NCBI GenBank assembly: GCA_030425385.1 | Contig: JAUIAH010000001.1 | Span: 558,001-622,000, forward strand | Length of the DNA: 64,000 nucleotides | Direction: 5' to 3' | Origin: Verrucomicrobiia bacterium | Lineage (GTDB): Bacteria > Verrucomicrobiota > Verrucomicrobiia > Verrucomicrobiales > DEV007 | Program-made: the position numbers and the translations under genes | Notes under the pieces: model-generated | Told to the model about the DNA's origin: nothing | The model's input: only the letters and a program-made list of their open reading frames with translations | Database searches by the model: none | Shown here: one piece after another, positions 1-64,000 of the stretch | Layout of the letters: every line of letters starts with the position of its first letter | Numbering within the stretch: position 1 is the first letter of the stretch

Positions 1-300
1 CTCCACGTACTCGGTGGCCCCCTCATGCATGGCTTTCACTGCCGAGGACACCGACGCGTGGGCCGTGAACACGACGACGTCCGGTCCATTCTCGATGGAG
101 ACTATCTCTGAGAGACGATCGAGGCTACAAACCGAGCCTAACTGAAGGTCGAGGAAGACGACGTCGATCGGTTTCGCCTCCAGTGTCGCGAACATGACCT
201 CCAACGACTCCGCCGTGGCTACCCCATGTCCCAGGTCCTGGATGATCAGACTCGTCGTTGTGCGAATGCTGGGTTCGTCGTCGACAATGAGAACATCCAT
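1..300 (-). CDS. Response regulator, receiver domain (partial, runs off the window)
   Basis: This is the first 100 codons of a gene reading leftward off the window edge; I translated it directly because no stop lies inside. The start is MDVLIVDDEP, with acidic pocket residues D7 and D8, a phospho-acceptor D51 in VVFLDLQ, and a T/A-containing beta-4 end (VVFTAHAS). It closes with MHEGATEYVE, where NtrC-family receivers continue into a conserved Lys-Pro-Phe. That ending suggests a sigma-54 activator (receiver, AAA+, HTH), but the output domain is outside the window, so the class is inference. The gene lies 89 nt downstream of the large pseudopilin-like gene on the same strand and could share its transcript. 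Confidence 0.85.
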   Translation of the reverse strand, partial: MDVLIVDDEPSIRTTTSLIIQDLGHGVATAESLEVMFATLEAKPIDVVFLDLQLGSVCSLDRLSEIVSIENGPDVVVFTAHASVSSAVKAMHEGATEYVE

Positions 301-389
301 GAGACAAAGATGTCACGAGGGCGGCAACAATGGCAAATGCGCTCTCAATTTGATCATACTGACCTTGTTGAAATCCGGCCAGAAACCAA

Positions 390-2963
390 TTACAAAGATA
401 GTCCTGTTCCCCCGGTGAATGGAAGCGGATCCGCAATGTCGAGATCACCCAAGGCGAAAGGATTCTCATCGAGGTCCTCTACGGGCGAGAGGATGGAGAC
501 GCCTTCCAAGTTGTTTCCTAATAGGCTGCCAGAGATCCCTTCCGAGAGATCAAGTGGCCCATTCGAAAGGTCGAGATCAAGTTCGCCCAACCGAAAGGCA
601 TACACAGCCACATCACTGGGCAAGTGAGCAAGGTCGCCCGGAGGGGGGTAGGCCCGCGCGACCAACGATAGCAAGAGTTGGTCGTCGCCAGCGTGGAACC
701 GGTGGATCTCTAAGTTCTCTACCAGTTCAAGACCACCTGTGGGTTGTTGAGAATCACTGATTCCGGGATCGGACCCATCCAGTGTATAAAAGATGCGGGT
801 CCCTTCGACCAGGTCTTGTGTATTGATCACATTCTCGATCGTCACGCCCCCAATGAAAGAGCCGGTGGCATCCGAATTGCCCGTAAACGAAATGACTGGC
901 GGCTCTAATTTCTGAGCGGGCTGGATGTGATAAACCATCTCGACAACGTCACTCGCGTGGTAGTTGTCCTCCATGCCGAGAGGAGCTAGCATGCGAGCGC
1001 GCACGCGAACGGGCCGTGGCTCTGGAGAAAAGGGAAGGTGGAGAATAGGAAAGGGCGCCGCGTAGGGAGTCTGCACGGTGGCATCGGGAAGCGCGCCCTC
1101 GATCACGCTGTGTTCGAGGTCGTAGACTACCCGAGCTCCCAGGGGTGCATTGGAACCAGGAGTGATCTGCACCATGGCTCCGCCGGCGATATTGGTATCT
1201 CCCGGAGAAATATGCGGTGGCTCAAGGGTGACCGCAGGATCGATAATAATGTTCGTCGTGGTCGTGGAATCGACTTGAAAGCATCCCAGGTCTTTCAGGG
1301 GAGGGAAGATCTTGGTGGCAAGTTCATAGACCTTGGGTTCCGCGCTGTCATTCACCAATTCGAACGCCCCATCGTAGGGAATGCCATTGAGCAATTCGCC
1401 CGTGGGACCGAGAGAGGGTTCGCTGCCATCCAACGTATAGGCAATCCGCGTGCCGAAGGGAAGCTGCCGCGTGGCCGTGATGGAAACGGTCGTACTTCTC
1501 ATAAAGCGGCTTCCTGAGAAGGGGTAGATCAATGCGAGATTCAAGTTCAGGAGAGGCATCGATTCATAGGTGTGACTGATGATTTCACTGTCATAGACAC
1601 GCGTCGTTGACGACACACAATAGGCGGAGACTTCGGTGTCTGCCGGGACGGAAATGGGATCGTCGTATTCGAGCCACCCGTCATCATTCAGTTGATAGAG
1701 GATCCTTGAGACATCGCCGAGATTGGGATTGGAGAGGACTAGTTCTTTGTCGAACTCTGCCTCACAGCAAGTGCTGGACGGAATGGAGAAATCAGGTGGT
1801 GCCAATTGGACCGTGATCACGGCATCATCGATCGTGCTCTCTGTGTAGTGAGGCTGATCTTCATAGCTGATGGCTTTTGCCCAAATCGTGGCTCCGCCAG
1901 GGTAATGCTCAAGATTGGCAAGCACGGGGCCACTATAATCTATCCATGAAGAGCCATTGATCGCATAGACGATCTTGGCCACGGCTGGATCATTCTCATG
2001 AGAAATGGTGATTTCGCTCTGGGGGATATCGTGGACATGGAGAATGGGTTGGGAAAGGGCAATGGTTGGGGGTGACAGCGCGACGGACTCGGCCGTGTAT
2101 TGCTCGGAGACCACGAAACTATTGTAATAGGCTTCAGGATCCAAAGACTTTGCAAAGACCGAGAGAGTTGCGTCTGGAGGGACCTGCACTTCAGTGCCAG
2201 GAAGAAGTGTCCATTCAGATGAATTGATGGAGTAATAAAGGGCAGAAGTGTTCTCGGGATTCGGATTGGCTACCGAGATCGTCATGGGGAAGGCAGAAAC
2301 CAATGCGGTGAGTGAACCTGGCGTGATGGATGGCGGCTGCAGTTGCTGTGTCGATTCATAATCGGGCGTGGGATCTAAACCATCACCTCCTGGTTGCGAG
2401 GTGCCTTCATTCTCGTGATCTGGAGCCTCATCTTCATAGTCCCAAATCCACCCATCTTCGATTGCGAGCTCCATAAACGTGCTGCGAGGGCTTTCGGCGA
2501 CTTGGGGAGGGAGATGGGTGATTTCCTCCATGACCATTGCCTTAATTCCAATCCCGCCGGTATTCGCCAAATGAAACGAGGCGTTCGTCGCATCCCATAG
2601 GATCCTGGGTTCGTCTGAATGGGATTCTTCAGGGGTTTGCAGAATGGCCTGAATATTGGGGCTCAGAAAGTTGCCGCTATAGCCCGCGATCCGTTGTTGG
2701 ATCTCTGTCGAGGGGAGCGCTTGCAAGCGCTCCATGACATCTGGAATGGTGGCGGCATTTACCAAAGAGCCACCAGCATTGTGAAAGAGCTGTACGGCAC
2801 GATTGAGTTCGTGCGTCTGCGAATGAAGTTTCGCGTCTCGTGCGCGTTGATTGGCTGACGAGAAGGCCGTCCCAGCGATGCCACCGACGACGCTCAATAG
2901 CGCAACCGTTGCAATGATGTCAGGGATCCCGAAGCCGCCGTTCCTTGAGTGATTGCTGTCCAT
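390..2963 (-). CDS. Large exported protein with pseudopilin-like N-terminus and chitobiase-C-terminal-type repeats
   Basis: The 857-aa protein opens with a short basic leader ending GG, then FGIPDIIATVALLSVVGG, a hydrophobic helix and a heptad-like Gln/Arg/Ala segment to about residue 65. That is the layout of type II pseudopilins or type IV pilins (cleavage G10|F11), except that position +5 is Asp15 instead of the usual Glu. From about residue 205 there are about six beta-rich units, each with a variant of the YTLDGSDP motif (near 243, 331, 421, 507, 611 and 724), as in the CHB_HEX_C family seen in secreted verrucomicrobial proteins. An acidic stretch (170-200) joins the halves. The fusion is read from sequence; export by a pilin-type pathway is inference. 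No clear ribosome site precedes the ATG. Confidence 0.8.
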   Translation of the reverse strand: MDSNHSRNGGFGIPDIIATVALLSVVGGIAGTAFSSANQRARDAKLHSQTHELNRAVQLFHNAGGSLVNAATIPDVMERLQALPSTEIQQRIAGYSGNFLSPNIQAILQTPEESHSDEPRILWDATNASFHLANTGGIGIKAMVMEEITHLPPQVAESPRSTFMELAIEDGWIWDYEDEAPDHENEGTSQPGGDGLDPTPDYESTQQLQPPSITPGSLTALVSAFPMTISVANPNPENTSALYYSINSSEWTLLPGTEVQVPPDATLSVFAKSLDPEAYYNSFVVSEQYTAESVALSPPTIALSQPILHVHDIPQSEITISHENDPAVAKIVYAINGSSWIDYSGPVLANLEHYPGGATIWAKAISYEDQPHYTESTIDDAVITVQLAPPDFSIPSSTCCEAEFDKELVLSNPNLGDVSRILYQLNDDGWLEYDDPISVPADTEVSAYCVSSTTRVYDSEIISHTYESMPLLNLNLALIYPFSGSRFMRSTTVSITATRQLPFGTRIAYTLDGSEPSLGPTGELLNGIPYDGAFELVNDSAEPKVYELATKIFPPLKDLGCFQVDSTTTTNIIIDPAVTLEPPHISPGDTNIAGGAMVQITPGSNAPLGARVVYDLEHSVIEGALPDATVQTPYAAPFPILHLPFSPEPRPVRVRARMLAPLGMEDNYHASDVVEMVYHIQPAQKLEPPVISFTGNSDATGSFIGGVTIENVINTQDLVEGTRIFYTLDGSDPGISDSQQPTGGLELVENLEIHRFHAGDDQLLLSLVARAYPPPGDLAHLPSDVAVYAFRLGELDLDLSNGPLDLSEGISGSLLGNNLEGVSILSPVEDLDENPFALGDLDIADPLPFTGGTGLSL

Positions 2964-3053
2964 GAGAGCTTAGGTTTATGGTTAGCAAGAGAGGGGGAGG
3001 TCTCCATGAGATGTAGGGGTGGTTGATTGATTAACGGTGTGTGATCGGCCGTG

Positions 3054-3455
3054 TTAGGCCACGTGGATCAGCACCCAGAGAAGTTCATTGGCTGGCATGG
3101 ATAGATCCTCGCCAAACGTTGGAAGCGTGTATCCCGATTTGGCCAGTTCTTCAGAGTTAAAGGAGACCTCTCGCCAATTCAGCGTGTGATCCCGGCAATC
3201 ACCAATGAGGATCCGGACGGAACTGCCCTTGGCCTCTTGCTGATCATTTCTCCGATCCCGAAATCCCGTGAGCGAGTAGCTCCGGCCGTGGAATTCGTAA
3301 ATGCATTCGTAGGGAGGCTCAGAAGACTTTCCCTGATGGCCATTGCTTGAAGGAGCCGTGATCCCCGTCCTCATTTGGCTGAAGGGAACAATCTTGGAAT
3401 CAACAGCTGTGCTCGCTTGGTCGAATGAACGTTCTTTGGATTGCATGATGCCCAT
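3054..3455 (-). CDS. Hypothetical protein, 133 aa
   Basis: I do not recognise the family. The protein starts MGIMQSKERS (a second Met at codon 4 is equally possible), is polar through residue 55, and then has a more ordered half containing YECIYEFHGRSYSL, a GDCRDHTLNWREVSF stretch, and a hydrophobic end ANELLWVLIHVA. No signal peptide or membrane helix is visible. It lies 90 nt upstream of the pseudopilin-like gene on the same strand and may be co-transcribed with it. Composition looks protein-like, so I consider it a probable gene. The alternative is a spurious frame in a loosely packed region. Confidence 0.5.
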   Translation of the reverse strand: MGIMQSKERSFDQASTAVDSKIVPFSQMRTGITAPSSNGHQGKSSEPPYECIYEFHGRSYSLTGFRDRRNDQQEAKGSSVRILIGDCRDHTLNWREVSFNSEELAKSGYTLPTFGEDLSMPANELLWVLIHVA

Positions 3456-3906
3456 CTCATAAGCCGAACGCGTGCCAGCTTATTTGTGCCTGAATCCTGG
3501 CGAGGCAACTGCCGCCGCTGGAGCGGGATATCAATGGCATGAATCAACCATTTCTATCCCAGGAATATTCACCTTTGAGAACCAATGAGCTTTCCTGTAG
3601 GAGTGTTGTGAGTGAGGGCGAAAGCAACACGACGGCAGGCACAAACGCGACTGTTTTAGGCAGCTAAAGTTTCAGGTTGCCAGAGCTTTCCGATCCCGTG
3701 AGCGAGTGCCATCACTGTTGAACAACGAGCACGAAATTTGAAGATTTCTAGAAGCGCCTCATTGATAAAAGGAAGTCTCATTTCTAAAAGGAGGCATTTC
3801 AGGGGGAAGGCAATTTGCAAGTGGTATCCTGCAAGTCGCCTATGGGATTTTACCACACAGATTTGGAGGCTGGAGCCAAAGGTGTCGGTTATGGCGCCGG
3901 ACCCCC
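3456..3906. other. Intergenic stretch, no supported gene
   Basis: These 451 nt separate the unknown 133-aa gene from the 3' end of ppc. The longest open frame is 66 codons on the minus strand (3656-3856). Its product is rich in Leu, Arg and Phe and shows no recognisable motif, so I do not call it. I found no convincing intrinsic terminator for ppc here, and no repeat longer than about a dozen bases. Confidence 0.5.
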
Positions 3907-6627
3907 TTATCCTGTTGTGCGGAGTCCACTAGAGATGGCGTTGATCATATAGAGGAGATCGTTGGGCAATTCGCCCCCGTCTTCTCGCCACTGGCGAAGC
4001 AGAGCGATCTGCTGGCCGTGCAAGACCGTGAGCGGTTGCTCGCGAAGCTCCAAGGTGCGCGAGAAACGCGGGCGTCTTTCGCTCAATGGTTGAGGGAACA
4101 GGGTGTGCAAATGCTGGGAGGTGAGCGCATACTCGGTCTCGATGCGATCCATGAATCGTCGCCGAATGGCGTCTTCGCGAACGAGATCCGCATAGCGCTG
4201 CATGAGTTCGAGACTAGCGCTCGCCACGCTGGATTCCACATTCGTGAAGACATAGCGGGCGAAGACGGAGTCCCGAAGTCCTTCCACCAAAGCGGTATAG
4301 GCTTCGGGGTCCTCGCGTTGGAGCGCATCTAGGGCGCTGCCGACTCCGAACCATCCCGGAAGATAGAAGCGTGCTTGGGTCCAACTGAATACCCAGGGGA
4401 TGGCTCGCAAATCATCCAAACTTGCCGCGCCAGACCGCCTGGATGGACGCGAACCCATGCGGGTCTTCTCCAGGGCGTCGATGGGCGTGGCTTGGCGGTA
4501 GAAAGTGATGAAGCCGTCTTGTTCGAGCAGGGCGCGGTAGGCGGCCTGACTGGAGGCGGCCAGTGGCTTCATCAACGCGACGCTGTGATCAGAATCTTGA
4601 TTGCCATGTTTCTGAGCCAGCCCCGCGTGGAGACTGCAAGCTTGGAGGATTTCCAAATTGTAGGTCGCGCTCGCGAGGTGGGCGTACTTCGTCGCAATGG
4701 TCTCGCCCTGTTCCGTCATGCGCAGCCCTCGATGCAGGGAGCCCTTAGGCATGGAATCGACAAACCACGAGACTGGCCCGGCACCACGACTGACCGTCCC
4801 GCCACGGCCATGAAAGAAACGAACTTCCACGCCATGACGGCTGGCGGCTTCGTGAATCTCGCGTTCCGCTTGATGCAGACCCAGTTGGCTCGCAAGAATG
4901 CCAGCGTCTTTGTTACTATCACTGTAACCGAGCATCACTTGCTGCACACGCGTGTCCCCATCCCTTGCCTGGAGGGTGAGGCTTCGCTGCGCCACGGGGT
5001 GACTGAGATAGGCGTCGATGATGGCGGCACCACTCTGCAAGTCACTGAGAGTTTCTAGCAAAGGCACGACCTGAAGGGGGCATGTAGGAAGCTCGCCGTC
5101 GCGATACACCACCAGACCCGCCTCGCGGGCGAAGAAATGCACTAGCAAGAGATCTGAGAGCTGCCGTGTCATGCTGACGATGAGCGCCCCCAGGCCATCG
5201 CGGTGCCTCTGCCAGTGATTCGCAAGGACGCGGTAGCAATCGCGCACCGCATCGGCTTCGGGACCTGCGGATTGTCGGGCTTGCAGGCAGGGGCGTGCGG
5301 AACAGAGTTCTTCGGTGAGAAACGCGACGCGCTTCTCTTCCGGCCATTGGGAGAATTGGCCACCGTCTTCGATCCCGGCTGCTTGCAAGAGTTGCTCCGC
5401 TGCTTGGTCATGGAAGGCGCTGTTCTGGCGCACATCAAGGTAGGCGAGATGGAATCCGAAGACGTTCAGTTTCCGCTGCAAGGGTTGGATCAGACGCGTG
5501 CTCAGGGTGGCGCAGCCCACCGCGCGGAGAGACTCTGTGAGGAGCTCGAGATCCGCCTTCAATTGAGCAGGCGTGGCCTCTGAAGACGTGGCAGTCCATT
5601 CCCCTAGCAGATGGCAAAGAGCCCGCCATGGTTCTTCTCCATAGCGCTTCCAAATGGAGCGGCCGCGGCGCCCCAGCTCAGCGACCAGGGTCTCGAGTCG
5701 TGCCTCCACCGCATCCGGAATCTGGCGCCCCGTGGGGGAAACGGTGAGTTGCTCGGCGACGTGCTTGAGTTCAGTGCGATGCAGTTGCCGGGCGCGGTCG
5801 CGCAGCGTGCTGAGCGTGCTTTCTGTCACTTCTGCTGTGACAAACGGATGGCCATCCCGATCGCCTCCAATCCAGATCCCAAAGCGTGTGGGTGATCCTC
5901 CTCCCGCTTCTAACAACGTCTTGGCCGCAAAGCCTGCCCCTTGCCAAGACTTTGCCAAGTGCTGATCCAGCCGCGCGACCACATCGGGAAACATGTCGCA
6001 CAAATAGAAGAGCGCATTGCGAAGCTCACGCTTCACGGTGGGACGTTCCAGATGAATCTCCCCAGTGAACCAAAGCGCCTCAAGGGCCGAGATCAATCGA
6101 TCGCGAATGAGGTCGCGTTCGAGCGTCGTGTAGTGGTCACGTTCCAGTTTGAGGAGCACCTCATAAATGATGCGGTGGCGTTCACGCACGCTGGCGCGCT
6201 TCGCTTCGGTCGGGTGCGCGGTGAAGACGGGCTCCACTGGCATGGATGCCAAACCGTGAGCGATCTCCTGCTCTGAAATCTCCATGGCTTTGAGAGAGTC
6301 CAGCCGCTCGGGCCACAGGCCCTTCTCAGCCCCTTCGCCCAACGCTTTCTCGCGTTCCCGTCGCGTCATCATCGAGACGCGCTCCTCCACCATGTCGAGC
6401 AGTTGGAAGGCAATGGAATAGAGCTGAGCAATCTCGATGGCTGGCAAGTCAGCCAGGTCCCGTTTCGGTGGTGAGGACGCCGTGAGCCAGGGAAGGTGTT
6501 CGGCGAGATCGCCCGCTCCGATGCCAGAGAGCATCTCCGCGAAGGCATCCATGATTTCATGGATGCGTGATTCCAGGGACTCTAAGCCCCGTTCTACCAG
6601 CGTGCGTCGAATCTGAAGATCATTCAT
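3907..6627 (-). CDS. ppc: Phosphoenolpyruvate carboxylase
   Basis: The 906-aa cytosolic enzyme carboxylates phosphoenolpyruvate with bicarbonate to oxaloacetate, replenishing the citric acid cycle. Diagnostic motifs are intact: VFTAHPTEAKR with catalytic His138, MLGYSDSNKDAG, the glycine-rich FHGRGGTVSRGAGP loop, and AIPWVFSWTQ/LPGWFGVGSAL near the active site. The C-terminus GLRTTG matches the family's conserved short tail (usually ending RNTG), so the protein is complete. Length is typical of bacterial PEPC. The ATG is preceded by a pyrimidine-rich tract and no Shine-Dalgarno. The sulfatase gene ends just 22 nt upstream of the start, on the same strand. Confidence 0.97.
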   Translation of the reverse strand: MNDLQIRRTLVERGLESLESRIHEIMDAFAEMLSGIGAGDLAEHLPWLTASSPPKRDLADLPAIEIAQLYSIAFQLLDMVEERVSMMTRREREKALGEGAEKGLWPERLDSLKAMEISEQEIAHGLASMPVEPVFTAHPTEAKRASVRERHRIIYEVLLKLERDHYTTLERDLIRDRLISALEALWFTGEIHLERPTVKRELRNALFYLCDMFPDVVARLDQHLAKSWQGAGFAAKTLLEAGGGSPTRFGIWIGGDRDGHPFVTAEVTESTLSTLRDRARQLHRTELKHVAEQLTVSPTGRQIPDAVEARLETLVAELGRRGRSIWKRYGEEPWRALCHLLGEWTATSSEATPAQLKADLELLTESLRAVGCATLSTRLIQPLQRKLNVFGFHLAYLDVRQNSAFHDQAAEQLLQAAGIEDGGQFSQWPEEKRVAFLTEELCSARPCLQARQSAGPEADAVRDCYRVLANHWQRHRDGLGALIVSMTRQLSDLLLVHFFAREAGLVVYRDGELPTCPLQVVPLLETLSDLQSGAAIIDAYLSHPVAQRSLTLQARDGDTRVQQVMLGYSDSNKDAGILASQLGLHQAEREIHEAASRHGVEVRFFHGRGGTVSRGAGPVSWFVDSMPKGSLHRGLRMTEQGETIATKYAHLASATYNLEILQACSLHAGLAQKHGNQDSDHSVALMKPLAASSQAAYRALLEQDGFITFYRQATPIDALEKTRMGSRPSRRSGAASLDDLRAIPWVFSWTQARFYLPGWFGVGSALDALQREDPEAYTALVEGLRDSVFARYVFTNVESSVASASLELMQRYADLVREDAIRRRFMDRIETEYALTSQHLHTLFPQPLSERRPRFSRTLELREQPLTVLHGQQIALLRQWREDGGELPNDLLYMINAISSGLRTTG

Positions 6628-6649
6628 GAGGAGGAGATAGGAAGAAGAG

Positions 6650-8224
6650 TTAGTCTGCAGTCACGCGGCTGCCCCACCAGTCGGCGTTTGGCTGGAAATC
6701 CGGGGCCAAGAATCCCGCATGCTGGCGTTCCAAACGGGCGCGACCCTCCGTGCGGAGCCGCTCCCAGCGCTGGCGGCGACTGGCTTCGTCGAACTGGGCA
6801 TCGCGCCGTGGGAGCCGGGCGCCCGTATCCTTGAGCCATTGGTCTAGCAGAAGGCGTAATTCGCGCGCGCGCGTGCTCTCAAGCGCGATCACATTGTGTT
6901 GTTCGCCAATATCTTCATCGATATGATAGAGTTCTTCTCGCCGGTCTTCATGATAGCGGATCAGCTTCCATCCCTTGAGCATGGCGATGGAGGAGGGTTC
7001 GCCTCCTTGGTTGCCATAGTGGGGATAATGCCAGAAGAGCGGTCGTTCTGTGAGGGCTTCTGTGGGCTCGCTTTTTAACAAAGGAACGAGGCTGACACCA
7101 TCAATGGTGTGGTCTTTGGGCAGGGGCACACCAGCCAGCTCCAAGAGGGTGGGATACCAATCAATCCCATGCACCGGAACGGCGCTCGTCGTGCCGGGTT
7201 GCGTGATTCCCGGTGCTTTGATGTAGAAGGGCTCGCGGATGCCACCCTCCCACTGCCGACCCTTGCCGCCGCGTAAGGGAAGATTGCTAGTCGCAAAGGC
7301 ATCTCCAGAGGACACCCCGCCATTGTCCGAGGTGAAGCAGACAATGGTGTTGTTGGCGATTCCTAGTGCTTGCAATTTGTCTAACACCATGCCGACGGCG
7401 GTGTCCATGGTTTCGACCATCCCCGCATAGATCGGACAATCCTGCACTTGGCGCACGGCGAGGCGGCGATCAAAGAGAAATCGGGTTTCTGTTAGTCCAG
7501 CCTCAGCCGCCTTGTCGCGGTATTTCCTCCAGAGGGCCTCGGTCGTCTGAATGGGACCATGCACGGTGTAGAATGAGAGGTAGGCCAGGAACGGGCCGTC
7601 GCGATGCGCTTCGATGAAATCAGCGGTCTCTTGGCCCAGGCGCAAGGTGAGGGATTCGCCATCGGGCCCGGACTCAAGATTGGGATTCTCCCAGGGAGCA
7701 AAGAAGCCGCCCCGTGGGCTCCCCACGCGCCAGCCGCCTCGATTGATCTCAAATCCGTGGTCCGTGGGCCAAGAACCCTCACTACCCAAGTGCCATTTCC
7801 CAGCGAAGAAGGTCGTGTATCCAGCATTACGCAAAGCCTCAGCGAGAGTGATCTCCGAGTCACGCAGGGCGTGATCATAGGGAGCTGGGAGATGCGAATC
7901 ATGCCGATTCGCCTGGCGCCAATCTTCTCCAGACCGATCCCCAATCCAGCTGGTGATGCCATGCCGGGTCGGGTATTTTCCCGTTAGAATGCTCGCCCGC
8001 GACGGGCTGCAGACCTGACAGGCCGCGTAGCCGCGCGTGAATTTCATCCCCTCGGAAACCAGGCGATCCAAGTGCGGACTTTCGTAATACGTGGACCCTT
8101 CGTTGCTCAAGTCGCGCCAACCCAAGTCGTCGGCTAGGATAAAGACGATGTTAGGCTTGCGATCTTCTTGAGCATGGAGCGGCAGGACCGTGAGCAGGGT
8201 GACGAGGAGGCAACGGAGCGTCAT
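6650..8224 (-). CDS. Secreted sulfatase (formylglycine type)
   Basis: An open frame extends further upstream, but I start at the ATG giving MTLRCLLVTLLTVLPLHAQ, a clean signal peptide followed directly by PNIVFILADDLGW, the conserved N-terminus of the arylsulfatase family. That gives 524 aa. The CSPSRASILTG motif carries the Cys converted to formylglycine by a maturase, so this is a Cys-type S1 sulfatase. The metal-site DD in ILADDLG, GKWHLG and the FTSDNGG segment are also present. It removes sulfate esters, probably from algal or host polysaccharides, outside the cytoplasm. The substrate cannot be read from sequence. No sulfatase-maturing enzyme or polysaccharide-utilisation partner lies nearby. 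Confidence 0.93.
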   Translation of the reverse strand: MTLRCLLVTLLTVLPLHAQEDRKPNIVFILADDLGWRDLSNEGSTYYESPHLDRLVSEGMKFTRGYAACQVCSPSRASILTGKYPTRHGITSWIGDRSGEDWRQANRHDSHLPAPYDHALRDSEITLAEALRNAGYTTFFAGKWHLGSEGSWPTDHGFEINRGGWRVGSPRGGFFAPWENPNLESGPDGESLTLRLGQETADFIEAHRDGPFLAYLSFYTVHGPIQTTEALWRKYRDKAAEAGLTETRFLFDRRLAVRQVQDCPIYAGMVETMDTAVGMVLDKLQALGIANNTIVCFTSDNGGVSSGDAFATSNLPLRGGKGRQWEGGIREPFYIKAPGITQPGTTSAVPVHGIDWYPTLLELAGVPLPKDHTIDGVSLVPLLKSEPTEALTERPLFWHYPHYGNQGGEPSSIAMLKGWKLIRYHEDRREELYHIDEDIGEQHNVIALESTRARELRLLLDQWLKDTGARLPRRDAQFDEASRRQRWERLRTEGRARLERQHAGFLAPDFQPNADWWGSRVTAD

Positions 8225-8291
8225 GCGTGTGACCTTAGAGAAGGGCGCACGGAACGCGAATAGAGTTTTGAGGGATGGCCGTGTGAGGATG

Positions 8292-9311
8292 CTAGGAGGA
8301 AATCTGAGATCTGCCCTCGAGCGATGCCTCTTCGAGAGCGGCGGCTTTCTCGTCGGCGATGCGTTGCCGCAGCGCATCCATCTTCTTCTCGAGCGCATCG
8401 ATCTCCGCGTATTTCTCGTCCACCTTCTCTTGCAAAGCGGCGAGATACTTCTCTGGATTGCGTTCGAGCACACGTTCGATCAGATTGAAGACCAGGGCCA
8501 AGCGCATCGTCCGCGCCACCAGACCCCGCATCCGATACGCGCGCATGATCTTGGCCAAACGGGCGATTCGGAGAAATCGCAGGAACGCGATGAGCGGGAG
8601 AATGATGATCGCGATGTTGATCCAGTGCGCTTTGCAATACGCGAGCTTCTTCTCGGCCATGGCTAACATGACCACGAGCTCTAGCGCGAAGGCGAACCAC
8701 AAGAAGGCGGTGAGACAATGTACCACCACCGCTGCCCATAGGTGGTTGGAGAGCCACTCACTGAGGAATAATTCGATTCCTAACAAAGGCAAGACGAGCA
8801 ACGTCACCGCCAGCATCGGCAATGCTAAGCGCAATTCCACCCGCTCGAAATTGAGTCGATTCACCCGAATCCATCCGTGATACGGCAACCACACAAAGCG
8901 GTTCGGGTAGGCCGAGGCAAAGGCCGCTCGGAATGGCGGGCAGGCGATGACGACGAGGAATCGCTTCAAGGTCTCCAGAGGATGGCAATGGGTGCATGCC
9001 ATTCCTAACAAACCTTCAAGAATAATGATCACCCACAGGACGAGCAAGGGGCCCCACAGCCACCATCCTGCCAAAGGATTGCCGACCGTCTCCGGGAACA
9101 CATGGTGATCTGTGAGCAGCGCAATGATGAAAAGCGAGGCAACGGCCACCTGAAACATGAACTTGGCCCGCGCGTCAGACGTGCGTTCATGCGGTCTGGG
9201 TGCATCGTCCTGATCCCAGGTCGCCAGATCCACCTGACGTTGCTTCCAACGCGGCGTTTCGGACGCGGAATCGGGAGAGATTGATGGAGAACTACTTTCG
9301 GAGTCTGTCAT
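8292..9311 (-). CDS. Membrane protein with voltage-sensor-like S3-S4 segment and C-terminal coiled coil
   Basis: The 339-aa protein has an acidic/Ser-rich N-terminus, about five hydrophobic segments, and then HWINIAIIILPLIAF followed by a helix with six basic residues at every third position (R245, R248, R251, K254, R257, R260). That is the pattern of S3 and S4 of voltage-gated cation channels. I see no selectivity-filter sequence such as TVGYG. The last 50 residues (EKVDEKYAEIDALEKKMDAL) are a strong coiled coil. A HCHP motif sits in a loop near residue 107. A start at 9392 adds 27 residues but overlaps the epimerase gene by 28 nt. Function as a sensor or proton channel is inference. Confidence 0.75.
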   Translation of the reverse strand: MTDSESSSPSISPDSASETPRWKQRQVDLATWDQDDAPRPHERTSDARAKFMFQVAVASLFIIALLTDHHVFPETVGNPLAGWWLWGPLLVLWVIIILEGLLGMACTHCHPLETLKRFLVVIACPPFRAAFASAYPNRFVWLPYHGWIRVNRLNFERVELRLALPMLAVTLLVLPLLGIELFLSEWLSNHLWAAVVVHCLTAFLWFAFALELVVMLAMAEKKLAYCKAHWINIAIIILPLIAFLRFLRIARLAKIMRAYRMRGLVARTMRLALVFNLIERVLERNPEKYLAALQEKVDEKYAEIDALEKKMDALRQRIADEKAAALEEASLEGRSQISS

Positions 9312-9364
9312 GCGCGACGAGCCAGGCGACGGCTCACGATAAACGGTCCAGCCAGCAACGAAAG

Positions 9365-10312
9365 CTAGGAAATGGATTGTGACCCATACCAAGCCAGCGT
9401 TTCGGCCAAACCGGATTCCAACGAGCCCGTCGGTTCGAATCCGGCCTCTCGCAGCTTGTCGACCTTCGCCAAAGAGTGGCGGACATCCCCCGGACGCGTC
9501 TCAGTCTTGCGAATCGTGGATGTCGATCCGGTCTCTCTGAGGATGCGCTCAGCGAGATCCTGGATGGTCAGTTGTTCACCATAGCCCACGTTGTAGACGC
9601 CGGAGACGGTGGGCGTCATCGCCGCAAAGGCGTTGGCCGCCGCCACATCCTTCACATACACAAAGTCACGTGTCTGACCACCATCGCCGTAGATGGTGAT
9701 GGGCTCGTCCCGCAATGCCCGGTCAATGAAGATTGGGACCGCCGCCGCATACGCACTGTTAGGATTCTGGCGAGGTCCAAACACGTTGAAGTAGCGGAGC
9801 GCGGCAAACTGGACCTTGCCCTCACGTGCATACATTTCTCCGTAATACTCTCCATCCAGCTTGGTAATCGCATAGGGACTCATGGGTTCAGGCACCATCG
9901 TCTCGACCTTCGGCACCGTTGGGTTGTTGCCATAGATTGCCGCCGAACTACTCAGGACCACTTTACGGACGCCCGCCTGGCTTGCCGCCTCCAACACGTT
10001 TATGAATCCGACCACATTGAGTTCCTGACACAGCAAGGGCGCCTCCATCGATTCCGGCACACTGATCAAGGCGGCGAGATGAAAGACATAGTCCACCCCA
10101 TCCATGGCCTCTGCCACGACCGCAGGATCGGTGATCGATCCGCGGATGAAGCGATGCTCCAATCCCGCCAAATTCTCCAGATTCCCGCTCCGCAAATCAT
10201 CCAGCACTCGAATCTCGCGCGCGCGTCCCTGGAAATGCTCCACCAAATGGCTGCCAATGAAACCGGCTCCACCGGTGATAAGAATGCTAGGTTGATCATG
10301 GTCGACCGACAT
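9365..10312 (-). CDS. NAD-dependent sugar-nucleotide epimerase (extended SDR, GalE/WbpP-like)
   Basis: The 315-aa protein has the Rossmann motif TGGAGFIGSHL near residue 14, the aspartate binding the NAD ribose (VLDDLRSG), the SSSAAIYG strand, and the catalytic YAITK. GPRQNPNSAYAAAVP, YGDGGQTRDFVYVKDVA and RPGDVRHSLA are substrate-side motifs shared by UDP-glucose and UDP-N-acetylglucosamine 4-epimerases, closest in feel to the WbpP group. It interconverts UDP-hexoses or UDP-HexNAc for envelope polysaccharides. It is the first gene of a leftward cluster and is divergent from the sensor-kinase gene across a 183-nt shared promoter region. The exact sugar is not determinable here. Confidence 0.9.
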   Translation of the reverse strand: MSVDHDQPSILITGGAGFIGSHLVEHFQGRAREIRVLDDLRSGNLENLAGLEHRFIRGSITDPAVVAEAMDGVDYVFHLAALISVPESMEAPLLCQELNVVGFINVLEAASQAGVRKVVLSSSAAIYGNNPTVPKVETMVPEPMSPYAITKLDGEYYGEMYAREGKVQFAALRYFNVFGPRQNPNSAYAAAVPIFIDRALRDEPITIYGDGGQTRDFVYVKDVAAANAFAAMTPTVSGVYNVGYGEQLTIQDLAERILRETGSTSTIRKTETRPGDVRHSLAKVDKLREAGFEPTGSLESGLAETLAWYGSQSIS

Positions 10313-10495
10313 GTCCCCTCCCTAACCCCACCTGCGCCCACGCGCCATGATAAGTCTGGCTGTCTTGTGCAATCGCCTCTTCCGTGCAAAGCGGAAGTTG
10401 TAGCAAGCAGGGATAATCGTGAACGGGCACCAGTCTCATCAGAAGGGACTTGATAAACTGATTCCGTTCATTCCGTTTCTACACCAAGGTGTTCA

Positions 10496-13400
10496 ATGAG
10501 AGTTGCCTATTTCGTCGCCATTCTTTGGTTATGCCAAGGCGGCGACGTTCTGGCGGATGAGCCAGGTCTCCTGCTTACCTCTTGGGATTCCCAGGACGGA
10601 CTCGCGCAGAATTCGGTCGTAGCCATCAAGCAGTCAGCTGACGGATACTTGTGGGTCGGCACCAGAGGAGGCCTCTCGCGATTTGATGGCGTCCGATTTC
10701 ATAACTTTGGCATGGTGGATGGCTTGGAGGGGCTTGATGTCGTTGATATCTTGGAAGATGGCAAAGGCGGCTTGTGGCTCGGGACCTTTGGAGGAGGCTT
10801 GAGTCATTGGACGAATGGCGAGATCGTCACCTGGACCACGGAAGATGGATTGGCTCACCGTTATGCCACCGAACTCGCACTGGCCGGGTCGGATGGTCTA
10901 TGGGTCGGTGGTGCCGGAGGATTGCAGCATTGGAGTGACAAGCGTGGGTTTACTGCAATCGGTGCGGAGCAAGGATTGCCAACTGGGGAGGTGACTGCCC
11001 TTGCCGTGCGCGACGACCAGCTTTGGGTCGCTATCGCCTACAGTGGCTTGTATCGTTGTGAGGATGGAAGTTGCGAGCACATCCCCGGTCCACCCAGTGC
11101 GTATGCGCTCCTGGCCGATACGGCGGGCGATCTTTGGGTGAGTGTCGGTGGAGGAAGAGTGCTTCGCCGGCATCACGACCAATGGATCGAATATAATCCC
11201 TCCGATGGGCTTCCTAACAGTTTTATCTATTGTTTCGCTGAAGGCCCTGATGGTGAGATCTGGGCGGGGTCTCAAGAGGAAGGCCTTTATGTCTTTCGAA
11301 ATGATACGTTTCACGCGGTGACGATTGCCTCTCATGGTCAAGGAAAGCCGCTCCGATCCATCCGGTCTCTATGCGTCAGTTCGGAGGGGATCGTTTGGGT
11401 AGGAACGCAGACAGGCGGTCTGAGCCGCCTCGTCCGTCCGAGGGTGAATGCCTATCCGGTGGGGGAAGAGGGGGATCATGGACAAGTAGGCGGCCTTGTC
11501 GAAGGGCCGCCCGGGCAATTCTGGGTGACCACTTACGGAGGTGGCTTGTATGTCGGCGAGTTGGATCATTTGAGCCGATTTCAACATGGAGTCGTGAATC
11601 AGCGTCCATTCTTCTTAACGGGACTGAGAACCAGTACGAATGCATTGTACTTTGCTGGGATGGGAAGTGTTATCAGAGCGGATATGGAGTCCAAGGAGAT
11701 CCACCCGATATCGCTGGATCAACTCCATACCGCCATTTGCGAAGGGAGTGATGGCAGCGTCTGGCTGGGGCGTCGGGATGGTGTTTTAGAATGGTATCGC
11801 GATCAGGAAATCGTCGCAGTCCGCAATGGTGCCTTTCCTTCGGCCATATCGAGTCTTGTTCGTACGGGAGATCAGACACTTTGGGTAGCTACGAGAGGAA
11901 GTGGCCTCTATCGCTGGGAAGCAGGCGTTGTTCAGCAGTGGCTTGTGAAGGACGGCTTGCCTTGTGATGTGTTAGGCGCGCTGTATGTGGATGCCGATGA
12001 GACATTGTGGATTGGAACGGCTGGCGGCGGCCTCGCCTGGCTGGACCACAGTGGCCTGAGTTGGGTGGACGAACGGCACCACCTTGGAGCCAATGTCATC
12101 ACGCAAATTCTGGAAGATGATCGCAATCATTTGTGGCTCGGCAGTTATCAAGGGATTATTCGGGTTCCAAAGCAGGACTTGAAAGCGGTGGCATCGGGAG
12201 AAATGGAGCGACTTCACCCTTTGATCTTGGATGAGTCTGAGGGTCTGTTAGGCAGCGAATGCACCGGTGGCTATTCCCCGGCTGGCTATCGGTCCGATTC
12301 AGGGAAACTGTACTTCTCGACCATTGAGGGCGTGACGGAGGTGGATCCGGAAGCGTTCACCTCCCTGGCAGAGCCGCCCAGTGTCCTCATTGAAACATTG
12401 ACGCTGAATGGCAAGGAGGCTCTTCCGTATTTGCGTGATTCCATGCTGACCCTGCCAGCGGGATCACAGGGATTGACGATCAGCTACACCGCATTCAATT
12501 ACCGTCATCCAGAGGAGATCCGATTTCAGTATCAGCTTGCGCACAATCAAGGGTGGAATCCTTGGTTGGACACGGAATCGCGGTCCACTAGTTTATGGCC
12601 CCTCCAACCCGGAGAATATGTCTTTCGTGTGAAAGCTGCCAATATTGATGGGAGATGGTCTCCTCAGGAGGCGGTCGTTTCGTTTAAAGTGCTCCCGTGG
12701 TTTTGGCAACGGTTGTGGTTTCAGGCATTGGTAATGGTCGCGCTCTTGGTTGCTGGAGCGTTGGGGGCGCATCGATGGAATCGTGCGCGTTTGCGCAGTT
12801 TGCAGATGCGTGAGCAATTGGCTATCACCGAAGCGGAGAATCAGTATCGGCGAAATGAGGTGGCGCATCTCACGAGCCTGGCGACCCTCGGAGAGCTATC
12901 GGCCTCATTGGCCCATGAACTCAACCAGCCTCTAGGCGCGATCTTAAGCAATGCGCAAGCTGGCCAACGATTACTCTTACAAGACGATCGTGATCTGGAA
13001 GAGATTCGTGAGATCTTGCAAGATATCGTTGCCGACGATCAACGAGCAAATGAAGTGATTCGAAGGCTTCGGAAACTCCTGGCGAAAGGGGAGTTTGAGC
13101 CTGAGGAATTGGTTGTAAATGATGTGGTGCAGAGTGCGCTCGACCTCATGGCTGGTGAATTGGAAGGCGCGAATATTGCTATCCACATGCATGGCGATCC
13201 CGATCTGCCACCTGTTCTTGGTGATCAGGTGCAATTACAACAAGTGCTGCTAAACCTGATCCTCAACGCTCGAGACGCAATGGTGTTATCCACGAGAACG
13301 AGCCACGCCCTGACCGTCACCACCGCTCTGGACGGACCCAAGAGCATTCTTGTTGAAGTGAGAGACACGGGTCTTGGTGTGGCTCCCAGCGATATGGAAT

Positions 13401-13567
13401 CGATCTTTCAGGCCTATTGCTCCACCAAGAAAGATGGCCTCGGGTTGGGACTCTCCTTATGCCGTTCCATCATCACGAAGCACGACGGTAAGATTTGGGT
13501 AGCCAATCATGAGGACGGTGGGGCGGTCTTTCGAATCACGCTTCCTGCGTTGCAAGAGACAACATGA
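10496..13567 (+). CDS. Beta-propeller sensor histidine kinase (HisKA type)
   Basis: The 1023-aa protein has a signal peptide (cut after about residue 20), then roughly 14 propeller blades of the Reg_prop type (repeats of the LWVGTxGGLxR pattern) to about residue 650. A Y_Y_Y-like beta domain follows (YRHPEEIRFQYQLA onward), with one membrane helix at about 740-760. The cytoplasmic part has a HisKA segment with the phospho-acceptor in LAHELNQPLGA (near residue 805), then an ATPase domain with LNLILNARDAM, DTGLGV and DGLGLGLSLCRSI. It lacks the AraC output of classical HTCS proteins. The next gene overlaps its last 4 nt, so kinase and regulator are translationally coupled. The ligand is unknown. 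Confidence 0.93.
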   Translation: MRVAYFVAILWLCQGGDVLADEPGLLLTSWDSQDGLAQNSVVAIKQSADGYLWVGTRGGLSRFDGVRFHNFGMVDGLEGLDVVDILEDGKGGLWLGTFGGGLSHWTNGEIVTWTTEDGLAHRYATELALAGSDGLWVGGAGGLQHWSDKRGFTAIGAEQGLPTGEVTALAVRDDQLWVAIAYSGLYRCEDGSCEHIPGPPSAYALLADTAGDLWVSVGGGRVLRRHHDQWIEYNPSDGLPNSFIYCFAEGPDGEIWAGSQEEGLYVFRNDTFHAVTIASHGQGKPLRSIRSLCVSSEGIVWVGTQTGGLSRLVRPRVNAYPVGEEGDHGQVGGLVEGPPGQFWVTTYGGGLYVGELDHLSRFQHGVVNQRPFFLTGLRTSTNALYFAGMGSVIRADMESKEIHPISLDQLHTAICEGSDGSVWLGRRDGVLEWYRDQEIVAVRNGAFPSAISSLVRTGDQTLWVATRGSGLYRWEAGVVQQWLVKDGLPCDVLGALYVDADETLWIGTAGGGLAWLDHSGLSWVDERHHLGANVITQILEDDRNHLWLGSYQGIIRVPKQDLKAVASGEMERLHPLILDESEGLLGSECTGGYSPAGYRSDSGKLYFSTIEGVTEVDPEAFTSLAEPPSVLIETLTLNGKEALPYLRDSMLTLPAGSQGLTISYTAFNYRHPEEIRFQYQLAHNQGWNPWLDTESRSTSLWPLQPGEYVFRVKAANIDGRWSPQEAVVSFKVLPWFWQRLWFQALVMVALLVAGALGAHRWNRARLRSLQMREQLAITEAENQYRRNEVAHLTSLATLGELSASLAHELNQPLGAILSNAQAGQRLLLQDDRDLEEIREILQDIVADDQRANEVIRRLRKLLAKGEFEPEELVVNDVVQSALDLMAGELEGANIAIHMHGDPDLPPVLGDQVQLQQVLLNLILNARDAMVLSTRTSHALTVTTALDGPKSILVEVRDTGLGVAPSDMESIFQAYCSTKKDGLGLGLSLCRSIITKHDGKIWVANHEDGGAVFRITLPALQETT

Positions 13568-14187
13568 CGACGAGAGAAGGCAAGGAAACGGTGTTTCTCG
13601 TGGACGACGATGTCTCCGTCTTACGCGCGACAGCCCGATTGTTAAAATCGGCCGGTTGGCATGTAGAGGCTTTTCCTTCAGCCGAGAGCTTTCTGGATCA
13701 CCAGAGAGCAGGTGCCGCGCAGGTGCCTGGCTGCGTCGTCTTGGATATCACGATGCCTGGGATGAACGGTCTTGACTTGCAAAAGCTGATTGGGAGCAGG
13801 CGGTCGATTGTGTTTTTAACGGGAACAGGAGACATTCCAATGAGTGTCCAAGCAATGAAATCAGGCGCAGTCAATTTCCTCAGTAAGCCCTGTCATGATG
13901 AAAACCTTCTCGCGGCGGTGGAGGAAGCTGTCGATCTTGACCGCGAGTGGAGAAGAGAAAGAGATGAGGAGCGTGCCTTGAAAGAACGTTTCGCTTTATT
14001 AACGCCAAGGGAATACGACGTCATGCTCCGCGTATCGAGCGGACTATTGAATAAGCAGATTGCCGGCGAGCTTGAGATCAGTGAGAAGACCGTGAAGGTG
14101 CACCGTGCGCGCGTGATGGAGAAACTTCAGATCACTTCTGTGGCGGCCCTTGTCCGATTGACAGAAGCCGCCGGGCTGCGGGGGTAG
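13564..14187 (+). CDS. FixJ-family response regulator
   Basis: The 207-aa protein is the partner of the propeller kinase; its ATG overlaps the kinase stop (ATGA). The receiver has D14-D16, phospho-acceptor D61 in VVLDITMPGMNG, a switch Thr in FLTGTGD, and K108 in FLSKPC. A charged linker (around 122-140) leads to a LuxR/FixJ HTH: LTPREYDVMLRV, NKQIAGELEISEKTVKVH. It is a DNA-binding transcription regulator in the cytoplasm. The adjacent secreted protease gene starts 152 nt downstream in the same direction and is the obvious candidate target, though I identified no binding site. Confidence 0.95.
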   Translation: MTTREGKETVFLVDDDVSVLRATARLLKSAGWHVEAFPSAESFLDHQRAGAAQVPGCVVLDITMPGMNGLDLQKLIGSRRSIVFLTGTGDIPMSVQAMKSGAVNFLSKPCHDENLLAAVEEAVDLDREWRRERDEERALKERFALLTPREYDVMLRVSSGLLNKQIAGELEISEKTVKVHRARVMEKLQITSVAALVRLTEAAGLRG

Positions 14188-14339
14188 TGACGCCGTCTCT
14201 CGTATACAATCACTGCACATTTGAACATTGGACCAAGGTCTCATGGAAACCTCTGAGGGTCCCAATGAGAATGATTGAAAGTGTCTTGAGCGATCAACGA
14301 GCGATCGTTCGAAAACGCGAACCCCTATCGATCCCATCC

Positions 14340-16493
14340 ATGTTCCCTTCCCAAATCATTGCCGTCGTTCTCGCTGTTGGTGTTGTCTTCCCGATTGAGA
14401 TGCAAGCCGAAGATTCTCTTTCTCCTCTTGGGGAGCAAATGGTCGCGATTCGCAAGGAGAAGGCATCCAGAACGCCGGTGGAACGGAAACTCAGCTCGCA
14501 ATTGCTATTCTTGGCCCGCGAGGCTGCTGGATCGCCTGCGGTTGCCGGAGTCCCCACCCTACAATCACGGGCTCAATGCCAACGAGACGGCTGCGTGGTG
14601 GTGGACATTGCTGTGGTGCCATCGCCAGACCTTGCTAATGCGATCGTGAGTTGGGGAGGAAGTGTCCTCCATGAATCGGAGCGCTGGGAGTCTGTTCGGG
14701 CTAGCCTGCCTCCCCAGTCGCTGATGGCTCTGGCGAGTCGGTCCGATGTGAAGCGGGTCACGAAAGGGCCGCATCTCAAAGCGCACACAGGATCTGTGAC
14801 GAGTAATGGAGATATTAAACACAAGACAGCTTCCGCCCGAACGGCATTTGGAATCGATGGGTCTGGTATCAGCGTGGGCGTGATTTCTGACAGTTCCGAT
14901 CATTCCGCTGCAGCCATTGCTTCTGGAGATCTTCCAAGTGATTTCACTGTTCTTCCCAATCTAAGTGGGAGCCCCGGCACGGGCGAGGGCACGGCAATGT
15001 CGGAGATCGTTCATGACATCGCCCCGGGTGCCAAGATCTTCTTCGCCACCGCTAATGGTGGCAAACAGGCCTTCGCGGATTCTATTCTCGCCCTGCATGC
15101 TGCCGGGTGTCAGATCATCGTCGATGATATCTCCTATCCAAATGAGTGGCAGTTTCAAGATGACGAAATTGGGCAAGCCATCAATACCGTGGTGAGTGCG
15201 GGGGCGCTTTATTTCTCTTCCGCTGGAAATGAGGGTAGCCTGAAACGCGATACATCCACCACGTGGGAAGGCGATTTCTTAGATGGAGGAGCCGCTGAAG
15301 CTCCCCTGCCAACGGGTGGGCGTGTGCATAGCTTTGGATTTCTCGATTATAACCAACTGCTGGATTCAGAATCTGATGTCATCTTGCAATGGAGCGATGA
15401 GGCCAGGAGTGCGACCAATGATTACGACCTTTATATTCTGAGTGCTGACGGCAATTCCATTGTCACTTCCTCTACCGATATTGAGGATGGGACAGAGGTG
15501 GGGTTTGAATCTGTCGATGTGGTGCAGCCCGGCGAACGCATTGTGATTTGGAAAGCGGATGATGCTGAAGCGCGTTATCTCAGGCTTTCGTGCGTCGGAA
15601 GTCGAATCGATTTCGCAACTGCTGGGCAGACTATTGGGCATGCAGCGACAGCAAATTGTATCTGTGTTGCCTCATCGGATGTGAACGTGGATCCCTTGGA
15701 TCCGTTTGATAGTGGAACGCTCGTGGAGGATTCATCCTCGGATGGTCCGCATCGTATGTTTTATAAGCCTGATGGGACACCCTTCACCCCTGGAAACTTC
15801 TTGGCCGCGACGAACGGGGGAGTCGTCATCCAATCCCCCGCGCTCACGGCTGCAGACGGCGGGGCCACGTCGTTTCCCCCTGGTGGATTGAATCCATTCT
15901 ATGGCACAAGCGCGGCAGCGCCGCACGCCGCCGCAATTGCAGCGCTTTTATGGAGCAAGATGCCGAATCTGACGAATGCGGAAGTGCGCTCTATTCTTGA
16001 ATCCAGCTGTATCGATATCGAGGATTCTGGCATTGATATTAATAGTGGTCATGGTGTTCTCTTGGCGGATCTAGCGCTTTTACACGTGTTGACGCCGGAG
16101 GAAACGTGGCGCCATGCAAACTTCACCACCTACTTGCCTGTGGGAGATGCCGCGCCTCATTCAGATCCAGATCATGATGGGCTGCAGAACTACTTCGAAT
16201 ATGCCACAGGAGGAGATCCGAGAATGTTCACGGCGGGGCCGAGCCGCACCGAAGGCGCCTCGGGGGCCTCAACGTTCGCAATCGATTATCGACGCAACAC
16301 CGCGGCGACGGATACGGCGATCAGCTTTGAGAAGACTTCCCAACTTCCAGCCAATCCATGGTTGCCTGTCGAGCCCTCCACAGATGCCCTCATTTCAACC
16401 GAAGCCAATATCGAACAACGTCGAGCCGTCTTTGAAATCGGAACAGATGTGATGCGCGAATTCTTTCGATTGAAAGTGGAGCCGCAACCGTGA
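14340..16493 (+). CDS. Secreted S8/S53-like peptidase with Glu at the catalytic His position
   Basis: The frame is open from 14187, but the ATG at 14340 gives MFPSQIIAVVLAVGVVF, a signal peptide, and a 717-aa product. The subtilisin-fold core runs from about 170 to 570: Asp184 in VGVISDSSDHS, Glu216 in GTGEGTAMSEIVHD where classical subtilases have His, oxyanion Asn297 in SSAGNEG, and nucleophile Ser524 in YGTSAAAPHAAA. Glu here recalls the S53-like group within the subtilase clan. A pre-peptidase-like beta insert lies at about 330-420. The C-terminus (from 600) has DPDHDGLQNYFEYATGGDP, the calcium-loop-like anchor/tail domain common in verrucomicrobial exported proteins. It ends 27 nt from the convergent Pro-rich gene. 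Confidence 0.88.
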   Translation: MFPSQIIAVVLAVGVVFPIEMQAEDSLSPLGEQMVAIRKEKASRTPVERKLSSQLLFLAREAAGSPAVAGVPTLQSRAQCQRDGCVVVDIAVVPSPDLANAIVSWGGSVLHESERWESVRASLPPQSLMALASRSDVKRVTKGPHLKAHTGSVTSNGDIKHKTASARTAFGIDGSGISVGVISDSSDHSAAAIASGDLPSDFTVLPNLSGSPGTGEGTAMSEIVHDIAPGAKIFFATANGGKQAFADSILALHAAGCQIIVDDISYPNEWQFQDDEIGQAINTVVSAGALYFSSAGNEGSLKRDTSTTWEGDFLDGGAAEAPLPTGGRVHSFGFLDYNQLLDSESDVILQWSDEARSATNDYDLYILSADGNSIVTSSTDIEDGTEVGFESVDVVQPGERIVIWKADDAEARYLRLSCVGSRIDFATAGQTIGHAATANCICVASSDVNVDPLDPFDSGTLVEDSSSDGPHRMFYKPDGTPFTPGNFLAATNGGVVIQSPALTAADGGATSFPPGGLNPFYGTSAAAPHAAAIAALLWSKMPNLTNAEVRSILESSCIDIEDSGIDINSGHGVLLADLALLHVLTPEETWRHANFTTYLPVGDAAPHSDPDHDGLQNYFEYATGGDPRMFTAGPSRTEGASGASTFAIDYRRNTAATDTAISFEKTSQLPANPWLPVEPSTDALISTEANIEQRRAVFEIGTDVMREFFRLKVEPQP

Positions 16494-16520
16494 GCGATTA
16501 GACTCACTACTAGATCAGAT

Positions 16521-19340
16521 TTATTGGCTCGCGTCCCAACTCGACTCGACGAGGCCTGTGATGCGGAAGACTGGGCGTTCGTCGCTGGGGAGGGATTCAT
16601 TTCGGAGGAGATCGATAAGGACTTCGTAATTGGTCTGGTTCGGGAAGCGCTCGCGGAATCCAGAGATGATGGAGGCGTTCTCATCGACGTAGGCGAGGGC
16701 TTCAAATTCCGGGTCTTCGGGGACGGTGACGCGAAACCAGAGATGTTCGAGAACGGTCTCTTCCGGTAATTGGTCGGCTCCAATGGGCTTGATCCTGACA
16801 AAGAATCGGGTCCAGCCAGTCCATTGGGTTTCGTGGTACTGCCGTAATAATTGGCGGCGCGACTGTTCAAAGGCATGCCAGCTGAAGCGGTAATCCCCGC
16901 GTTCACTCCGGATCAGGCGCACTTGGCTCTTCGTTTCGTCATCCCAGGTGATCTCCACATTCATATAGGAGCGCCCGGAATCGGGGAAGGTACCGTCGCC
17001 GATGATCTGGCGGGCGAGGATTCCTTGGAGAGGAAAGATCTCGTAGTGAGTTTGCATGGCATCCCTCACCGATGCGCCTTCGATCACATAGAGCGGGCGT
17101 GTTTGCGGGTCGGCAGCGATAAAGCCGCTGACACATTCGAGTGGCGAGGACAAATCGACAGCGCTGGGTGTCGAAAAGGGAACGGCAGGCGTCTCCGTGG
17201 CGTCTGGAGAAAGAGATTGTATTTCGGGTGTCGCGATCCCCGGATCCTCGGCATCGGGGCTAATGATTTCTTCATCCGCGGGCGTGCCCTCGCGTGAGAA
17301 ACTCTCGGAGAATTCGTGAATCCAAAGGAGGAGGAAACCGATGGCGATGAGGGTGATGATACCAGTGAGGAATCGCCAAGAGCCTTGCTCCGGAGCGGGC
17401 CGACGTTTCTTCACGCGTCGGACGCCGTCCTCGCGCGGGGCCTTGATGACAGGCTCCGGTGGTGTGGTGGGAGCGGGTGTGGATCTGCTGGGATTGGGGG
17501 CAGGCGTGGGGGCCAGTTGTGGGTGTTGCTGAGTGGGGGCCGGAGGGACGCGGTGAAGGGAACTCTGCTGCGTCGGGGGAGGTGGCGCGCTGGGAGCTTG
17601 GCGGCGTTGGGCCGCGGGCACGCCCATGCTGGAGAAGGAGTACGTGGGTTCGGGCAGGTGCCCGGCCGCGATCTCGGCCTCCGCGCTGGGATCGTTGGCA
17701 GGCGGTTGGATGGGGGCGACGCGTGGCGACGGTGTACCGCCCGCTTGCTGGGCCTGGGCATCGCGCTTTTGCAGCGCCGTGGAGAAGGGTGAGGCGAAGT
17801 GGCTGGGGCCCTTCGCCGCGGGAGGAGCGGTGGGGAGGTTTCCGCTGACCCGGGCGGTGGCTGGGCTGGCCAGCCGGAAGGGGCTGGCAGCATCCTGCGG
17901 CTCTTTGACCTCTCCACGCACCACCTTCGTGAAGGGAGAAATGGGGGTGTCTTCAGAGACAATCGCTGTGGGGGCGGTGATCTCGAAATCGGGCAAGGTC
18001 GACGACTCGCCGTTGGAATCTGCATCGGTGCCCGCGTCCTCCTCATCTCTCAAGGCGCGTGGGACCAACTTGACTTTCACCCGTTTGTTAGGTGGTGGCG
18101 TGGTGGCGAACGATTGATTCAGAATCCCTGCCTCTGGGGCTGGCGCGGGCTCGGGAGGGGTGGATTCAGCCGGTGTCGAGACGGGAGGAGCAGGTGGCTC
18201 CGGCGGCGTGAGGGTCTGAACCGGCTTGGACGTGACGGGCGCGTTTTCGGGCGCAGGGGGCTTCTCGTCAACCGGAGGCGCGGCTTCCTGAACCTGATTC
18301 GGAAGCGGGGTGGAGGCGATGCCGGGAGGCTGCTCAGGGGCAACCTCTGCTGAAGGCGCGGGGGCCACCGTCTCCGCTTGGGTGCTGTCTAACGTTTGCT
18401 CCAGCATCTCTGCTAAAGAGGCGAGCGCGTCTTGAATGTGCTTCTTCTTGGCGTCCGGAGACGTCTCTTGGGGGAGCGATCCCTGAGACGTCCACGGATT
18501 GATGGGCACCCGTCGACGGCGCCGTCGCCTGACTTGAACCGGGCGGTCAAGGGATGGCAGAGGACTAGGCGCGGAGGCCGGAGGGGGCTCGACTGGCGAG
18601 GGGACGTCTGCCTGCGGCTTCGCGACGGGTGGGGTCTTGGTATCCGGGACCGATTCGGATTCCGGTGCCGGTGTGGCCTCGGGTGCTTTGCGCGCTGGCT
18701 TGGAATCGAGCGCCTCAAAGATCCGAATGGCTTTGTCGATCGGGTCGAACGACTTGGGGGCACGTGGGGCCACGCCGCCCGAAGGCTTGGTTTGGAAAGT
18801 CGATGTGGGCGGTGGCGAAGGTGTCACCGGGGGCGCGGTGGGCGTGCCAGGAACCTTGCGCTTGGGCCGCGGGGCGGGTGGTTGGCTCGGGAAAACGGTG
18901 CTGCCGAACTTCAGCTTGGCGGAGGAAGGCCAAGGGACGGAAGGGCTGGCGGGCTCTTCTTCCTTCTTGGGCTCCTCTGGCGCTTTCTTTGTGGTCGAGT
19001 CCTTCTTGTGTTCCGCCTCGGGCACGGCTGGGGCGGTTGGGGCGGGCTCCCTTGGGTCCTGTGTCTCCGCGACCTCTGTGCTCGTTTCTTCCACAGGAAC
19101 CTCGTCTGTCGGTGCCTCGGCCGGTGGCTCCGGTAGGGTGTCTGTCAGGCGCTGTTTGGATTCCGGCTCTCCTTGGGACCGGGGCTGCAAGGCCGGGGGC
19201 TCGTAGCGGGGGGCCGTTTCCGCATCCGCGAGGAGCGCGTTGAGCAGGGAGAATGGTGCGGTTTCCTCCAAATCAGAGGGACCCCGATCGAGGAGAGTTT
19301 CTCCTGGAGTCGGTTCCTTGGAGGTGATGATAGAGCCCAT
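16521..19340 (-). CDS. Proline-rich single-pass membrane protein, unknown function
   Basis: The 939-aa protein is dominated by Pro/Ala/Glu/Thr low-complexity sequence for about 630 residues, with scattered basic patches (VRRRRRRRVP near 270, RVKVKLVPR, RRVKKRRP). One membrane helix follows at about 675 (WRFLTGIITLIAIGFLLLW). The last 200 residues form an ordered, probably periplasmic domain (YEIFPLQGILARQIIGDG, EITWDDETKSQVRLI, MQTH). There is no signal peptide, so the Pro-rich part should face the cytoplasm and the C-terminus the periplasm, as in TonB-like or cell-wall-spanning linkers turned around. I do not recognise the C-terminal domain. The start is shared-promoter-distance (177 nt) from the divergent RHS gene. 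Confidence 0.8.
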   Translation of the reverse strand: MGSIITSKEPTPGETLLDRGPSDLEETAPFSLLNALLADAETAPRYEPPALQPRSQGEPESKQRLTDTLPEPPAEAPTDEVPVEETSTEVAETQDPREPAPTAPAVPEAEHKKDSTTKKAPEEPKKEEEPASPSVPWPSSAKLKFGSTVFPSQPPAPRPKRKVPGTPTAPPVTPSPPPTSTFQTKPSGGVAPRAPKSFDPIDKAIRIFEALDSKPARKAPEATPAPESESVPDTKTPPVAKPQADVPSPVEPPPASAPSPLPSLDRPVQVRRRRRRRVPINPWTSQGSLPQETSPDAKKKHIQDALASLAEMLEQTLDSTQAETVAPAPSAEVAPEQPPGIASTPLPNQVQEAAPPVDEKPPAPENAPVTSKPVQTLTPPEPPAPPVSTPAESTPPEPAPAPEAGILNQSFATTPPPNKRVKVKLVPRALRDEEDAGTDADSNGESSTLPDFEITAPTAIVSEDTPISPFTKVVRGEVKEPQDAASPFRLASPATARVSGNLPTAPPAAKGPSHFASPFSTALQKRDAQAQQAGGTPSPRVAPIQPPANDPSAEAEIAAGHLPEPTYSFSSMGVPAAQRRQAPSAPPPPTQQSSLHRVPPAPTQQHPQLAPTPAPNPSRSTPAPTTPPEPVIKAPREDGVRRVKKRRPAPEQGSWRFLTGIITLIAIGFLLLWIHEFSESFSREGTPADEEIISPDAEDPGIATPEIQSLSPDATETPAVPFSTPSAVDLSSPLECVSGFIAADPQTRPLYVIEGASVRDAMQTHYEIFPLQGILARQIIGDGTFPDSGRSYMNVEITWDDETKSQVRLIRSERGDYRFSWHAFEQSRRQLLRQYHETQWTGWTRFFVRIKPIGADQLPEETVLEHLWFRVTVPEDPEFEALAYVDENASIISGFRERFPNQTNYEVLIDLLRNESLPSDERPVFRITGLVESSWDASQ

Positions 19341-19517
19341 GAAAGAGGAGGTTGCCTGGTCGCGCCGTGCGAGCCGTCATTCTAAGAATTATGGCGCGAA
19401 GGTTAAAGAATCTTAAAAGCAAGGCAACCCGTTTGTCCAGGCCCGCCGGTAAACTGCCCCGAACTTCTCACCAACTTTTGTGTAATGGAGGGTTGTTGGT
19501 TCCCTCAGTAACCAACA

Positions 19518-22500
19518 ATGAAAGACCTTTTACCCATTCTCATTGGCTGGAGTCTGATCGGGCAGACGTTGGCAGGACTCGCGGATTACGACGCGGCCAT
19601 CGCTGCCGATGACGTCGCCTTGCCCGGTGGCTCGCTCGTGAAACTCACAACACCGGTGATCCTGGGCGGCACGCGCGGAGTGCCCTTTGACTTCGGCGAT
19701 ACCTTCAAAGACAAGACGATCGAATTCATCATCTCTGGCCTCCAAGATCCCACGGGATCTGTCTTGGCGGTGGGTGCGAACGGCACCTTCGAGCTGCGCT
19801 TCGATCAATGGAAGGATACGGGTCGCTTGGGATTCACTCATCTAGGAAATAAGGATTATGTGAGCACGATCCCCACGCCTGCGGCTCCCACGCACGTGAC
19901 CTTCCGGTGGGATGAGATTTCCAACACGGCGGATGTGATGAATATGGAGATCTATATCAATGGTGAATTGAGGCAAACCATCCACGCACCTGGATTCAAG
20001 ATGCCTGGTGACAGCGGATTCCTGGGAGCGCGGAATGCGACGGGATCAGCAGCGATGACGGGGCGGATCGAGCGCCTCACGGCATATGTGGGGGCGTTAG
20101 ATCCGGCACTCATTCGGCGTCATGCTCACGCCTTTCTGAGTCAGCCCTATCAAACCACGCACGATCCGGTGGCAATCATCTACGATGCGGCCGATGGCGA
20201 TCCCGATCCCGCAAGCCAAGGTTGGGATCCTGACGAAATCACCATGCCGGGCGAAGACACCAACGGCGACGGCGTGCTCGACGGAAACGCAAATGTGGGT
20301 CCAGTCGAGGGACCTGCGTGGCAGGTTTATGATCGGCGCAGTGAGACGGCCTTGGATGGCCCTTGGTATCGCCACGCCATCGCGCCGACGGAACTGACGG
20401 CCATGTTTGAGAATGGCTGGACGTTTGAAACCACCGTCCGGGCGGTGGGAGTCGATCGCACCACGTCGTCCTTCATTGGCTGGCAATTTCGGAAGTCACA
20501 GGATCCCGGCTATGGCATTGGCGCGCATGCCGCCCGCATGGGCTTCCACATCTATGAAGCTCCTAACAATGCCTTTGCGGTGAGTCCGACCTTTCGAGAT
20601 GCGGTCATCCTGGAGCCGAATTCCGCTGATGATCCGCATACGATTCGAGCGGTAGGCGTGCCGCGCAGCCCTGTGTTTGAATGGTTTGTGGATGATGTCA
20701 GTCAAGGCTTTCTGGATCTACGGGACTTCCCCTATGGCGACAATGAAACGATCCTCTTTGGATCAAACTCTTCTGCCAACATCGGAGATGGAGCCGATTG
20801 GTTCGAGATCTCTCTTTCCTCTGAGGCCACTATTGATATTCCACCACACATTGATGCCATCGCCAGGGAGAGCGAATTGCATGGAGAATCCATCGTGGGC
20901 AATGGTGTGAATACGGCGACGGGATCACTTCAGCAGGCTTTCAACTTGCTCTCCGTGCAGGGTGTTCGGGCAGTGGACTTTCCCATCACGTATGACTCCC
21001 AGCTCACCGCGCGCCCTGGAGCGATGGGTTACGGGTGGAGCCATGTCTTCGAGGCTCGGTTGCAGTGTTATGCCGACGAACGTGTCGTGATCCATTGGGA
21101 TGCAAATCGTCTTTCCGAGTTCACCTATGTGGAGACGATTGCGCGGCAACGCTATTTCAAAGGCGCTGATGAAGATGTCCAATACGCTGAGCTGGTGGAG
21201 AACGCGATTGGGTCGCCATTGACCTTTCCCTGGGGCACCTGGAGACTGACATTGCTCGATGGCACGGTGTTCGGCTTTGATCCAAGTGATGGCCGATTGA
21301 TCTACGTTGCGAATAGCGCCCGACAAGGATTCGACTTAGAGTATGATGATACCGGTCGCTTGGTACGCGTGCAGGAGAAATTCACCGATGCTTATCTAGA
21401 TCTCGGCTACAATGATCGGGGATTGCTCTCCACGGTCAGTGATCCCATGGAGCGTCAAGTGTTGTTAGACTACGATGAGGCGTGGCGCCTTGAGGCTATT
21501 CCCTCCCCGGTGATGGACGATGAGGCGCCCGAGAGGGAGACGCGCTTCACCTACAACGGGTATCGCATCACGAGGGCAGACGATCTTCTTGGGGATCCTT
21601 TGTTCTCCTGTACATACGATGCCCAGGGGCGCGTGCATTCTCAAGATGATGGTCGTGAGGATACGGGAGCAACGGGGTTCACCTATTTCGATATCGCCAC
21701 GAATGACAATAAGCTGACATTTATCCAAGATGCGATGGGCCAAGTCTATCAGTTCATACATGATCCCAAATTTCGCCTCATCGAAGTGCTCGATCCAAGG
21801 GGCACGGTGGCTACCTACACCTACGACGAGATGGGAAATCGTTTGACGGCGACGAATGCGCGCGGCTTCACGACGCGCTTTGAGTATCACGCCAACGGGA
21901 GCCTTCGCCTGATGGAAGATCCGGCGGGAAATCAAACCACCTTTGATTACGACATCGGCTCCGGGGTGAACTTTGTTTCGAAGATCACCGATGCGCTCGA
22001 TCGGAGCACCCATCTCCAATACATCGATAAACGGATGATCGCTGTGACGGATCACTTGGGGCATCAGGATCGCAAGAGTTATTCGCCTGACACCGGGCAA
22101 CTGCTAGGCGTGGCCTTGGCAGACAGTGCGGATGTGAACTTTGATCTCAGACGAGGGCGCATTGTGGGCTCCACACATCCCGGAGATACTGCGGGGACGG
22201 CTGCGAAGAAATCAGCGGACTACGATGAGGCGGGCAGACAGATCCAGCGTTGGAGCCGGAGTGGCTATAAGACGGAGTATGCCTACAATTCTTCGAGTGA
22301 TCTCATATCCGAAACGGATCCTGACGGATTCACAAAGACGATTGCTTATGATCACCGGGGGCGGCGCACCGAAGTGACGGATAAGCGGGGGAATACGACC
22401 ACATACGCCTACGATGGCAATGACAATCTGATCGCCGTCACGGATGCACTAGGTGGCGTGACCGCCTACGAATACGATGCTCTTGATCGCCGTGTGTCGA

Positions 22501-25031
22501 TGACCAACACGCTCGGACAGACGACCCAGTATCGTTATGATGCCGTGGGGCAACGGATTGCCGTGATCGATTCGCTAAGGCGGATGACACGGACGGAATA
22601 TGATCGGAATGGCAATGTGAAAGCGCAATTTAATCGTCAAGGGGTCCGTGTGGTGGCCTTCACCTATGATGAACGCGATCTCATGACCCATGCGGTCGAC
22701 GCCTATGGACAGGAAATGACGGTGACTTACGATGCCGCGGGGCGGCGGGCGACGGCGACCGATACGAAAGGGCGTATTACGACCTATCATTATGACGCTT
22801 TGGATCGGCCAACCGGGGTCACGGACCCGCTGGGCCGGCGTTCCATGGTCACCTATGAAAGTGACGATGTGGTGGACACGATCACCGCTCCTGGCACCAG
22901 TGCCATCAACTTCGACTACACTCGGGCCAACCGTCTCCGGACATTCTATCTGGCTAATGGGGACGAGGTTCGTTATCGCTATGATCCCGACGATCGCCTT
23001 TCCTACTTTGACACCGGCGAGCGGTTTCAAGAGTTCGATTATGATGCCCTCGGGCGCCTTCTTCACGATGATATCCCTTTCTCCGCAGGGACGCCTCAGG
23101 ACTTTGATCGGCGTTATCGTTATGATGCCAATGGCAATCTTACCCATGTCGAATCGAAACCGGTGGATTGGGATGATGGCTACATGCCTAGAAACACCCG
23201 CACCTATGATGCGCTCAATCGATTGACCAGTTACACCGATGAGAATGGAAATACACTCACCTATGGGTATGACCCCCTGGGAAATCTCACGTCGTTAGGG
23301 TATCCAGATGGGTGGACGGTTCATTACGCATACGACGAGGCCAATCGCCTCACGACTGTCACCGATGGCGATGGCCGTCTCACGCGCTACACTTATGATC
23401 GTCGCGACCTCATCACGCGGATTGACCTGCCCAATGGCTCAAGTCGTCAGATGAGTTATGATAGCGGAAATCGCATCTTGCATCGGGAGGATCTTGACGC
23501 CTCGGGACATCTGATTGTTTCCTATCATTACAGTTATGATTCTGAAGGTCAGCTCCTGGCGGAATCGGTCACTCCAGAGCCGCCCTCCGCATTGCCAGAG
23601 GCGCACCGCATGCGCTACAATAGTCAGAATCAACTCATTGAGCTCGATGGAGAGACCATCGTTTACGATCGGGAAGGAAGTATTCGTAATGGCCCCGCCA
23701 AGTATGGGTTGGGCTTGCTGAGATACAATTCGCGGGGTCGCCTCAAACAAACCGACAGTCTTGGTTACGACTATGATGAGGAAGATCGCCTCATCGGTTG
23801 GGGTGCGACTTCGTTTGTGCTCAGTCCACACGGAGCCATGAGTCAGGTGCTCACCATGACTGAGGGCGATGGATCCCTCACACGATTCGTCTATGGCGTG
23901 GGACTCATTTATGAAGAGAAGGCAGGTGAAACCCTAACTCATCACTTTGATCATCGCGGTAGTAGCGTGGCCTTTAGTGATGGATCAGGCGTCACCGTAG
24001 GGCGCGTTGGCTACAGTCCTTATGGCAAGATGACCTCTACGGAAGGAGCGCGATCAAGTCTCTTTCTCTACAACGCGCTTTATGGCGTGCTCACCTCTCC
24101 AGACGGCCTCAATTACATGCGGTTCCGTTGGTACTGGCCGGAAGTGGGGCGGTTCCTCACGGCGGACGCGCACTTTGGGAGTGCGCTTCACATTGCCACC
24201 ATGAATCGCTATGGCTTTGCTGGAGGAAATCCCATTGCGCACATTGATCCTCAGGGAGAGTTCATCAATTTCGTGGCGGGAGCCATCGGTGCGGGAATCG
24301 GTGCCGTCATTGGCGCGGGATCTGAACTGATAGGCTCGGCTATCAAAGGCGAAGCGGTCGACTGGGGATCCGTTGGTGCCGCCGCGCTCGGCGGGGCGGT
24401 GGCGGGGGCCATCACAGGCGCTACCGCCGGACTGGGAACCATCGCGGGAGGACTCGTCGCGACTGGAGCGGGAGGTTTGGGGGGGCTCACTCAGAATCTC
24501 GTGAATGCGGGGATCAAAGGGGAAGCTGTTGGACTCACCTCCCTCTTGGAAGACGTGGCCTGGGGCGCGGGTGGAGGCGCGCTGGGCTTTGGCCTGGCCA
24601 AAGGAGGCGGGAAACTGCTAGGGAAATCTGGAAAAGCCTCTAGCACAGCGATTAAGCGTCAGGGCGTGCGCAGTTTTGATGATCTGATTCGAGCCGAGAA
24701 TGCGGTTCGCAAGATCGCGGAGACGACTGCCAAACGCGCGGCTCGGCTCGAGGCAGTGGTGGATGCCGTCACCGATCTTGGAGTGAGCGTTTCGCTCAAT
24801 GTCGTCCGACCGATTGCTGAAGACTTTCTTGGAGGAACAGCCCGCGCTGGGGGTAGTGGCGTGAATCCCCATGGAACGATCGCCATCTTTCGACAAGGGG
24901 CCTCCAATGTGAATAGGAATCGAAACGGCGCCTATGGCGAGCACCGGCACTATGAGCTTTTCACAAGGGCACTCACCCTCGCGGGGCGCCCCGTTCCAAA
25001 CAATCCAAGTAATATCCTTACTGGCTTCTAA
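19518..25031 (+). CDS. Secreted RHS/YD-repeat protein with N-terminal LamG-like domain and variable C-terminal tip
   Basis: The 1837-aa protein has a signal peptide (ending near LAG, residue 20), a LamG/ConA-like fold at about 40-200, a second beta domain to about 450, then a DUF6531-like entry (NTATGSLQQAFNLLS). A long YD-repeat shell follows, with motifs such as YDANGNL and YDALGRL from about 600 to 1500. The RHS core RFRWYWPEVGRFLTAD...NRYGFAGGNPIAHIDPQGE closes at about residue 1578. The remaining 260 residues form the tip: a Gly/Ala-rich helical stretch of GxxxG type, then a basic helix and an end rich in Asn/His (NGAYGEHRHYELFTRALTLAG). RHS shells encapsulate and deliver such tips. This one resembles no toxin that I know. 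Confidence 0.92.
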   Translation: MKDLLPILIGWSLIGQTLAGLADYDAAIAADDVALPGGSLVKLTTPVILGGTRGVPFDFGDTFKDKTIEFIISGLQDPTGSVLAVGANGTFELRFDQWKDTGRLGFTHLGNKDYVSTIPTPAAPTHVTFRWDEISNTADVMNMEIYINGELRQTIHAPGFKMPGDSGFLGARNATGSAAMTGRIERLTAYVGALDPALIRRHAHAFLSQPYQTTHDPVAIIYDAADGDPDPASQGWDPDEITMPGEDTNGDGVLDGNANVGPVEGPAWQVYDRRSETALDGPWYRHAIAPTELTAMFENGWTFETTVRAVGVDRTTSSFIGWQFRKSQDPGYGIGAHAARMGFHIYEAPNNAFAVSPTFRDAVILEPNSADDPHTIRAVGVPRSPVFEWFVDDVSQGFLDLRDFPYGDNETILFGSNSSANIGDGADWFEISLSSEATIDIPPHIDAIARESELHGESIVGNGVNTATGSLQQAFNLLSVQGVRAVDFPITYDSQLTARPGAMGYGWSHVFEARLQCYADERVVIHWDANRLSEFTYVETIARQRYFKGADEDVQYAELVENAIGSPLTFPWGTWRLTLLDGTVFGFDPSDGRLIYVANSARQGFDLEYDDTGRLVRVQEKFTDAYLDLGYNDRGLLSTVSDPMERQVLLDYDEAWRLEAIPSPVMDDEAPERETRFTYNGYRITRADDLLGDPLFSCTYDAQGRVHSQDDGREDTGATGFTYFDIATNDNKLTFIQDAMGQVYQFIHDPKFRLIEVLDPRGTVATYTYDEMGNRLTATNARGFTTRFEYHANGSLRLMEDPAGNQTTFDYDIGSGVNFVSKITDALDRSTHLQYIDKRMIAVTDHLGHQDRKSYSPDTGQLLGVALADSADVNFDLRRGRIVGSTHPGDTAGTAAKKSADYDEAGRQIQRWSRSGYKTEYAYNSSSDLISETDPDGFTKTIAYDHRGRRTEVTDKRGNTTTYAYDGNDNLIAVTDALGGVTAYEYDALDRRVSMTNTLGQTTQYRYDAVGQRIAVIDSLRRMTRTEYDRNGNVKAQFNRQGVRVVAFTYDERDLMTHAVDAYGQEMTVTYDAAGRRATATDTKGRITTYHYDALDRPTGVTDPLGRRSMVTYESDDVVDTITAPGTSAINFDYTRANRLRTFYLANGDEVRYRYDPDDRLSYFDTGERFQEFDYDALGRLLHDDIPFSAGTPQDFDRRYRYDANGNLTHVESKPVDWDDGYMPRNTRTYDALNRLTSYTDENGNTLTYGYDPLGNLTSLGYPDGWTVHYAYDEANRLTTVTDGDGRLTRYTYDRRDLITRIDLPNGSSRQMSYDSGNRILHREDLDASGHLIVSYHYSYDSEGQLLAESVTPEPPSALPEAHRMRYNSQNQLIELDGETIVYDREGSIRNGPAKYGLGLLRYNSRGRLKQTDSLGYDYDEEDRLIGWGATSFVLSPHGAMSQVLTMTEGDGSLTRFVYGVGLIYEEKAGETLTHHFDHRGSSVAFSDGSGVTVGRVGYSPYGKMTSTEGARSSLFLYNALYGVLTSPDGLNYMRFRWYWPEVGRFLTADAHFGSALHIATMNRYGFAGGNPIAHIDPQGEFINFVAGAIGAGIGAVIGAGSELIGSAIKGEAVDWGSVGAAALGGAVAGAITGATAGLGTIAGGLVATGAGGLGGLTQNLVNAGIKGEAVGLTSLLEDVAWGAGGGALGFGLAKGGGKLLGKSGKASSTAIKRQGVRSFDDLIRAENAVRKIAETTAKRAARLEAVVDAVTDLGVSVSLNVVRPIAEDFLGGTARAGGSGVNPHGTIAIFRQGASNVNRNRNGAYGEHRHYELFTRALTLAGRPVPNNPSNILTGF

Positions 25032-25033
25032 AC

Positions 25034-25756
25034 ATGAAACTCGCACATCATCTTTGCATCGCGCTCCATTTAGTCCTTCTGGGGACGCTTACGGCTCACA
25101 CGCATTTCTACGATGAGGCCGACCGGCTTATCCTGTCCGTGCACCCAAATGGGGAAGCCGTGCGCTATCACTACGACGATTCGGATAATATCACCGAAAT
25201 TGCCCCGGTCACGGCCCCGAAAGCCCCGAGCCAGCTCCGCGTGACGCGTGTTGATCTTACCCGTGCGCGGCTTCATTGGACGGACAACGCTCTCAATGAA
25301 ACCGGATTCCGCATCCTGCGACGATTGGCGGGCGATTACGAATGGGGAGACGTGATTGATTTGAATCCTAACGAAACGACCTATACGGATGTGGGGCTCG
25401 ATCCCAAGGAGAACTATATCTACCGAATCGTCGCGCTTTCGGAGCTGGCCGAGATCTCGTCTGCATATTCAAATAGCGTCACCGCTGCCGGATTGGGGAG
25501 CGCCGCTTTTGAGATGAGCGAGCCGATCATCGACAGCAGCCGGCTGGCGTTCACGATCGAAACGGAAACGGAGGCACTCTACATCGTGCAAACGAGCGTC
25601 TCTTTAAAAGAGGCGGAGTGGGAACCTGTTCCATTCGCCACGATGCCGAATGCGCCCGTTGCCCACACCTCGCTCGTCGGGAACGGTGGCCGGATAGCCA
25701 TCTACGTGGACGCCTCCGATGAAGAACGCCGCTTCTACCGGGTGACGAAGCAGTGA
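25034..25756 (+). CDS. Secreted protein with a single YD-repeat unit and Fn3 domain
   Basis: The 240-aa protein starts two nucleotides after the RHS stop, so it is almost certainly co-translated. MKLAHHLCIALHLVLLGTLTAHT is a signal peptide; next comes one RHS-type unit (FYDEADRLILSVHPNGEAVRYHYDDSDNITEI). After it follows a fibronectin type III domain (APSQLRVTRVDLTRARLHWTD... to about residue 155) and a tail with the pattern YIVQTSVSLKEAEWEPV...RRFYRV, common at the end of verrucomicrobial secreted proteins. Position suggests an immunity or tether gene for the RHS tip, but immunity proteins rarely carry YD units. A displaced RHS fragment given its own signal peptide is another reading. Confidence 0.85.
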   Translation: MKLAHHLCIALHLVLLGTLTAHTHFYDEADRLILSVHPNGEAVRYHYDDSDNITEIAPVTAPKAPSQLRVTRVDLTRARLHWTDNALNETGFRILRRLAGDYEWGDVIDLNPNETTYTDVGLDPKENYIYRIVALSELAEISSAYSNSVTAAGLGSAAFEMSEPIIDSSRLAFTIETETEALYIVQTSVSLKEAEWEPVPFATMPNAPVAHTSLVGNGGRIAIYVDASDEERRFYRVTKQ

Positions 25757-25804
25757 GACCAGGTTGCGAAGGCCGCTGGTCTTGGTGTAGGATGGCGCTC
25801 ACTC

Positions 25805-26545
25805 ATGAGCGACGCCCCCGGTGCTTTTCCCCCAACGCGTTGGACGCTTGTGGCCACCGCTGGCCAAGACACGCATACGCACGCAGATGCCGCTGCCGCG
25901 CTGGAGAAGCTTTGTCAGGACTATTGGTATCCCCTTTATTCGTATGTGAGGCGCCGGGGTTATCAGCCCAGTGATGCGGAAGATCTGACTCAAGGGTTCT
26001 TCCAACGCTTGCTTCAACGACGGGATTTCGCGGTTGCCGATGCCGAACGCGGCCGCTTCCGATCGTATCTGCTTAAAGCGCTCAAGAACTTCCTCGCCGA
26101 CGAGTGGGATAAGACTCAGGCCAAGAAACGAGGTGGGGGACGCACCATCGTGTCCTTTGATCAATTGGAGGCGGAGGAGCGCTTTCAGGCTGAGCCACGT
26201 GAAGAAGCGACGCCGGAGAAGTGTTTCGAGCAGACGTGGGCCCAAACAATCCTCTCGCAAATTCTTGAGCAATTGTCAGACGAACAAGAACGTGCGGGCA
26301 AGGGGGACGTGTTTCGAGAACTCAGCCGCTTTGTCGCCTGGTCGTCAGCGGTGGATTCTAACTATGCCTCCGCGGCCAAGACACTTGGCGTGACGGAGAA
26401 TGCCGCCCGTGTCCAGGTGTTTCGGTTGCGCAAACGGTATGCGGAGCTTTTGCGAGAAACCATCGCGCAGACCGTCCTTTCGCCGGATCAGGTTGTGCGC
26501 GAGATCGATGATCTGTTTCGCGCTCTGCGGGGTGACGCGGCTTAG
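25805..26545 (+). CDS. ECF-type RNA polymerase sigma factor
   Basis: The 246-aa protein has the opening FPPTRWTLVATAGQ and YWYPLYSYVRRRGYQPSDAEDLTQGFF in region 2, and an HTH near the end (YASAAKTLGVTENAARVQVFRLRKRY) for region 4. This signature belongs to the ECF group that in Planctomycetes and Verrucomicrobia is encoded beside Ser/Thr kinases. The kinase gene follows after 11 to 20 nt, depending on its start. No anti-sigma gene is adjacent. Control through phosphorylation by the kinase is the model known for related pairs and is inferred here. The gene starts 48 nt after the YD/Fn3 gene, on the same strand. Confidence 0.93.
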   Translation: MSDAPGAFPPTRWTLVATAGQDTHTHADAAAALEKLCQDYWYPLYSYVRRRGYQPSDAEDLTQGFFQRLLQRRDFAVADAERGRFRSYLLKALKNFLADEWDKTQAKKRGGGRTIVSFDQLEAEERFQAEPREEATPEKCFEQTWAQTILSQILEQLSDEQERAGKGDVFRELSRFVAWSSAVDSNYASAAKTLGVTENAARVQVFRLRKRYAELLRETIAQTVLSPDQVVREIDDLFRALRGDAA

Positions 26546-26565
26546 CCTAACCAAACGTGAAACGG

Positions 26566-29265
26566 ATGACAGAGCTCAAATCAGGTGCGCAAATTGGTCC
26601 TTACCAGATCATGGAACGTCTGGCCACGGGTGGCATGGGAGAAGTGTATCGTGCAGCGCAGACACACCCGGTCACCCGCCAGGTGGCGCTGAAGATTATC
26701 AAAGCGGGACTCGATACGGAGGTGGTGGTCGCGCGCTTCGAGGCCGAGCGCCAGGCCCTTGCTCTGATGCAACACTCAGGAATTGCGCAGGTCTTCGATG
26801 CGGGATCGACCGATCAAGGGCGGCCTTACTTTGTCATGGAGCTCATTGATGGAGAGCCCTTGACCGTTTACTGTCAGAAACACAGGCTTGATTTGGAAAT
26901 GCGTATCCGTCTGTTGATGGACGTTTGTCAGGCGGTGCATCATGCGCATCAGAAAGGGATCATCCATCGTGATCTCAAACCTTCGAATATTCTCGTCTCT
27001 GGTGATCCCACGGATCCACGGCCCAAGATCATCGATTTCGGCATCGCCAAGGCCACCACGGGGGAGAATCTGACGGATCGCACCCTGGTGACGCGTTTCA
27101 ATCAAGTGTTAGGCACGCCGGCCTACATGAGCCCGGAGCAGCTCGACATCACAGGCATGGATTTAGACACGCGGACAGATGTCTATGCGTTAGGAGCGAT
27201 TCTCTATGAACTGATCACGGGAAGCCCGCCGTTCGATGCCGAGAAACTGCAATCGGCGAGCCAAACGGAGTTGGAGAAGATTCTTTGGGAAGAGGAGCCC
27301 ATGCGTCCTAGCAAACGTCTGCAGCGTGATGATGTGCGGATACGAGGGGACCTTGATTGGATCGTGCTCAAGGCTTTGCACAAGGACCGTAATCAGCGTT
27401 ATGATTCTGCGAGTGCGTTGGCGGAAGATATCCAGCGCTTTCTGAAAGATGAGGCGGTGCTGGCAACGCCGCCGACCACTGCTTATCTGGTGCGCAAGTT
27501 TGTCAGGCGCCACCGAGTGGGCATTGCCTTTGCCACCACATCGGTGATCTTGCTCTTAGGAGGCGCGGCCGCCAGTCTGTGGCAGGCTGTTCATGCGGAG
27601 AATGCGAGGGCACGTGCGGAGGCCGAAGCGGCGTCGGCACAAGCGATGGTGGACTTTCTCACCAAAGATCTGCTGCGCATGGGCAATCCGCTGCATGAAG
27701 CTGATCGCCACCTGCCAATGAGTACGGTAATTCAACGAGCGCGAGAGAAGCTGGCGGGACGATTTGCCGAACAACCGGAGATCAAGGCGCGTCTGTTAGG
27801 AAATCTGGCCGATTGCTTGCGTGGGATCGGCGACTATGATGAAGCGCTTGCGATGCAAGAGGAGGCGCTAGCATTGTTCCGCATGACGGGCTCAGGCCTC
27901 AGCCCTGCTCAGATTCGCACGCAGTATAACATCGGGTTTCTCATGCATAAACTCAATCGGCATGAAGAGGCAGTGCTGGCGTTAGAGCCCCTGGTCAATC
28001 ATGTGCGCAACGAGCTTGGACCGGAGCATCCTCTCACCTTGGAGGGGCACAGTGCCTTGGGGCGTCTCTTCACCTATGTGGGGCGCTTTGACGAGTCCAT
28101 CGCCTTGCAGGAGTCCGCCTACGCCATCTATGAGAAGCTGGGGCAAGCAGACACGTCAAAAGCGCTGGAGTGTCTGGCGGGCATCGGATCTTGCTATGTG
28201 AACCAGGCGCGTCCGCGTGAGGCCGAGCCCTACTTTCGCAAGCACCTCGCGGCGATGCGAGCCAAGCACGACACGAACAGCCCATATGTCTTCACCTCCC
28301 TCCACAATGTCGGCGCGGCCTTGATGAATCAGGGTAAGGTTCGAGAGTCGATTCCGTTTTTAGAAGAAGCCTATCAGAATGCCAAGCATGTCCATGGCGA
28401 GCTCCATCCAGGTGTCCTCCGCAATCTGCACGAGCTTTCGGGGGCCTATTTCGAGGCGGGTCTGATGGATCAAGCGCTCGCGGCGGTGCGCGAAGCTTGG
28501 GAGAAACGGGCAGCGCGCTTCGGCAATGACCATGAACGGACTTTGGAAAGTCTGCACCGCCTTCTTGAAATGTCGATTCACAGCGGCCGAAAGGAGCCTG
28601 TGATTGTTCTAGCAGAAACATTGCTAGCGGCTTCCCATCATCGTCTGGGGGATAGCCATGGATTCACCAATGACGCTCTTCAAGTCTTGGCAGCGAATCC
28701 GGACACACGCCGCAAGGCTCTCGCGCTCCTCACCGGTGAGCGGCCTTGGCCCTCCAGTGGCACCACGATGCTCGTGCCTTCGTCCAGCGCCTGGAAGACC
28801 TATGATGGTGAAGCGCCGCCATCAGAAGGGTGGAAGGCTCTCGATCATGATGATCGCGACTGGAAAGTCGGCCCAGGGCCCATCGGCTACGGAGAGGCGG
28901 ATATCGGGCACGAGGTGTCCTTCGGTCCTGACAAAGACCGCAAACGTGCGACTGTCTACGCCCGCCATCGATTCCAGCATGAGGGAGAGGCGTTCAAGCG
29001 CCTCCGGTTACGGGTGCGTCGCGACGATGGCGTCGCGGTGTATCTCAATGGCCACGAAATCGTTCGCCATCATCTCCCTTCCGATGCAGGCCATGACACG
29101 TTTGCCACTGAGGAAGTGGGTAAGATTGAGGAGCAACTTTACTATGTGCAAGAGATCGATCCCGCGTTCCTGAAACAAGAGAATGTCCTTGCTGCGGAAA
29201 TCCACCAATGCAATGGCGGCAGTTCTGATCTGGTCTTCGATGCGGTGCTCGAAGGAGCGCACTGA
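26566..29265 (+). CDS. Membrane Ser/Thr protein kinase with TPRs and C-terminal galactose-binding-like domain
   Basis: The 899-aa protein starts at ATG (GTG at 26557 is an alternative). The Hanks-type kinase domain (about 10-295) has the G-loop [17 protein letters not shown], catalytic HRDLKPSN and DFGIAKA, and an APE-like SPEQL. One membrane helix lies near residue 325 ([19 protein letters not shown]). An extracytoplasmic alpha-helical region at about 360-690 holds TPR-type pairs ([15 protein letters not shown]). The last 165 residues (from [10 protein letters not shown]) form a beta domain with [13 protein letters not shown], a galactose-binding-like fold often found in verrucomicrobial exoproteins. 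It is an odd, complete sensor for the adjacent ECF sigma factor. Confidence 0.92.
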
Positions 29266-29335
29266 AGTGATCGCGCCGCCAGCGATCAAAGAACCCTCTG
29301 GACATCGGTGAGGGTGGGCCTTAGAACCCGCCTAG

Positions 29336-32300
29336 ATGGTCAGGTGGTGGTTCATAACAAGTTTGCGAGCGATGGCATGCCTGATCACGGTGTCATCTTT
29401 CGAGAGGCTTGGAGCTGAGCCTGGGCCCTATCAGATCCATCGCTTCCGATTGGATGAGACGGGGCAGATCTTTCCAGAGAACGCTGTGAATTCGTGGAGT
29501 CATGACGATCTCGTGATCAATGCTCCCGTGGATCGCGTTTTCGTGGAGGGATGGGATGCCTTGGGTGAATGGAAGGAGGTTGGGACTGCGCCAGATCTTC
29601 CAGATACCAGTCATTATCTCATCGATCAATGGACGACCAAGCGGGGCCTTCCACACAATCATGTGCGAGAGCTCCTCCAAACGCGTGATGGGTATCTTTG
29701 GATAGGGACGACCGGAGGCTTGGCACGTTTCGACGGTTTGCGATTTGAACATTACAATCAGCAAACAGAACCCGCTATGGCGACATCGGGTGACAATGTG
29801 TTGTCGCTTGCAGAAACGGCTGGGGGTGCCCTTTGGATTGGTACGAGTGATGGATTGATTCATTGGGCACATGGGGAGATGCGGACCATTCCTGACCTAG
29901 CAGGGGTGCGTGTGGAAGATCTCTTGGTCGATCACGATCAACGTCTTTGGGTGGCTGGAAAGGATTCCAAACTGTTTCGGCAATCCAGGAGTGACCTGAC
30001 ATTTGCACCAGTGCCCTTGCCAGAGGGCTATGTTTCGAATGACCGATTGAGAAAACTGTGGCAACGAAAGGATCAGACAATCCTGATAGGCGGGATTGAC
30101 TTGCTCTCATGGCATCCTGATCGTCCCGAAGTCGTCGCCTTTCTCTCTACGAACAATCGAGGGGTCTACGACCTGGTAGAAGACACGGCGGGCACCACCT
30201 GGATCGGTACCTCTAATTCCGGGGTCATTGCCGTTTCCCCTGGGGCCGGTCGACATATCAGCCTCACCGGACGTCATCCGGAGAAGATACAAGCGCTCGC
30301 TATGGATCAAACCGGAACATTGTTTGCGAGTACCGCGCGACGAGGCCTCTACACGCGTGGACCTGAGGATCAAACCTTTGCGCCTCTGCGAGTGCCTGCG
30401 GATCTTGGCGATGTTTCAAGGATCATGCCCGATGCTGACGGGAATCTATGGCTGGGCACCCGGCGCGATGGGCTCTTCCGTCTCCGTCAAAGTCGAGTGA
30501 ATACGTTTCGATTGAAGGAGCCATTTGGATTTCGTGATGTGAATGCTATCGCAAAGGCTCCTGATCAAAGTGTCTGGATTGCCACCGCCACCGGCTTTGT
30601 CCAATGGTCTGGGCGAGACATCGCGGTTTATTCGACCAATGACCTTTGGGGAGGAGCGATGCGAGCCATCTGGTTTGAGAAAGAAGGTGCTCGGATCAAT
30701 CTGCTCGGCGGCGCGGTGAGCACCTTGCCTCTTCATCCGAGCCAAGCTCGCGACTTCACCGTAGACTATCGCTCTTTCAAGATTGACACGGAAGAGATCC
30801 AATGTGTCTACCGCCAGCCGTCTGATCCATCTGTTTGGTGGATGGGAACGGAGGATAAAGGCGCGATCCGTTGGTCGGGTCTCGATCAGTACGGCGTGAT
30901 TGTGGAGCCCGAACTGGAAGGGGTCACCGTCCGCAGTTTCGCAGAGGATATGGATGAAAGCCTATGGATTGCCACGCACGGTCATGGATTGAAGCGATGG
31001 ACTGGCGATGGAATCGAAGGCTTTACCACTGATGATGGCCTCGCCCACAATGCCTGCAATGGGTTGTGGTTGGATGATGACGGCGCGCTTTGGGTCGCCA
31101 CCGAAGGCGGACTCTCCCTTAGAGATGGCGAGCACTTTTATTCGTTCTCGGCGGAGCAAGGCCTGCCCCATGATGAAGTAAAGTGTGTGATGGGCGATGA
31201 TCAGAATCGTCTTTGGTTAGGATCTCCCGTGGGCATTTATCGGATCTTCAAAGATGACTTTCGACGAGTGGCCAGCGGGCAATTGAACCGCCTGCGCGCC
31301 GTCGTCTATGATCATCATGATGGGATGCGCACCGTGGGCGCCGGGCGTGGATATTTAGGCGATGTGTGCAAGATGCATGATGGCACTCTGTGGTTTGCGA
31401 CCGATGACGGGGTTGCGATCATTGATCCTCGAGATCATCAGGACATCGTTCATCCGCCCTCGGTCTTTATTGAGGGAGTGGTGGCTAACGGGCGGAATGT
31501 GACGAGTGAGGGTCGTGGCCACCTTGTCATCCCACCGGGTGGAGCTGCTGCTCTGAGCCTGCGATTCACGGCGATCGATCTCACCAATGCCGCAAAGCTG
31601 CCGTTCCAATATCGGCTGGAAGGTTTTGACACTGAATGGCGGATTGGCGGGCCCAGCCGACAAGTGACGTATACGAATCTGCCGCCAGACTCCTATCGCT
31701 TTCACGTGCAAGCCGCCAATCACCACGGGTTCTGGAATCGTAAAGGCGCTCAGCTCATGCTCACGATTCGGCCTCACTATTATCAAACGCTCTGGTTTAA
31801 GATCGTCTTGGTTCTGGTCTTCTTGAGCGGGCTCGTGGCCCTCGCCTACCAACGGTTGCGGCGGCAGCGCTTGCTACTCGCATCGGAAAAACAGCGGGCA
31901 TTGCGATCGCAGCGCGATGCGATCGCCAATGACATGCACGACTTGTTGGGGGCTCCATTGACAAGTGCCCTTCTGAGCGCGGAGACGGAGTCCACGCATG
32001 AGCGCATCCGCGAGACCATTCATACCTTGCAACAATTCATCTGGACCACTACCCCTGCCAACGACGATCTAGAGAGTCTGCTAGACTATCTCGCGGATCT
32101 CGCGCAGAAGAATCTCTCCATGTCCGAGTGCAAGATCCGGTATCAATGGCCAAAGAAGATCCCTGCGCGCCATGTCTCGTCTGAGATTCGGCTACACTTG
32201 ACGGCGGCCATTCAGGAAGCGCTCCATAATATAGTGAAACATGCGCGCGCAAAGGGAGTCCTCTTTGCGGCGAGCCTAGAACCGCCAATGAATCCTACCC

Positions 32301-32491
32301 AACTCCTACTGGTTCTTCGTGATGACGGCGTTGGCTTTGATCCGGGCAATGTCGTCTTCGGACTAGGGTTGGCCTCGATGACGGAACGGCTGACGAGTTT
32401 GGGTGGGCACGTCGATATTCATGCCGAACCAGGGGACGGTGCGACACTTACCTTTCATTGCCCTCTTTCGAATCCCATGGATCAAGGTTAA
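29336..32491 (+). CDS. Beta-propeller sensor histidine kinase (HisKA_3 type)
   Basis: The 1051-aa protein has an N-terminal hydrophobic segment (MACLITVSSFERLGA), an extra roughly 80-residue N-terminal piece, then Reg_prop blades (LWIGTTGGLARF and similar) to about residue 720. A Y_Y_Y domain (LPFQYRLEGFDTEW) and a membrane helix at about 820-840 follow. The kinase core differs from the first propeller kinase. It has a HisKA_3 box NDMHDLLGAPLTS with the phospho-His near residue 866, and an ATPase with AIQEALHNIVKHA, DDGVGFD and FGLGLASMTERL. This NarX/DegS-type class pairs with NarL-type regulators, and one follows after 39 nt. The input ligand is unknown. Confidence 0.92.
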   Translation: MVRWWFITSLRAMACLITVSSFERLGAEPGPYQIHRFRLDETGQIFPENAVNSWSHDDLVINAPVDRVFVEGWDALGEWKEVGTAPDLPDTSHYLIDQWTTKRGLPHNHVRELLQTRDGYLWIGTTGGLARFDGLRFEHYNQQTEPAMATSGDNVLSLAETAGGALWIGTSDGLIHWAHGEMRTIPDLAGVRVEDLLVDHDQRLWVAGKDSKLFRQSRSDLTFAPVPLPEGYVSNDRLRKLWQRKDQTILIGGIDLLSWHPDRPEVVAFLSTNNRGVYDLVEDTAGTTWIGTSNSGVIAVSPGAGRHISLTGRHPEKIQALAMDQTGTLFASTARRGLYTRGPEDQTFAPLRVPADLGDVSRIMPDADGNLWLGTRRDGLFRLRQSRVNTFRLKEPFGFRDVNAIAKAPDQSVWIATATGFVQWSGRDIAVYSTNDLWGGAMRAIWFEKEGARINLLGGAVSTLPLHPSQARDFTVDYRSFKIDTEEIQCVYRQPSDPSVWWMGTEDKGAIRWSGLDQYGVIVEPELEGVTVRSFAEDMDESLWIATHGHGLKRWTGDGIEGFTTDDGLAHNACNGLWLDDDGALWVATEGGLSLRDGEHFYSFSAEQGLPHDEVKCVMGDDQNRLWLGSPVGIYRIFKDDFRRVASGQLNRLRAVVYDHHDGMRTVGAGRGYLGDVCKMHDGTLWFATDDGVAIIDPRDHQDIVHPPSVFIEGVVANGRNVTSEGRGHLVIPPGGAAALSLRFTAIDLTNAAKLPFQYRLEGFDTEWRIGGPSRQVTYTNLPPDSYRFHVQAANHHGFWNRKGAQLMLTIRPHYYQTLWFKIVLVLVFLSGLVALAYQRLRRQRLLLASEKQRALRSQRDAIANDMHDLLGAPLTSALLSAETESTHERIRETIHTLQQFIWTTTPANDDLESLLDYLADLAQKNLSMSECKIRYQWPKKIPARHVSSEIRLHLTAAIQEALHNIVKHARAKGVLFAASLEPPMNPTQLLLVLRDDGVGFDPGNVVFGLGLASMTERLTSLGGHVDIHAEPGDGATLTFHCPLSNPMDQG

Positions 32492-32530
32492 CCTGAACTA
32501 TCAACGAATTGCCAAGCGATCTCTGTGAGT

Positions 32531-33172
32531 ATGCTCCCACCCAGTAAAGTGGCCATTGTCGAGGATGACCAAAGGACACTCGATCAACTTGCTGACCTCT
32601 TTCAAGGGCAGGCAGCCTTTGACGTGGTTGCCATTGCTCAGGATGTGAAGACTGCTCTGAGAGAGATTCCCGCCCAGGATCCAGATCTCATTGTGTTAGA
32701 TATTCAACTGGGGAGTGACTCTCAAGCCGGCGTCGAGCTCATCACGGCCCTGAAAGCAGCATCTCCGACCGCGCAAATCATGATGCTCACCATCGTCAAA
32801 GACACCCTCACAATGTTCCGATGTCTTTATGCCGGTGCGTCCGAATATGTCGTGAAGGCCGACTTGCCACATGGGCTGATCTCGGCTGCTGGACGAGTCC
32901 TGCGAGGAGAATTGCCAACCTCCCAACCCATCGCGAGGAAGATCCAACAGCTGCTGACGGAACCCGAAGTCATCGCCCGAGAAATCTATGCGTTGACCGA
33001 GAAAGAATCCAAGGCCCTTGCCTTGGCTGCTGAGGGGTTGGTACTCAAGGAGATTGCCGATCAATTGGGAATCGGCCTCAGCACCGTCAAGGAGCGCTTT
33101 GCCAACATCTATGCGAAGATGCATGCGCACAGTCGATCGGAGGCGGTGGGCAAATTTCTCCGACCGCGCTAG
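32531..33172 (+). CDS. NarL-family response regulator
   Basis: The 213-aa protein starts at ATG (a GTG two codons upstream is possible). The receiver has E11-D12-D13, phospho-acceptor D57 in LIVLDIQLG, MMLTIVKD at beta-4, and the Lys in YVVKADLP. The LuxR-type HTH is LTEKESKALALAAEGLVLKEIADQLGIGLSTVKER. It is the cognate partner of the HisKA_3 kinase immediately upstream. The following gene, a secreted four-repeat protein 74 nt downstream, may be under its control, mirroring the first two-component system, which is also followed by an exported protein. Confidence 0.94.
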   Translation: MLPPSKVAIVEDDQRTLDQLADLFQGQAAFDVVAIAQDVKTALREIPAQDPDLIVLDIQLGSDSQAGVELITALKAASPTAQIMMLTIVKDTLTMFRCLYAGASEYVVKADLPHGLISAAGRVLRGELPTSQPIARKIQQLLTEPEVIAREIYALTEKESKALALAAEGLVLKEIADQLGIGLSTVKERFANIYAKMHAHSRSEAVGKFLRPR

Positions 33173-33246
33173 CCGGTCACCATCCACCACGATCCCTCCG
33201 TTTGGCCGGGTTGGCAGAGCGTGGTAAGGAGTATGTGATAGGGAGC

Positions 33247-35790
33247 ATGAACCACTCTCTACGCACTTTGGCTGTTGTTGGATGCAGTCTTTCGCAGGTA
33301 ATCTCCGCATACGGTCAACTAGGCGAAGCCGTTGATGCGCCTTCCTTGGGCTGGGTGAGCGGATCCAATGCGAATACTTCAAATAGTGAATGGTTCGCTC
33401 AAGGCAGTGAAACGTGGGACGGAGTAGATGCAGCTCGCAGCGGCCAAATAGAAAGCAATAAATCCACTTGGATACAGACAGAGATCACGGGGCCTGGAAC
33501 CATTAGCTTTCGGTGGAAAGTGTCGTCAAATCAAAGTGATCACTACCTATCACTATTTCTAGGGAAACCGACGTCTGTGGGTGAGTTTGAATGGTTGCGC
33601 CGAGGAGCCATTTCGGGTGAAGTCGATTGGGCACCAATGACCGTTACGGTACCCAAAGGCCGACATCTTGTGCGGTGGCAATACAGTAAGAACAATCAAG
33701 TTGCTGTGGGAACAGATGCGGGGTGGGTGGATCAGGTCTCATTTCACTCAGTGGCCGTGGTGGCGCTAGGCGATGCTTTGGAGGCCGAAACCCTTTCGTG
33801 GTCGTCCGGGGGGAGTCTGGGCAATGGCGACGTAGAATGGTTTGGGCAAAGCATCGAGCATTCAGATGGAGCTGACGCGGCGAGGACGCCCATCATTGGA
33901 ACCAATCAGGAATCTTGGATCGAGACCGAGGTGGATGGCCCTGGGACAGTGAGTTTTCGGTGGAAAGTCTCATCAAACCAGAGTGACCATTATCTCTCCA
34001 TGCTCACGGGAAAGCCCCTTCCTCACGGAGTTGAGTGGCTATCTCGGGGTGCGATATCCGGCTCAGTAGATTGGGAGACACGAACAGTGGTAGTTCCAAA
34101 GGGCAGGCATTATCTTCGTTGGCGATACAGCAAGAACAATCAGATTGACATCGGTCACGACGCCGGCTGGCTGGACACGGTAACTTTCACAGCAACTGAA
34201 GATGTTTCCCTGTCAGATGCATTGGACGGAAACCAACTGAGTTGGTCCTCTTCTGGAACCCTTGGGAAGGGAATGATTGCTTGGTCTGGCCAAACCATTG
34301 AACACGCAGACGGGACTGATGCGGCGCGCACACCTATTATCGGAACCAATGAGTTCACCTGGGTGGAGACGGAAGTAGTGGGGCCAGGAACGGTGAGCTT
34401 TCTTTGGAAGGTCTCTTCGAACCAAAGTGATCACTATCTGCGTGTGCGTCTAGGAAAGCCAACTTCTGGATTCGAAGTCGAGTGGCTTACTCGTGGATCA
34501 ATATCAGGTGAAGTCGGATGGCAACCAAGATCAATTACTGTTCCCAAAGGTAGGCACTTTGTCCGGTGGCAATACTCTAAGAACAATCAGGTGGACATTG
34601 GGGATGATGCTGGATGGCTGGATCAGGTGCTGTTCAATCCGTCCTCAGAGATAACCTTAGCTGACGCGTTGGATTCAGATCAATTGCAGTGGTTGTCGGG
34701 CGGAAGTGAAGGGAAAGGTCATGTGGAATGGTATGGACAGATGGAAGAAAGCTCGGATGGTATTGATGCCGCCAGGACGCCGATTATTGGCGCCAGTGAG
34801 GTGTCCTGGCTGGAGACATCAGTCATTGGTCCCGGGGTCATCACATTCAATTGGAAAGTATCTTCCAACCAATCGGACCACTATCTGGTATACGAAGTAG
34901 GCGATGCTGAGGGGCCTCCAGATTGGGGGACCGTGGCTTCTATCTCTGGAGAGGTGAATTGGAACACCCGCTCCTTTGACGTGCCCGCTGGAGTCAAACG
35001 TTTGAGGTGGCGCTATAGTAAGAACAATCAGGTAGATATAGGGCAAGATGCTGGGTGGATCGACAATGTCTACTTCACTTCCGATTCGTTCAATTCTTCT
35101 GCCAAACTCGCTGTGGGGTCGGTGCGATATGATCTCGCGACGGTTGAGGGGGGTGCGGACCGGCTAATCATACCTCTAAGGAATCTTGGTGTACAGCCGC
35201 TTAGTATTTATGAAGCCTCTTTTGATCAAGATTGGGGGGCGATTGTGAACCCGACACAGCCGATTGGCTCGCTTTCCACCATGGGCTTAATCGTGGATAT
35301 TTCTACTGCGGGGATTGGACCAGGTAATTACGAAGGAACTCTGAGAATTGAATCTTCAGCAACCAACACCCCGACACAAGACATTCAAGTAGGTGTGAGT
35401 GTATTAAGCAGCGTAGGACTTCCATTCGATCGTGATGCGGATGGTATGTCAGACGTGTATGAGGAGATTCATGGCCTCAACCTTCTCCGTGATGATGGCA
35501 ATGAAGACTTTGATCAGGATGGTGTGTCCAATTATCTTGAATCCGTTTACGGCACTTCTGCGTCCGATCAGGGCTCAGTGCCGATCCTGGAGGTTTCTTC
35601 CGCGAGGGCAACAGAGGTGATCATTCCTACGGAAGTTGGAGTGATCTATCAAATCCAGTCGACGACAGATCTGTCGTTGGGCATTTGGTCTGATGTTGGC
35701 GATCCCATCAGTGGGACCGGCGACGTCGTCTCCCGTTTCTTCTCGCAGCTTGGAAAGGACCGGTTCTTCTATCGCGTGGATATGAACTAG
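33247..35790 (+). CDS. Secreted protein with four tandem roughly 145-residue domains
   Basis: A frame is open from a TTG at 33202, but the ATG at 33247 gives a signal peptide (MNHSLRTLAVVGCSLSQV...GQ) and 847 aa. Four near-identical units occupy residues 27 to 610; each contains WxSGG, DGxDAARTPIIG, GPGTVSFRWKVSSNQSDHYL, RGAISG, VPKGRHxxRWxYSKNNQVDIG and DAGWLD. The units look like beta-sandwich modules. A linker beta domain (SIYEASFDQDWG) follows, then a calcium-loop-like segment DRDADGMSDVYEE with DFDQDGVSNYLE. The ending, YQIQSTTDLSLGIW...RFFYRVDMN, is typical of verrucomicrobial exoproteins. Function is unknown; adhesion or matrix binding is a guess. Confidence 0.88.
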   Translation: MNHSLRTLAVVGCSLSQVISAYGQLGEAVDAPSLGWVSGSNANTSNSEWFAQGSETWDGVDAARSGQIESNKSTWIQTEITGPGTISFRWKVSSNQSDHYLSLFLGKPTSVGEFEWLRRGAISGEVDWAPMTVTVPKGRHLVRWQYSKNNQVAVGTDAGWVDQVSFHSVAVVALGDALEAETLSWSSGGSLGNGDVEWFGQSIEHSDGADAARTPIIGTNQESWIETEVDGPGTVSFRWKVSSNQSDHYLSMLTGKPLPHGVEWLSRGAISGSVDWETRTVVVPKGRHYLRWRYSKNNQIDIGHDAGWLDTVTFTATEDVSLSDALDGNQLSWSSSGTLGKGMIAWSGQTIEHADGTDAARTPIIGTNEFTWVETEVVGPGTVSFLWKVSSNQSDHYLRVRLGKPTSGFEVEWLTRGSISGEVGWQPRSITVPKGRHFVRWQYSKNNQVDIGDDAGWLDQVLFNPSSEITLADALDSDQLQWLSGGSEGKGHVEWYGQMEESSDGIDAARTPIIGASEVSWLETSVIGPGVITFNWKVSSNQSDHYLVYEVGDAEGPPDWGTVASISGEVNWNTRSFDVPAGVKRLRWRYSKNNQVDIGQDAGWIDNVYFTSDSFNSSAKLAVGSVRYDLATVEGGADRLIIPLRNLGVQPLSIYEASFDQDWGAIVNPTQPIGSLSTMGLIVDISTAGIGPGNYEGTLRIESSATNTPTQDIQVGVSVLSSVGLPFDRDADGMSDVYEEIHGLNLLRDDGNEDFDQDGVSNYLESVYGTSASDQGSVPILEVSSARATEVIIPTEVGVIYQIQSTTDLSLGIWSDVGDPISGTGDVVSRFFSQLGKDRFFYRVDMN
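33320..35080 (+). repeat. Four tandem in-gene repeats of about 435 bp
   Basis: Units start near 33320, 33770, 34205 and 34660. The encoded cores are highly alike (for example KVSSNQSDHYL occurs in all four, SKNNQ in all four) while the third codon positions differ widely. This implies old duplications kept under protein-level selection, not recent slippage. The fourth unit is the most divergent, with LVYEVGDAEGPPDWG where the others have LGKP. Confidence 0.85.
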
Positions 35791-35802
35791 GTCCCATGCT
35801 TG

Positions 35803-35868
35803 TCGGGGAGAAGAGGAGAAAGAGGGTTGAGCCAGGGGAGGGTCGCCTGAATCTTCCCTTCTCCTCGA
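35803..35868. terminator. Candidate bidirectional terminator hairpin
   Basis: TCGGGGAGAAGAG (from 35803) and CCCTTCTCCTCGA (to 35868) pair with 11 of 13 matches across a loop of about 40 nt. It lies in the 115-nt space between two convergent genes, where a shared terminator is expected. The loop is long and no T-run follows on either side, so the call is weak. Confidence 0.3.
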
Positions 35869-35905
35869 TAAGTCTCGAAGTGTAGGTGAAGATGTGAGTG
35901 ATTGC

Positions 35906-36574
35906 CTATTGACTCAGGGGTTGCAGAGTGATCTCCACCCGCCGGTTCATTTGTCGACCTTCGGCGGTCCCGTTGTCTGCGATGGGGTAATCAGGACCAT
36001 AGCCATTGACATAGAGACGTGCTGGTTGCACCCCTTGTGCCCTTAGGTAGTCGGCCACGGCGGTGGCCCGTCGTGTGGAAAGGCCGAGATTGTAGGCATG
36101 ATTACCGGTGTTGTCGGTGTGGCCTGCCACATCTACCAAGGTTTGTGGAAACTCTTTCATGACTTTGCTGACAGATGTGAGCACGGGATAGAATCCGGAT
36201 TGAATGTCTGAGCGATTCACCTCGAAGGTGACATTGCCCGGCATATTGAGAATGAGATGCTGGCCGCGGCGGGTGACACTGACGCCGGTGTCTCGAAGCT
36301 CCGCTCGCAGACGGGCTTCTTGGCGGTCCATGTAGTTCCCAATGACGCCTCCACCGAGCGCCCCAATGCCCGCGCCAATCAGCGCCCGCTTTCGGCGTTC
36401 CTTACTGTCGTCCCCGCTGAGTGCGCCAATGCCAGCTCCTGCCAGCCCGCCGATCAGCGAGCCAAGAGCAGTCTTGCTCGCCTGCTGCTCCCCAGTGAAG
36501 GGATCAGTCGTGCAGGCAGATAGGGCCAGTGAGACGGAGAGGAGAATGGTCGTGATGGGGTGGCGTGTATTCAT
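35906..36574 (-). CDS. OmpA-family lipoprotein with glycine zipper
   Basis: I start at the ATG giving MNTRHPITTILLSVSLALSAC, a lipoprotein signal with lipobox LSAC and Cys21; an upstream Met adds 11 residues but breaks that signal. The 222-aa product has a glycine-zipper segment (GSLIGGLAGAGIGALSG and ALIGAGIGALGGGVIG) near residues 35-80 and an OmpA-like peptidoglycan-binding domain from 110 (VDVAGHTDNTGNHAYNLGLS, NGYGPDYPIADN, NRRVEITL). This is the architecture of YiaD and related outer-membrane lipoproteins that tether the outer membrane to the wall. It faces the convergent four-repeat gene. Confidence 0.93.
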   Translation of the reverse strand: MNTRHPITTILLSVSLALSACTTDPFTGEQQASKTALGSLIGGLAGAGIGALSGDDSKERRKRALIGAGIGALGGGVIGNYMDRQEARLRAELRDTGVSVTRRGQHLILNMPGNVTFEVNRSDIQSGFYPVLTSVSKVMKEFPQTLVDVAGHTDNTGNHAYNLGLSTRRATAVADYLRAQGVQPARLYVNGYGPDYPIADNGTAEGRQMNRRVEITLQPLSQ

Positions 36575-36723
36575 GGTAAGCGGTAACTGGAGAGCACTGT
36601 AGGCCATGGGGACAGCTTCAAGAAGGGTTTTATCCAGCCGACAACGAAGGCACGCGCGTGGTCCTCACTTGCATTCTGACACCACCCCCGCCAACGGTTG
36701 ATAGTCCCCCCAACTGCATTTGA

Positions 36724-37431
36724 ATGAGCGCGAGAGCCGATGAGAAACCAAACCGAAAGTCCGCGAAGCGCTACGTTGTCGCTGGTCTCCTCGCCATTAT
36801 CCCGCTATGGATCACGTGGTTGGTGTTGACCTTTCTGTTCAACACGCTTTCGGGAGTGGGCAAGCCGTTGGTGAGATTGTTAGCGGGATTCGTCTCCTCC
36901 TGGTTTCCTGAACTGGCACAGAGCATTCAGAGCGAAACGTCTCAATCGATCGTTGCGGTGATCCTCGTGCTGTTATCACTCTTTCTGTTGGGTTGGGTGA
37001 CTACCAATGTGGTGGGACGTCGTCTCTTTGCCTTCTTTGAGTCGTTGTTAGACCAGATTCCCTTTGTGAAGTCCATCTACGGCGCTGTGAAGAAATTGGT
37101 GAATGTCTTGCAAGACAATCCGAGTGGTGATGTGCAGCGGGTGGTGCTCATCGACTTTCCGTCTCCAGAAATGAAGACGGTCGGATTGGTCACACGAACC
37201 CTCACGGATTCTGACACCGGGAGAAAGCTGGCGGCTGTGTATGTGCCCACGACGCCAAATCCGACCTCTGGGTATTTGGAGATTGTGCCTGTCGAACGAA
37301 TTGTCGCGACCAACTGGTCGATGGATGAAGCCATGGCTTTCATTGTATCTGGCGGTGCCGTCGCTCCAGAACACATGCACTATGAGAAGTCCTCAGTGCT
37401 AGCAAAGGAAGATGATCGCAAGATGGAATAG
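36724..37431 (+). CDS. DUF502 family inner-membrane protein
   Basis: The 235-aa protein has a basic N-terminus and two membrane helices (VVAGLLAIIPLWITWLVLTFLF and SIVAVILVLLSLFLLGWVTTNV). A soluble part with SIYGAVKKLVNVLQ, VVLIDFPSPEMKTVGLVT and VYVPTTPNPTSGYLEIVP is the diagnostic pattern of DUF502. Members are widespread; the function is not established in this lineage. CorA starts 14 nt downstream on the same strand, so the two are likely co-transcribed. Confidence 0.92.
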   Translation: MSARADEKPNRKSAKRYVVAGLLAIIPLWITWLVLTFLFNTLSGVGKPLVRLLAGFVSSWFPELAQSIQSETSQSIVAVILVLLSLFLLGWVTTNVVGRRLFAFFESLLDQIPFVKSIYGAVKKLVNVLQDNPSGDVQRVVLIDFPSPEMKTVGLVTRTLTDSDTGRKLAAVYVPTTPNPTSGYLEIVPVERIVATNWSMDEAMAFIVSGGAVAPEHMHYEKSSVLAKEDDRKME

Positions 37432-37445
37432 AAAGATACTGACTG

Positions 37446-38525
37446 ATGGAATCGCCGATACGCATGAGTGATCCCGTGGTGGACCCGAGAACGCCAGGAT
37501 TGTCGCCTGATAAACTCGTCCATGTGGGCGAACAACTGGCAGATCACGTTCGCTTTCGAGTCTATCGTTATGATCAATCGGTCTTGGAAGAGCAGGAAAC
37601 GCGTTCGGTGAAAGATTGCGTTGCCTTTGCGAAGGGGCGCAAGAATGCCTGGATCCAAGTCATCGGCCTGCATGAAGTGAAGCTTATCGCGCGTCTTACC
37701 GAAGCGTTAGACATGCATCCTCTAGTTCGTGAAGACGTTCTCAATACCTTGCATCGTCCCAAGATTGAGAGTTATGACGATCTCGTTCTCGTGACGACGA
37801 AGCTATTGTCTTGGGAAGAGGATGCTGAGGCCTGTCGTGCCGAGCAATTATCCGTCATCCTGACAAAGCATTTAGTGGTCAGTTTTCACGAGTCGGAGCC
37901 GGAGCAATTTCAGCCCGTCGTCAATCGTCTTAGTCGGCCTGGTCGACGGATGCGATTGCTGGGGCCAGATTATCTTTTCTGGGCATTGTTGGATACGTCG
38001 ATCGATTTCTACTTTCCTGTCTTCGATCAGTTTGAAGAGCGCATGGAGTCTATTGAAGAACAATTGGAAGAAGATGGCTCCAATGTCGACTCGACGGCGG
38101 TTTATGAATGTCGTCGAGAGATCCTCAACGTCTACCGTTCCATCCGTCCCCTTCGCGATGTGATGGTGAAGCTGCAGCGGCTTGAGTCTCTCTTGCTGAC
38201 AGCGAGTACGGAGGCCTTCTTTCGAGATCTCGTGGACAATGCGTGGCATGCATTGGACGAGATTGACGCCCTTCGAGATGCGAGTGCAGGGATGCGTGAT
38301 TTCCACACGGCGGTGATGAATAATCACATGAATCAAGTCATGAAGGTGCTGACATGCTTTGCCACAATCTTCATGCCGCTAACATTCCTTGCTGGCATTT
38401 ACGGAATGAACTTCGAGCACATGCCAGAACTGACATGGCCATGGGCGTATGCGGCGGTGTGGGGCGTGTTCCTTGCGGTATCGGGAATCATGTTCCTCTT
38501 CTTTCGGCGCAAAGGGTGGCTTTAG
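37446..38525 (+). CDS. corA: CorA-family divalent cation transporter
   Basis: The 359-aa protein has the long cytoplasmic alpha/beta and stalk domain (EALDMHPLVREDVLNTLHRPKIE, then the long helix with MESIEEQLEE). It ends in two membrane helices with the family's YGMN selectivity motif (residues 319-322) between them and a basic tail FFRRKGWL. It forms pentamers that import Mg2+ (or Co2+/Ni2+). The second Met (codon 7) is a possible start. It converges with the phosphoesterase gene, whose 3' end lies 7 nt away. Confidence 0.95.
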   Translation: MESPIRMSDPVVDPRTPGLSPDKLVHVGEQLADHVRFRVYRYDQSVLEEQETRSVKDCVAFAKGRKNAWIQVIGLHEVKLIARLTEALDMHPLVREDVLNTLHRPKIESYDDLVLVTTKLLSWEEDAEACRAEQLSVILTKHLVVSFHESEPEQFQPVVNRLSRPGRRMRLLGPDYLFWALLDTSIDFYFPVFDQFEERMESIEEQLEEDGSNVDSTAVYECRREILNVYRSIRPLRDVMVKLQRLESLLLTASTEAFFRDLVDNAWHALDEIDALRDASAGMRDFHTAVMNNHMNQVMKVLTCFATIFMPLTFLAGIYGMNFEHMPELTWPWAYAAVWGVFLAVSGIMFLFFRRKGWL

Positions 38526-38532
38526 GTTGTTG

Positions 38533-39438
38533 TCAGGAAGCTTTGGGAAAGGACTGCGAGCGCTGTTTGCGATAGCCAGTCAATGCGAGGCTTCCGTCCG
38601 CGTAGACATTGAGAATGCTGTAGGCGTTGTTCTCTTGGCCACTCCCTTCCACCATGGCAACGAGAGTGGTGTAAGCAATGCCGTTGATATCCGTGAGGGC
38701 ATTCTGGTGACTGTGCCCTTGGAAGACGGCCCGAACCTTTCCCGAGGACTCAAGCACTTTGCGAATGGCCGGGCTTTGCTTGATCGCATAGGGGCTTGTG
38801 GCCGGGTCGAGGTCGAGCCGTTGATGCACGAAGACCACCGTGGGGTGTTCGGTGTTCGCGAGGTCTTTGGTGAGCCAGTCGGCCTCCTCGGTGGGGATGT
38901 TAGGATCAGTCCACTCGAAGTTGCCAGGTTCATACGATTGGAAGTCGTGGCGATAGCAGGCGTCCAAGATGATGACATGAATCTCACCGAGATCCCAACT
39001 GTAGTAGCCCTTGGGGTTGGCGTCGCAGGCTTTGAGAAACTGGGCTTTTGTGAGGGTAGCGACGCAATGGTTGCCCAGGACATAGTGGCGCTGACAATCG
39101 AGCTGCTTGAGGCGGGCGTTGATCGTTTTGAGAAATCGTGTCTCTTCTTCCACCGTTGGGGCGGCATCGACCAGGTCGCCTAACTCGATCACGGCATCTA
39201 CTTTCTCTTGCTGAAAGAGGTCGACGGCTTCGGCGAGTTTGTCGGCAGATTCCCGATAGTGTCTCGTGCCTCCCGGAGCCTTCTCCGCGTAGTGGAGATC
39301 GGTCAGCAAACCAAGGCGGGCGACGGGTTTGCCCGCCACTTTCGATTCCTGCGTGGCAGCCATGCCTGCGGCGGCGCTCAGCCAGAGACTTGAGGTGCGG
39401 ATGAAACGACGACGAGACGTAGATTCGCGGTGGCGCAT
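38533..39438 (-). CDS. Tat-exported calcineurin-like phosphoesterase
   Basis: The 301-aa protein has a twin-arginine signal (STSRRRFIRTSSLWLSAAAGMA) and the metallophosphoesterase motifs in order: LTDLHYA, ELGDLVD, LGNHC, and VFVHQRLD/GHSHQN near the C-terminus. These bind the two-metal centre. It is related to exported phosphodiesterases of unknown substrate (CpdA/Icc-like fold). Export folded by Tat fits a metal enzyme. It is 48 nt downstream of nnr on the same strand. Confidence 0.9.
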   Translation of the reverse strand: MRHRESTSRRRFIRTSSLWLSAAAGMAATQESKVAGKPVARLGLLTDLHYAEKAPGGTRHYRESADKLAEAVDLFQQEKVDAVIELGDLVDAAPTVEEETRFLKTINARLKQLDCQRHYVLGNHCVATLTKAQFLKACDANPKGYYSWDLGEIHVIILDACYRHDFQSYEPGNFEWTDPNIPTEEADWLTKDLANTEHPTVVFVHQRLDLDPATSPYAIKQSPAIRKVLESSGKVRAVFQGHSHQNALTDINGIAYTTLVAMVEGSGQENNAYSILNVYADGSLALTGYRKQRSQSFPKAS

Positions 39439-39486
39439 GCCGACAGCTTACCCAAGCGTGGCATCTTGGGCAATGCCGTTGCTAGG

Positions 39487-40968
39487 CTACAGGTCTTGGA
39501 AGGCGGCAGCCAGATGCTTGAGGAGCATGCTAGGTCGAAGTGTCTCGACGGTTTCTCCTTGAGCAATGGCCAAGTCGGCTGCGCGGCCACAAAGCCATGC
39601 CCCGAGGCAAGCCGTCGTTTCCAAAGCATAGCCTTGGGCAGCCAGGCCCGCACACACGCCCGTGAGGACGTCTCCCATGCCGCCGGTGGCCATGCCGGGA
39701 TTGCCGGTGAGATTGTAACTGAGCGGGCGTTGTTCCTGAGCGATGATGGACCGTGTGCCCTTGTAGAGGAGCGTGATTGGAAAGGTATCCACCACCGCAC
39801 GTGCGCGAGCCGCGCGGGTGGGGAGAGCGGCTTCTTCAGGAAAGAGCCGTGCGAGTTCGCCTGGGTGTGGTGTGAAGAGGCGCGGCCCTGCGTGGGCGAC
39901 AGCGAGGCGTCGATCAGGATGCCGGGCGAGAAGATTCAGGGCATCGGCATCGACAACCACCGGCCGCGATTCCTGAGTCAGCCAATCGAGATACACTTCT
40001 GAGAGAGCCGAACCACCGCCTGGCCCGATGGCGAAAGCATCGCCCTTGAGCGCCTGGAAATCGGACACGGAGAGCGTTTCGCTGAGCGGGTGTACCATGA
40101 TTTCCGGTGGACAGCGCGTTGCCAATATGGGATAAATGTCAGGATTGACATGGAGAGAAACCAGTCCCGCCCCAGCTGTCAGCGCACCCTCGGCGACCAT
40201 GGCAGCGGCACCGGTGTATCCTAACGAACCGGCGAAGAGATGGACATGGCCAGCGCGATTCTTAAAATGGTCAACAGGCCGCCGGCGATGCCATGCTCGC
40301 AGCAGATCCCGGGTGAGCACGCGTTCGTGAGCAGGAAGGTGTCCTGGAGTTGGGGGAATGTCAGGGAGCGGAATGAGGACAAGGGTACCGACGTTTGCGG
40401 AGGCGTGATCCGCGAGAAGACCAGTCTTGGCATAAGCCACGGTGAGCGTGAGGTCGGCCTCGACTGCGCCTGAACACGGAGTTCCGGTGACACCGTCGAG
40501 GCCAGTGGGAATGTCCATGGCGATCACGTGGGCCCCTTCCTCCTGCCGACGTGCATTCATTTCCGCGGTCAACGTGCTGAGAGGCTCGCGGAGATTGCCG
40601 GTGGCCCCGATTCCTAACAAACCGTCAAGAAGAAGGAGTGAACGTCCGTCCTTCGGAAGGTCATGGGGCGCGCGCCCTAACAATTCGGCGCGTTTCTGAC
40701 GGGTCAAGGGGCTGGACTCTTCGGGTGGCCAGGCATCGCGCAGACTTACGTGCCATCCCCAAGAGGCGAGGTGCCGTGCGGCCACGAGGGCGTCACCCGC
40801 GTTATGGCCCTTACCGAGGTAAGCCACGACGTGGCCCGGAGTGGGCCAGCGTTCTCGGAGGACCTGCGCCATGCCTAGTCCTGCCTGTTCCATGAGCGCT
40901 TCGGCGGAAGCGCCCTGGGCGAAGGCGGCTTCCTCCGCCGCCTGCATTTGGGAAGGTGTGAGAATCAA
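39487..40968 (-). CDS. nnr: Bifunctional NAD(P)H-hydrate epimerase/dehydratase
   Basis: The 493-aa cytosolic enzyme repairs hydrated NAD(P)H: the N-terminal YjeF_N half (about 1-210, with GKGHNAGDALVAARHL) epimerises the R and S forms. The C-terminal half (about 215-493, with AGSLGYTGAAAMVAEGAL, FAIGPGGG, VDADALN and GMGDVLTG) dehydrates the S form using ADP or ATP. The start is TTG; it is preferred over the in-frame ATG at codon 8 because ILTPSQMQAAEEAA matches the conserved family N-terminus. The TTG start and the 30-nt spacing to the amidase gene suggest an operon. Confidence 0.95.
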   Translation of the reverse strand: MILTPSQMQAAEEAAFAQGASAEALMEQAGLGMAQVLRERWPTPGHVVAYLGKGHNAGDALVAARHLASWGWHVSLRDAWPPEESSPLTRQKRAELLGRAPHDLPKDGRSLLLLDGLLGIGATGNLREPLSTLTAEMNARRQEEGAHVIAMDIPTGLDGVTGTPCSGAVEADLTLTVAYAKTGLLADHASANVGTLVLIPLPDIPPTPGHLPAHERVLTRDLLRAWHRRRPVDHFKNRAGHVHLFAGSLGYTGAAAMVAEGALTAGAGLVSLHVNPDIYPILATRCPPEIMVHPLSETLSVSDFQALKGDAFAIGPGGGSALSEVYLDWLTQESRPVVVDADALNLLARHPDRRLAVAHAGPRLFTPHPGELARLFPEEAALPTRAARARAVVDTFPITLLYKGTRSIIAQEQRPLSYNLTGNPGMATGGMGDVLTGVCAGLAAQGYALETTACLGAWLCGRAADLAIAQGETVETLRPSMLLKHLAAAFQDL

Positions 40969-40998
40969 GGCGAAGCGTTGGGTTGGGTGTGTCCCAGC

Positions 40999-41601
40999 CT
41001 AACGCGTCTTCCGGTATCGGATCAACCCGTGACCGATTGCCTCTGCGAGCTTCTGCCGGTGGGTCCGCGAGGTGCAGCGGCGGCATTCCCATCGATTCGA
41101 GAGGAACCCTCCTTCCACCAGGATGGCGGGGTTGTGCGTGCGCCGAACGACGTAGAATCCACGGTGCTTGACCCCACGGTCGACGCGCGTCGTCTTGTGA
41201 ATGATGTTGTGATGCACCATGTGCGCGAGGGCCTCGCTCTGCGGCGTGTAGTAGAAGGTTTCGATCCCGGTGGCGCCGCGATTGGCAGCGGAATTGAAGT
41301 GGATACTCACAAAGACCGCATCGGAATACCGATTCCCGATGGAGGTCCGCTTGCTCAGAGAGATGAATTCGTCCCGATCACGTGTCAGGATGGTGCGAAT
41401 GCCGCGCTTTTGCAGGTAGCGCGCGAGGCGGCGGGAGACGTCCAAGGCGAGGTGCTTCTCGTAAACGAGGCCCGATTGCGCGCCGCGATCGTGGCCTCCA
41501 TGTCCCGGATCAATCACGACCCGAAAGGCTGCGGCGTCCCCGAGCAAGATGAGACTGAGGAGGCTCCACCACAGGAGCTTTCTGGATAGGAGCACGGACA
41601 A
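40999..41601 (-). CDS. N-acetylmuramoyl-L-alanine amidase (Amidase_3)
   Basis: The 200-aa protein has a signal sequence (LLWWSLLSLILLGDAAA) and the zinc-amidase residues: His in VIDPGHGGHD, Glu in YEKHLALDV, His in VSIHFNS, and the catalytic Glu in ILVEGGFLSN. It cleaves the bond between muramic acid and the stem peptide in the periplasm. It is a minimal catalytic form with no AMIN or SPOR domain. The start appears to be TTG; GTG two codons inside is equally good. The stretch WECRRCTSRTHR replaces the usual acidic loop after SN and is unusually basic and Cys-rich. Confidence 0.92.
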   Translation of the reverse strand: MSVLLSRKLLWWSLLSLILLGDAAAFRVVIDPGHGGHDRGAQSGLVYEKHLALDVSRRLARYLQKRGIRTILTRDRDEFISLSKRTSIGNRYSDAVFVSIHFNSAANRGATGIETFYYTPQSEALAHMVHHNIIHKTTRVDRGVKHRGFYVVRRTHNPAILVEGGFLSNRWECRRCTSRTHRQKLAEAIGHGLIRYRKTR

Positions 41602-41609
41602 GAGTAGTG

Positions 41610-41936
41610 TTAGGGCGAGTCGCGGTAGAACGAAGCCGTCCGTTGCGAGTAATAATCTTCATCCATGCACTGAGCGACCATCTCGGGCTCGCACCGCAGG
41701 GGCGGATCCTTCAAAAGTTGCTGGAAAGACGCTCTGGCGGCGCGCGCTGACTGCGGGTTCTTCAGGTAAAGAGCGACCGCGTCTTGAATGAGCTCATCCA
41801 TGTCGCGGTTCTCGCGAATGGCTTGAGAGCGCAACCGATACTCCAGTTGCGCGAGCTCCTCTTGACGACTTTGAACAGCCAGCATGGTGTCTCCGTAAAG
41901 AGGCACTAAACTTTTGTCAATTATTTCATCATCCAT
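41610..41936 (-). CDS. Hypothetical protein, 108 aa
   Basis: I do not recognise this family. The sequence is mostly helical and acidic, with SRQEELAQLEYRLRSQAIR likely forming a coiled coil and DELIQDAVALYLKNPQSARA a second helix pair. The end is EDYYSQRTASFYRDSP. It lies 8 nt upstream of the amidase gene on the same strand and probably shares its transcript. A start at codon 18 (MLAVQSRQEE) is possible. Confidence 0.6.
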   Translation of the reverse strand: MDDEIIDKSLVPLYGDTMLAVQSRQEELAQLEYRLRSQAIRENRDMDELIQDAVALYLKNPQSARAARASFQQLLKDPPLRCEPEMVAQCMDEDYYSQRTASFYRDSP

Positions 41937-42047
41937 GACGACAGTAATTTCTACACAGGGTGTCGTTCCCCTTCCGGTTGATAGTCGAGGAAATGAGACT
42001 TCAAAGCAACTTGAAATCTCAGATTTATAAAAATCCTAAGCCCATAC

Positions 42048-42069
42048 TGACTAGAATTTCTACTAGTCA
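42048..42069. promoter_or_regulatory. Perfect 7-bp inverted repeat in an A/T-rich spacer
   Basis: TGACTAG and CTAGTCA flank an 8-nt A/T-rich centre. The repeat lies in the 158-nt space between the end of the DUF2017-like gene and the start of the 108-aa gene, both on the minus strand. It could end the clpS transcript or be an operator for the amidase/nnr transcript. No T-run follows on the minus strand. Confidence 0.35.
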
Positions 42070-42094
42070 CCAAATGAAGGGCATCTGCTAGATT

Positions 42095-42646
42095 CTAGGG
42101 CAAGTCGCGACTCATTTGCACGACAAGCAGCTCCAAGATGTGGGCCAGTGAGTCGCTCAAATGCGCGGCGAAGAGTCGCTGAAGCGAAAGCTGTTCTCCT
42201 TCGTCAGGTGGATTCTCAGAAATGGGTAGGCGGTGAGTCATCGCCATCACGATGCGCGCGCGGTTGAGCACGTGGAACCATTGGTCCAGATGGTCACCGG
42301 GAATGTCTAGGCGGAAATGGGGTTCCTCTGGGTCCTCCTGAGATTCCGATTCAAGGGTCTCGGGCAAGCTTGGTTTCGCCGCGGCCAGATCTTCCATCAC
42401 CACCTGCATCGCTCGATCGTGGGCGGCGTCCAGCTCGGGCTGGACGAAGGATTCCCAGTCCTCCTCTGCTTCAGCCCGTAGCTTGGGATCTTCCTCTGGG
42501 TCCATCGGGGAGGGCGCGAGACGTTCCGCCACCAAGGGATCATCATCGGCATCGCAGAGTTCAGGCAATTGGGCCAACTGATCATAGAAGCCCTTGGGCA
42601 TTTCTAAAAAGCGCAAGCCGCCATCTTCGAGGGGAAGCAAATCCAT
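42095..42646 (-). CDS. DUF2017-like protein encoded after clpS
   Basis: The 183-aa protein is acidic in its first two thirds and has a C-terminal helical core (HLDQWFHVLNRARIVMAMTHRL, LSLQRLFAAHLSDSLAHILELLV). The pattern and the position directly after clpS (20-nt gap) match DUF2017 proteins, which follow clpS in many Actinobacteria. The family match is by eye and moderate. No membrane segment is present. A link to ClpS-mediated protein turnover is inferred only from the pairing. Confidence 0.6.
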   Translation of the reverse strand: MDLLPLEDGGLRFLEMPKGFYDQLAQLPELCDADDDPLVAERLAPSPMDPEEDPKLRAEAEEDWESFVQPELDAAHDRAMQVVMEDLAAAKPSLPETLESESQEDPEEPHFRLDIPGDHLDQWFHVLNRARIVMAMTHRLPISENPPDEGEQLSLQRLFAAHLSDSLAHILELLVVQMSRDLP

Positions 42647-42666
42647 GCCAGCGAGATCGATCGGGG

Positions 42667-43020
42667 TCAGGCGCGCTTCAATGCGGCGAGTAGTTGAAAC
42701 CCCTGCAATTGCTGAACGTAGAGCTCAGCCTTCTCTCGCGCCCCCGTCCACACAATGGAACGCCCTTTCATGTGCACCTCCATCATCAGCGTCTGGGCAC
42801 GCTCCTCATTATATCCAAACACCTTGCGTAAGACCAAGGTGACAAAGCTCATCAGATTCACCGGATCGTTGTAGACGATGACTTTCCAGGGTTGATCAAG
42901 ATCGGCGTCGGTGTCCGTTTCCGGTGACTTCACAGGAGCGGTGATCGTACCCCCGTCTCCACCACGGACGGGATCAGCCGTGCTGATGGCGCTGGGAGAG
43001 AAATGGGGAATCCGGGTCAT
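42667..43020 (-). CDS. clpS: ATP-dependent Clp protease adaptor ClpS
   Basis: The 117-aa protein has a disordered N-terminus and the ClpS fold from about residue 37: PWKVIVYNDPVNLMSFV (N-degron pocket), GYNEERAQTLMMEVHMKG and GAREKAELYVQQLQG. It delivers N-end-rule substrates to ClpA or ClpC. The ATG at 43020 overlaps the 3' end of the upstream gene by 47 nt; a GTG about 26 codons inside would avoid the overlap and still leave the full fold. I keep the ATG. Confidence 0.93.
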   Translation of the reverse strand: MTRIPHFSPSAISTADPVRGGDGGTITAPVKSPETDTDADLDQPWKVIVYNDPVNLMSFVTLVLRKVFGYNEERAQTLMMEVHMKGRSIVWTGAREKAELYVQQLQGFQLLAALKRA

Positions 43021-43600
43021 GATGAGGCTGCACACGGAGCAATGCGGTCGGTTGCTCTGATAGAAACACCTCTAGCGTGTCCTCTTGGGGATGCAAGAGC
43101 TTGCCCAAAGACGCCTGCCATTCGTGATGGAAATAGGCCACCTGGGCCGCGGGGAGACTTTCCTGGAAAAGCGCCCCCTTCACGGCAAATGCGATCGCGG
43201 GGTGGGCCTCGCCCGGTGACGCCTCCCAGGCCTCACCTAACCGGCGCACGAGCTGCGTGTGCTTTGCGCCCGAGACGGATTCTAAGACATTGGCGGCGAG
43301 AGCCTTAGCGGCCTCTCGACGAGAATCGGGCACCTCACCAGCGAGGCTCCGGCTGGCGGCCATCACCTCTTCCAATCGAGTGACACCGATCCCTTGATAG
43401 GCACGAAACATGCCTTGATTCACGGAAGCCAATCCACGAAGGACCGTTGCCCAAGTCTCACGATGCGCGGCGGGTGTCGTCGCGCGAGCGATCACACCCG
43501 TTTGTTTCGGGTCGGTGCCACGACTGATGGCCTCGACGGCGCGCGCCATGGCACCGAAGTCGGCCTCATCCTCGCGGAGGGATCGCAGTTGTTCTGGCAT
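42974..43600 (-). CDS. Hypothetical helical protein upstream of clpS, 208 aa
   Basis: I do not recognise the family. It is largely alpha-helical (ADFGAMARAVEAISRG, WATVLRGLASVNQGMFRAYQG, AKALAANVLESV) with a central segment PAIAFAVKGALFQESLPAAQ and a His-rich tail (QPHHDPDSPF...RHQHG). There is no signal peptide. The spacing of helices faintly recalls UreF-like accessory folds, but no diagnostic motif supports this, so I leave it unnamed. It overlaps clpS and is likely co-transcribed with it. Confidence 0.7.
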   Translation of the reverse strand: MPEQLRSLREDEADFGAMARAVEAISRGTDPKQTGVIARATTPAAHRETWATVLRGLASVNQGMFRAYQGIGVTRLEEVMAASRSLAGEVPDSRREAAKALAANVLESVSGAKHTQLVRRLGEAWEASPGEAHPAIAFAVKGALFQESLPAAQVAYFHHEWQASLGKLLHPQEDTLEVFLSEQPTALLRVQPHHDPDSPFLSQRHQHG

Positions 43601-43669
43601 CGGGGCGAGTCTAATGGCCCTCCGAGCCTAGGGAAAGTCCCATCGTGTGCGTTCTTGTGCGCGCCGGCA

Positions 43670-45910
43670 TCAGGGGGCTGCTACTGGTCCTGGATGGAGA
43701 TCGATCTGGTAGAAACGTCGAACGGTGGTCTTGGGGATGTCGACATAGAGGCGATAGAGATTCCCTGAATGCCTCGTGATCGTTGCCCCTGCATCTCCCC
43801 AAGAGAGCGCGCCGAGCGTGGACGACGTGAGAAGCGTCAGTTCGACGGTTCCCCTCACAATGATGCTGAAATGCACTCGTGTGGTGACATTGTCAGGAAG
43901 ATCTTCCATGGAATCCATCTCAAGACAACGCTCCACGATCACCGGATCGCAGGGCATGTAGCACAGGTGATCAATCCAGAACTCCTGCCCACCGATTCCA
44001 AACTCAGTGATCGGTCCACCCCAAATCTCTAACACACCAATCACACCGCCAGCAACCGTGCCCTGGGTGACCGAGATGGTCAGACTACCCACCGTCATCC
44101 CATCAAAGTCACTAAGATCATCTCCGATAAGAGGGGTGCCGTTGAGCAGAAGATTCACAATGCCCCCATAGTCGCCAAAGTGTAAGCGTATCCTCTCGGC
44201 GCAGTCGACGCCGACGCGTAGATTGGCATTGACCAGGGCCAGATCATTGCCCAAGTGACCCGCTTTGTTGGCGTCGTCTACCACCGCCATGCCAGCACTG
44301 GTGGTGGTCCCATTGGAGAAGAGGAATCTCTCAACGGTCATCGTGATGCCATCTTCAGAGAAAGCTTCGTTCACGGCATACTCTTTGGTCACGGGTAGCG
44401 CCTCGAAATCAATGCAGTCTGGCAGAGGTTGGCACGGTGTGAAGCAGACATGATCAATCCACAGCTCTTGGCCGCCGATGCTGATCGACTGGATGGTTCC
44501 CTCTAGCACAAGCACGCCCTGCTCACCCCCATTCACGCTCATGTGGCGAATGGTCACCAGGACTCCCCCAATCGTCGAGCCGCTGAGATTCGAGAGCGGC
44601 CCTGTGTGACTGACAGGCTCTCCATTGATCTCCAAATGGATATCCCCCCCAAAGTGCCCGTAGTACAGCGATAGATGGGTGGCGCAATCAATGAGGAAAT
44701 CGAGCTTGGCGTCATTGAGAAGGAGATCGTTCCCGGCGTGGTTTGCTCGGAGATTGTCATCAGCGGCGACAAAGCCTCCCGAAGCGTTGTTGAACTTCCC
44801 GACGGTCATGATCACGCCATCCTCGCTGAATCCCTCGCCCTCCCCATATGGAACCCTCACAGTGAGCTCCTCGAAGTCAATGCAACTCATTCCGGCGCAG
44901 GGCTCGTAGCAAATGTGGTCCATGGCAAACTCCTGACCACCGAGCTCAAACTCTTTGATCTCCCCTTCGAAAGTTAGAATGCCGAGGTAGCCGCCCTCTA
45001 CTTCCCCGGACTTCTGCACCGAAACCTGAGCACGCCCGAGGGTGAGCCCATCGGCATCCAGGAGGTTGCCAAGATTCGCCATGTCTCCATTCACACTCAG
45101 ATTCACATTGCCACCATATGCACCGAAGTGGACCTCGACGCGGCCCACACATTCGTAAAAAAGGAAGCGAAGATTGGCGTTGTTGGTCGTCACTTCCGGA
45201 CCCGTATGGCCAGCGGTTCCCACGCTCTCTCTAGCGAAACCTTGATCGGTCGTGGAACCGTTCGCGAAGGCAAACGGCGTCACCTGAATACTGACAAAGT
45301 CCTCTTGCCACTCATCTCCCACTGTGAGATCTCCATCCGGCACGGGTGGCTCGGAAAAGTCGATATAGCGGCGATCCCCTGGATCCGTGCCAGGGCATAG
45401 CGTGTAACAGAGATGATCGAGTGCAAATTCGCTTCCGCCAATCGCTAACGTCGTCACATTCCCGGTGAGCGTGACGATGCCGGTGTTCGCGCCCGTCTGC
45501 ATCATGCTGACATTGACCCCGCCCACAAGCAATCCATCGAGATCGCTGGGCGAGCTGACAATTCGGAAGTCACCATTCACACTCAAGTTGAGATTGCCTC
45601 CAAAGCTACCAAAGTGATAGGAAACGGACTCCGTGCACGGGAAACTTAGCTGGATGGTCGCATTATTGAACACCAAGTCTTGTCCATTGTGCCCGGCGCT
45701 TTGGAAGTCACGCACCCGGACAAACCCATCGGTGACAGTGGTGCCGTTTCCCGATTGGAAAGGTCCCACCTGCACGGTCGTGCCAGTCGTCGAGAACGTG
45801 TCGCCATTGTTGTAGGTCGTATCCAGGACTAAATCTTCGAAGTCGAGGTATTCTTGGCCACTAACGATATTTCCAAAGGCCATGGATAGAAGGAGAAGAA
45901 GTCGCTTCAT
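43670..45910 (-). CDS. Secreted protein with four tandem roughly 165-residue cysteine-containing domains
   Basis: I start at the ATG giving MKRLLLLLSMAFGNIVSGQ, a signal peptide, for 746 aa. Four repeats follow, each opening with DFE-L, then a GTT/F-rich strand, AGHxGxDL and N-A-L. Next come a Cys near the middle, HFGxYGGxxNLxxNG, and the end IGGQEFxxDHLCYxPC, with two or three Cys per unit. The C-terminus (TVRRFYQIDLHPG) is the short verrucomicrobial exoprotein tail. The order of strands suggests a jelly-roll or sugar-binding fold, but I recognise no family. It is divergent from the lyase/TraB fusion gene. Confidence 0.88.
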   Translation of the reverse strand: MKRLLLLLSMAFGNIVSGQEYLDFEDLVLDTTYNNGDTFSTTGTTVQVGPFQSGNGTTVTDGFVRVRDFQSAGHNGQDLVFNNATIQLSFPCTESVSYHFGSFGGNLNLSVNGDFRIVSSPSDLDGLLVGGVNVSMMQTGANTGIVTLTGNVTTLAIGGSEFALDHLCYTLCPGTDPGDRRYIDFSEPPVPDGDLTVGDEWQEDFVSIQVTPFAFANGSTTDQGFARESVGTAGHTGPEVTTNNANLRFLFYECVGRVEVHFGAYGGNVNLSVNGDMANLGNLLDADGLTLGRAQVSVQKSGEVEGGYLGILTFEGEIKEFELGGQEFAMDHICYEPCAGMSCIDFEELTVRVPYGEGEGFSEDGVIMTVGKFNNASGGFVAADDNLRANHAGNDLLLNDAKLDFLIDCATHLSLYYGHFGGDIHLEINGEPVSHTGPLSNLSGSTIGGVLVTIRHMSVNGGEQGVLVLEGTIQSISIGGQELWIDHVCFTPCQPLPDCIDFEALPVTKEYAVNEAFSEDGITMTVERFLFSNGTTTSAGMAVVDDANKAGHLGNDLALVNANLRVGVDCAERIRLHFGDYGGIVNLLLNGTPLIGDDLSDFDGMTVGSLTISVTQGTVAGGVIGVLEIWGGPITEFGIGGQEFWIDHLCYMPCDPVIVERCLEMDSMEDLPDNVTTRVHFSIIVRGTVELTLLTSSTLGALSWGDAGATITRHSGNLYRLYVDIPKTTVRRFYQIDLHPGPVAAP

Positions 45911-46002
45911 AGAATGAGAGTCCACAATGATCTGGAGATGGTCAAGAAGCCCGGACCGGGTTCGCGGGATTGAGGGTCGTTCACGGCATCAGTCAAATAA
46001 AT

Positions 46003-46020
46003 TTACCAAGCGTTTGGTAA
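46003..46020. promoter_or_regulatory. Candidate operator: TTACCAA-N4-TTGGTAA inverted repeat
   Basis: A perfect 7-bp inverted repeat with a 4-nt spacer sits in the 155-nt gap between two divergent secreted-protein genes, 46 nt before the plus-strand start and 93 nt before the minus-strand start. Length and symmetry resemble TetR- or LacI-type operators. No regulator gene is adjacent. Confidence 0.45.
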
Positions 46021-46065
46021 GGACTCCGTGCTGGCAAGCTTGCGTCCCCGTGTGCATGTTACGGG

Positions 46066-47778
46066 ATGAAGTTCGCTTTCCTTTCGACGATCGTGCTACT
46101 CGCTTATCTGTGTGGAGCCGATGCAGAGATCCACGCGCTGCCTTCGGGTCATGGTCTCGCCCAAGCCTATCCCTATGACCAGGACCTCACTTCCCATCCG
46201 GCAGTGATCTTTGCAGAGACCTTTGAAGATCCTAACTACGCCGAACGCTGGGATGAGGTGCGGGACCACGATGAGAAAGTGCTCGCATTGGTGCATCCGG
46301 AGGATCACCGCCTAGGAGAGGCCGCTCTCCAGGTCCGCGGGGATTTGGCCCATAACACCGGTGGCGGATTGACCAAATGGTTCGCCTCGGCGCCCACGGT
46401 TTATATCCGCTTCTATACGAAATTTGCTCCCGATGCCGACTACATTCATCATTTCGTGACACTGCGCGCAAACAAAGGGCTGCAGGGCAAGGATCGCTGG
46501 TCGGGATTCGGAGGCGCTGGCAATCTGCCTGACGGCGACCTCCGCTTTTCCACCGCCTTGGAGCCGTGGGGGAATTGGGGCAAATGGCCCGCACCTGGTC
46601 GATGGAATTTCTACAGTTATTGGCATGAAATGGAGGCTTCGCCCGATGGGAAGTATTGGGGTAATAGCTTCAAACCTGAAGAAGTGCCTAATATTACTAA
46701 GGGAGAATGGATCTGTTGTGAGTTCATGCTGAAGCATAATACGCCGGGTGTTCCTGATGGTGAGCAGGCCTTTTGGATCGATGGAAAGCTCTTGGGACAT
46801 TGGAAGGATATTTCCTGGCGCACGTCGCCAACGCTGTGGGCCAATGCCTTGACTTTGGAGGCTTATATCACGGATCGGTGGACTAAACACCCGATCAATC
46901 GAGTCACCTTCGATAACCTTGTGGTGGCTCGTGATTATATCGGTCCGGTTGTGACCGAGCCAGCGGAGCCGACCGATTTCGTGCGCTTTGTCGATCAACC
47001 AGATCAAGCGACTCTGGAAGTGGCCAGCGTTTCCTATGGCCGCGAGGACGGCGTCACCGTGGATTTGGTCGGAGCCGTTCACGTGGGTGATGCAGCCTAT
47101 TATGCCATGCTCAACGAGCGGTTTCGAGCGTATGATCGAGTGCTTTATGAGATGGTCGGTGACCCCAATGCAGCTCCGCCTGTCGAGGTGGAGGCGGGCG
47201 CCACAATGGTGCGGGGTATGCAACGTGGCATGATGCGTCTGCTAGATCTCGCTTATCAGCTCGATGCCATCGATTACACGCCTGAGAATTTCGTCCATGC
47301 AGACCTTACTTATGAGGAGTTCTCCAAACTTCAGGAAGAGCGGGGTGAAACGATGTTCACGCTGATTCAGAATGCCATGAAGCGGCAGTTGGAAATGGAT
47401 CCGGAGGAGATCCCTGAAGTTGGGGTGGGTGACCTTTTCCGGGCGTTCACAGGGGGCGACCAATCAAGTGCGCTTAAATTGCTCGTGGCGAAGCAGTTTG
47501 ATGAAATGGAATCGCTGCTTGCGGGGGCCGAAGAAGGGAGCGGCACCGTGATCCTGACCGGCCGCAACGAACGCGTGATAGACATTCTAAATGAGCAGAT
47601 CGAGGAGGGCGAAGAGCGCTTGGCGATCTTCTACGGTGCCGCCCACTTTGTGGGAATTGAAGAACTCTTGCTAGAACTCGGCTTTCACAAGAAAAGCCAC
47701 GAGTGGATGGTCGCATGGGACATTCCCAAGCCAGAGGTGAAGAAGCGTGGAAGCTTGCTCGATTTCTTTCAATTCTGA
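46066..47778 (+). CDS. Secreted fusion: polysaccharide-lyase-like jelly roll plus TraB/PrgY/GumN-like domain
   Basis: The 570-aa protein has a signal peptide (MKFAFLSTIVLLAYLCGADA). Residues about 35-305 form a lyase-like beta domain (YIRFYTKFAPDADYIHHFV, GEWICCEFMLKHNTPG, QAFWIDGK, NRVTFDNLVVARDYIGP), closest in feel to PL14-type jelly rolls. Residues about 320-560 match the TraB/PrgY/GumN group: VDLVGAVHVGDAAYYAML near the start and IFYGAAHFVGIEELLLELGF near the end, carrying the paired Gly-x-x-His motifs that this clan uses for metal. I know no described protein joining these two domains, and the second half usually stands alone. Polysaccharide binding plus a periplasmic hydrolase is inference. 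Confidence 0.82.
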   Translation: MKFAFLSTIVLLAYLCGADAEIHALPSGHGLAQAYPYDQDLTSHPAVIFAETFEDPNYAERWDEVRDHDEKVLALVHPEDHRLGEAALQVRGDLAHNTGGGLTKWFASAPTVYIRFYTKFAPDADYIHHFVTLRANKGLQGKDRWSGFGGAGNLPDGDLRFSTALEPWGNWGKWPAPGRWNFYSYWHEMEASPDGKYWGNSFKPEEVPNITKGEWICCEFMLKHNTPGVPDGEQAFWIDGKLLGHWKDISWRTSPTLWANALTLEAYITDRWTKHPINRVTFDNLVVARDYIGPVVTEPAEPTDFVRFVDQPDQATLEVASVSYGREDGVTVDLVGAVHVGDAAYYAMLNERFRAYDRVLYEMVGDPNAAPPVEVEAGATMVRGMQRGMMRLLDLAYQLDAIDYTPENFVHADLTYEEFSKLQEERGETMFTLIQNAMKRQLEMDPEEIPEVGVGDLFRAFTGGDQSSALKLLVAKQFDEMESLLAGAEEGSGTVILTGRNERVIDILNEQIEEGEERLAIFYGAAHFVGIEELLLELGFHKKSHEWMVAWDIPKPEVKKRGSLLDFFQF

Positions 47779-47789
47779 GAGGGGATGGG

Positions 47790-48470
47790 TTAAACGGTCA
47801 CTTCGGCCACAGGTACGGTGAGGCGCACGCTGCGTTTCCCCCAATCAATGCGGGCCACGCTCGCTGGGGCAATATTCCGTTCTTGAGTACTTTGCAGGAG
47901 GCCACCTTCTTTGGTGACAATATTCAGGAGGCGCTTGGTGTCCCAATCGATATCGAATTGCTCGACCTCTCCAAGGTCAACGTCATTGGCAGCGAGGACA
48001 TGATAACCCTCCACCTCGGAGGTTGATCGGACGTGGCACGCTTCGATTTCCTGCAGAGCTTGGTCGTGAGCTGCCTGCTCCTCAGGTGTTGGGGGCATGA
48101 GATTGGCAGAATCTCCAATTCCCCACGCCACGCTTCCCAACCAGTAGGGCGATTCCTTGTAATAGGACGCATACTCGATTTCATAGCGGCGGGACACGGG
48201 CGCATCCTTGTCGAGAGGGGGACAATCTTCAATGGCTTCCTTGGTGAGCGTGCACGGAATCTCGCCATCGTTGAGTGCATGCGGAGTGATCAGTAGTGTG
48301 TGTGGCATGACCAAGACGCAACGCTCTGAGAGCCAACTTCCGGTATCTACCACGGCATAGCGAATCGTCCATTGAGCGTCGTCAAATAGGAGGTCTTTGA
48401 CTTTACCAAGCTTCGTGCCGTTGGGATCCGACACGGCCGTTCCAATAAGGTCTTTCGTGTTTAGTTTCAT
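47790..48470 (-). CDS. PRC-barrel domain protein (two barrels)
   Basis: A long frame opens upstream, but the PRC-barrel begins at MKLNTKDLIGTAVSDPNGTKLGKVKDLLFDD, so I start there for 226 aa. A second PRC-like unit lies near residues 155-225 (GYHVLAANDVDLGEVEQFDID...RSVRLTVPVAEVTV). The middle is EYASYYKESPYWLGSVAWG. PRC barrels bind RNA, proteins or the photosynthetic reaction centre; stand-alone forms often accompany stress genes. It is 52 nt downstream of the baeRF gene on the same strand and probably co-transcribed. Confidence 0.9.
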   Translation of the reverse strand: MKLNTKDLIGTAVSDPNGTKLGKVKDLLFDDAQWTIRYAVVDTGSWLSERCVLVMPHTLLITPHALNDGEIPCTLTKEAIEDCPPLDKDAPVSRRYEIEYASYYKESPYWLGSVAWGIGDSANLMPPTPEEQAAHDQALQEIEACHVRSTSEVEGYHVLAANDVDLGEVEQFDIDWDTKRLLNIVTKEGGLLQSTQERNIAPASVARIDWGKRSVRLTVPVAEVTV

Positions 48471-48522
48471 AAGATGGGTGTGCTTGTGGTTCGTTAGGTT
48501 TCGTTGATGCCTTGGAATGTCG

Positions 48523-49665
48523 TTACCAGCGGAGCTTAGCCATGATATCGGCACGCTTAGGGATCTGGTTAGCTTCGAGAAAGAAGACTTCCGCACCGTT
48601 CTCGAGCCCAAGGCGCGCAGCGGTTTCGTAGAGGTCCGCTTTTGCCAGAGGTGAGGTTTCCTCAACGGTTGAGCCATCCGCTTCGTGGATCCCCCATCGA
48701 TGGCTGTCCGTGGGAACAATGAGCGTTTCAATGCGGCCCTGACTGGCTGATGTGATGATCTCGTCGAGATCGGTTGAGATGGTGTCGGGAGCTTCTTGTT
48801 TCGCCAGACGCAGTAAGGTGCGTTTCTGACTCTCAATGAAATCCGACTTCAATAAGTCCGTCGCCTTCCGGTGGAGCGTGTCGAGGGTCGTGTGCTCGGG
48901 GTTGCCCTCAAGGTAGGCCTCACTGAGGTGGGCATATTCATTGATGTCGCGATAAATGGATTCGTAGCGCGTGTCGCCAGCAATGAGTAGCGGCCAATCG
49001 GAGTTCCCCAGTGCCGCGCAGAGCGCCTGGTTGATCTCTTTGAAGAAGGTCTTCAAGTGTGGCCGATCGACCTTGAGGTGGCTTTCCGCTGCGGAGGCTG
49101 CGAAAGAATCTGGTGGGTAGCCGAGACGGTCCATCGCTTCCTCATAGCTAGCCGGCAGCCCAACGACTTCGACCTCACGGATTCCCAATGCGGAACCTCG
49201 CAACAACTGGACTTCGTGCTGGCTCAGCTTGAGCAGGTGATAGGCGTCCACGTTGGCTGCGAGTGCCATGAGCGGTTTGAGATGATAGCGTGAGGAAATC
49301 ACCACCAGAGGCGTGAAGGCTTTCTTCACGGAGATCATTTCCATGCCGCCGCCTGAGATGAAGAGGGCCAAACCGCCCTCTTGGTGATTCCAAAAGTCAT
49401 CATTGCCCTGCGTCTTAGTTAGGGCAGTGATTTCCTTGAGAAGGGCCTCGGCACATTCGTCTTCGACCCCTGCTTCCGCTAATCGCTCTCGCGCGGTTTG
49501 CAGGAGGACCTTCAATTGAATTCTCGCCTGATCGGCCTCGGCTGGGAGGCGTCCAGCGGGCTGGTAGATCGAAATGTGAGGGGAGTCGCCCTCCTCCTCC
49601 AACAGACGGCTGAGCAATGACGTGAGGGTTGAGACTCGTTGCGTGGTATGCTGGGTCGTGTCCAT
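48523..49665 (-). CDS. Bacterial archaeo-eukaryotic release factor (baeRF) family protein
   Basis: The 380-aa protein matches the baeRF group (bacterial homologues of eRF1/Pelota). It has an opening domain with LLEEEGDSPHISIYQPAG and the typical DFWNHQEGGLALFISGGG. The C-terminal half has NSDWPLLIAGDTRYESIYRDIN and EIITSASQGRIETLIVPTDSHRWGIHEADG, ending in EVFFLEANQIPK. The GGQ peptide-release loop is not evident. Proteins of this clan bind the ribosomal A site. A role in ribosome rescue or hibernation is inferred. ATGs at 49701 and 49689 are alternative starts. It pairs with the PRC-barrel gene. Confidence 0.85.
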   Translation of the reverse strand: MDTTQHTTQRVSTLTSLLSRLLEEEGDSPHISIYQPAGRLPAEADQARIQLKVLLQTARERLAEAGVEDECAEALLKEITALTKTQGNDDFWNHQEGGLALFISGGGMEMISVKKAFTPLVVISSRYHLKPLMALAANVDAYHLLKLSQHEVQLLRGSALGIREVEVVGLPASYEEAMDRLGYPPDSFAASAAESHLKVDRPHLKTFFKEINQALCAALGNSDWPLLIAGDTRYESIYRDINEYAHLSEAYLEGNPEHTTLDTLHRKATDLLKSDFIESQKRTLLRLAKQEAPDTISTDLDEIITSASQGRIETLIVPTDSHRWGIHEADGSTVEETSPLAKADLYETAARLGLENGAEVFFLEANQIPKRADIMAKLRW

Positions 49666-49808
49666 GCCGCATTGGGGAGCAACGAGCATGCCGCTTGCCA
49701 TCGTGCTGGCCTAACTTAATGGTTATCAATGCTTTGGGGCATTCCTGGCGGTTGCCATCTTGCCTGGCAATTCATGCGGATCGCAAGGCGTGGCGGGAGC
49801 TGTCTGGC

Positions 49809-49851
49809 AGCCTGCAAGCCCCGTGGCCAAGCAGTGAGCGTGCGGCAGGCT
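49809..49851 (+). other. Possible structured leader of the TerC gene
   Basis: AGCCTGC (49809) and GCAGGCT (49845) form a perfect 7-bp stem enclosing about 29 nt, 64 nt before the terC start; a further 6-bp inverted repeat TTGCCA/TGGCAA lies at 49752-49770. TerC genes are often preceded by the Mn2+-sensing yybP-ykoY riboswitch. I could not match its conserved core here, so this is only a structured leader. Confidence 0.25.
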
Positions 49852-49914
49852 TGCATTTCGAAACGAAAACGCGAGGATTTGAGCCGAGCTCGCCGATCTC
49901 TTCCCCTTCCAATC

Positions 49915-50646
49915 ATGCCTGATGCCATTGCTACGCTTGCGCTGTTGTTAGCCCTAGAGCTTGTGCTCGGCGTTGATAACATTGTGGTCATCTCGATCAT
50001 TGTTTCACGCTTGCCGGAGGAAGCGCGGAAGAAGGCTCGTTTCATTGGCCTTTCGTTAGCATTGGTGGCGCGGTTGGTGATGGTGGCTGGCGCTTCCCTC
50101 CTGCTCTCAATGACGGACCCGCTGGTGTGGAAGCTTTCAGTCCGAGATCTGATCCTCCTGCTGGGAGGTGCGTTTCTGCTTTGGAAAGCGATTCGGGAAA
50201 TTCACCACACGGTGGAACTCATCGAAGATCGGGAGCCGGTGAAGGCGGATCCAAAGAAGGCTTTCGCGTCGGCCATCGCCGTCATTGTGGCGGTGGACAT
50301 TGTCTTTGCGTTGGACTCCGTTATCACGGCGGTGGGAATGACCGATAACCTCACGGTGATCGCGTTGGCCGTCATCCTATCGTTTATCGTCATCCTCTTC
50401 GCCGCGGAGCCCATTGGAGAGTTTGTGCTGCGCAATCCCACCTTCAAGATTCTAGCACTTTCCTTCCTCATTACCATTGGTATCGTGCTGATCTTGGAGG
50501 CCTTTCATCACGACGTTCCCAAGGCCTACATCTACCTGCCCATGGGCTTCGCCACCGGCATCCAACTGCTTCAGTGGCGGCTATTCCGCAACCAGGCTCG
50601 CCAACAGGTCGGCGCTGGGGACGGATCCTCGACGGATCCACAATGA
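49915..50646 (+). CDS. TerC family integral membrane protein
   Basis: The frame extends upstream, but MPDAIATLALLLALELVLGVDNIVV is the typical family N-terminus, so I start at 49915 (243 aa). Seven hydrophobic segments are visible, with the paired acidic motifs ELVLGVDNI and VFALDSVITA that form the presumed metal path. Members export Mn2+ or support metalation of secreted enzymes (Alx/MeeF/YkoY relatives). A basic loop (LPEEARKKARF) follows the first helix. It converges with pntB (9 nt apart). Confidence 0.93.
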   Translation: MPDAIATLALLLALELVLGVDNIVVISIIVSRLPEEARKKARFIGLSLALVARLVMVAGASLLLSMTDPLVWKLSVRDLILLLGGAFLLWKAIREIHHTVELIEDREPVKADPKKAFASAIAVIVAVDIVFALDSVITAVGMTDNLTVIALAVILSFIVILFAAEPIGEFVLRNPTFKILALSFLITIGIVLILEAFHHDVPKAYIYLPMGFATGIQLLQWRLFRNQARQQVGAGDGSSTDPQ

Positions 50647-50655
50647 ACCGATCAC

Positions 50656-52047
50656 TTAGTCTTCAAACTGGCTGACCAGTGCGGACACGGTGGACTTGGC
50701 ATCACCGTAGAGCATGCGGCAGTTTTCCCGGAAGAAGAGGGTATTGACGAGGCCGGAGAAGCCCGCGCCTTGGCCACGCTTGAGCGCATAGACGGTCTTG
50801 GCTTCGTACACATTGATAATGGGCATCCCGTAGATCGGACTGCTTTCGTCTTCAGACGCGGCCGGGTTGACGACGTCATTGGCACCGATGACGATGGCCA
50901 CATCAACGGTTGGCATGAGGGGGTTCACCGCGTCCATCTCACAGAGCTGCTCATAGGGTACATCGGCTTCCGCTAACAGCACGTTCATGTGGCCGGGCAT
51001 GCGGCCGGCGACGGGATGGATGGCGTAACGAACCTCCGCTCCGTTGTCTTCCAGGATGCTGCCTAACTCTTTCACCGCGTGCTGTGCTTGCGCCACTGCC
51101 ATGCCGTATCCTGGCACCACCACCACGCTCTTGGCAGCCTCGAGAACATAGTAGGCGTCTTCAACGCTACTGGCTTTCATTTCCCCTTCGGTCGCCGCAC
51201 CGGTCTTGGTCGTGCTGCCACCGAACCCGCTAAAGAACACGTTGCCCAGGGTCCGGTTCATCGCCTTGCACATGATGACGGTCAGGATGAGTCCACTGGC
51301 CCCCACCAAACACCCCGCCACGATGAGGACGTTATTAAAGATGACGAATCCAGCGGCGGCTGCGGCGAGGCCAGAGCAACTATTGAGGAAAGAGATCACC
51401 ACCGGCATATCGCCTCCGCCGATGGGAATGACGCCGAGCACGCCGAGACCAAGCGCGAGAATCATGATGAGAGCAAAGAGCCCGACTCCGAGCCAGCCAC
51501 CCATGTTCATGCACAGGATGGCTCCGAGAACGACTAACACTAGCAGGATACCAGCATTGATCAGATTGTGTTGAGGGAGAATGGTGGGACTTCCCGATAC
51601 CTTCCCGGAGAGCTTGAGGTAGGCGACCAAGCTGCCGGTGAAGGTGACGCCACCGATGAGGACCGTGAGCACGATGACTGCCGCCGTGAAGAGCGGATAA
51701 TCGTAGACCCAGCCGATCTTCTCTGCACGGGCGAACTCAGCCCACCCCACGAGAAGACTGGCAAGACCACCAAAGCCGTTGAAGAGAGCCACCAACTCTG
51801 GCATCCCTGTCATTTGCACACGTTTGGCAGCGATGGCCCCAATGGCAGCGCCAATGACAATGCCAGCGAGGATGAGGCCGTAGTGAAGGATGCCCTTGTT
51901 GAGCAAGGTCACGACGACTGCGAGAAGCATGCCCAGAGAAGAGAGCAAATTACCACGGCGTGCCGTCGTGGCGTTGCCCAGCATCTTAATGCCGAAGATG
52001 AAGAGAATGGACGCCGCTATGTAGGCGATGTTGATGAACCACAGCAT
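50656..52047 (-). CDS. pntB: NAD(P) transhydrogenase, beta subunit
   Basis: The 463-aa protein has about nine membrane helices to residue 270 and a C-terminal NADP-binding dIII domain with VVVPGYGMAVAQAQHAV, HPVAGRMPGHMNVLLAEADVPY and VIVIGANDVVNPAA. With the alpha subunits it couples inward proton flow to hydride transfer from NADH to NADP+. It ends the pntAA-pntAB-pntB cluster with a 20-nt gap to pntAB and 43 nt between the alpha pair. Confidence 0.97.
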   Translation of the reverse strand: MLWFINIAYIAASILFIFGIKMLGNATTARRGNLLSSLGMLLAVVVTLLNKGILHYGLILAGIVIGAAIGAIAAKRVQMTGMPELVALFNGFGGLASLLVGWAEFARAEKIGWVYDYPLFTAAVIVLTVLIGGVTFTGSLVAYLKLSGKVSGSPTILPQHNLINAGILLVLVVLGAILCMNMGGWLGVGLFALIMILALGLGVLGVIPIGGGDMPVVISFLNSCSGLAAAAAGFVIFNNVLIVAGCLVGASGLILTVIMCKAMNRTLGNVFFSGFGGSTTKTGAATEGEMKASSVEDAYYVLEAAKSVVVVPGYGMAVAQAQHAVKELGSILEDNGAEVRYAIHPVAGRMPGHMNVLLAEADVPYEQLCEMDAVNPLMPTVDVAIVIGANDVVNPAASEDESSPIYGMPIINVYEAKTVYALKRGQGAGFSGLVNTLFFRENCRMLYGDAKSTVSALVSQFED

Positions 52048-52067
52048 GATCGTGAGGCAGTCTTAAC

Positions 52068-52364
52068 TTAGGACTTGTTAGAATCTTTCTTCTTAAACAT
52101 CCCCAACATCCGATCCGTGACGAGATAGCCTCCCACCACATTGACGGTAGCCAGGACGAGGGCGGCAAAGCCTAACCACGAAACGATGGCGCCACCATCG
52201 CTGGTGCCCGTGGCGAGCAGCGCGCCTACGATCGTGATCCCTGAAATGGCATTGGAACCAGACATCAAGGGGGTGTGCAATTGTGAGGGTACTTTGGAAA
52301 TGAGTTCGAACCCGAGGAAAGCCGCGAGGACGAAGGTGAAGAGCAGGAGAATGAGTGCTTCCAT
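52068..52364 (-). CDS. pntAB: NAD(P) transhydrogenase, alpha-2 subunit
   Basis: The 98-aa protein has three membrane helices (LILLLFTFVLAAFLGFELI, SGITIVGALLATG, LGFAALVLATVNVVGGYLV) and the conserved VPSQLHTPLMSGSNAISGI segment. In enterobacteria this part is fused to alpha-1. Here it is a separate gene, the three-subunit form found in Rhodospirillum and many other lineages. Confidence 0.95.
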   Translation of the reverse strand: MEALILLLFTFVLAAFLGFELISKVPSQLHTPLMSGSNAISGITIVGALLATGTSDGGAIVSWLGFAALVLATVNVVGGYLVTDRMLGMFKKKDSNKS

Positions 52365-52407
52365 GATGTGTTAGAAAAGTAATGAGCGTCAGCGGTCTAG
52401 CCTCAGG

Positions 52408-53544
52408 CTAGCCGTCGTTGCGGAAACGTTCGTGAACCACCTTGCCACCGTGCGTGATCACGCACCCTTTGAGAATCTCGTCCTCCATGTCCAATTTCAG
52501 GCGTTTGGCTTCGGCATCCCAGAAATGCTCCACGAAATTCGTCAAGTTGGCGGAATACATCTGGCTGGCATGCTGCGGGACCCGGCATTCCAATTTGCCG
52601 TGCCCGATGATGCGCACGCCGTTCGCCGTCGTGATCTCTTCGTCCAGAACGGTGCCCTCCACATTGCCGCCACCTTCCGCCGCGAGATCGACGATCACGC
52701 TTCCGGGGCGCATCCCTGCAACCATCTCTTTAGTGATAATGACAGGCGCTTTGCGGCCGAACAATTTGGCGGTCGTGATGACAATGTCAGAGCGCTCGCA
52801 AACTTTGGCCATGCCCTGGCGCTGCTTCTCGATCTGTTCCGGTGTCAACTCTTTGGCATAGCCCTGGGCCGTCTGACCCGTCTCGCCGACATCGATCTTG
52901 ACAAACTTTGCTCCCAACGACTTCACCTCGGTTTCCACCACGGGACGCGTGTCAAAGGCATCCACACGGGCACCCAGGCGCTTGCCTGCCGTCGCAATGG
53001 CCTGCAAGCCAGCGACGCCCACCCCCACGATAAAGACGCGAGAAGGCGAAAGCGTCCCCGCAGGCGTCATCATCATGGGAAAGATCTTCGGCAGGCGATC
53101 CGCCGCCAGGATCACCGCTTGGTAGCCAGCGAGCGACGCCTGCGAGCTCAAGGCGTCCATCTTCTGTGCCAACGTGCTCCGCGGCATCATCTCCAGACTG
53201 ACCGCCGTCACCTCTTGCGAAGCGAATTGCCCCATCAACGCCTTCTCATTAAATGGATCCAGGAAGCTCAGGTGAATGGCCCCTTTCTTAAGCGCGCCGA
53301 CCTCGTCCTCAGGTGGTTTGCCCACGCGAAAGACAATGTCAGCATCTGCCAGAGCCGCACGCCGATCCGGAGCGATCAGAGCGCCTGATTCTTCGTAGGC
53401 TGCATCCGGCCAGGACGCGCGTTCACCGAGACCCGTCTCAACAGAGACCTTAGCTCCAAGTTTCACCAAACGGGCGACCATTTCCGGAACCAAAGCGGCT
53501 CGGGTCTCTCGGGGATCAGTCTCCTTGGGAGCGAAGATATGCAT
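52408..53544 (-). CDS. pntAA: NAD(P) transhydrogenase, alpha-1 subunit (NAD-binding)
   Basis: The 378-aa soluble protein is the dI domain: MHIFAPKETDPRETRAALVPE at the start, the Rossmann turn VFIVGVGVAGLQAIATAGKRLGA, the Q/R mobile-loop region (YAKELTPEQIEKQRQGM), and MVAGMRPGSVIVDLAAEGGGN. It binds NAD(H) and docks on dIII. It is first in the leftward pnt cluster, divergent from the small membrane-protein gene across 109 nt. Confidence 0.95.
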   Translation of the reverse strand: MHIFAPKETDPRETRAALVPEMVARLVKLGAKVSVETGLGERASWPDAAYEESGALIAPDRRAALADADIVFRVGKPPEDEVGALKKGAIHLSFLDPFNEKALMGQFASQEVTAVSLEMMPRSTLAQKMDALSSQASLAGYQAVILAADRLPKIFPMMMTPAGTLSPSRVFIVGVGVAGLQAIATAGKRLGARVDAFDTRPVVETEVKSLGAKFVKIDVGETGQTAQGYAKELTPEQIEKQRQGMAKVCERSDIVITTAKLFGRKAPVIITKEMVAGMRPGSVIVDLAAEGGGNVEGTVLDEEITTANGVRIIGHGKLECRVPQHASQMYSANLTNFVEHFWDAEAKRLKLDMEDEILKGCVITHGGKVVHERFRNDG

Positions 53545-53653
53545 GGGACGGTGACCTAAGCTGAAATCGGGCCAGATGCGAGCGGAAACCCAGGGGTTTC
53601 GTGCTCTGTGAACCGGGAGTTGCTGAGCGCTTTTCCATCGTCAACGATCATCT

Positions 53654-54172
53654 ATGAAATCGTCTCAAAGGGACGCGCCCTTCTCCGTTTTATCAGTCAT
53701 TAAATGGGCGAGATTTCTTCTGATAGGAGTTGTGATAGTTGGACTGGTAGCATGGCAACGGCTCCCAGAGCCGGTAGCCCTGACAGAGTTCACTCCAGCG
53801 CTCCTAGAGGCGATGGCTGATCAAGGGCAGATCGTTTCAGAATCATCGATCGCTGCCCACTTGATCACAGATGTTCGTATGCCAATGGGCGCGCGGTGTT
53901 CGAGAACATTGCGAGCCTTGGGGAGGCAGGGTGAATGGGAAGAGAAATGTTGGAGACTTGAGATCGGGAAGGCCCAAGTTTCATTGAGGGTGCATTTGCT
54001 CCAGAACATGGTTTGGTTTGTCGAGGCGAATAGAGATTTCCATCCAACTGGGCGAGCTTTCGTTCACGAGATCCGTGCGAGGTTTCCTAAATTGAGTATC
54101 CGAGAATTGGCAACAAATGCTCCCGGTGTGATCCCAGCTACGATTCCATCCAATGAAGATACCGGTGCTTAA
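53654..54172 (+). CDS. Small membrane-anchored protein, unknown
   Basis: The 172-aa protein has one N-terminal membrane helix (FLLIGVVIVGLVAWQ) followed by a soluble domain outside or in the periplasm with a Cys pair (ARCSRTLRALG, EEKCWRLEIG). I do not recognise the fold. Its last 20 nt overlap the start of the DUF2071-like reading frame, so the two were translated together. The pair is divergent from pntAA. Confidence 0.7.
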   Translation: MKSSQRDAPFSVLSVIKWARFLLIGVVIVGLVAWQRLPEPVALTEFTPALLEAMADQGQIVSESSIAAHLITDVRMPMGARCSRTLRALGRQGEWEEKCWRLEIGKAQVSLRVHLLQNMVWFVEANRDFHPTGRAFVHEIRARFPKLSIRELATNAPGVIPATIPSNEDTGA

Positions 54173-54882
54173 AGGCGTGATTCGGCGACGGCTCTTGCTG
54201 AATTACCGGGTGACTCCAAAGGTGGTGCAGGCATTCCTGCCCTCGTTTCCGACCTCAGTTGGTTCGAGGGTGGGCGATTGCGGGCATTTGTCTCATTCGA
54301 CTGGAGATGATTCGACCGAAAGGACTGCCGAGTTTCTTGGGCATTGCGAGTGAGAATTCCGCACACCGAATAGCCGTGGAATGGGAGGACGTGGATGGAA
54401 AGGTGACCGCAGGGGTCTTCGTGCCACGACGCGATACCGATTCGCGGCTGAATGCGCTTGCGGGTGGCCGTTTGTTTCCAGGTATCCACCATCTTTCTGC
54501 CTTTAAAATCGAGGATCAGGGAGGGCGCATTGCCATGCGAATCGACGCAAAGGACATCAAGGCTCCGCTTATAAATCTGCAAGCGCGCGAGACGACTGCC
54601 TTTCCACCAGCGTCAGTCTTTGAATCCGTCGAGGAATCATCCAGCTTCTTTGAAGCAGGGTGTGTGGGGTATTCTTCTCGACCGGATTCCTGCCAGTTGG
54701 ACGGTCTTCGGCTGCACGTGCCATAGTGGCAGGTGGCGCCCTTGGCCGTTGAGCGGATTCAATCGGCTTTCTTTGATGATCCCGCGGTATTCCCCGAGGG
54801 CAGCATCCGTTTCGACCATGCCCTCCTCATGCGCGACATGGCCCACGAATGGCATTCCGAAGATCCGATGGTGGCCGGCTGA
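54153..54882 (+). pseudogene. Broken DUF2071 (YqjF-like) gene
   Basis: The original frame reads MKIPVLKGVIRRRLLLNYRV and on to FLPSF. Removing one C at 54249-54250 restores RPQLVRGWAIAGICLIRLE, the conserved second strand of DUF2071. That frame continues through RRDTDSRLNALAGGRLFPG and FFEAGCVGYSS, then meets an amber stop at 54724-54726. Beyond it the same frame goes on with WQVAPLAVERIQSAFFDDP, FDHALLMRDMAHEWH and a final TGA at 54880. So one +1 insertion and one nonsense codon interrupt an otherwise complete gene of about 240 codons. Real decay is favoured because both lesions are simple, but sequence error is possible. Confidence 0.8.
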
Positions 54883-55031
54883 ATGGATGTTAGATGAGAT
54901 CGTTCCATATGGCACTGTTAGAGTCTATAGGAGCCCAGCGTTGACGCCCTGGCGGTAATCCTTCTCCCCTTCCCATAAACTTAGGCCAGATGGGGGTTGC
55001 GCTCCTCCACATTCTGTTAGTGAGACCCTCT

Positions 55032-55139
55032 GGACACCTGGGGCTGAAAGTCCCAAAGAGCAAAGCCAAGGGCTTCAGCCTTGGGAATGACAAGCCAGAG
55101 AATAGTGCCCTGAAGGGCACGAGAGCCGCTTGGTGACTG
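55032..55139 (+). repeat. Intergenic hairpin-rich repeat, copy 1
   Basis: This 108-nt unit is about 95% identical to copy 2. It contains a CCAAGG/CCTTGG hairpin around a TTCA-containing loop and a GCCC-TGAA-GGGC palindrome at 55107-55118. No gene reads through it with any support. Confidence 0.8.
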
Positions 55140-55269
55140 GGTTCTCCCGCCCCTTCAAGGCGGACGTTCTCCTTTCAATGCAATCCCAGAGCAGTGTTCT
55201 CTCGTCCCTTCAGGGCGGGATGGGACCAAGCAAGACCCTCGGAACGTGTGCGGATCGGTGCTCTGGATT
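55140..55269. repeat. Degenerate hairpin spacer between the two repeat copies
   Basis: This segment contains further related palindromes: CCGCC/GGCGG around a CCTTCAA centre near 55150, and CCCTTCAGGG near 55205. It looks like the same repeat family in degraded or reversed form. No coding frame is supported here. Confidence 0.45.
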
Positions 55270-55378
55270 GGACACTTGGGGCTGAAAGTCCCAAAGAGCA
55301 AAGCCCAGGGCTTCAGCCCTGGGAATGACGAGCCAGAGAATAGTGCCCTGAAGGGACACGAGAGCCGCTTGGTGACTG
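55270..55378 (+). repeat. Intergenic hairpin-rich repeat, copy 2
   Basis: The better-preserved copy carries a perfect 8-bp stem, CCCAGGGC-TTCA-GCCCTGGG (55304-55323), then the GAAGGGACACGAGAGCC module also seen in copy 1. It ends 51 nt before the cytochrome peroxidase start. Confidence 0.8.
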
Positions 55379-55429
55379 TCTCATGCACAATGTATTGACA
55401 ATGGATATCCTGGGTGGTTTCATTGCGCC

Positions 55430-56923
55430 ATGAAGCGTCTTCGGAGCCTTGGATGTAGTTTGGTTGCTTTCCCAATTTGCGTGGCTGCGCAGCAAGATCA
55501 CTCGATCGCGAACGGCCTGGATTCGCCGAAGGCCCTTCCTCAGCTTCGATCGTCAGTTGGCTTGGTGGGTGACGAGAGGGGACGGATGACGGTGTCGTTG
55601 GACGATCCCTTGGAGGGCTACTGGACCTTGGAGCGCAGCGCCGATCTCGCGCATTGGGAAGCGATCAAGACGAAGCGCACGCGTGAAGGAGCGTGGGCTT
55701 ATCAGCACGCGGGCAGGGAGTTTGCGCCCTCCCTCTACTATCGCTTAGTGAATGCGAATACCGTGGAGCGGGTGTTGAAGGAATCGATTCCGAAATTGTA
55801 TGGCAACCTCCTTCCTGAACACTTCACCGTGCGTGAGCAACACGTTCTCGTTTCATCGAGTTCAGGAGGCTGGGCGGGAGATGGCGGGGTCATCGAGCGT
55901 GTGGTGACCGTGCAAGAACCCGTGCCCGAATGGCCGGAACTCTTTGATCGGAACCGCGATCAGAAGGCGACGCTCGGGCGTGTGCTGTTCTATGACAAGC
56001 GCCTGTCGGCTAACAATTCGCTTAGTTGCGCATCCTGTCATCAGCAGAAATTTGCCTTTGCTGACAATCGTCCGCTGAGTCGTGGCATCCATGGGCAGGA
56101 GACGGCGCGGAACTCCATGCCATTGGCCAACTTGATCTTCACGCCGACGGATGATCGTTTCAAGAAAGGCGCGTTCTTCTGGGATTTGCGCGAGGCGACG
56201 CTGCGCGAAACCGTGCTGCGACCGATCGAGAATCCTGTCGAGATGGGAATGCCCCTGGATAAGCTACCCAACAAACTAAGCGGTGAGCCCTACTACGCTT
56301 CCTTATTTGAAGGAGCTTTTGGCGATCCTGAGGTCACCATTGATCGCATTGGTGAAGGGTTAGAAGCATTCCTTAAAGTAATGGTGTCCTATCGCTCGAA
56401 GTTTGATCGTGCGTTCAAGATTGGGATGCGGCATTTCACAGAGGAAGAACGGCTGGGGCGCGCGCTCTTTGTGGGGAAAGCTGGCTGTGCACAATGCCAT
56501 ACCCTACCATTCTTCGATGCTTCCTTTCCCACGAATAATGGCTTGGATCTTATCAGCGACAAGGATCCTGGCTTGGCAGGACACACGGAGAAGGCGTTTG
56601 ATAACGGCTTCTTCAAGACCCCGACGCTCCGTAACATCGAGCTCACCGCTCCCTACATGCACGACGGACGATTCGAATCCCTCAAAGAGGTGGTTGATTT
56701 CTATAATGAAGGCATTCAACCCCACGATCAGTTAGATGCCATCTTACGTGCATCCGATGGCACCACCAGGAACTGGACGGACATTTCGCGATCGGAACGC
56801 CAAGCCGTGCGTTTGGATCTTTCCATGGAAGAGCGCGAAGCGTTGGTAGCCTTCATGAAGACCCTCACAGATCGCCCACTTATCAACGACGATCGGCTTT
56901 CCGATCCATTCAAGCAGCCGTGA
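55430..56923 (+). CDS. Secreted di-haem cytochrome c peroxidase (CCP/MauG family)
   Basis: The 497-aa protein has a signal peptide (ending CVAAQ), an extra 120-residue beta region with ADLAHWEAI, the exoprotein-tail-type motif here found at the front, and a di-haem domain from about 170. The haem sites are CASCH (near 199) and CAQCH (near 353). Others are GQETARNSMPLANLIF after the first haem and FDNGFFKTPTLRNIELTAPYMHDGRF, where His and Met ligands lie. It reduces peroxide in the periplasm with electrons from a small cytochrome or acts as a MauG-like oxidase. Its 3' end overlaps the transporter gene by 14 nt on the opposite strand. Confidence 0.92.
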   Translation: MKRLRSLGCSLVAFPICVAAQQDHSIANGLDSPKALPQLRSSVGLVGDERGRMTVSLDDPLEGYWTLERSADLAHWEAIKTKRTREGAWAYQHAGREFAPSLYYRLVNANTVERVLKESIPKLYGNLLPEHFTVREQHVLVSSSSGGWAGDGGVIERVVTVQEPVPEWPELFDRNRDQKATLGRVLFYDKRLSANNSLSCASCHQQKFAFADNRPLSRGIHGQETARNSMPLANLIFTPTDDRFKKGAFFWDLREATLRETVLRPIENPVEMGMPLDKLPNKLSGEPYYASLFEGAFGDPEVTIDRIGEGLEAFLKVMVSYRSKFDRAFKIGMRHFTEEERLGRALFVGKAGCAQCHTLPFFDASFPTNNGLDLISDKDPGLAGHTEKAFDNGFFKTPTLRNIELTAPYMHDGRFESLKEVVDFYNEGIQPHDQLDAILRASDGTTRNWTDISRSERQAVRLDLSMEEREALVAFMKTLTDRPLINDDRLSDPFKQP

Positions 56924-58178
56924 GCCAGCCGAGCTTGGTGAGAACCGCGAGGATGAGACGGTAGGCAAGCCCCAAGGCGACGACGAAGCCGACGCCCCCA
57001 AGTCCGAGAATCCATCGCGGGACGCGTCGATCTCCGGTGAGGTCGGGACGGGATCCGAGATAGAGCAAGGTGAGGGCGAGCACCGGCAAACCAAGGACGG
57101 TAAGCGATTGCGCGAAGATGATGAGATTGACCGTGCTGTCCGCATCGCGCAGGTGCAGGATAGCGATGATCATGCCACAAAGAAGGGCGACAGTGGTGAG
57201 GTGGAGCGGCCAGCGATCTTCCAAACGGCTTCCTTTGCCGATGGCGTCGGATAGGACAGTGCCACCGATGAGAGCGTTGACGAGAAATGAGCTGATCGCC
57301 CCGGCAAAGATGCCGAGACAGAAGATGACCTTGGCCCAGGAACCAAAGAGCGGCTCTAACTGTCGCGCTACATCACCCACGTTACCCAGGGCGACGGGTT
57401 CAGGGCGTCCATAGAAGACGCGAGTGGCGGTCATGAGAATGATGGCCGTGACAAGGCCAAGCACGCCAATGCTGAGGGCGGAATCCAGGAGACCACGACG
57501 GGCATCGGCCAAGCCCCATCCTTTCTCTTTCACCAAGTAGGCTTGATAGAAGGCGCCGCCGACGGAGAAGGTGGTTCCCATCATGCCGAGGAGCGCAAGG
57601 ATGTTAGGGTCGGCTTCTGTGGTGACGGGTTCGTAGCCACGAGGAAGCACGCTGACGACCACGAAATTGGTGAGGAAGGCCAGGACCATGAGCCCGATGA
57701 GGAGCTTCATCACTTTCTCAAGGGAATGATAGAGATGGCGCAGTGCATAGAGGCAAATGATCACAAACGCGTTGAAAGCAATCAGTAGGATGTTAGGCAT
57801 CTGGCCGCTATGAAGAGGAGAGGTGCCTGCGGAGGATTCCCACAAAGGCGCGAGGCCGGAGATGATGGCGACGTTGTTAGAGAACTGAAAGATCGCTACG
57901 AGCCCGAACAGGATGAGTCCTACGGCAATCGCCACGGGACGCCCTAACCGAGAGGTCAATTGATCACAAGGGCTATCGTCATAGATGACGCCGATGCGGG
58001 CCGCGAGAGCGACCATGCCAATCATCAGGACGGTGGCCAGGCCGATGGCAAATAAGGCCGGGTAGCCATATTGAGACCCGACCTGGGAACTGGTGAGAAT
58101 CGACCCGGGACCGAGGACGATGGCCGCCACGATGAGGGCAGGGCCCACCGAGCGGAGGAGATGACGAAGCGACTTCAT
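56910..58178 (-). CDS. Nramp-like transporter with altered metal-site motifs
   Basis: The 422-aa protein has about eleven membrane helices. The overall pattern is Nramp (MntH-like): GPALIVAAIVLGPGS, SQVGSQYGY, TFSVGGAFYQAYLVKEKG. The canonical first-helix DPGN is GPGS here, and the sixth-helix MPHN segment is SVGGAF. The residues that bind Mn2+/Fe2+ in Nramp proteins are therefore missing, so it belongs to a divergent branch whose substrate is not known. A FQFSNNVAIISGLAP stretch lies in a middle helix. It is followed by the SGNH hydrolase gene on the same strand, 4 nt away. Confidence 0.85.
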   Translation of the reverse strand: MKSLRHLLRSVGPALIVAAIVLGPGSILTSSQVGSQYGYPALFAIGLATVLMIGMVALAARIGVIYDDSPCDQLTSRLGRPVAIAVGLILFGLVAIFQFSNNVAIISGLAPLWESSAGTSPLHSGQMPNILLIAFNAFVIICLYALRHLYHSLEKVMKLLIGLMVLAFLTNFVVVSVLPRGYEPVTTEADPNILALLGMMGTTFSVGGAFYQAYLVKEKGWGLADARRGLLDSALSIGVLGLVTAIILMTATRVFYGRPEPVALGNVGDVARQLEPLFGSWAKVIFCLGIFAGAISSFLVNALIGGTVLSDAIGKGSRLEDRWPLHLTTVALLCGMIIAILHLRDADSTVNLIIFAQSLTVLGLPVLALTLLYLGSRPDLTGDRRVPRWILGLGGVGFVVALGLAYRLILAVLTKLGWLTAA

Positions 58179-58182
58179 GCCG

Positions 58183-59490
58183 CTAGCGTGAACGAACGGT
58201 GAGCCGAAGGAAACCGCGATTCATCGTTGGTTCGAGAAAAGCGTCGTATTCACGCCGGGCATCCAAGGGAGCCAATGGCGTCACCATCTCGACAGGCGCC
58301 CAAACCTGGAGATCGGGAGAGGATTGAGGCAGGACCTCGACATGTTGCGAATTGGCGACGCGCTGAGCGTAGCGGAGCGCGAGTCGGGATCCGGTCCACC
58401 GACCGATAGGGCCCCCGTCCTCGCGGAGGCGCGGGTCATAGCCCATGCCATATTCTTGAAAGAGTGTGAGGCCGTCGCCGTCTGCATCCGCCATCGGATC
58501 GCTGGGATCGATGCCGTAGGCCGCTGCCCACTCCGAGAATGCCATGTCGGCCTCGATTCCGAGAATGTCTAACATTTCTTCTGTGCTGAACAGTGGGACC
58601 TGGGTGAGCGCTGGGTAGGCCGTGTTGAAGCCGTCGGCGATGGCGTTGGCAAAGAGTAATTGGGCGGCGGTGTTCGGGTGGAATCCATCGGGTGAGAATA
58701 GGTATTTCGACTCATTGCTAAGAGCCTCTGGGTCCACGCTCTTCTCGAAACGGGCTCCAGCGATCACAAAGGCGTCTGGACCGGTGAGTTGAGAAGTGAG
58801 CGCACCGATGTCGGCGAAACCAATCCCTTTCTCAACGGCGAGCAGTTGCAGTCGACGATTGGTCTCCTCGGTAAGGGCAGTATTCCGAGCACGCCCTTCC
58901 GGATCCGGACGCTCTTCTTGCACGGTGGGAGTGACGCCAACGTCTGGCATATTCACTAAGACAATGGGGACAGTGGCGTTGCGGCCTCGCACATAGTCTA
59001 TGATTGAGCGAATGTTAGAAACCAGGGAGGCGATGAATGGTTCGGGGTCCGCCCCTTCATAGTAGGGGCGGTAATTATTCTTCAAATCGTTCCCGCCGAG
59101 AAAGATCACGACCCGATCCGCGACCGTATCCAAATAGGGATCGAATGCCAGGCGGAGGAGGAAGTATTCACTGATGATGCCTGCCTCCAGGATCTCACGC
59201 CATTCTTCCGAAGTCGAACCAGGAAAGGCCCAGTTGTACTCGTGCCCCGTCAGGCGCGAGTCTAACCAAACACTGTAGGGACCGATGTCGACGTGTTCAG
59301 GGCGATGCGTGGCGAGGAGTTCGATCCAATTGCGCTCGCCCCAGGCGGCAGGATTGGTGGGATTGAGGATGGGAAACTCCGCCTCGTATTCTTTCGTCAA
59401 GCTATCGCCAATCATCACCCATTTGTCCGCAGACCAGGCGAGTGACGTAAGACTGAAACCGAAGAACAATGATAGGATGCGGGGAAACAT
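58183..59490 (-). CDS. Secreted SGNH/GDSL hydrolase
   Basis: The 435-aa protein has a signal peptide (LFFGFSLTSLAWSA), nucleophile Ser30 in VMIGDSLT, the Gly in WAFPGST, the Asn in FLGGNDLKN, and the catalytic DxxH in DGFHPN, so all four SGNH blocks are intact. After the hydrolase (about 25-305) comes a calcium-loop-like segment DPMADADGDGLTLFQEYG and the verrucomicrobial tail (RFLRLTV end). It probably removes acyl or acetyl groups from carbohydrates outside the cell. The upstream alpha/beta hydrolase is divergent with overlapping promoter space. Confidence 0.92.
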   Translation of the reverse strand: MFPRILSLFFGFSLTSLAWSADKWVMIGDSLTKEYEAEFPILNPTNPAAWGERNWIELLATHRPEHVDIGPYSVWLDSRLTGHEYNWAFPGSTSEEWREILEAGIISEYFLLRLAFDPYLDTVADRVVIFLGGNDLKNNYRPYYEGADPEPFIASLVSNIRSIIDYVRGRNATVPIVLVNMPDVGVTPTVQEERPDPEGRARNTALTEETNRRLQLLAVEKGIGFADIGALTSQLTGPDAFVIAGARFEKSVDPEALSNESKYLFSPDGFHPNTAAQLLFANAIADGFNTAYPALTQVPLFSTEEMLDILGIEADMAFSEWAAAYGIDPSDPMADADGDGLTLFQEYGMGYDPRLREDGGPIGRWTGSRLALRYAQRVANSQHVEVLPQSSPDLQVWAPVEMVTPLAPLDARREYDAFLEPTMNRGFLRLTVRSR

Positions 59491-59588
59491 ATCACCAACC
59501 TAGCGAAGAAGGGGTTCGGCGCAAAGGTGGTCTGCCCGAGGGCGTGATCACTCTTGGATTCCGTGGGGATCCATGTCTAACTGCGGCC

Positions 59589-60509
59589 ATGGATCCAGAC
59601 GCCCGCTCCTTTCTCCAAGCCGTTGCCCTTGCCGATGCCCCGCCCTGGGAAACGCTCACCCCATCCGAAGCCCGCGCGCGTTTCGATGAGCTCACGGATC
59701 TCTTCCTTCCGGAGACGGAAGTGGCGTCAGTGGAGGCAATCCGTTCAGAACAAGGGACGTCCATGCGGGTGTATCGCCCATTGAACGGCGGACCCAAGCC
59801 GTTGGCAGGCATCGTCTATGTGCACGGCGGTGGATGGGTGTTAGGGAATGTCAACACGCACGACACGCTTTGCCGGGAACTGGCCCATCACGCGGGCGCG
59901 GTGGTCGTCTCTGTGGACTATCGATTGGCTCCTGAGCATCCGTTTCCCACACCACTCGAAGACTGTCAGGATGCGCTCGAGCATGTTTCCAAAGAAGCGC
60001 AAGCGTTAGGGGTCGATCCTCAGAGGATGGCGTTGGCAGGTGACAGCGCGGGAGGCAATCTCTGCGCAGCCCTGTCCCTGAAAGTGCGCGACGAAGGGGG
60101 CCCAGCCATTGCCGCACAGGCACTCCTTTACCCCGTAATAGACGCGCGCGGAGCCACGCCATCGTATGAAGCCTTTGCCCAGGATCACGGACTCACCCGC
60201 GAAAGCATGCGTTGGTTCTGGCAATGTTATCTCGGTGAGGCCGAAGGCGATCACCCCTTAGCGTCGCCGTTGCGGGCGGCCAATCTCGCGGGATTGCCGT
60301 CCACCTTGGTGCTGACGGCAGGATACGATGTGCTCCGGGATGAGGGCGAAGCCTTTGCCGATGCCTTGGAGGCGGCCAACACGCCTGTCACACGTCTCGC
60401 CTATCCCGATCAGATTCACGGCTTCATCCACTTTTCCGGAGTGATCAAACAGGGCCGAGTGGCACTCCAAGAGACGGCCCGCTGGCTTGCAGGAGAGCTC
60501 GCAAGATAA
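59589..60509 (+). CDS. Alpha/beta hydrolase, hormone-sensitive lipase family
   Basis: I start at the ATG for MDPDARSFLQAVALADAPP, the family's typical opening, for 306 aa; the frame extends upstream into the SGNH gene. Oxyanion motif HGGGW at 79-83, nucleophile Ser153 in GDSAGG, the Asp in LTAGYDVLRDEG, and the His in QIHGF complete the triad. It hydrolyses short-chain esters in the cytoplasm; there is no signal peptide. The Mrr-like gene starts 46 nt after its stop. Confidence 0.95.
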   Translation: MDPDARSFLQAVALADAPPWETLTPSEARARFDELTDLFLPETEVASVEAIRSEQGTSMRVYRPLNGGPKPLAGIVYVHGGGWVLGNVNTHDTLCRELAHHAGAVVVSVDYRLAPEHPFPTPLEDCQDALEHVSKEAQALGVDPQRMALAGDSAGGNLCAALSLKVRDEGGPAIAAQALLYPVIDARGATPSYEAFAQDHGLTRESMRWFWQCYLGEAEGDHPLASPLRAANLAGLPSTLVLTAGYDVLRDEGEAFADALEAANTPVTRLAYPDQIHGFIHFSGVIKQGRVALQETARWLAGELAR

Positions 60510-60555
60510 CTCTAAAAATTATGGAAATACGTATAATTCGGTGCTAGAGAGCCAC

Positions 60556-61101
60556 ATGGTGCCTGAAATCCGTGAGTGGTTCGAGTTAGAACGGTATGTG
60601 GCCGCGTGCTACTACGCTTCTGGGGCTCAGGTGTTTCTCCAAGGTGGGCGATGTCCAGATGGCGGAGTGGATCTCCTGGTTCTGAGCGGTGGCGAGTGCA
60701 CAGTGGTGCAGTGCAAGCACTGGCAAAAGGCTGTTGGCGTGAAAGAATTGCGAGAGGTGGTCGGAGCGCGTGAGGATTTCCGAGCGGCCCATGCTGCCTT
60801 TGCCTCAACCAAGGGATTCACCGATGAAGCCATGCGGTTCGCGCGGCGCAATGGGGTCGAACTCATTGATGAAAGCACCCTCTTGGCCACGGTGGCCTGC
60901 TTCGCGGATACAATCGATTTCAAGGAGGCCTTCGATTACTTTTCTCGGCAATGCCCGGAGTGTGGATCGGAATTGGTCAAGCGCTTCAATGAGGTCACGA
61001 AGACGGCTTTCTGGGGCTGCGCGGCCTTTGGTAAGACGAATTGCAAACATACGGAACCCTATGATCGGCGCGTGATGGAACCACGACGTGCTGCCAGTTG
61101 A
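60556..61101 (+). CDS. Mrr-type nuclease domain with C-terminal zinc ribbon
   Basis: The 181-aa protein has a PD-(D/E)xK core: Glu near 10, D39 in GGVDLLVL, and Q52-x-K54 in VVQCKHWQ, followed by GVKELREVVG, as in Mrr_cat. Helices follow, and residues 132-165 form a topoisomerase-type zinc ribbon (CPECGSELVKR ... FWGCAAFGKTNCKHTE) with four Cys. It could cut modified DNA or serve in DNA repair. There is no modification gene nearby. GTG at 60541 and a TTG inside the previous gene are weaker starts. Confidence 0.85.
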   Translation: MVPEIREWFELERYVAACYYASGAQVFLQGGRCPDGGVDLLVLSGGECTVVQCKHWQKAVGVKELREVVGAREDFRAAHAAFASTKGFTDEAMRFARRNGVELIDESTLLATVACFADTIDFKEAFDYFSRQCPECGSELVKRFNEVTKTAFWGCAAFGKTNCKHTEPYDRRVMEPRRAAS

Positions 61102-61173
61102 TCAATGACCACCACGCGGAAATTGCGGTTGAGGCTCTTTCGAAGCTGCGCTTTACTCTCCTTCCAACCCTCT

Positions 61174-61255
61174 GCCGGGGTGGCGAAACTGGTAGACGCG
61201 CTTGACTTAGGATCAAGTGTCTTATGACGTGCAGGTTCGAGTCCTGTCCCCGGTA
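61174..61255 (+). tRNA. tRNA-Leu (anticodon UAG)
   Basis: The acceptor GCCGGGG pairs with CCCCGGT (one G:U at the end). The anticodon arm is CTTGA-CTTAGGA-TCAAG, giving anticodon TAG. A long class II variable arm precedes the T arm (GCAGG-TTCGAGT-CCTGT). CCA is not encoded. It is the only tRNA in the window and is not flanked by an integrase or an attachment-site repeat that I can see. Confidence 0.95.
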
Positions 61256-61291
61256 CTCCCCATTTCGATAACCCAAACCACCCCACTCACG

Positions 61292-61978
61292 ATGCTCTCC
61301 TGCTGTCGGCTTGTGTTCACAAGCCTCGTCCTCTTTGGCTTTCACACTGCGTCTGCGGTCACGCTCTTTGCGCCCGATACCTTCAATGGCTCCACGTCCG
61401 CACTTGGGTGGACGGAGGGAGGCGGTTTCAACTCGACCAAACCGACGGTGATCACATCGGGTGGGCCAGACGGGAGCAATCACCTCTTGAATGTGTCCAA
61501 CGGCGGTGGCGGAGCAGGTAGCCGTCTCATCATGTGGAATGATAGTCCCAAGTGGACGGGCGACTATCTCGGGGCCGGGGCGACCATGGTTTCATTTGAT
61601 ATCGCCAATGACGGCCCCAACGACGTGGACGTGCGTCTGGCCTTCAATGGTGCAGGCGGTTGGTTTGTGACGCCGAGTGCATCAGTTACCAGTGGCAGTG
61701 GCTGGCAAGATCTTTCGTTTGCTTTAGACGGTGGGAGCCTCTCTCACGCTACCGGTGGCACCGCTGCCTTCTCGGATACCATGGGAGGCGTGTCGCGCGT
61801 GGAACTCATCCATCATCCCTCCGGGACCTTTAGCGCGGGCGGGGGCGGCGCGGTTCTTCGCGGGCAGGCGGTCGAGGCCGATGTCCGCTTCGACAATTTC
61901 GAAATCATTCCCGAGCCCTCGACGGGTGCGCTCCTCCTTCTCGGTAGCCTCCTAGTAGGAAGACGTCGGCGCGCCTGA
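61292..61978 (+). CDS. PEP-CTERM sorted exoprotein
   Basis: I start at ATG 61292, giving MLSCCRLVFTSLVLFGFHTASA, a signal peptide, for 228 aa; the longer frame begins inside the tRNA. The body is a Gly/Ser-rich beta domain (TLFAPDTFNGSTSALGW, VSFDIANDGPNDVDVRLAF, RFDNFEIIPEPS). The C-terminus PEPSTGALLLLGSLLVGRRRR is the PEP-CTERM sorting signal cut by exosortase, which must be encoded elsewhere. Its function is probably matrix or surface, unassigned. Confidence 0.95.
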   Translation: MLSCCRLVFTSLVLFGFHTASAVTLFAPDTFNGSTSALGWTEGGGFNSTKPTVITSGGPDGSNHLLNVSNGGGGAGSRLIMWNDSPKWTGDYLGAGATMVSFDIANDGPNDVDVRLAFNGAGGWFVTPSASVTSGSGWQDLSFALDGGSLSHATGGTAAFSDTMGGVSRVELIHHPSGTFSAGGGGAVLRGQAVEADVRFDNFEIIPEPSTGALLLLGSLLVGRRRRA

Positions 61979-61982
61979 TCAG

Positions 61983-61997
61983 GGCGCAGCCAGCGCC
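61983..61997 (+). terminator. Candidate terminator after the PEP-CTERM gene
   Basis: GGCGC-AGCCA-GCGCC forms a short GC stem 4 nt after the stop codon. No clear T-run follows, so the call is weak. Confidence 0.3.
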
Positions 61998-62117
61998 TTG
62001 CGGGCGTCTTTCCCGAGCGCCTCGATTGGCTAGGCAGAGAGTGCCCTCGATTGCAGAACAATAGATCAACCTCAACTACCCTAACCCGATTCGGCAATAA
62101 CGATTCTACGTCGCAGC

Positions 62118-62434
62118 TCACTTCTCTTCAGACCAACGTTCGACTGCCCATGCAACTCCAACTACTGGGACGTAGCGAACAAGACAGAATACCTCCGCGT
62201 CTCCATCTGGTGATTGGAGATGAACGTTGTAGCCAGTTGAGGTCATCGCTTTGCGAATCGACCCGAGATCAAGGAAACCGTTGCACGATTCGATCCGGGA
62301 AATCTCAGAAAGTCGGTCTCGAAATCTCTGCGCAGGGCGGCTCTAGCACTAAAATAGAGAACGCATTTATCCATAAGAATCAGAGCTACGACTCCCGCAC
62401 ATACCCAGGGTAGTATTTCAAGCACGCCAGTCAT
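62118..62434 (-). pseudogene. Frameshifted small membrane protein gene
   Basis: The minus-strand frame from 62434 gives MTGVLEILPWVCAGVVALILMDK, a membrane helix, then ends after 63 codons. A second frame takes over near 62340 and reads RDRLSEISRIESCNGFLDLG and DGDAEVFCLVRYVPVVGVAW to a stop at 62118. Joined, they make a single protein of about 105 residues. The two halves look like one protein split by a shift; I do not recognise it. Real decay and sequence error are both possible. Confidence 0.4.
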
Positions 62435-62580
62435 CGAGTGTTGTAATGATTATAATCCTAACGTCCCGAGTCTGTTGCTACTCTGGCAAGGACATTTAAC
62501 TTCATGGTTGATGTGATTATCGCAGTTTGCCACTTCTAGCACCAACTGGGAGGGTCGGCGGCCAGCATTCGATGGTTAGC

Positions 62581-62916
62581 CTATTGTGTTTCCGCTTCAA
62601 TCCCAAAGAGGTATCTGACTCCCGCATAGATTGACTCTAGCGTTGCCCCTGTGATCACTCCGATTGGCTTTTGGGACAACTCATGATTCTGAATTGCTTG
62701 GACACCCTGAAGATTGACCCAACTTTTGCAGCGCAGGAACCTAAAGTGAGGCAGCTCGACTTCATACGCGCTCTCGCGATAAGAGCTCGTGATTGGCTCG
62801 CAAACAGACAAAGCTCGTGGTGCGTCTGGGTCTTTCCGGGAGAGAACGACCATCAATCTAACTTTGCCAGATATCCCAAGATCCACCCGATAGACTTCGC
62901 CGGGTTTAATCGTCAT
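62581..62916 (-). CDS. MazF/PemK-like toxin
   Basis: The 111-aa protein has the beta-barrel pattern of the PemK/MazF superfamily: GEVYRVDLGISGKVRLMVVLS at the start, ALSVCEPITSS, the WVNLQGVQAI segment, and GVITGATLESI near the end. Such toxins are mRNA interferases. It is intact. Its ATG overlaps the stop of the antitoxin frame by 11 nt, so the two are translationally coupled. The residues needed for cleavage were not verified one by one. Confidence 0.8.
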   Translation of the reverse strand: MTIKPGEVYRVDLGISGKVRLMVVLSRKDPDAPRALSVCEPITSSYRESAYEVELPHFRFLRCKSWVNLQGVQAIQNHELSQKPIGVITGATLESIYAGVRYLFGIEAETQ

Positions 62917-63142
62917 AGACAGAATCTAATGCTGCCTGACGACTTTCAGTGGGCATCAGCAGATCATCTTGTCCGAAGGAAGCGCTACAGGAAACGGGAG
63001 AGCACCCCGAAGCCGAACTTGAGTGAGAAATAGACGGATTGCTTCTGTGGTGGTCAGGCCGAGCCCTCTCAAGCACGACTTCGGTCTCGGCTTTGAGATC
63101 GGGCTCAATCCGTGCGCGAACGTAAGTGTCTTTAGCAGGCAT
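62906..63142 (-). pseudogene. RelB/DinJ-like antitoxin with two compensating frameshifts
   Basis: From 63142 the frame reads MPAKDTYVRARIEPDLKAE, the usual antitoxin start, to VVLER. There an extra base in the C-run 63064-63066 shifts the frame. The correct continuation in the other frame is LGLTTTEAIRLFLTQVRLRG and LPFPVALPS. Near 62971-62974 a missing base returns to the first frame, ending DDLLMPTESRQAALDSVYDD. The open frame as it stands is uninterrupted (78 codons), but its middle 32 residues are scrambled (rich in Ser/His). Fusion of a RelB-type antitoxin with a MazF-type toxin partner is itself a mixed pairing. Upstream codons back to 63244 are open but look non-coding. Confidence 0.7.
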
Positions 63143-63514
63143 ATAACAATGTAGTCCATTTGTGCTACGAAGCAAGATGGCTTTTCGAAGGCTAACGTCC
63201 AGATCACCGTCCCGCAAGCTCTGACGCTCTTCGAAAGCAGCCAAGGCCCTCGGCTTTCTTCTCAGTTCTCAGCAAATGAGCCCCATTCGGCCAGATCAAG
63301 TATCATGGGAACGCTCAAACGATCTCTAGACCATCATTCGAGCACGAGTGACTAAGTGCAAAGGGAAAGGACTTAGAAGGCTTATCGAAGTCTTACTGAC
63401 ATTGTGTCTAATTGGCTAACGTAGAGGACCTCTGAGTCCCGGCTGACGGGAGGCGTTGATCGCTGAATTCTTGTTCGAGTTAAAGTGGGTGATTTCAACA
63501 AACCAGAGCAGGGT

Positions 63515-63928
63515 TCAGAGCGTCCGAATGTTCTCCAAATCTCGTTCCGATGCGCTGCGAATCCTCAGACCGAATCCGTCATTGTAGGCTGTGTTGGCTC
63601 GCTCCATCAATCCTTCAATCATCGCCAGCCCTTCATCTCGTGGAGTCTGATACATCATCATCTGATCTCTCTCTTCCACCAATCCGACTTCCTGAAGGTA
63701 TCTGTCCGACGAGCCGCGCACCTCCGAAGCCAGAGGCTCCAGAGCGAGAAATAATTCGAGCAAGCATGCTCCTTCAATCTTGGCATCTGTGTCGCAATCG
63801 ATATCGACGTCAATGCCGGTTTCCTCTGCTAACTTCTCAAACGCACTGCGGAAATACCAATAGACGGGTTCGCTGATCGTAAGCGACGTGGAATCGGGAT
63901 CGCCGATCGTTGTTACTTCAAGCTTCAT
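63515..63928 (-). CDS. Hypothetical protein, 137 aa
   Basis: I do not recognise the family. The acidic protein starts MKLEVTTIGDPDSTSLTISE and is probably alpha/beta with a helical C-terminal half (LLELFLALEPLASEV, EGLAMIEGLMERANTAYNDGFGLRIR). There is no signal peptide. It stands alone; 270 nt without any supported gene separate it from the antitoxin region. Confidence 0.65.
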   Translation of the reverse strand: MKLEVTTIGDPDSTSLTISEPVYWYFRSAFEKLAEETGIDVDIDCDTDAKIEGACLLELFLALEPLASEVRGSSDRYLQEVGLVEERDQMMMYQTPRDEGLAMIEGLMERANTAYNDGFGLRIRSASERDLENIRTL

Positions 63929-64000
63929 CTAGAGAGTAAAGGGACAGAATTTTAAAGGCAATGGCCGTGACGAACAAGAGCGCCTGACTGAGCGCAAAGG

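Follow-up and report, generated by a model that had tools for sequence, protein, structure and literature searches.

The open reading frame considered here lies at positions 46066–47778 (+) of the window, the whole stretch of 64,000 nucleotides that was analysed (positions 558001–622000 of contig C55 of genome G000). It is a single uninterrupted frame, running from an ATG at 46066 to a TGA at 47778 and encoding a protein of 570 aa. The N-terminus (residues 1–20; 46066–46125, +) is signal-peptide-like both in sequence, MKFAFLSTIVLLAYLCGADA-EI, and in hydropathy, which peaks at 2.6. It is followed by an N-terminal half (residues ~25–296; 46138–46953, +) assigned as a beta jelly roll of the PL14/PL36 type, a short junction (TEPAEP, residues 297–302; 46954–46971, +) and a C-terminal half (residues 303–570; 46972–47775, +) assigned as a TraB/PrgY/GumN-like domain. 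The first assignment draws on the comparison of an AlphaFold model with PDB structures, Pfam matches across the family, profile alignment to PL14 and invariant residues, the junction on the ends and starts of stand-alone homologues, and the last on a Pfam match above the cut-off and columns invariant among 20 homologues. Upstream, on the opposite strand (43670–45925, −), lies a gene for a large secreted-looking protein in which four repeats of ~165 residues (CIDFEEL... HFG.YGG..NLSVNG) can be discerned by eye, and of which only traces were found, in two genomes of the same genus. ARAGORN called a tRNA-Ala gene at 9358–9453 (+) whose anticodon, AGC, is unusual in bacteria; the call may be a false positive. 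No gene of the window adjoins either half of the 570-aa protein in related genomes.

The AlphaFold model of the N-terminal half, built with 49 homologues, is a confident beta-sandwich jelly roll (pLDDT 89.8, pTM 0.87). Its nearest solved structures (Foldseek, VIA) are alginate lyases of families PL14 and PL36 (5gmt, 3gne and 6kcw). Superposition on PL14 AkAly30 and vAL-1 and on PL36 Aly36B gave Z-scores of ~20 and rmsd values of 2.5–2.6 over 213–224 residues, the shared jelly roll spanning residues ~45–291, and a fungal glucuronan lyase followed with a Z-score of 17.9. Sequence identity to the PL14/PL36 enzymes is nevertheless low (12–16%), and an insert of ~37 residues before the YxY strand sets the two apart. 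Matches to Pfam were modest: the N-terminal half alone hit Polysacc_lyase_14 weakly (E 0.14) and the protein scored 12.3 bits against PF21294, under the gathering cut-off of 27, so that the domain is classed as a relative of PL14 and not as a member. Across the family, 46 of the 49 members match Polysacc_lyase_14 at E ≤ 1 (best 7.8e-6), and a profile–profile comparison (hhalign) with true PL14 members from related genomes gave a probability of 99.3. In that alignment the segment N-F-Y183-S-Y185 falls on the YxYH strand of PL14, so that Y183 and Y185 match the catalytic Tyr-x-Tyr pair of the latter family. None of the 49 sequences, the fused one included, departs from these two residues or from H128, H129, R134, S162, E166 and H187. 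The part of PL14 with the catalytic lysine (GGK segment) and the Ser-x-Arg could not be aligned with confidence; the lysine was given no counterpart, and R134 and S162, though invariant, are putative matches to the Ser-x-Arg. According to the model, then, the N-terminal half is a jelly roll of the PL14/PL36 type which probably cleaves an acidic, uronate-containing polysaccharide by beta-elimination, or at least binds one; because the lysine is unmatched, lyase activity is no more than likely. Some 67 kb before the window begins, the same contig encodes a protein of 636 aa (L142:166-2073) in which a right-handed beta-helix with a chondroitinase-B-like trace is combined with a true PL14 domain; homologous arrangements occur in two genomes of the same genus (L139 in G001 and L140 in G003).

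The C-terminal half matched, over residues ~303–565, the Pfam family TraB_PrgY_gumN (PF01963) with 32.6 bits (E 9.5e-8), above the gathering cut-off of 26.8. The whole protein likewise exceeded that cut-off (29.2 bits), the fused gene scored 23.8 in a six-frame search of the genome, and half of the C-half homologues (10/20) matched the family at E ≤ 1. Alignment of the 20 homologues over the entire domain revealed the invariant elements G336-x-x-H339, E362, H411-A-D413, R500-N501 and G524-x-x-H527. The first GxxH motif lies within GAVHVGD (residues 336–342) and the second within YGAAHF (residues 523–528), whereas H411-A-D413 ends a conserved stretch, N408-F-V-H411-A-D413. For a hydrolase of the TIKI superfamily, to which TraB/PrgY/GumN proteins belong, an active site and mechanism involving two histidines and two glutamates have been described from a crystal structure (PMC6254334). 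Judged by sequence, G336-x-x-H339, E362 and G524-x-x-H527 correspond to the His/Glu motifs of that superfamily, the likeness consisting of the two GxxH motifs and the glutamate after the second strand, although the domain is distant from characterised members. E482 and E489 are also invariant and are candidates for the second catalytic glutamate. The C-terminal half probably hydrolyses an ester or peptide bond by means of the two GxxH histidines and a glutamate. A single-sequence structure model of this half was unusable (pLDDT 37), and the fold assignment accordingly comes from the Pfam match and motif conservation. Neither the whole protein nor the family profile of either half found a useful counterpart among PDB sequences, and no relatives of the C-terminal half were found in viral contigs.

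In order to locate the boundary between the halves, the ends of their stand-alone homologues were compared. Those of the N-terminal half end from a few to ~20 residues past the motif (R/K)xYIGP, and those of the C-terminal half begin with a signal peptide that leads directly into [TS]DF[IL]RF. The fusion point lies just past the usual end of the former and just past the usual signal peptide of the latter, so that a single export signal now covers both halves. Unlike its free-standing counterparts, the C-terminal half has no signal peptide of its own: hydropathy reaches no more than 0.87 in residues 285–330 around the junction, and residues 1–20 are the only export signal of the protein, which is predicted to be secreted, to the envelope or the extracellular space. 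Separate translation of the C-terminal half from an internal start was considered and rejected, as residues 285–347 contain no ATG, only GTG and TTG codons, and the product would be without an export signal. A preliminary description of this DNA had proposed one secreted protein with an N-terminal half of the polysaccharide lyase family 14-type fold and a C-terminal half carrying the GAVHVGD and GAAHF motifs of the TraB/PrgY/GumN group. The open frame and its signal-peptide-like start, the jelly roll with its profile–profile match and the above-threshold Pfam score with conserved motifs bear this out. The domain boundaries given there (residues 30–310 and 315–565) were near the mark, the homologues placing the junction at residues 296–303 instead.

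In related bacteria the halves are unremarkable secreted proteins encoded apart from each other, the N-terminal one occurring in Verrucomicrobia and Planctomycetes and the C-terminal one all through the order. Both are carried by 13 of the 96 related genomes (G003, G009, G011, G013, G023, G050, G062, G073, G076, G077, G082, G089 and G094, some of the matches being divergent), on different contigs every time. The C-terminal half is far more widespread in the order, and most of the genomes that bear it have no N-terminal half. Around ~80 N-half loci of a species-wide collection, not one C-half gene was found within ~5 kb, and in relatives the two share no gene neighbourhood, the adjoining genes having no common theme. 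No second joined copy was detected in 96 related, 387 order-level, 384 class-level and 387 phylum-level genomes (overlapping samples), Planctomycete genomes being covered only through the N-half loci of the species-wide collection. Nor was a report of a TraB domain paired with a lyase found in the literature searched. The initial supposition that this pairing is undescribed hence holds for the genomes and literature covered, with the reservation that either half is common as a stand-alone secreted protein. Among the closest known proteins are the free-standing verrucomicrobial homologues of either half, for example those from two separate genes of the same-genus genome G003, the products of which, unlike it, each possess their own signal peptide: one is 63% identical to the N-terminal half (L114) and the other 48% identical to the C-terminal half (L113). 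The N-half family is found joined to other domains in other metagenome-assembled genomes, namely to LamG and a GH32 N-terminal domain (L035:4890-7877) and downstream of a nucleoside hydrolase (L053:3975-5822). As in the protein described here, the partner is another extracellular enzyme-like domain, but in neither case a TraB domain; the family therefore seems prone to fusion.

Phylogenetic trees place both halves with proteins of the same genus, the N-terminal one clustering with those of G001 and G002 (support 100/98) and the C-terminal one with that of G003 (95/95). The branch leading to the fused C-terminal half is close in length to that of its free-standing sister (0.86 versus 0.73), indicating that the domain is not decaying. 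The gene is the only C-half and the only TraB-family match of its genome, in which the nearest other relative of the N-terminal half is a PL14 protein of 25% identity elsewhere on the same contig. Horizontal acquisition of the C-terminal half was rejected on the basis of its position in the trees and of its local codon usage. Loss of a stop codon between adjacent genes was rejected as well, the halves being nowhere neighbours and the signal peptide of the second being gone. Since the halves are common as stand-alone proteins in relatives, the fused protein most probably represents a lineage-restricted gene fusion, seen in one genome and one assembly. What is unusual is the one-off combination; both parts are of known kinds and do not constitute a new type of enzyme. 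It is likely that two resident genes of a Verrucomicrobiales bacterium, each encoding a separate secreted protein in relatives, were recently fused in frame and that the fusion has since stayed intact. The product would be an envelope or extracellular protein in which one Sec signal peptide precedes both the PL14/PL36-like jelly roll and the TraB/TIKI-type hydrolase. The fusion would probably provide shared export and keep the hydrolase beside the polysaccharide recognised by the jelly roll.

It is possible, if rather unlikely, that the fusion is an evolutionary accident in which the domains keep separate jobs and share transport only. Elsewhere the halves are neither co-localised nor provided with shared neighbours, the C-terminal one is far commoner in the order, and the N-terminal one has also been joined to the unrelated domains of L035 and L053. 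Nothing decisive speaks against this account, since the precision with which the second signal peptide was removed shows only that the exported fusion was viable. We infer that the halves may have a joint function and a shared substrate. A real partnership, in which the lyase and the TraB/TIKI-type hydrolase would act on a single composite substrate such as an acidic polysaccharide with ester- or peptide-linked groups, appears improbable; given the absence of a shared neighbourhood in relatives and the many C-half genomes without the N-terminal half, a functional partnership that preceded the fusion is not indicated. Quite improbable, too, is that the fusion is real and only one half works, the jelly roll serving to export the TraB domain and to anchor it to carbohydrate but not acting as a lyase. 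Jelly rolls of this shape also occur in lectins, as the calreticulin matches illustrate, and the region of the PL14 catalytic lysine could not be aligned. However, calreticulin and GH16 structures score below the lyases (Z 15–16), and Tyr183, Tyr185, His128, His129, Arg134, Ser162 and Glu166 are invariant in the 49 homologues; a role confined to polysaccharide binding, as the preliminary description had guessed, is on account of these residues not favoured over lyase activity. An assembly or base-calling artefact, whether a chimeric contig or a stop or frameshift overlooked between adjacent genes, is likewise unlikely. The join is seen in a single assembly of 74 contigs, the halves lie apart in all other genomes with both and the N-terminal one is free-standing in the same-genus G001 and G002. 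Against an artefact, however, the contig is at least 622 kb long and the joint sits well within it, and the 251 bp of the joint occur only once in the genome, leaving no repeat that would cause a misjoin. In codon usage both halves fall inside the range of neighbouring genes, no separate C-half or TraB gene remains, and, had a stop merely been missed, the C-terminal half would still have its own signal peptide.

Returning to a recent in-frame fusion of resident genes, its interest lies in the two families involved. TraB/GumN proteins are widespread in bacteria, yet for most of them no substrate is known, and a true partnership of the halves would hint at one for this obscure family. The fusion to a lyase-like domain is a testable hint that this TraB/GumN branch may act on extracellular or envelope polysaccharide-associated material, if a weak one, because the fusion occurs in one genome only and the halves are not otherwise associated. 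In addition, the homologue sets define a conserved PL14-related family of Planctomycetes and Verrucomicrobia that is open to direct assay.
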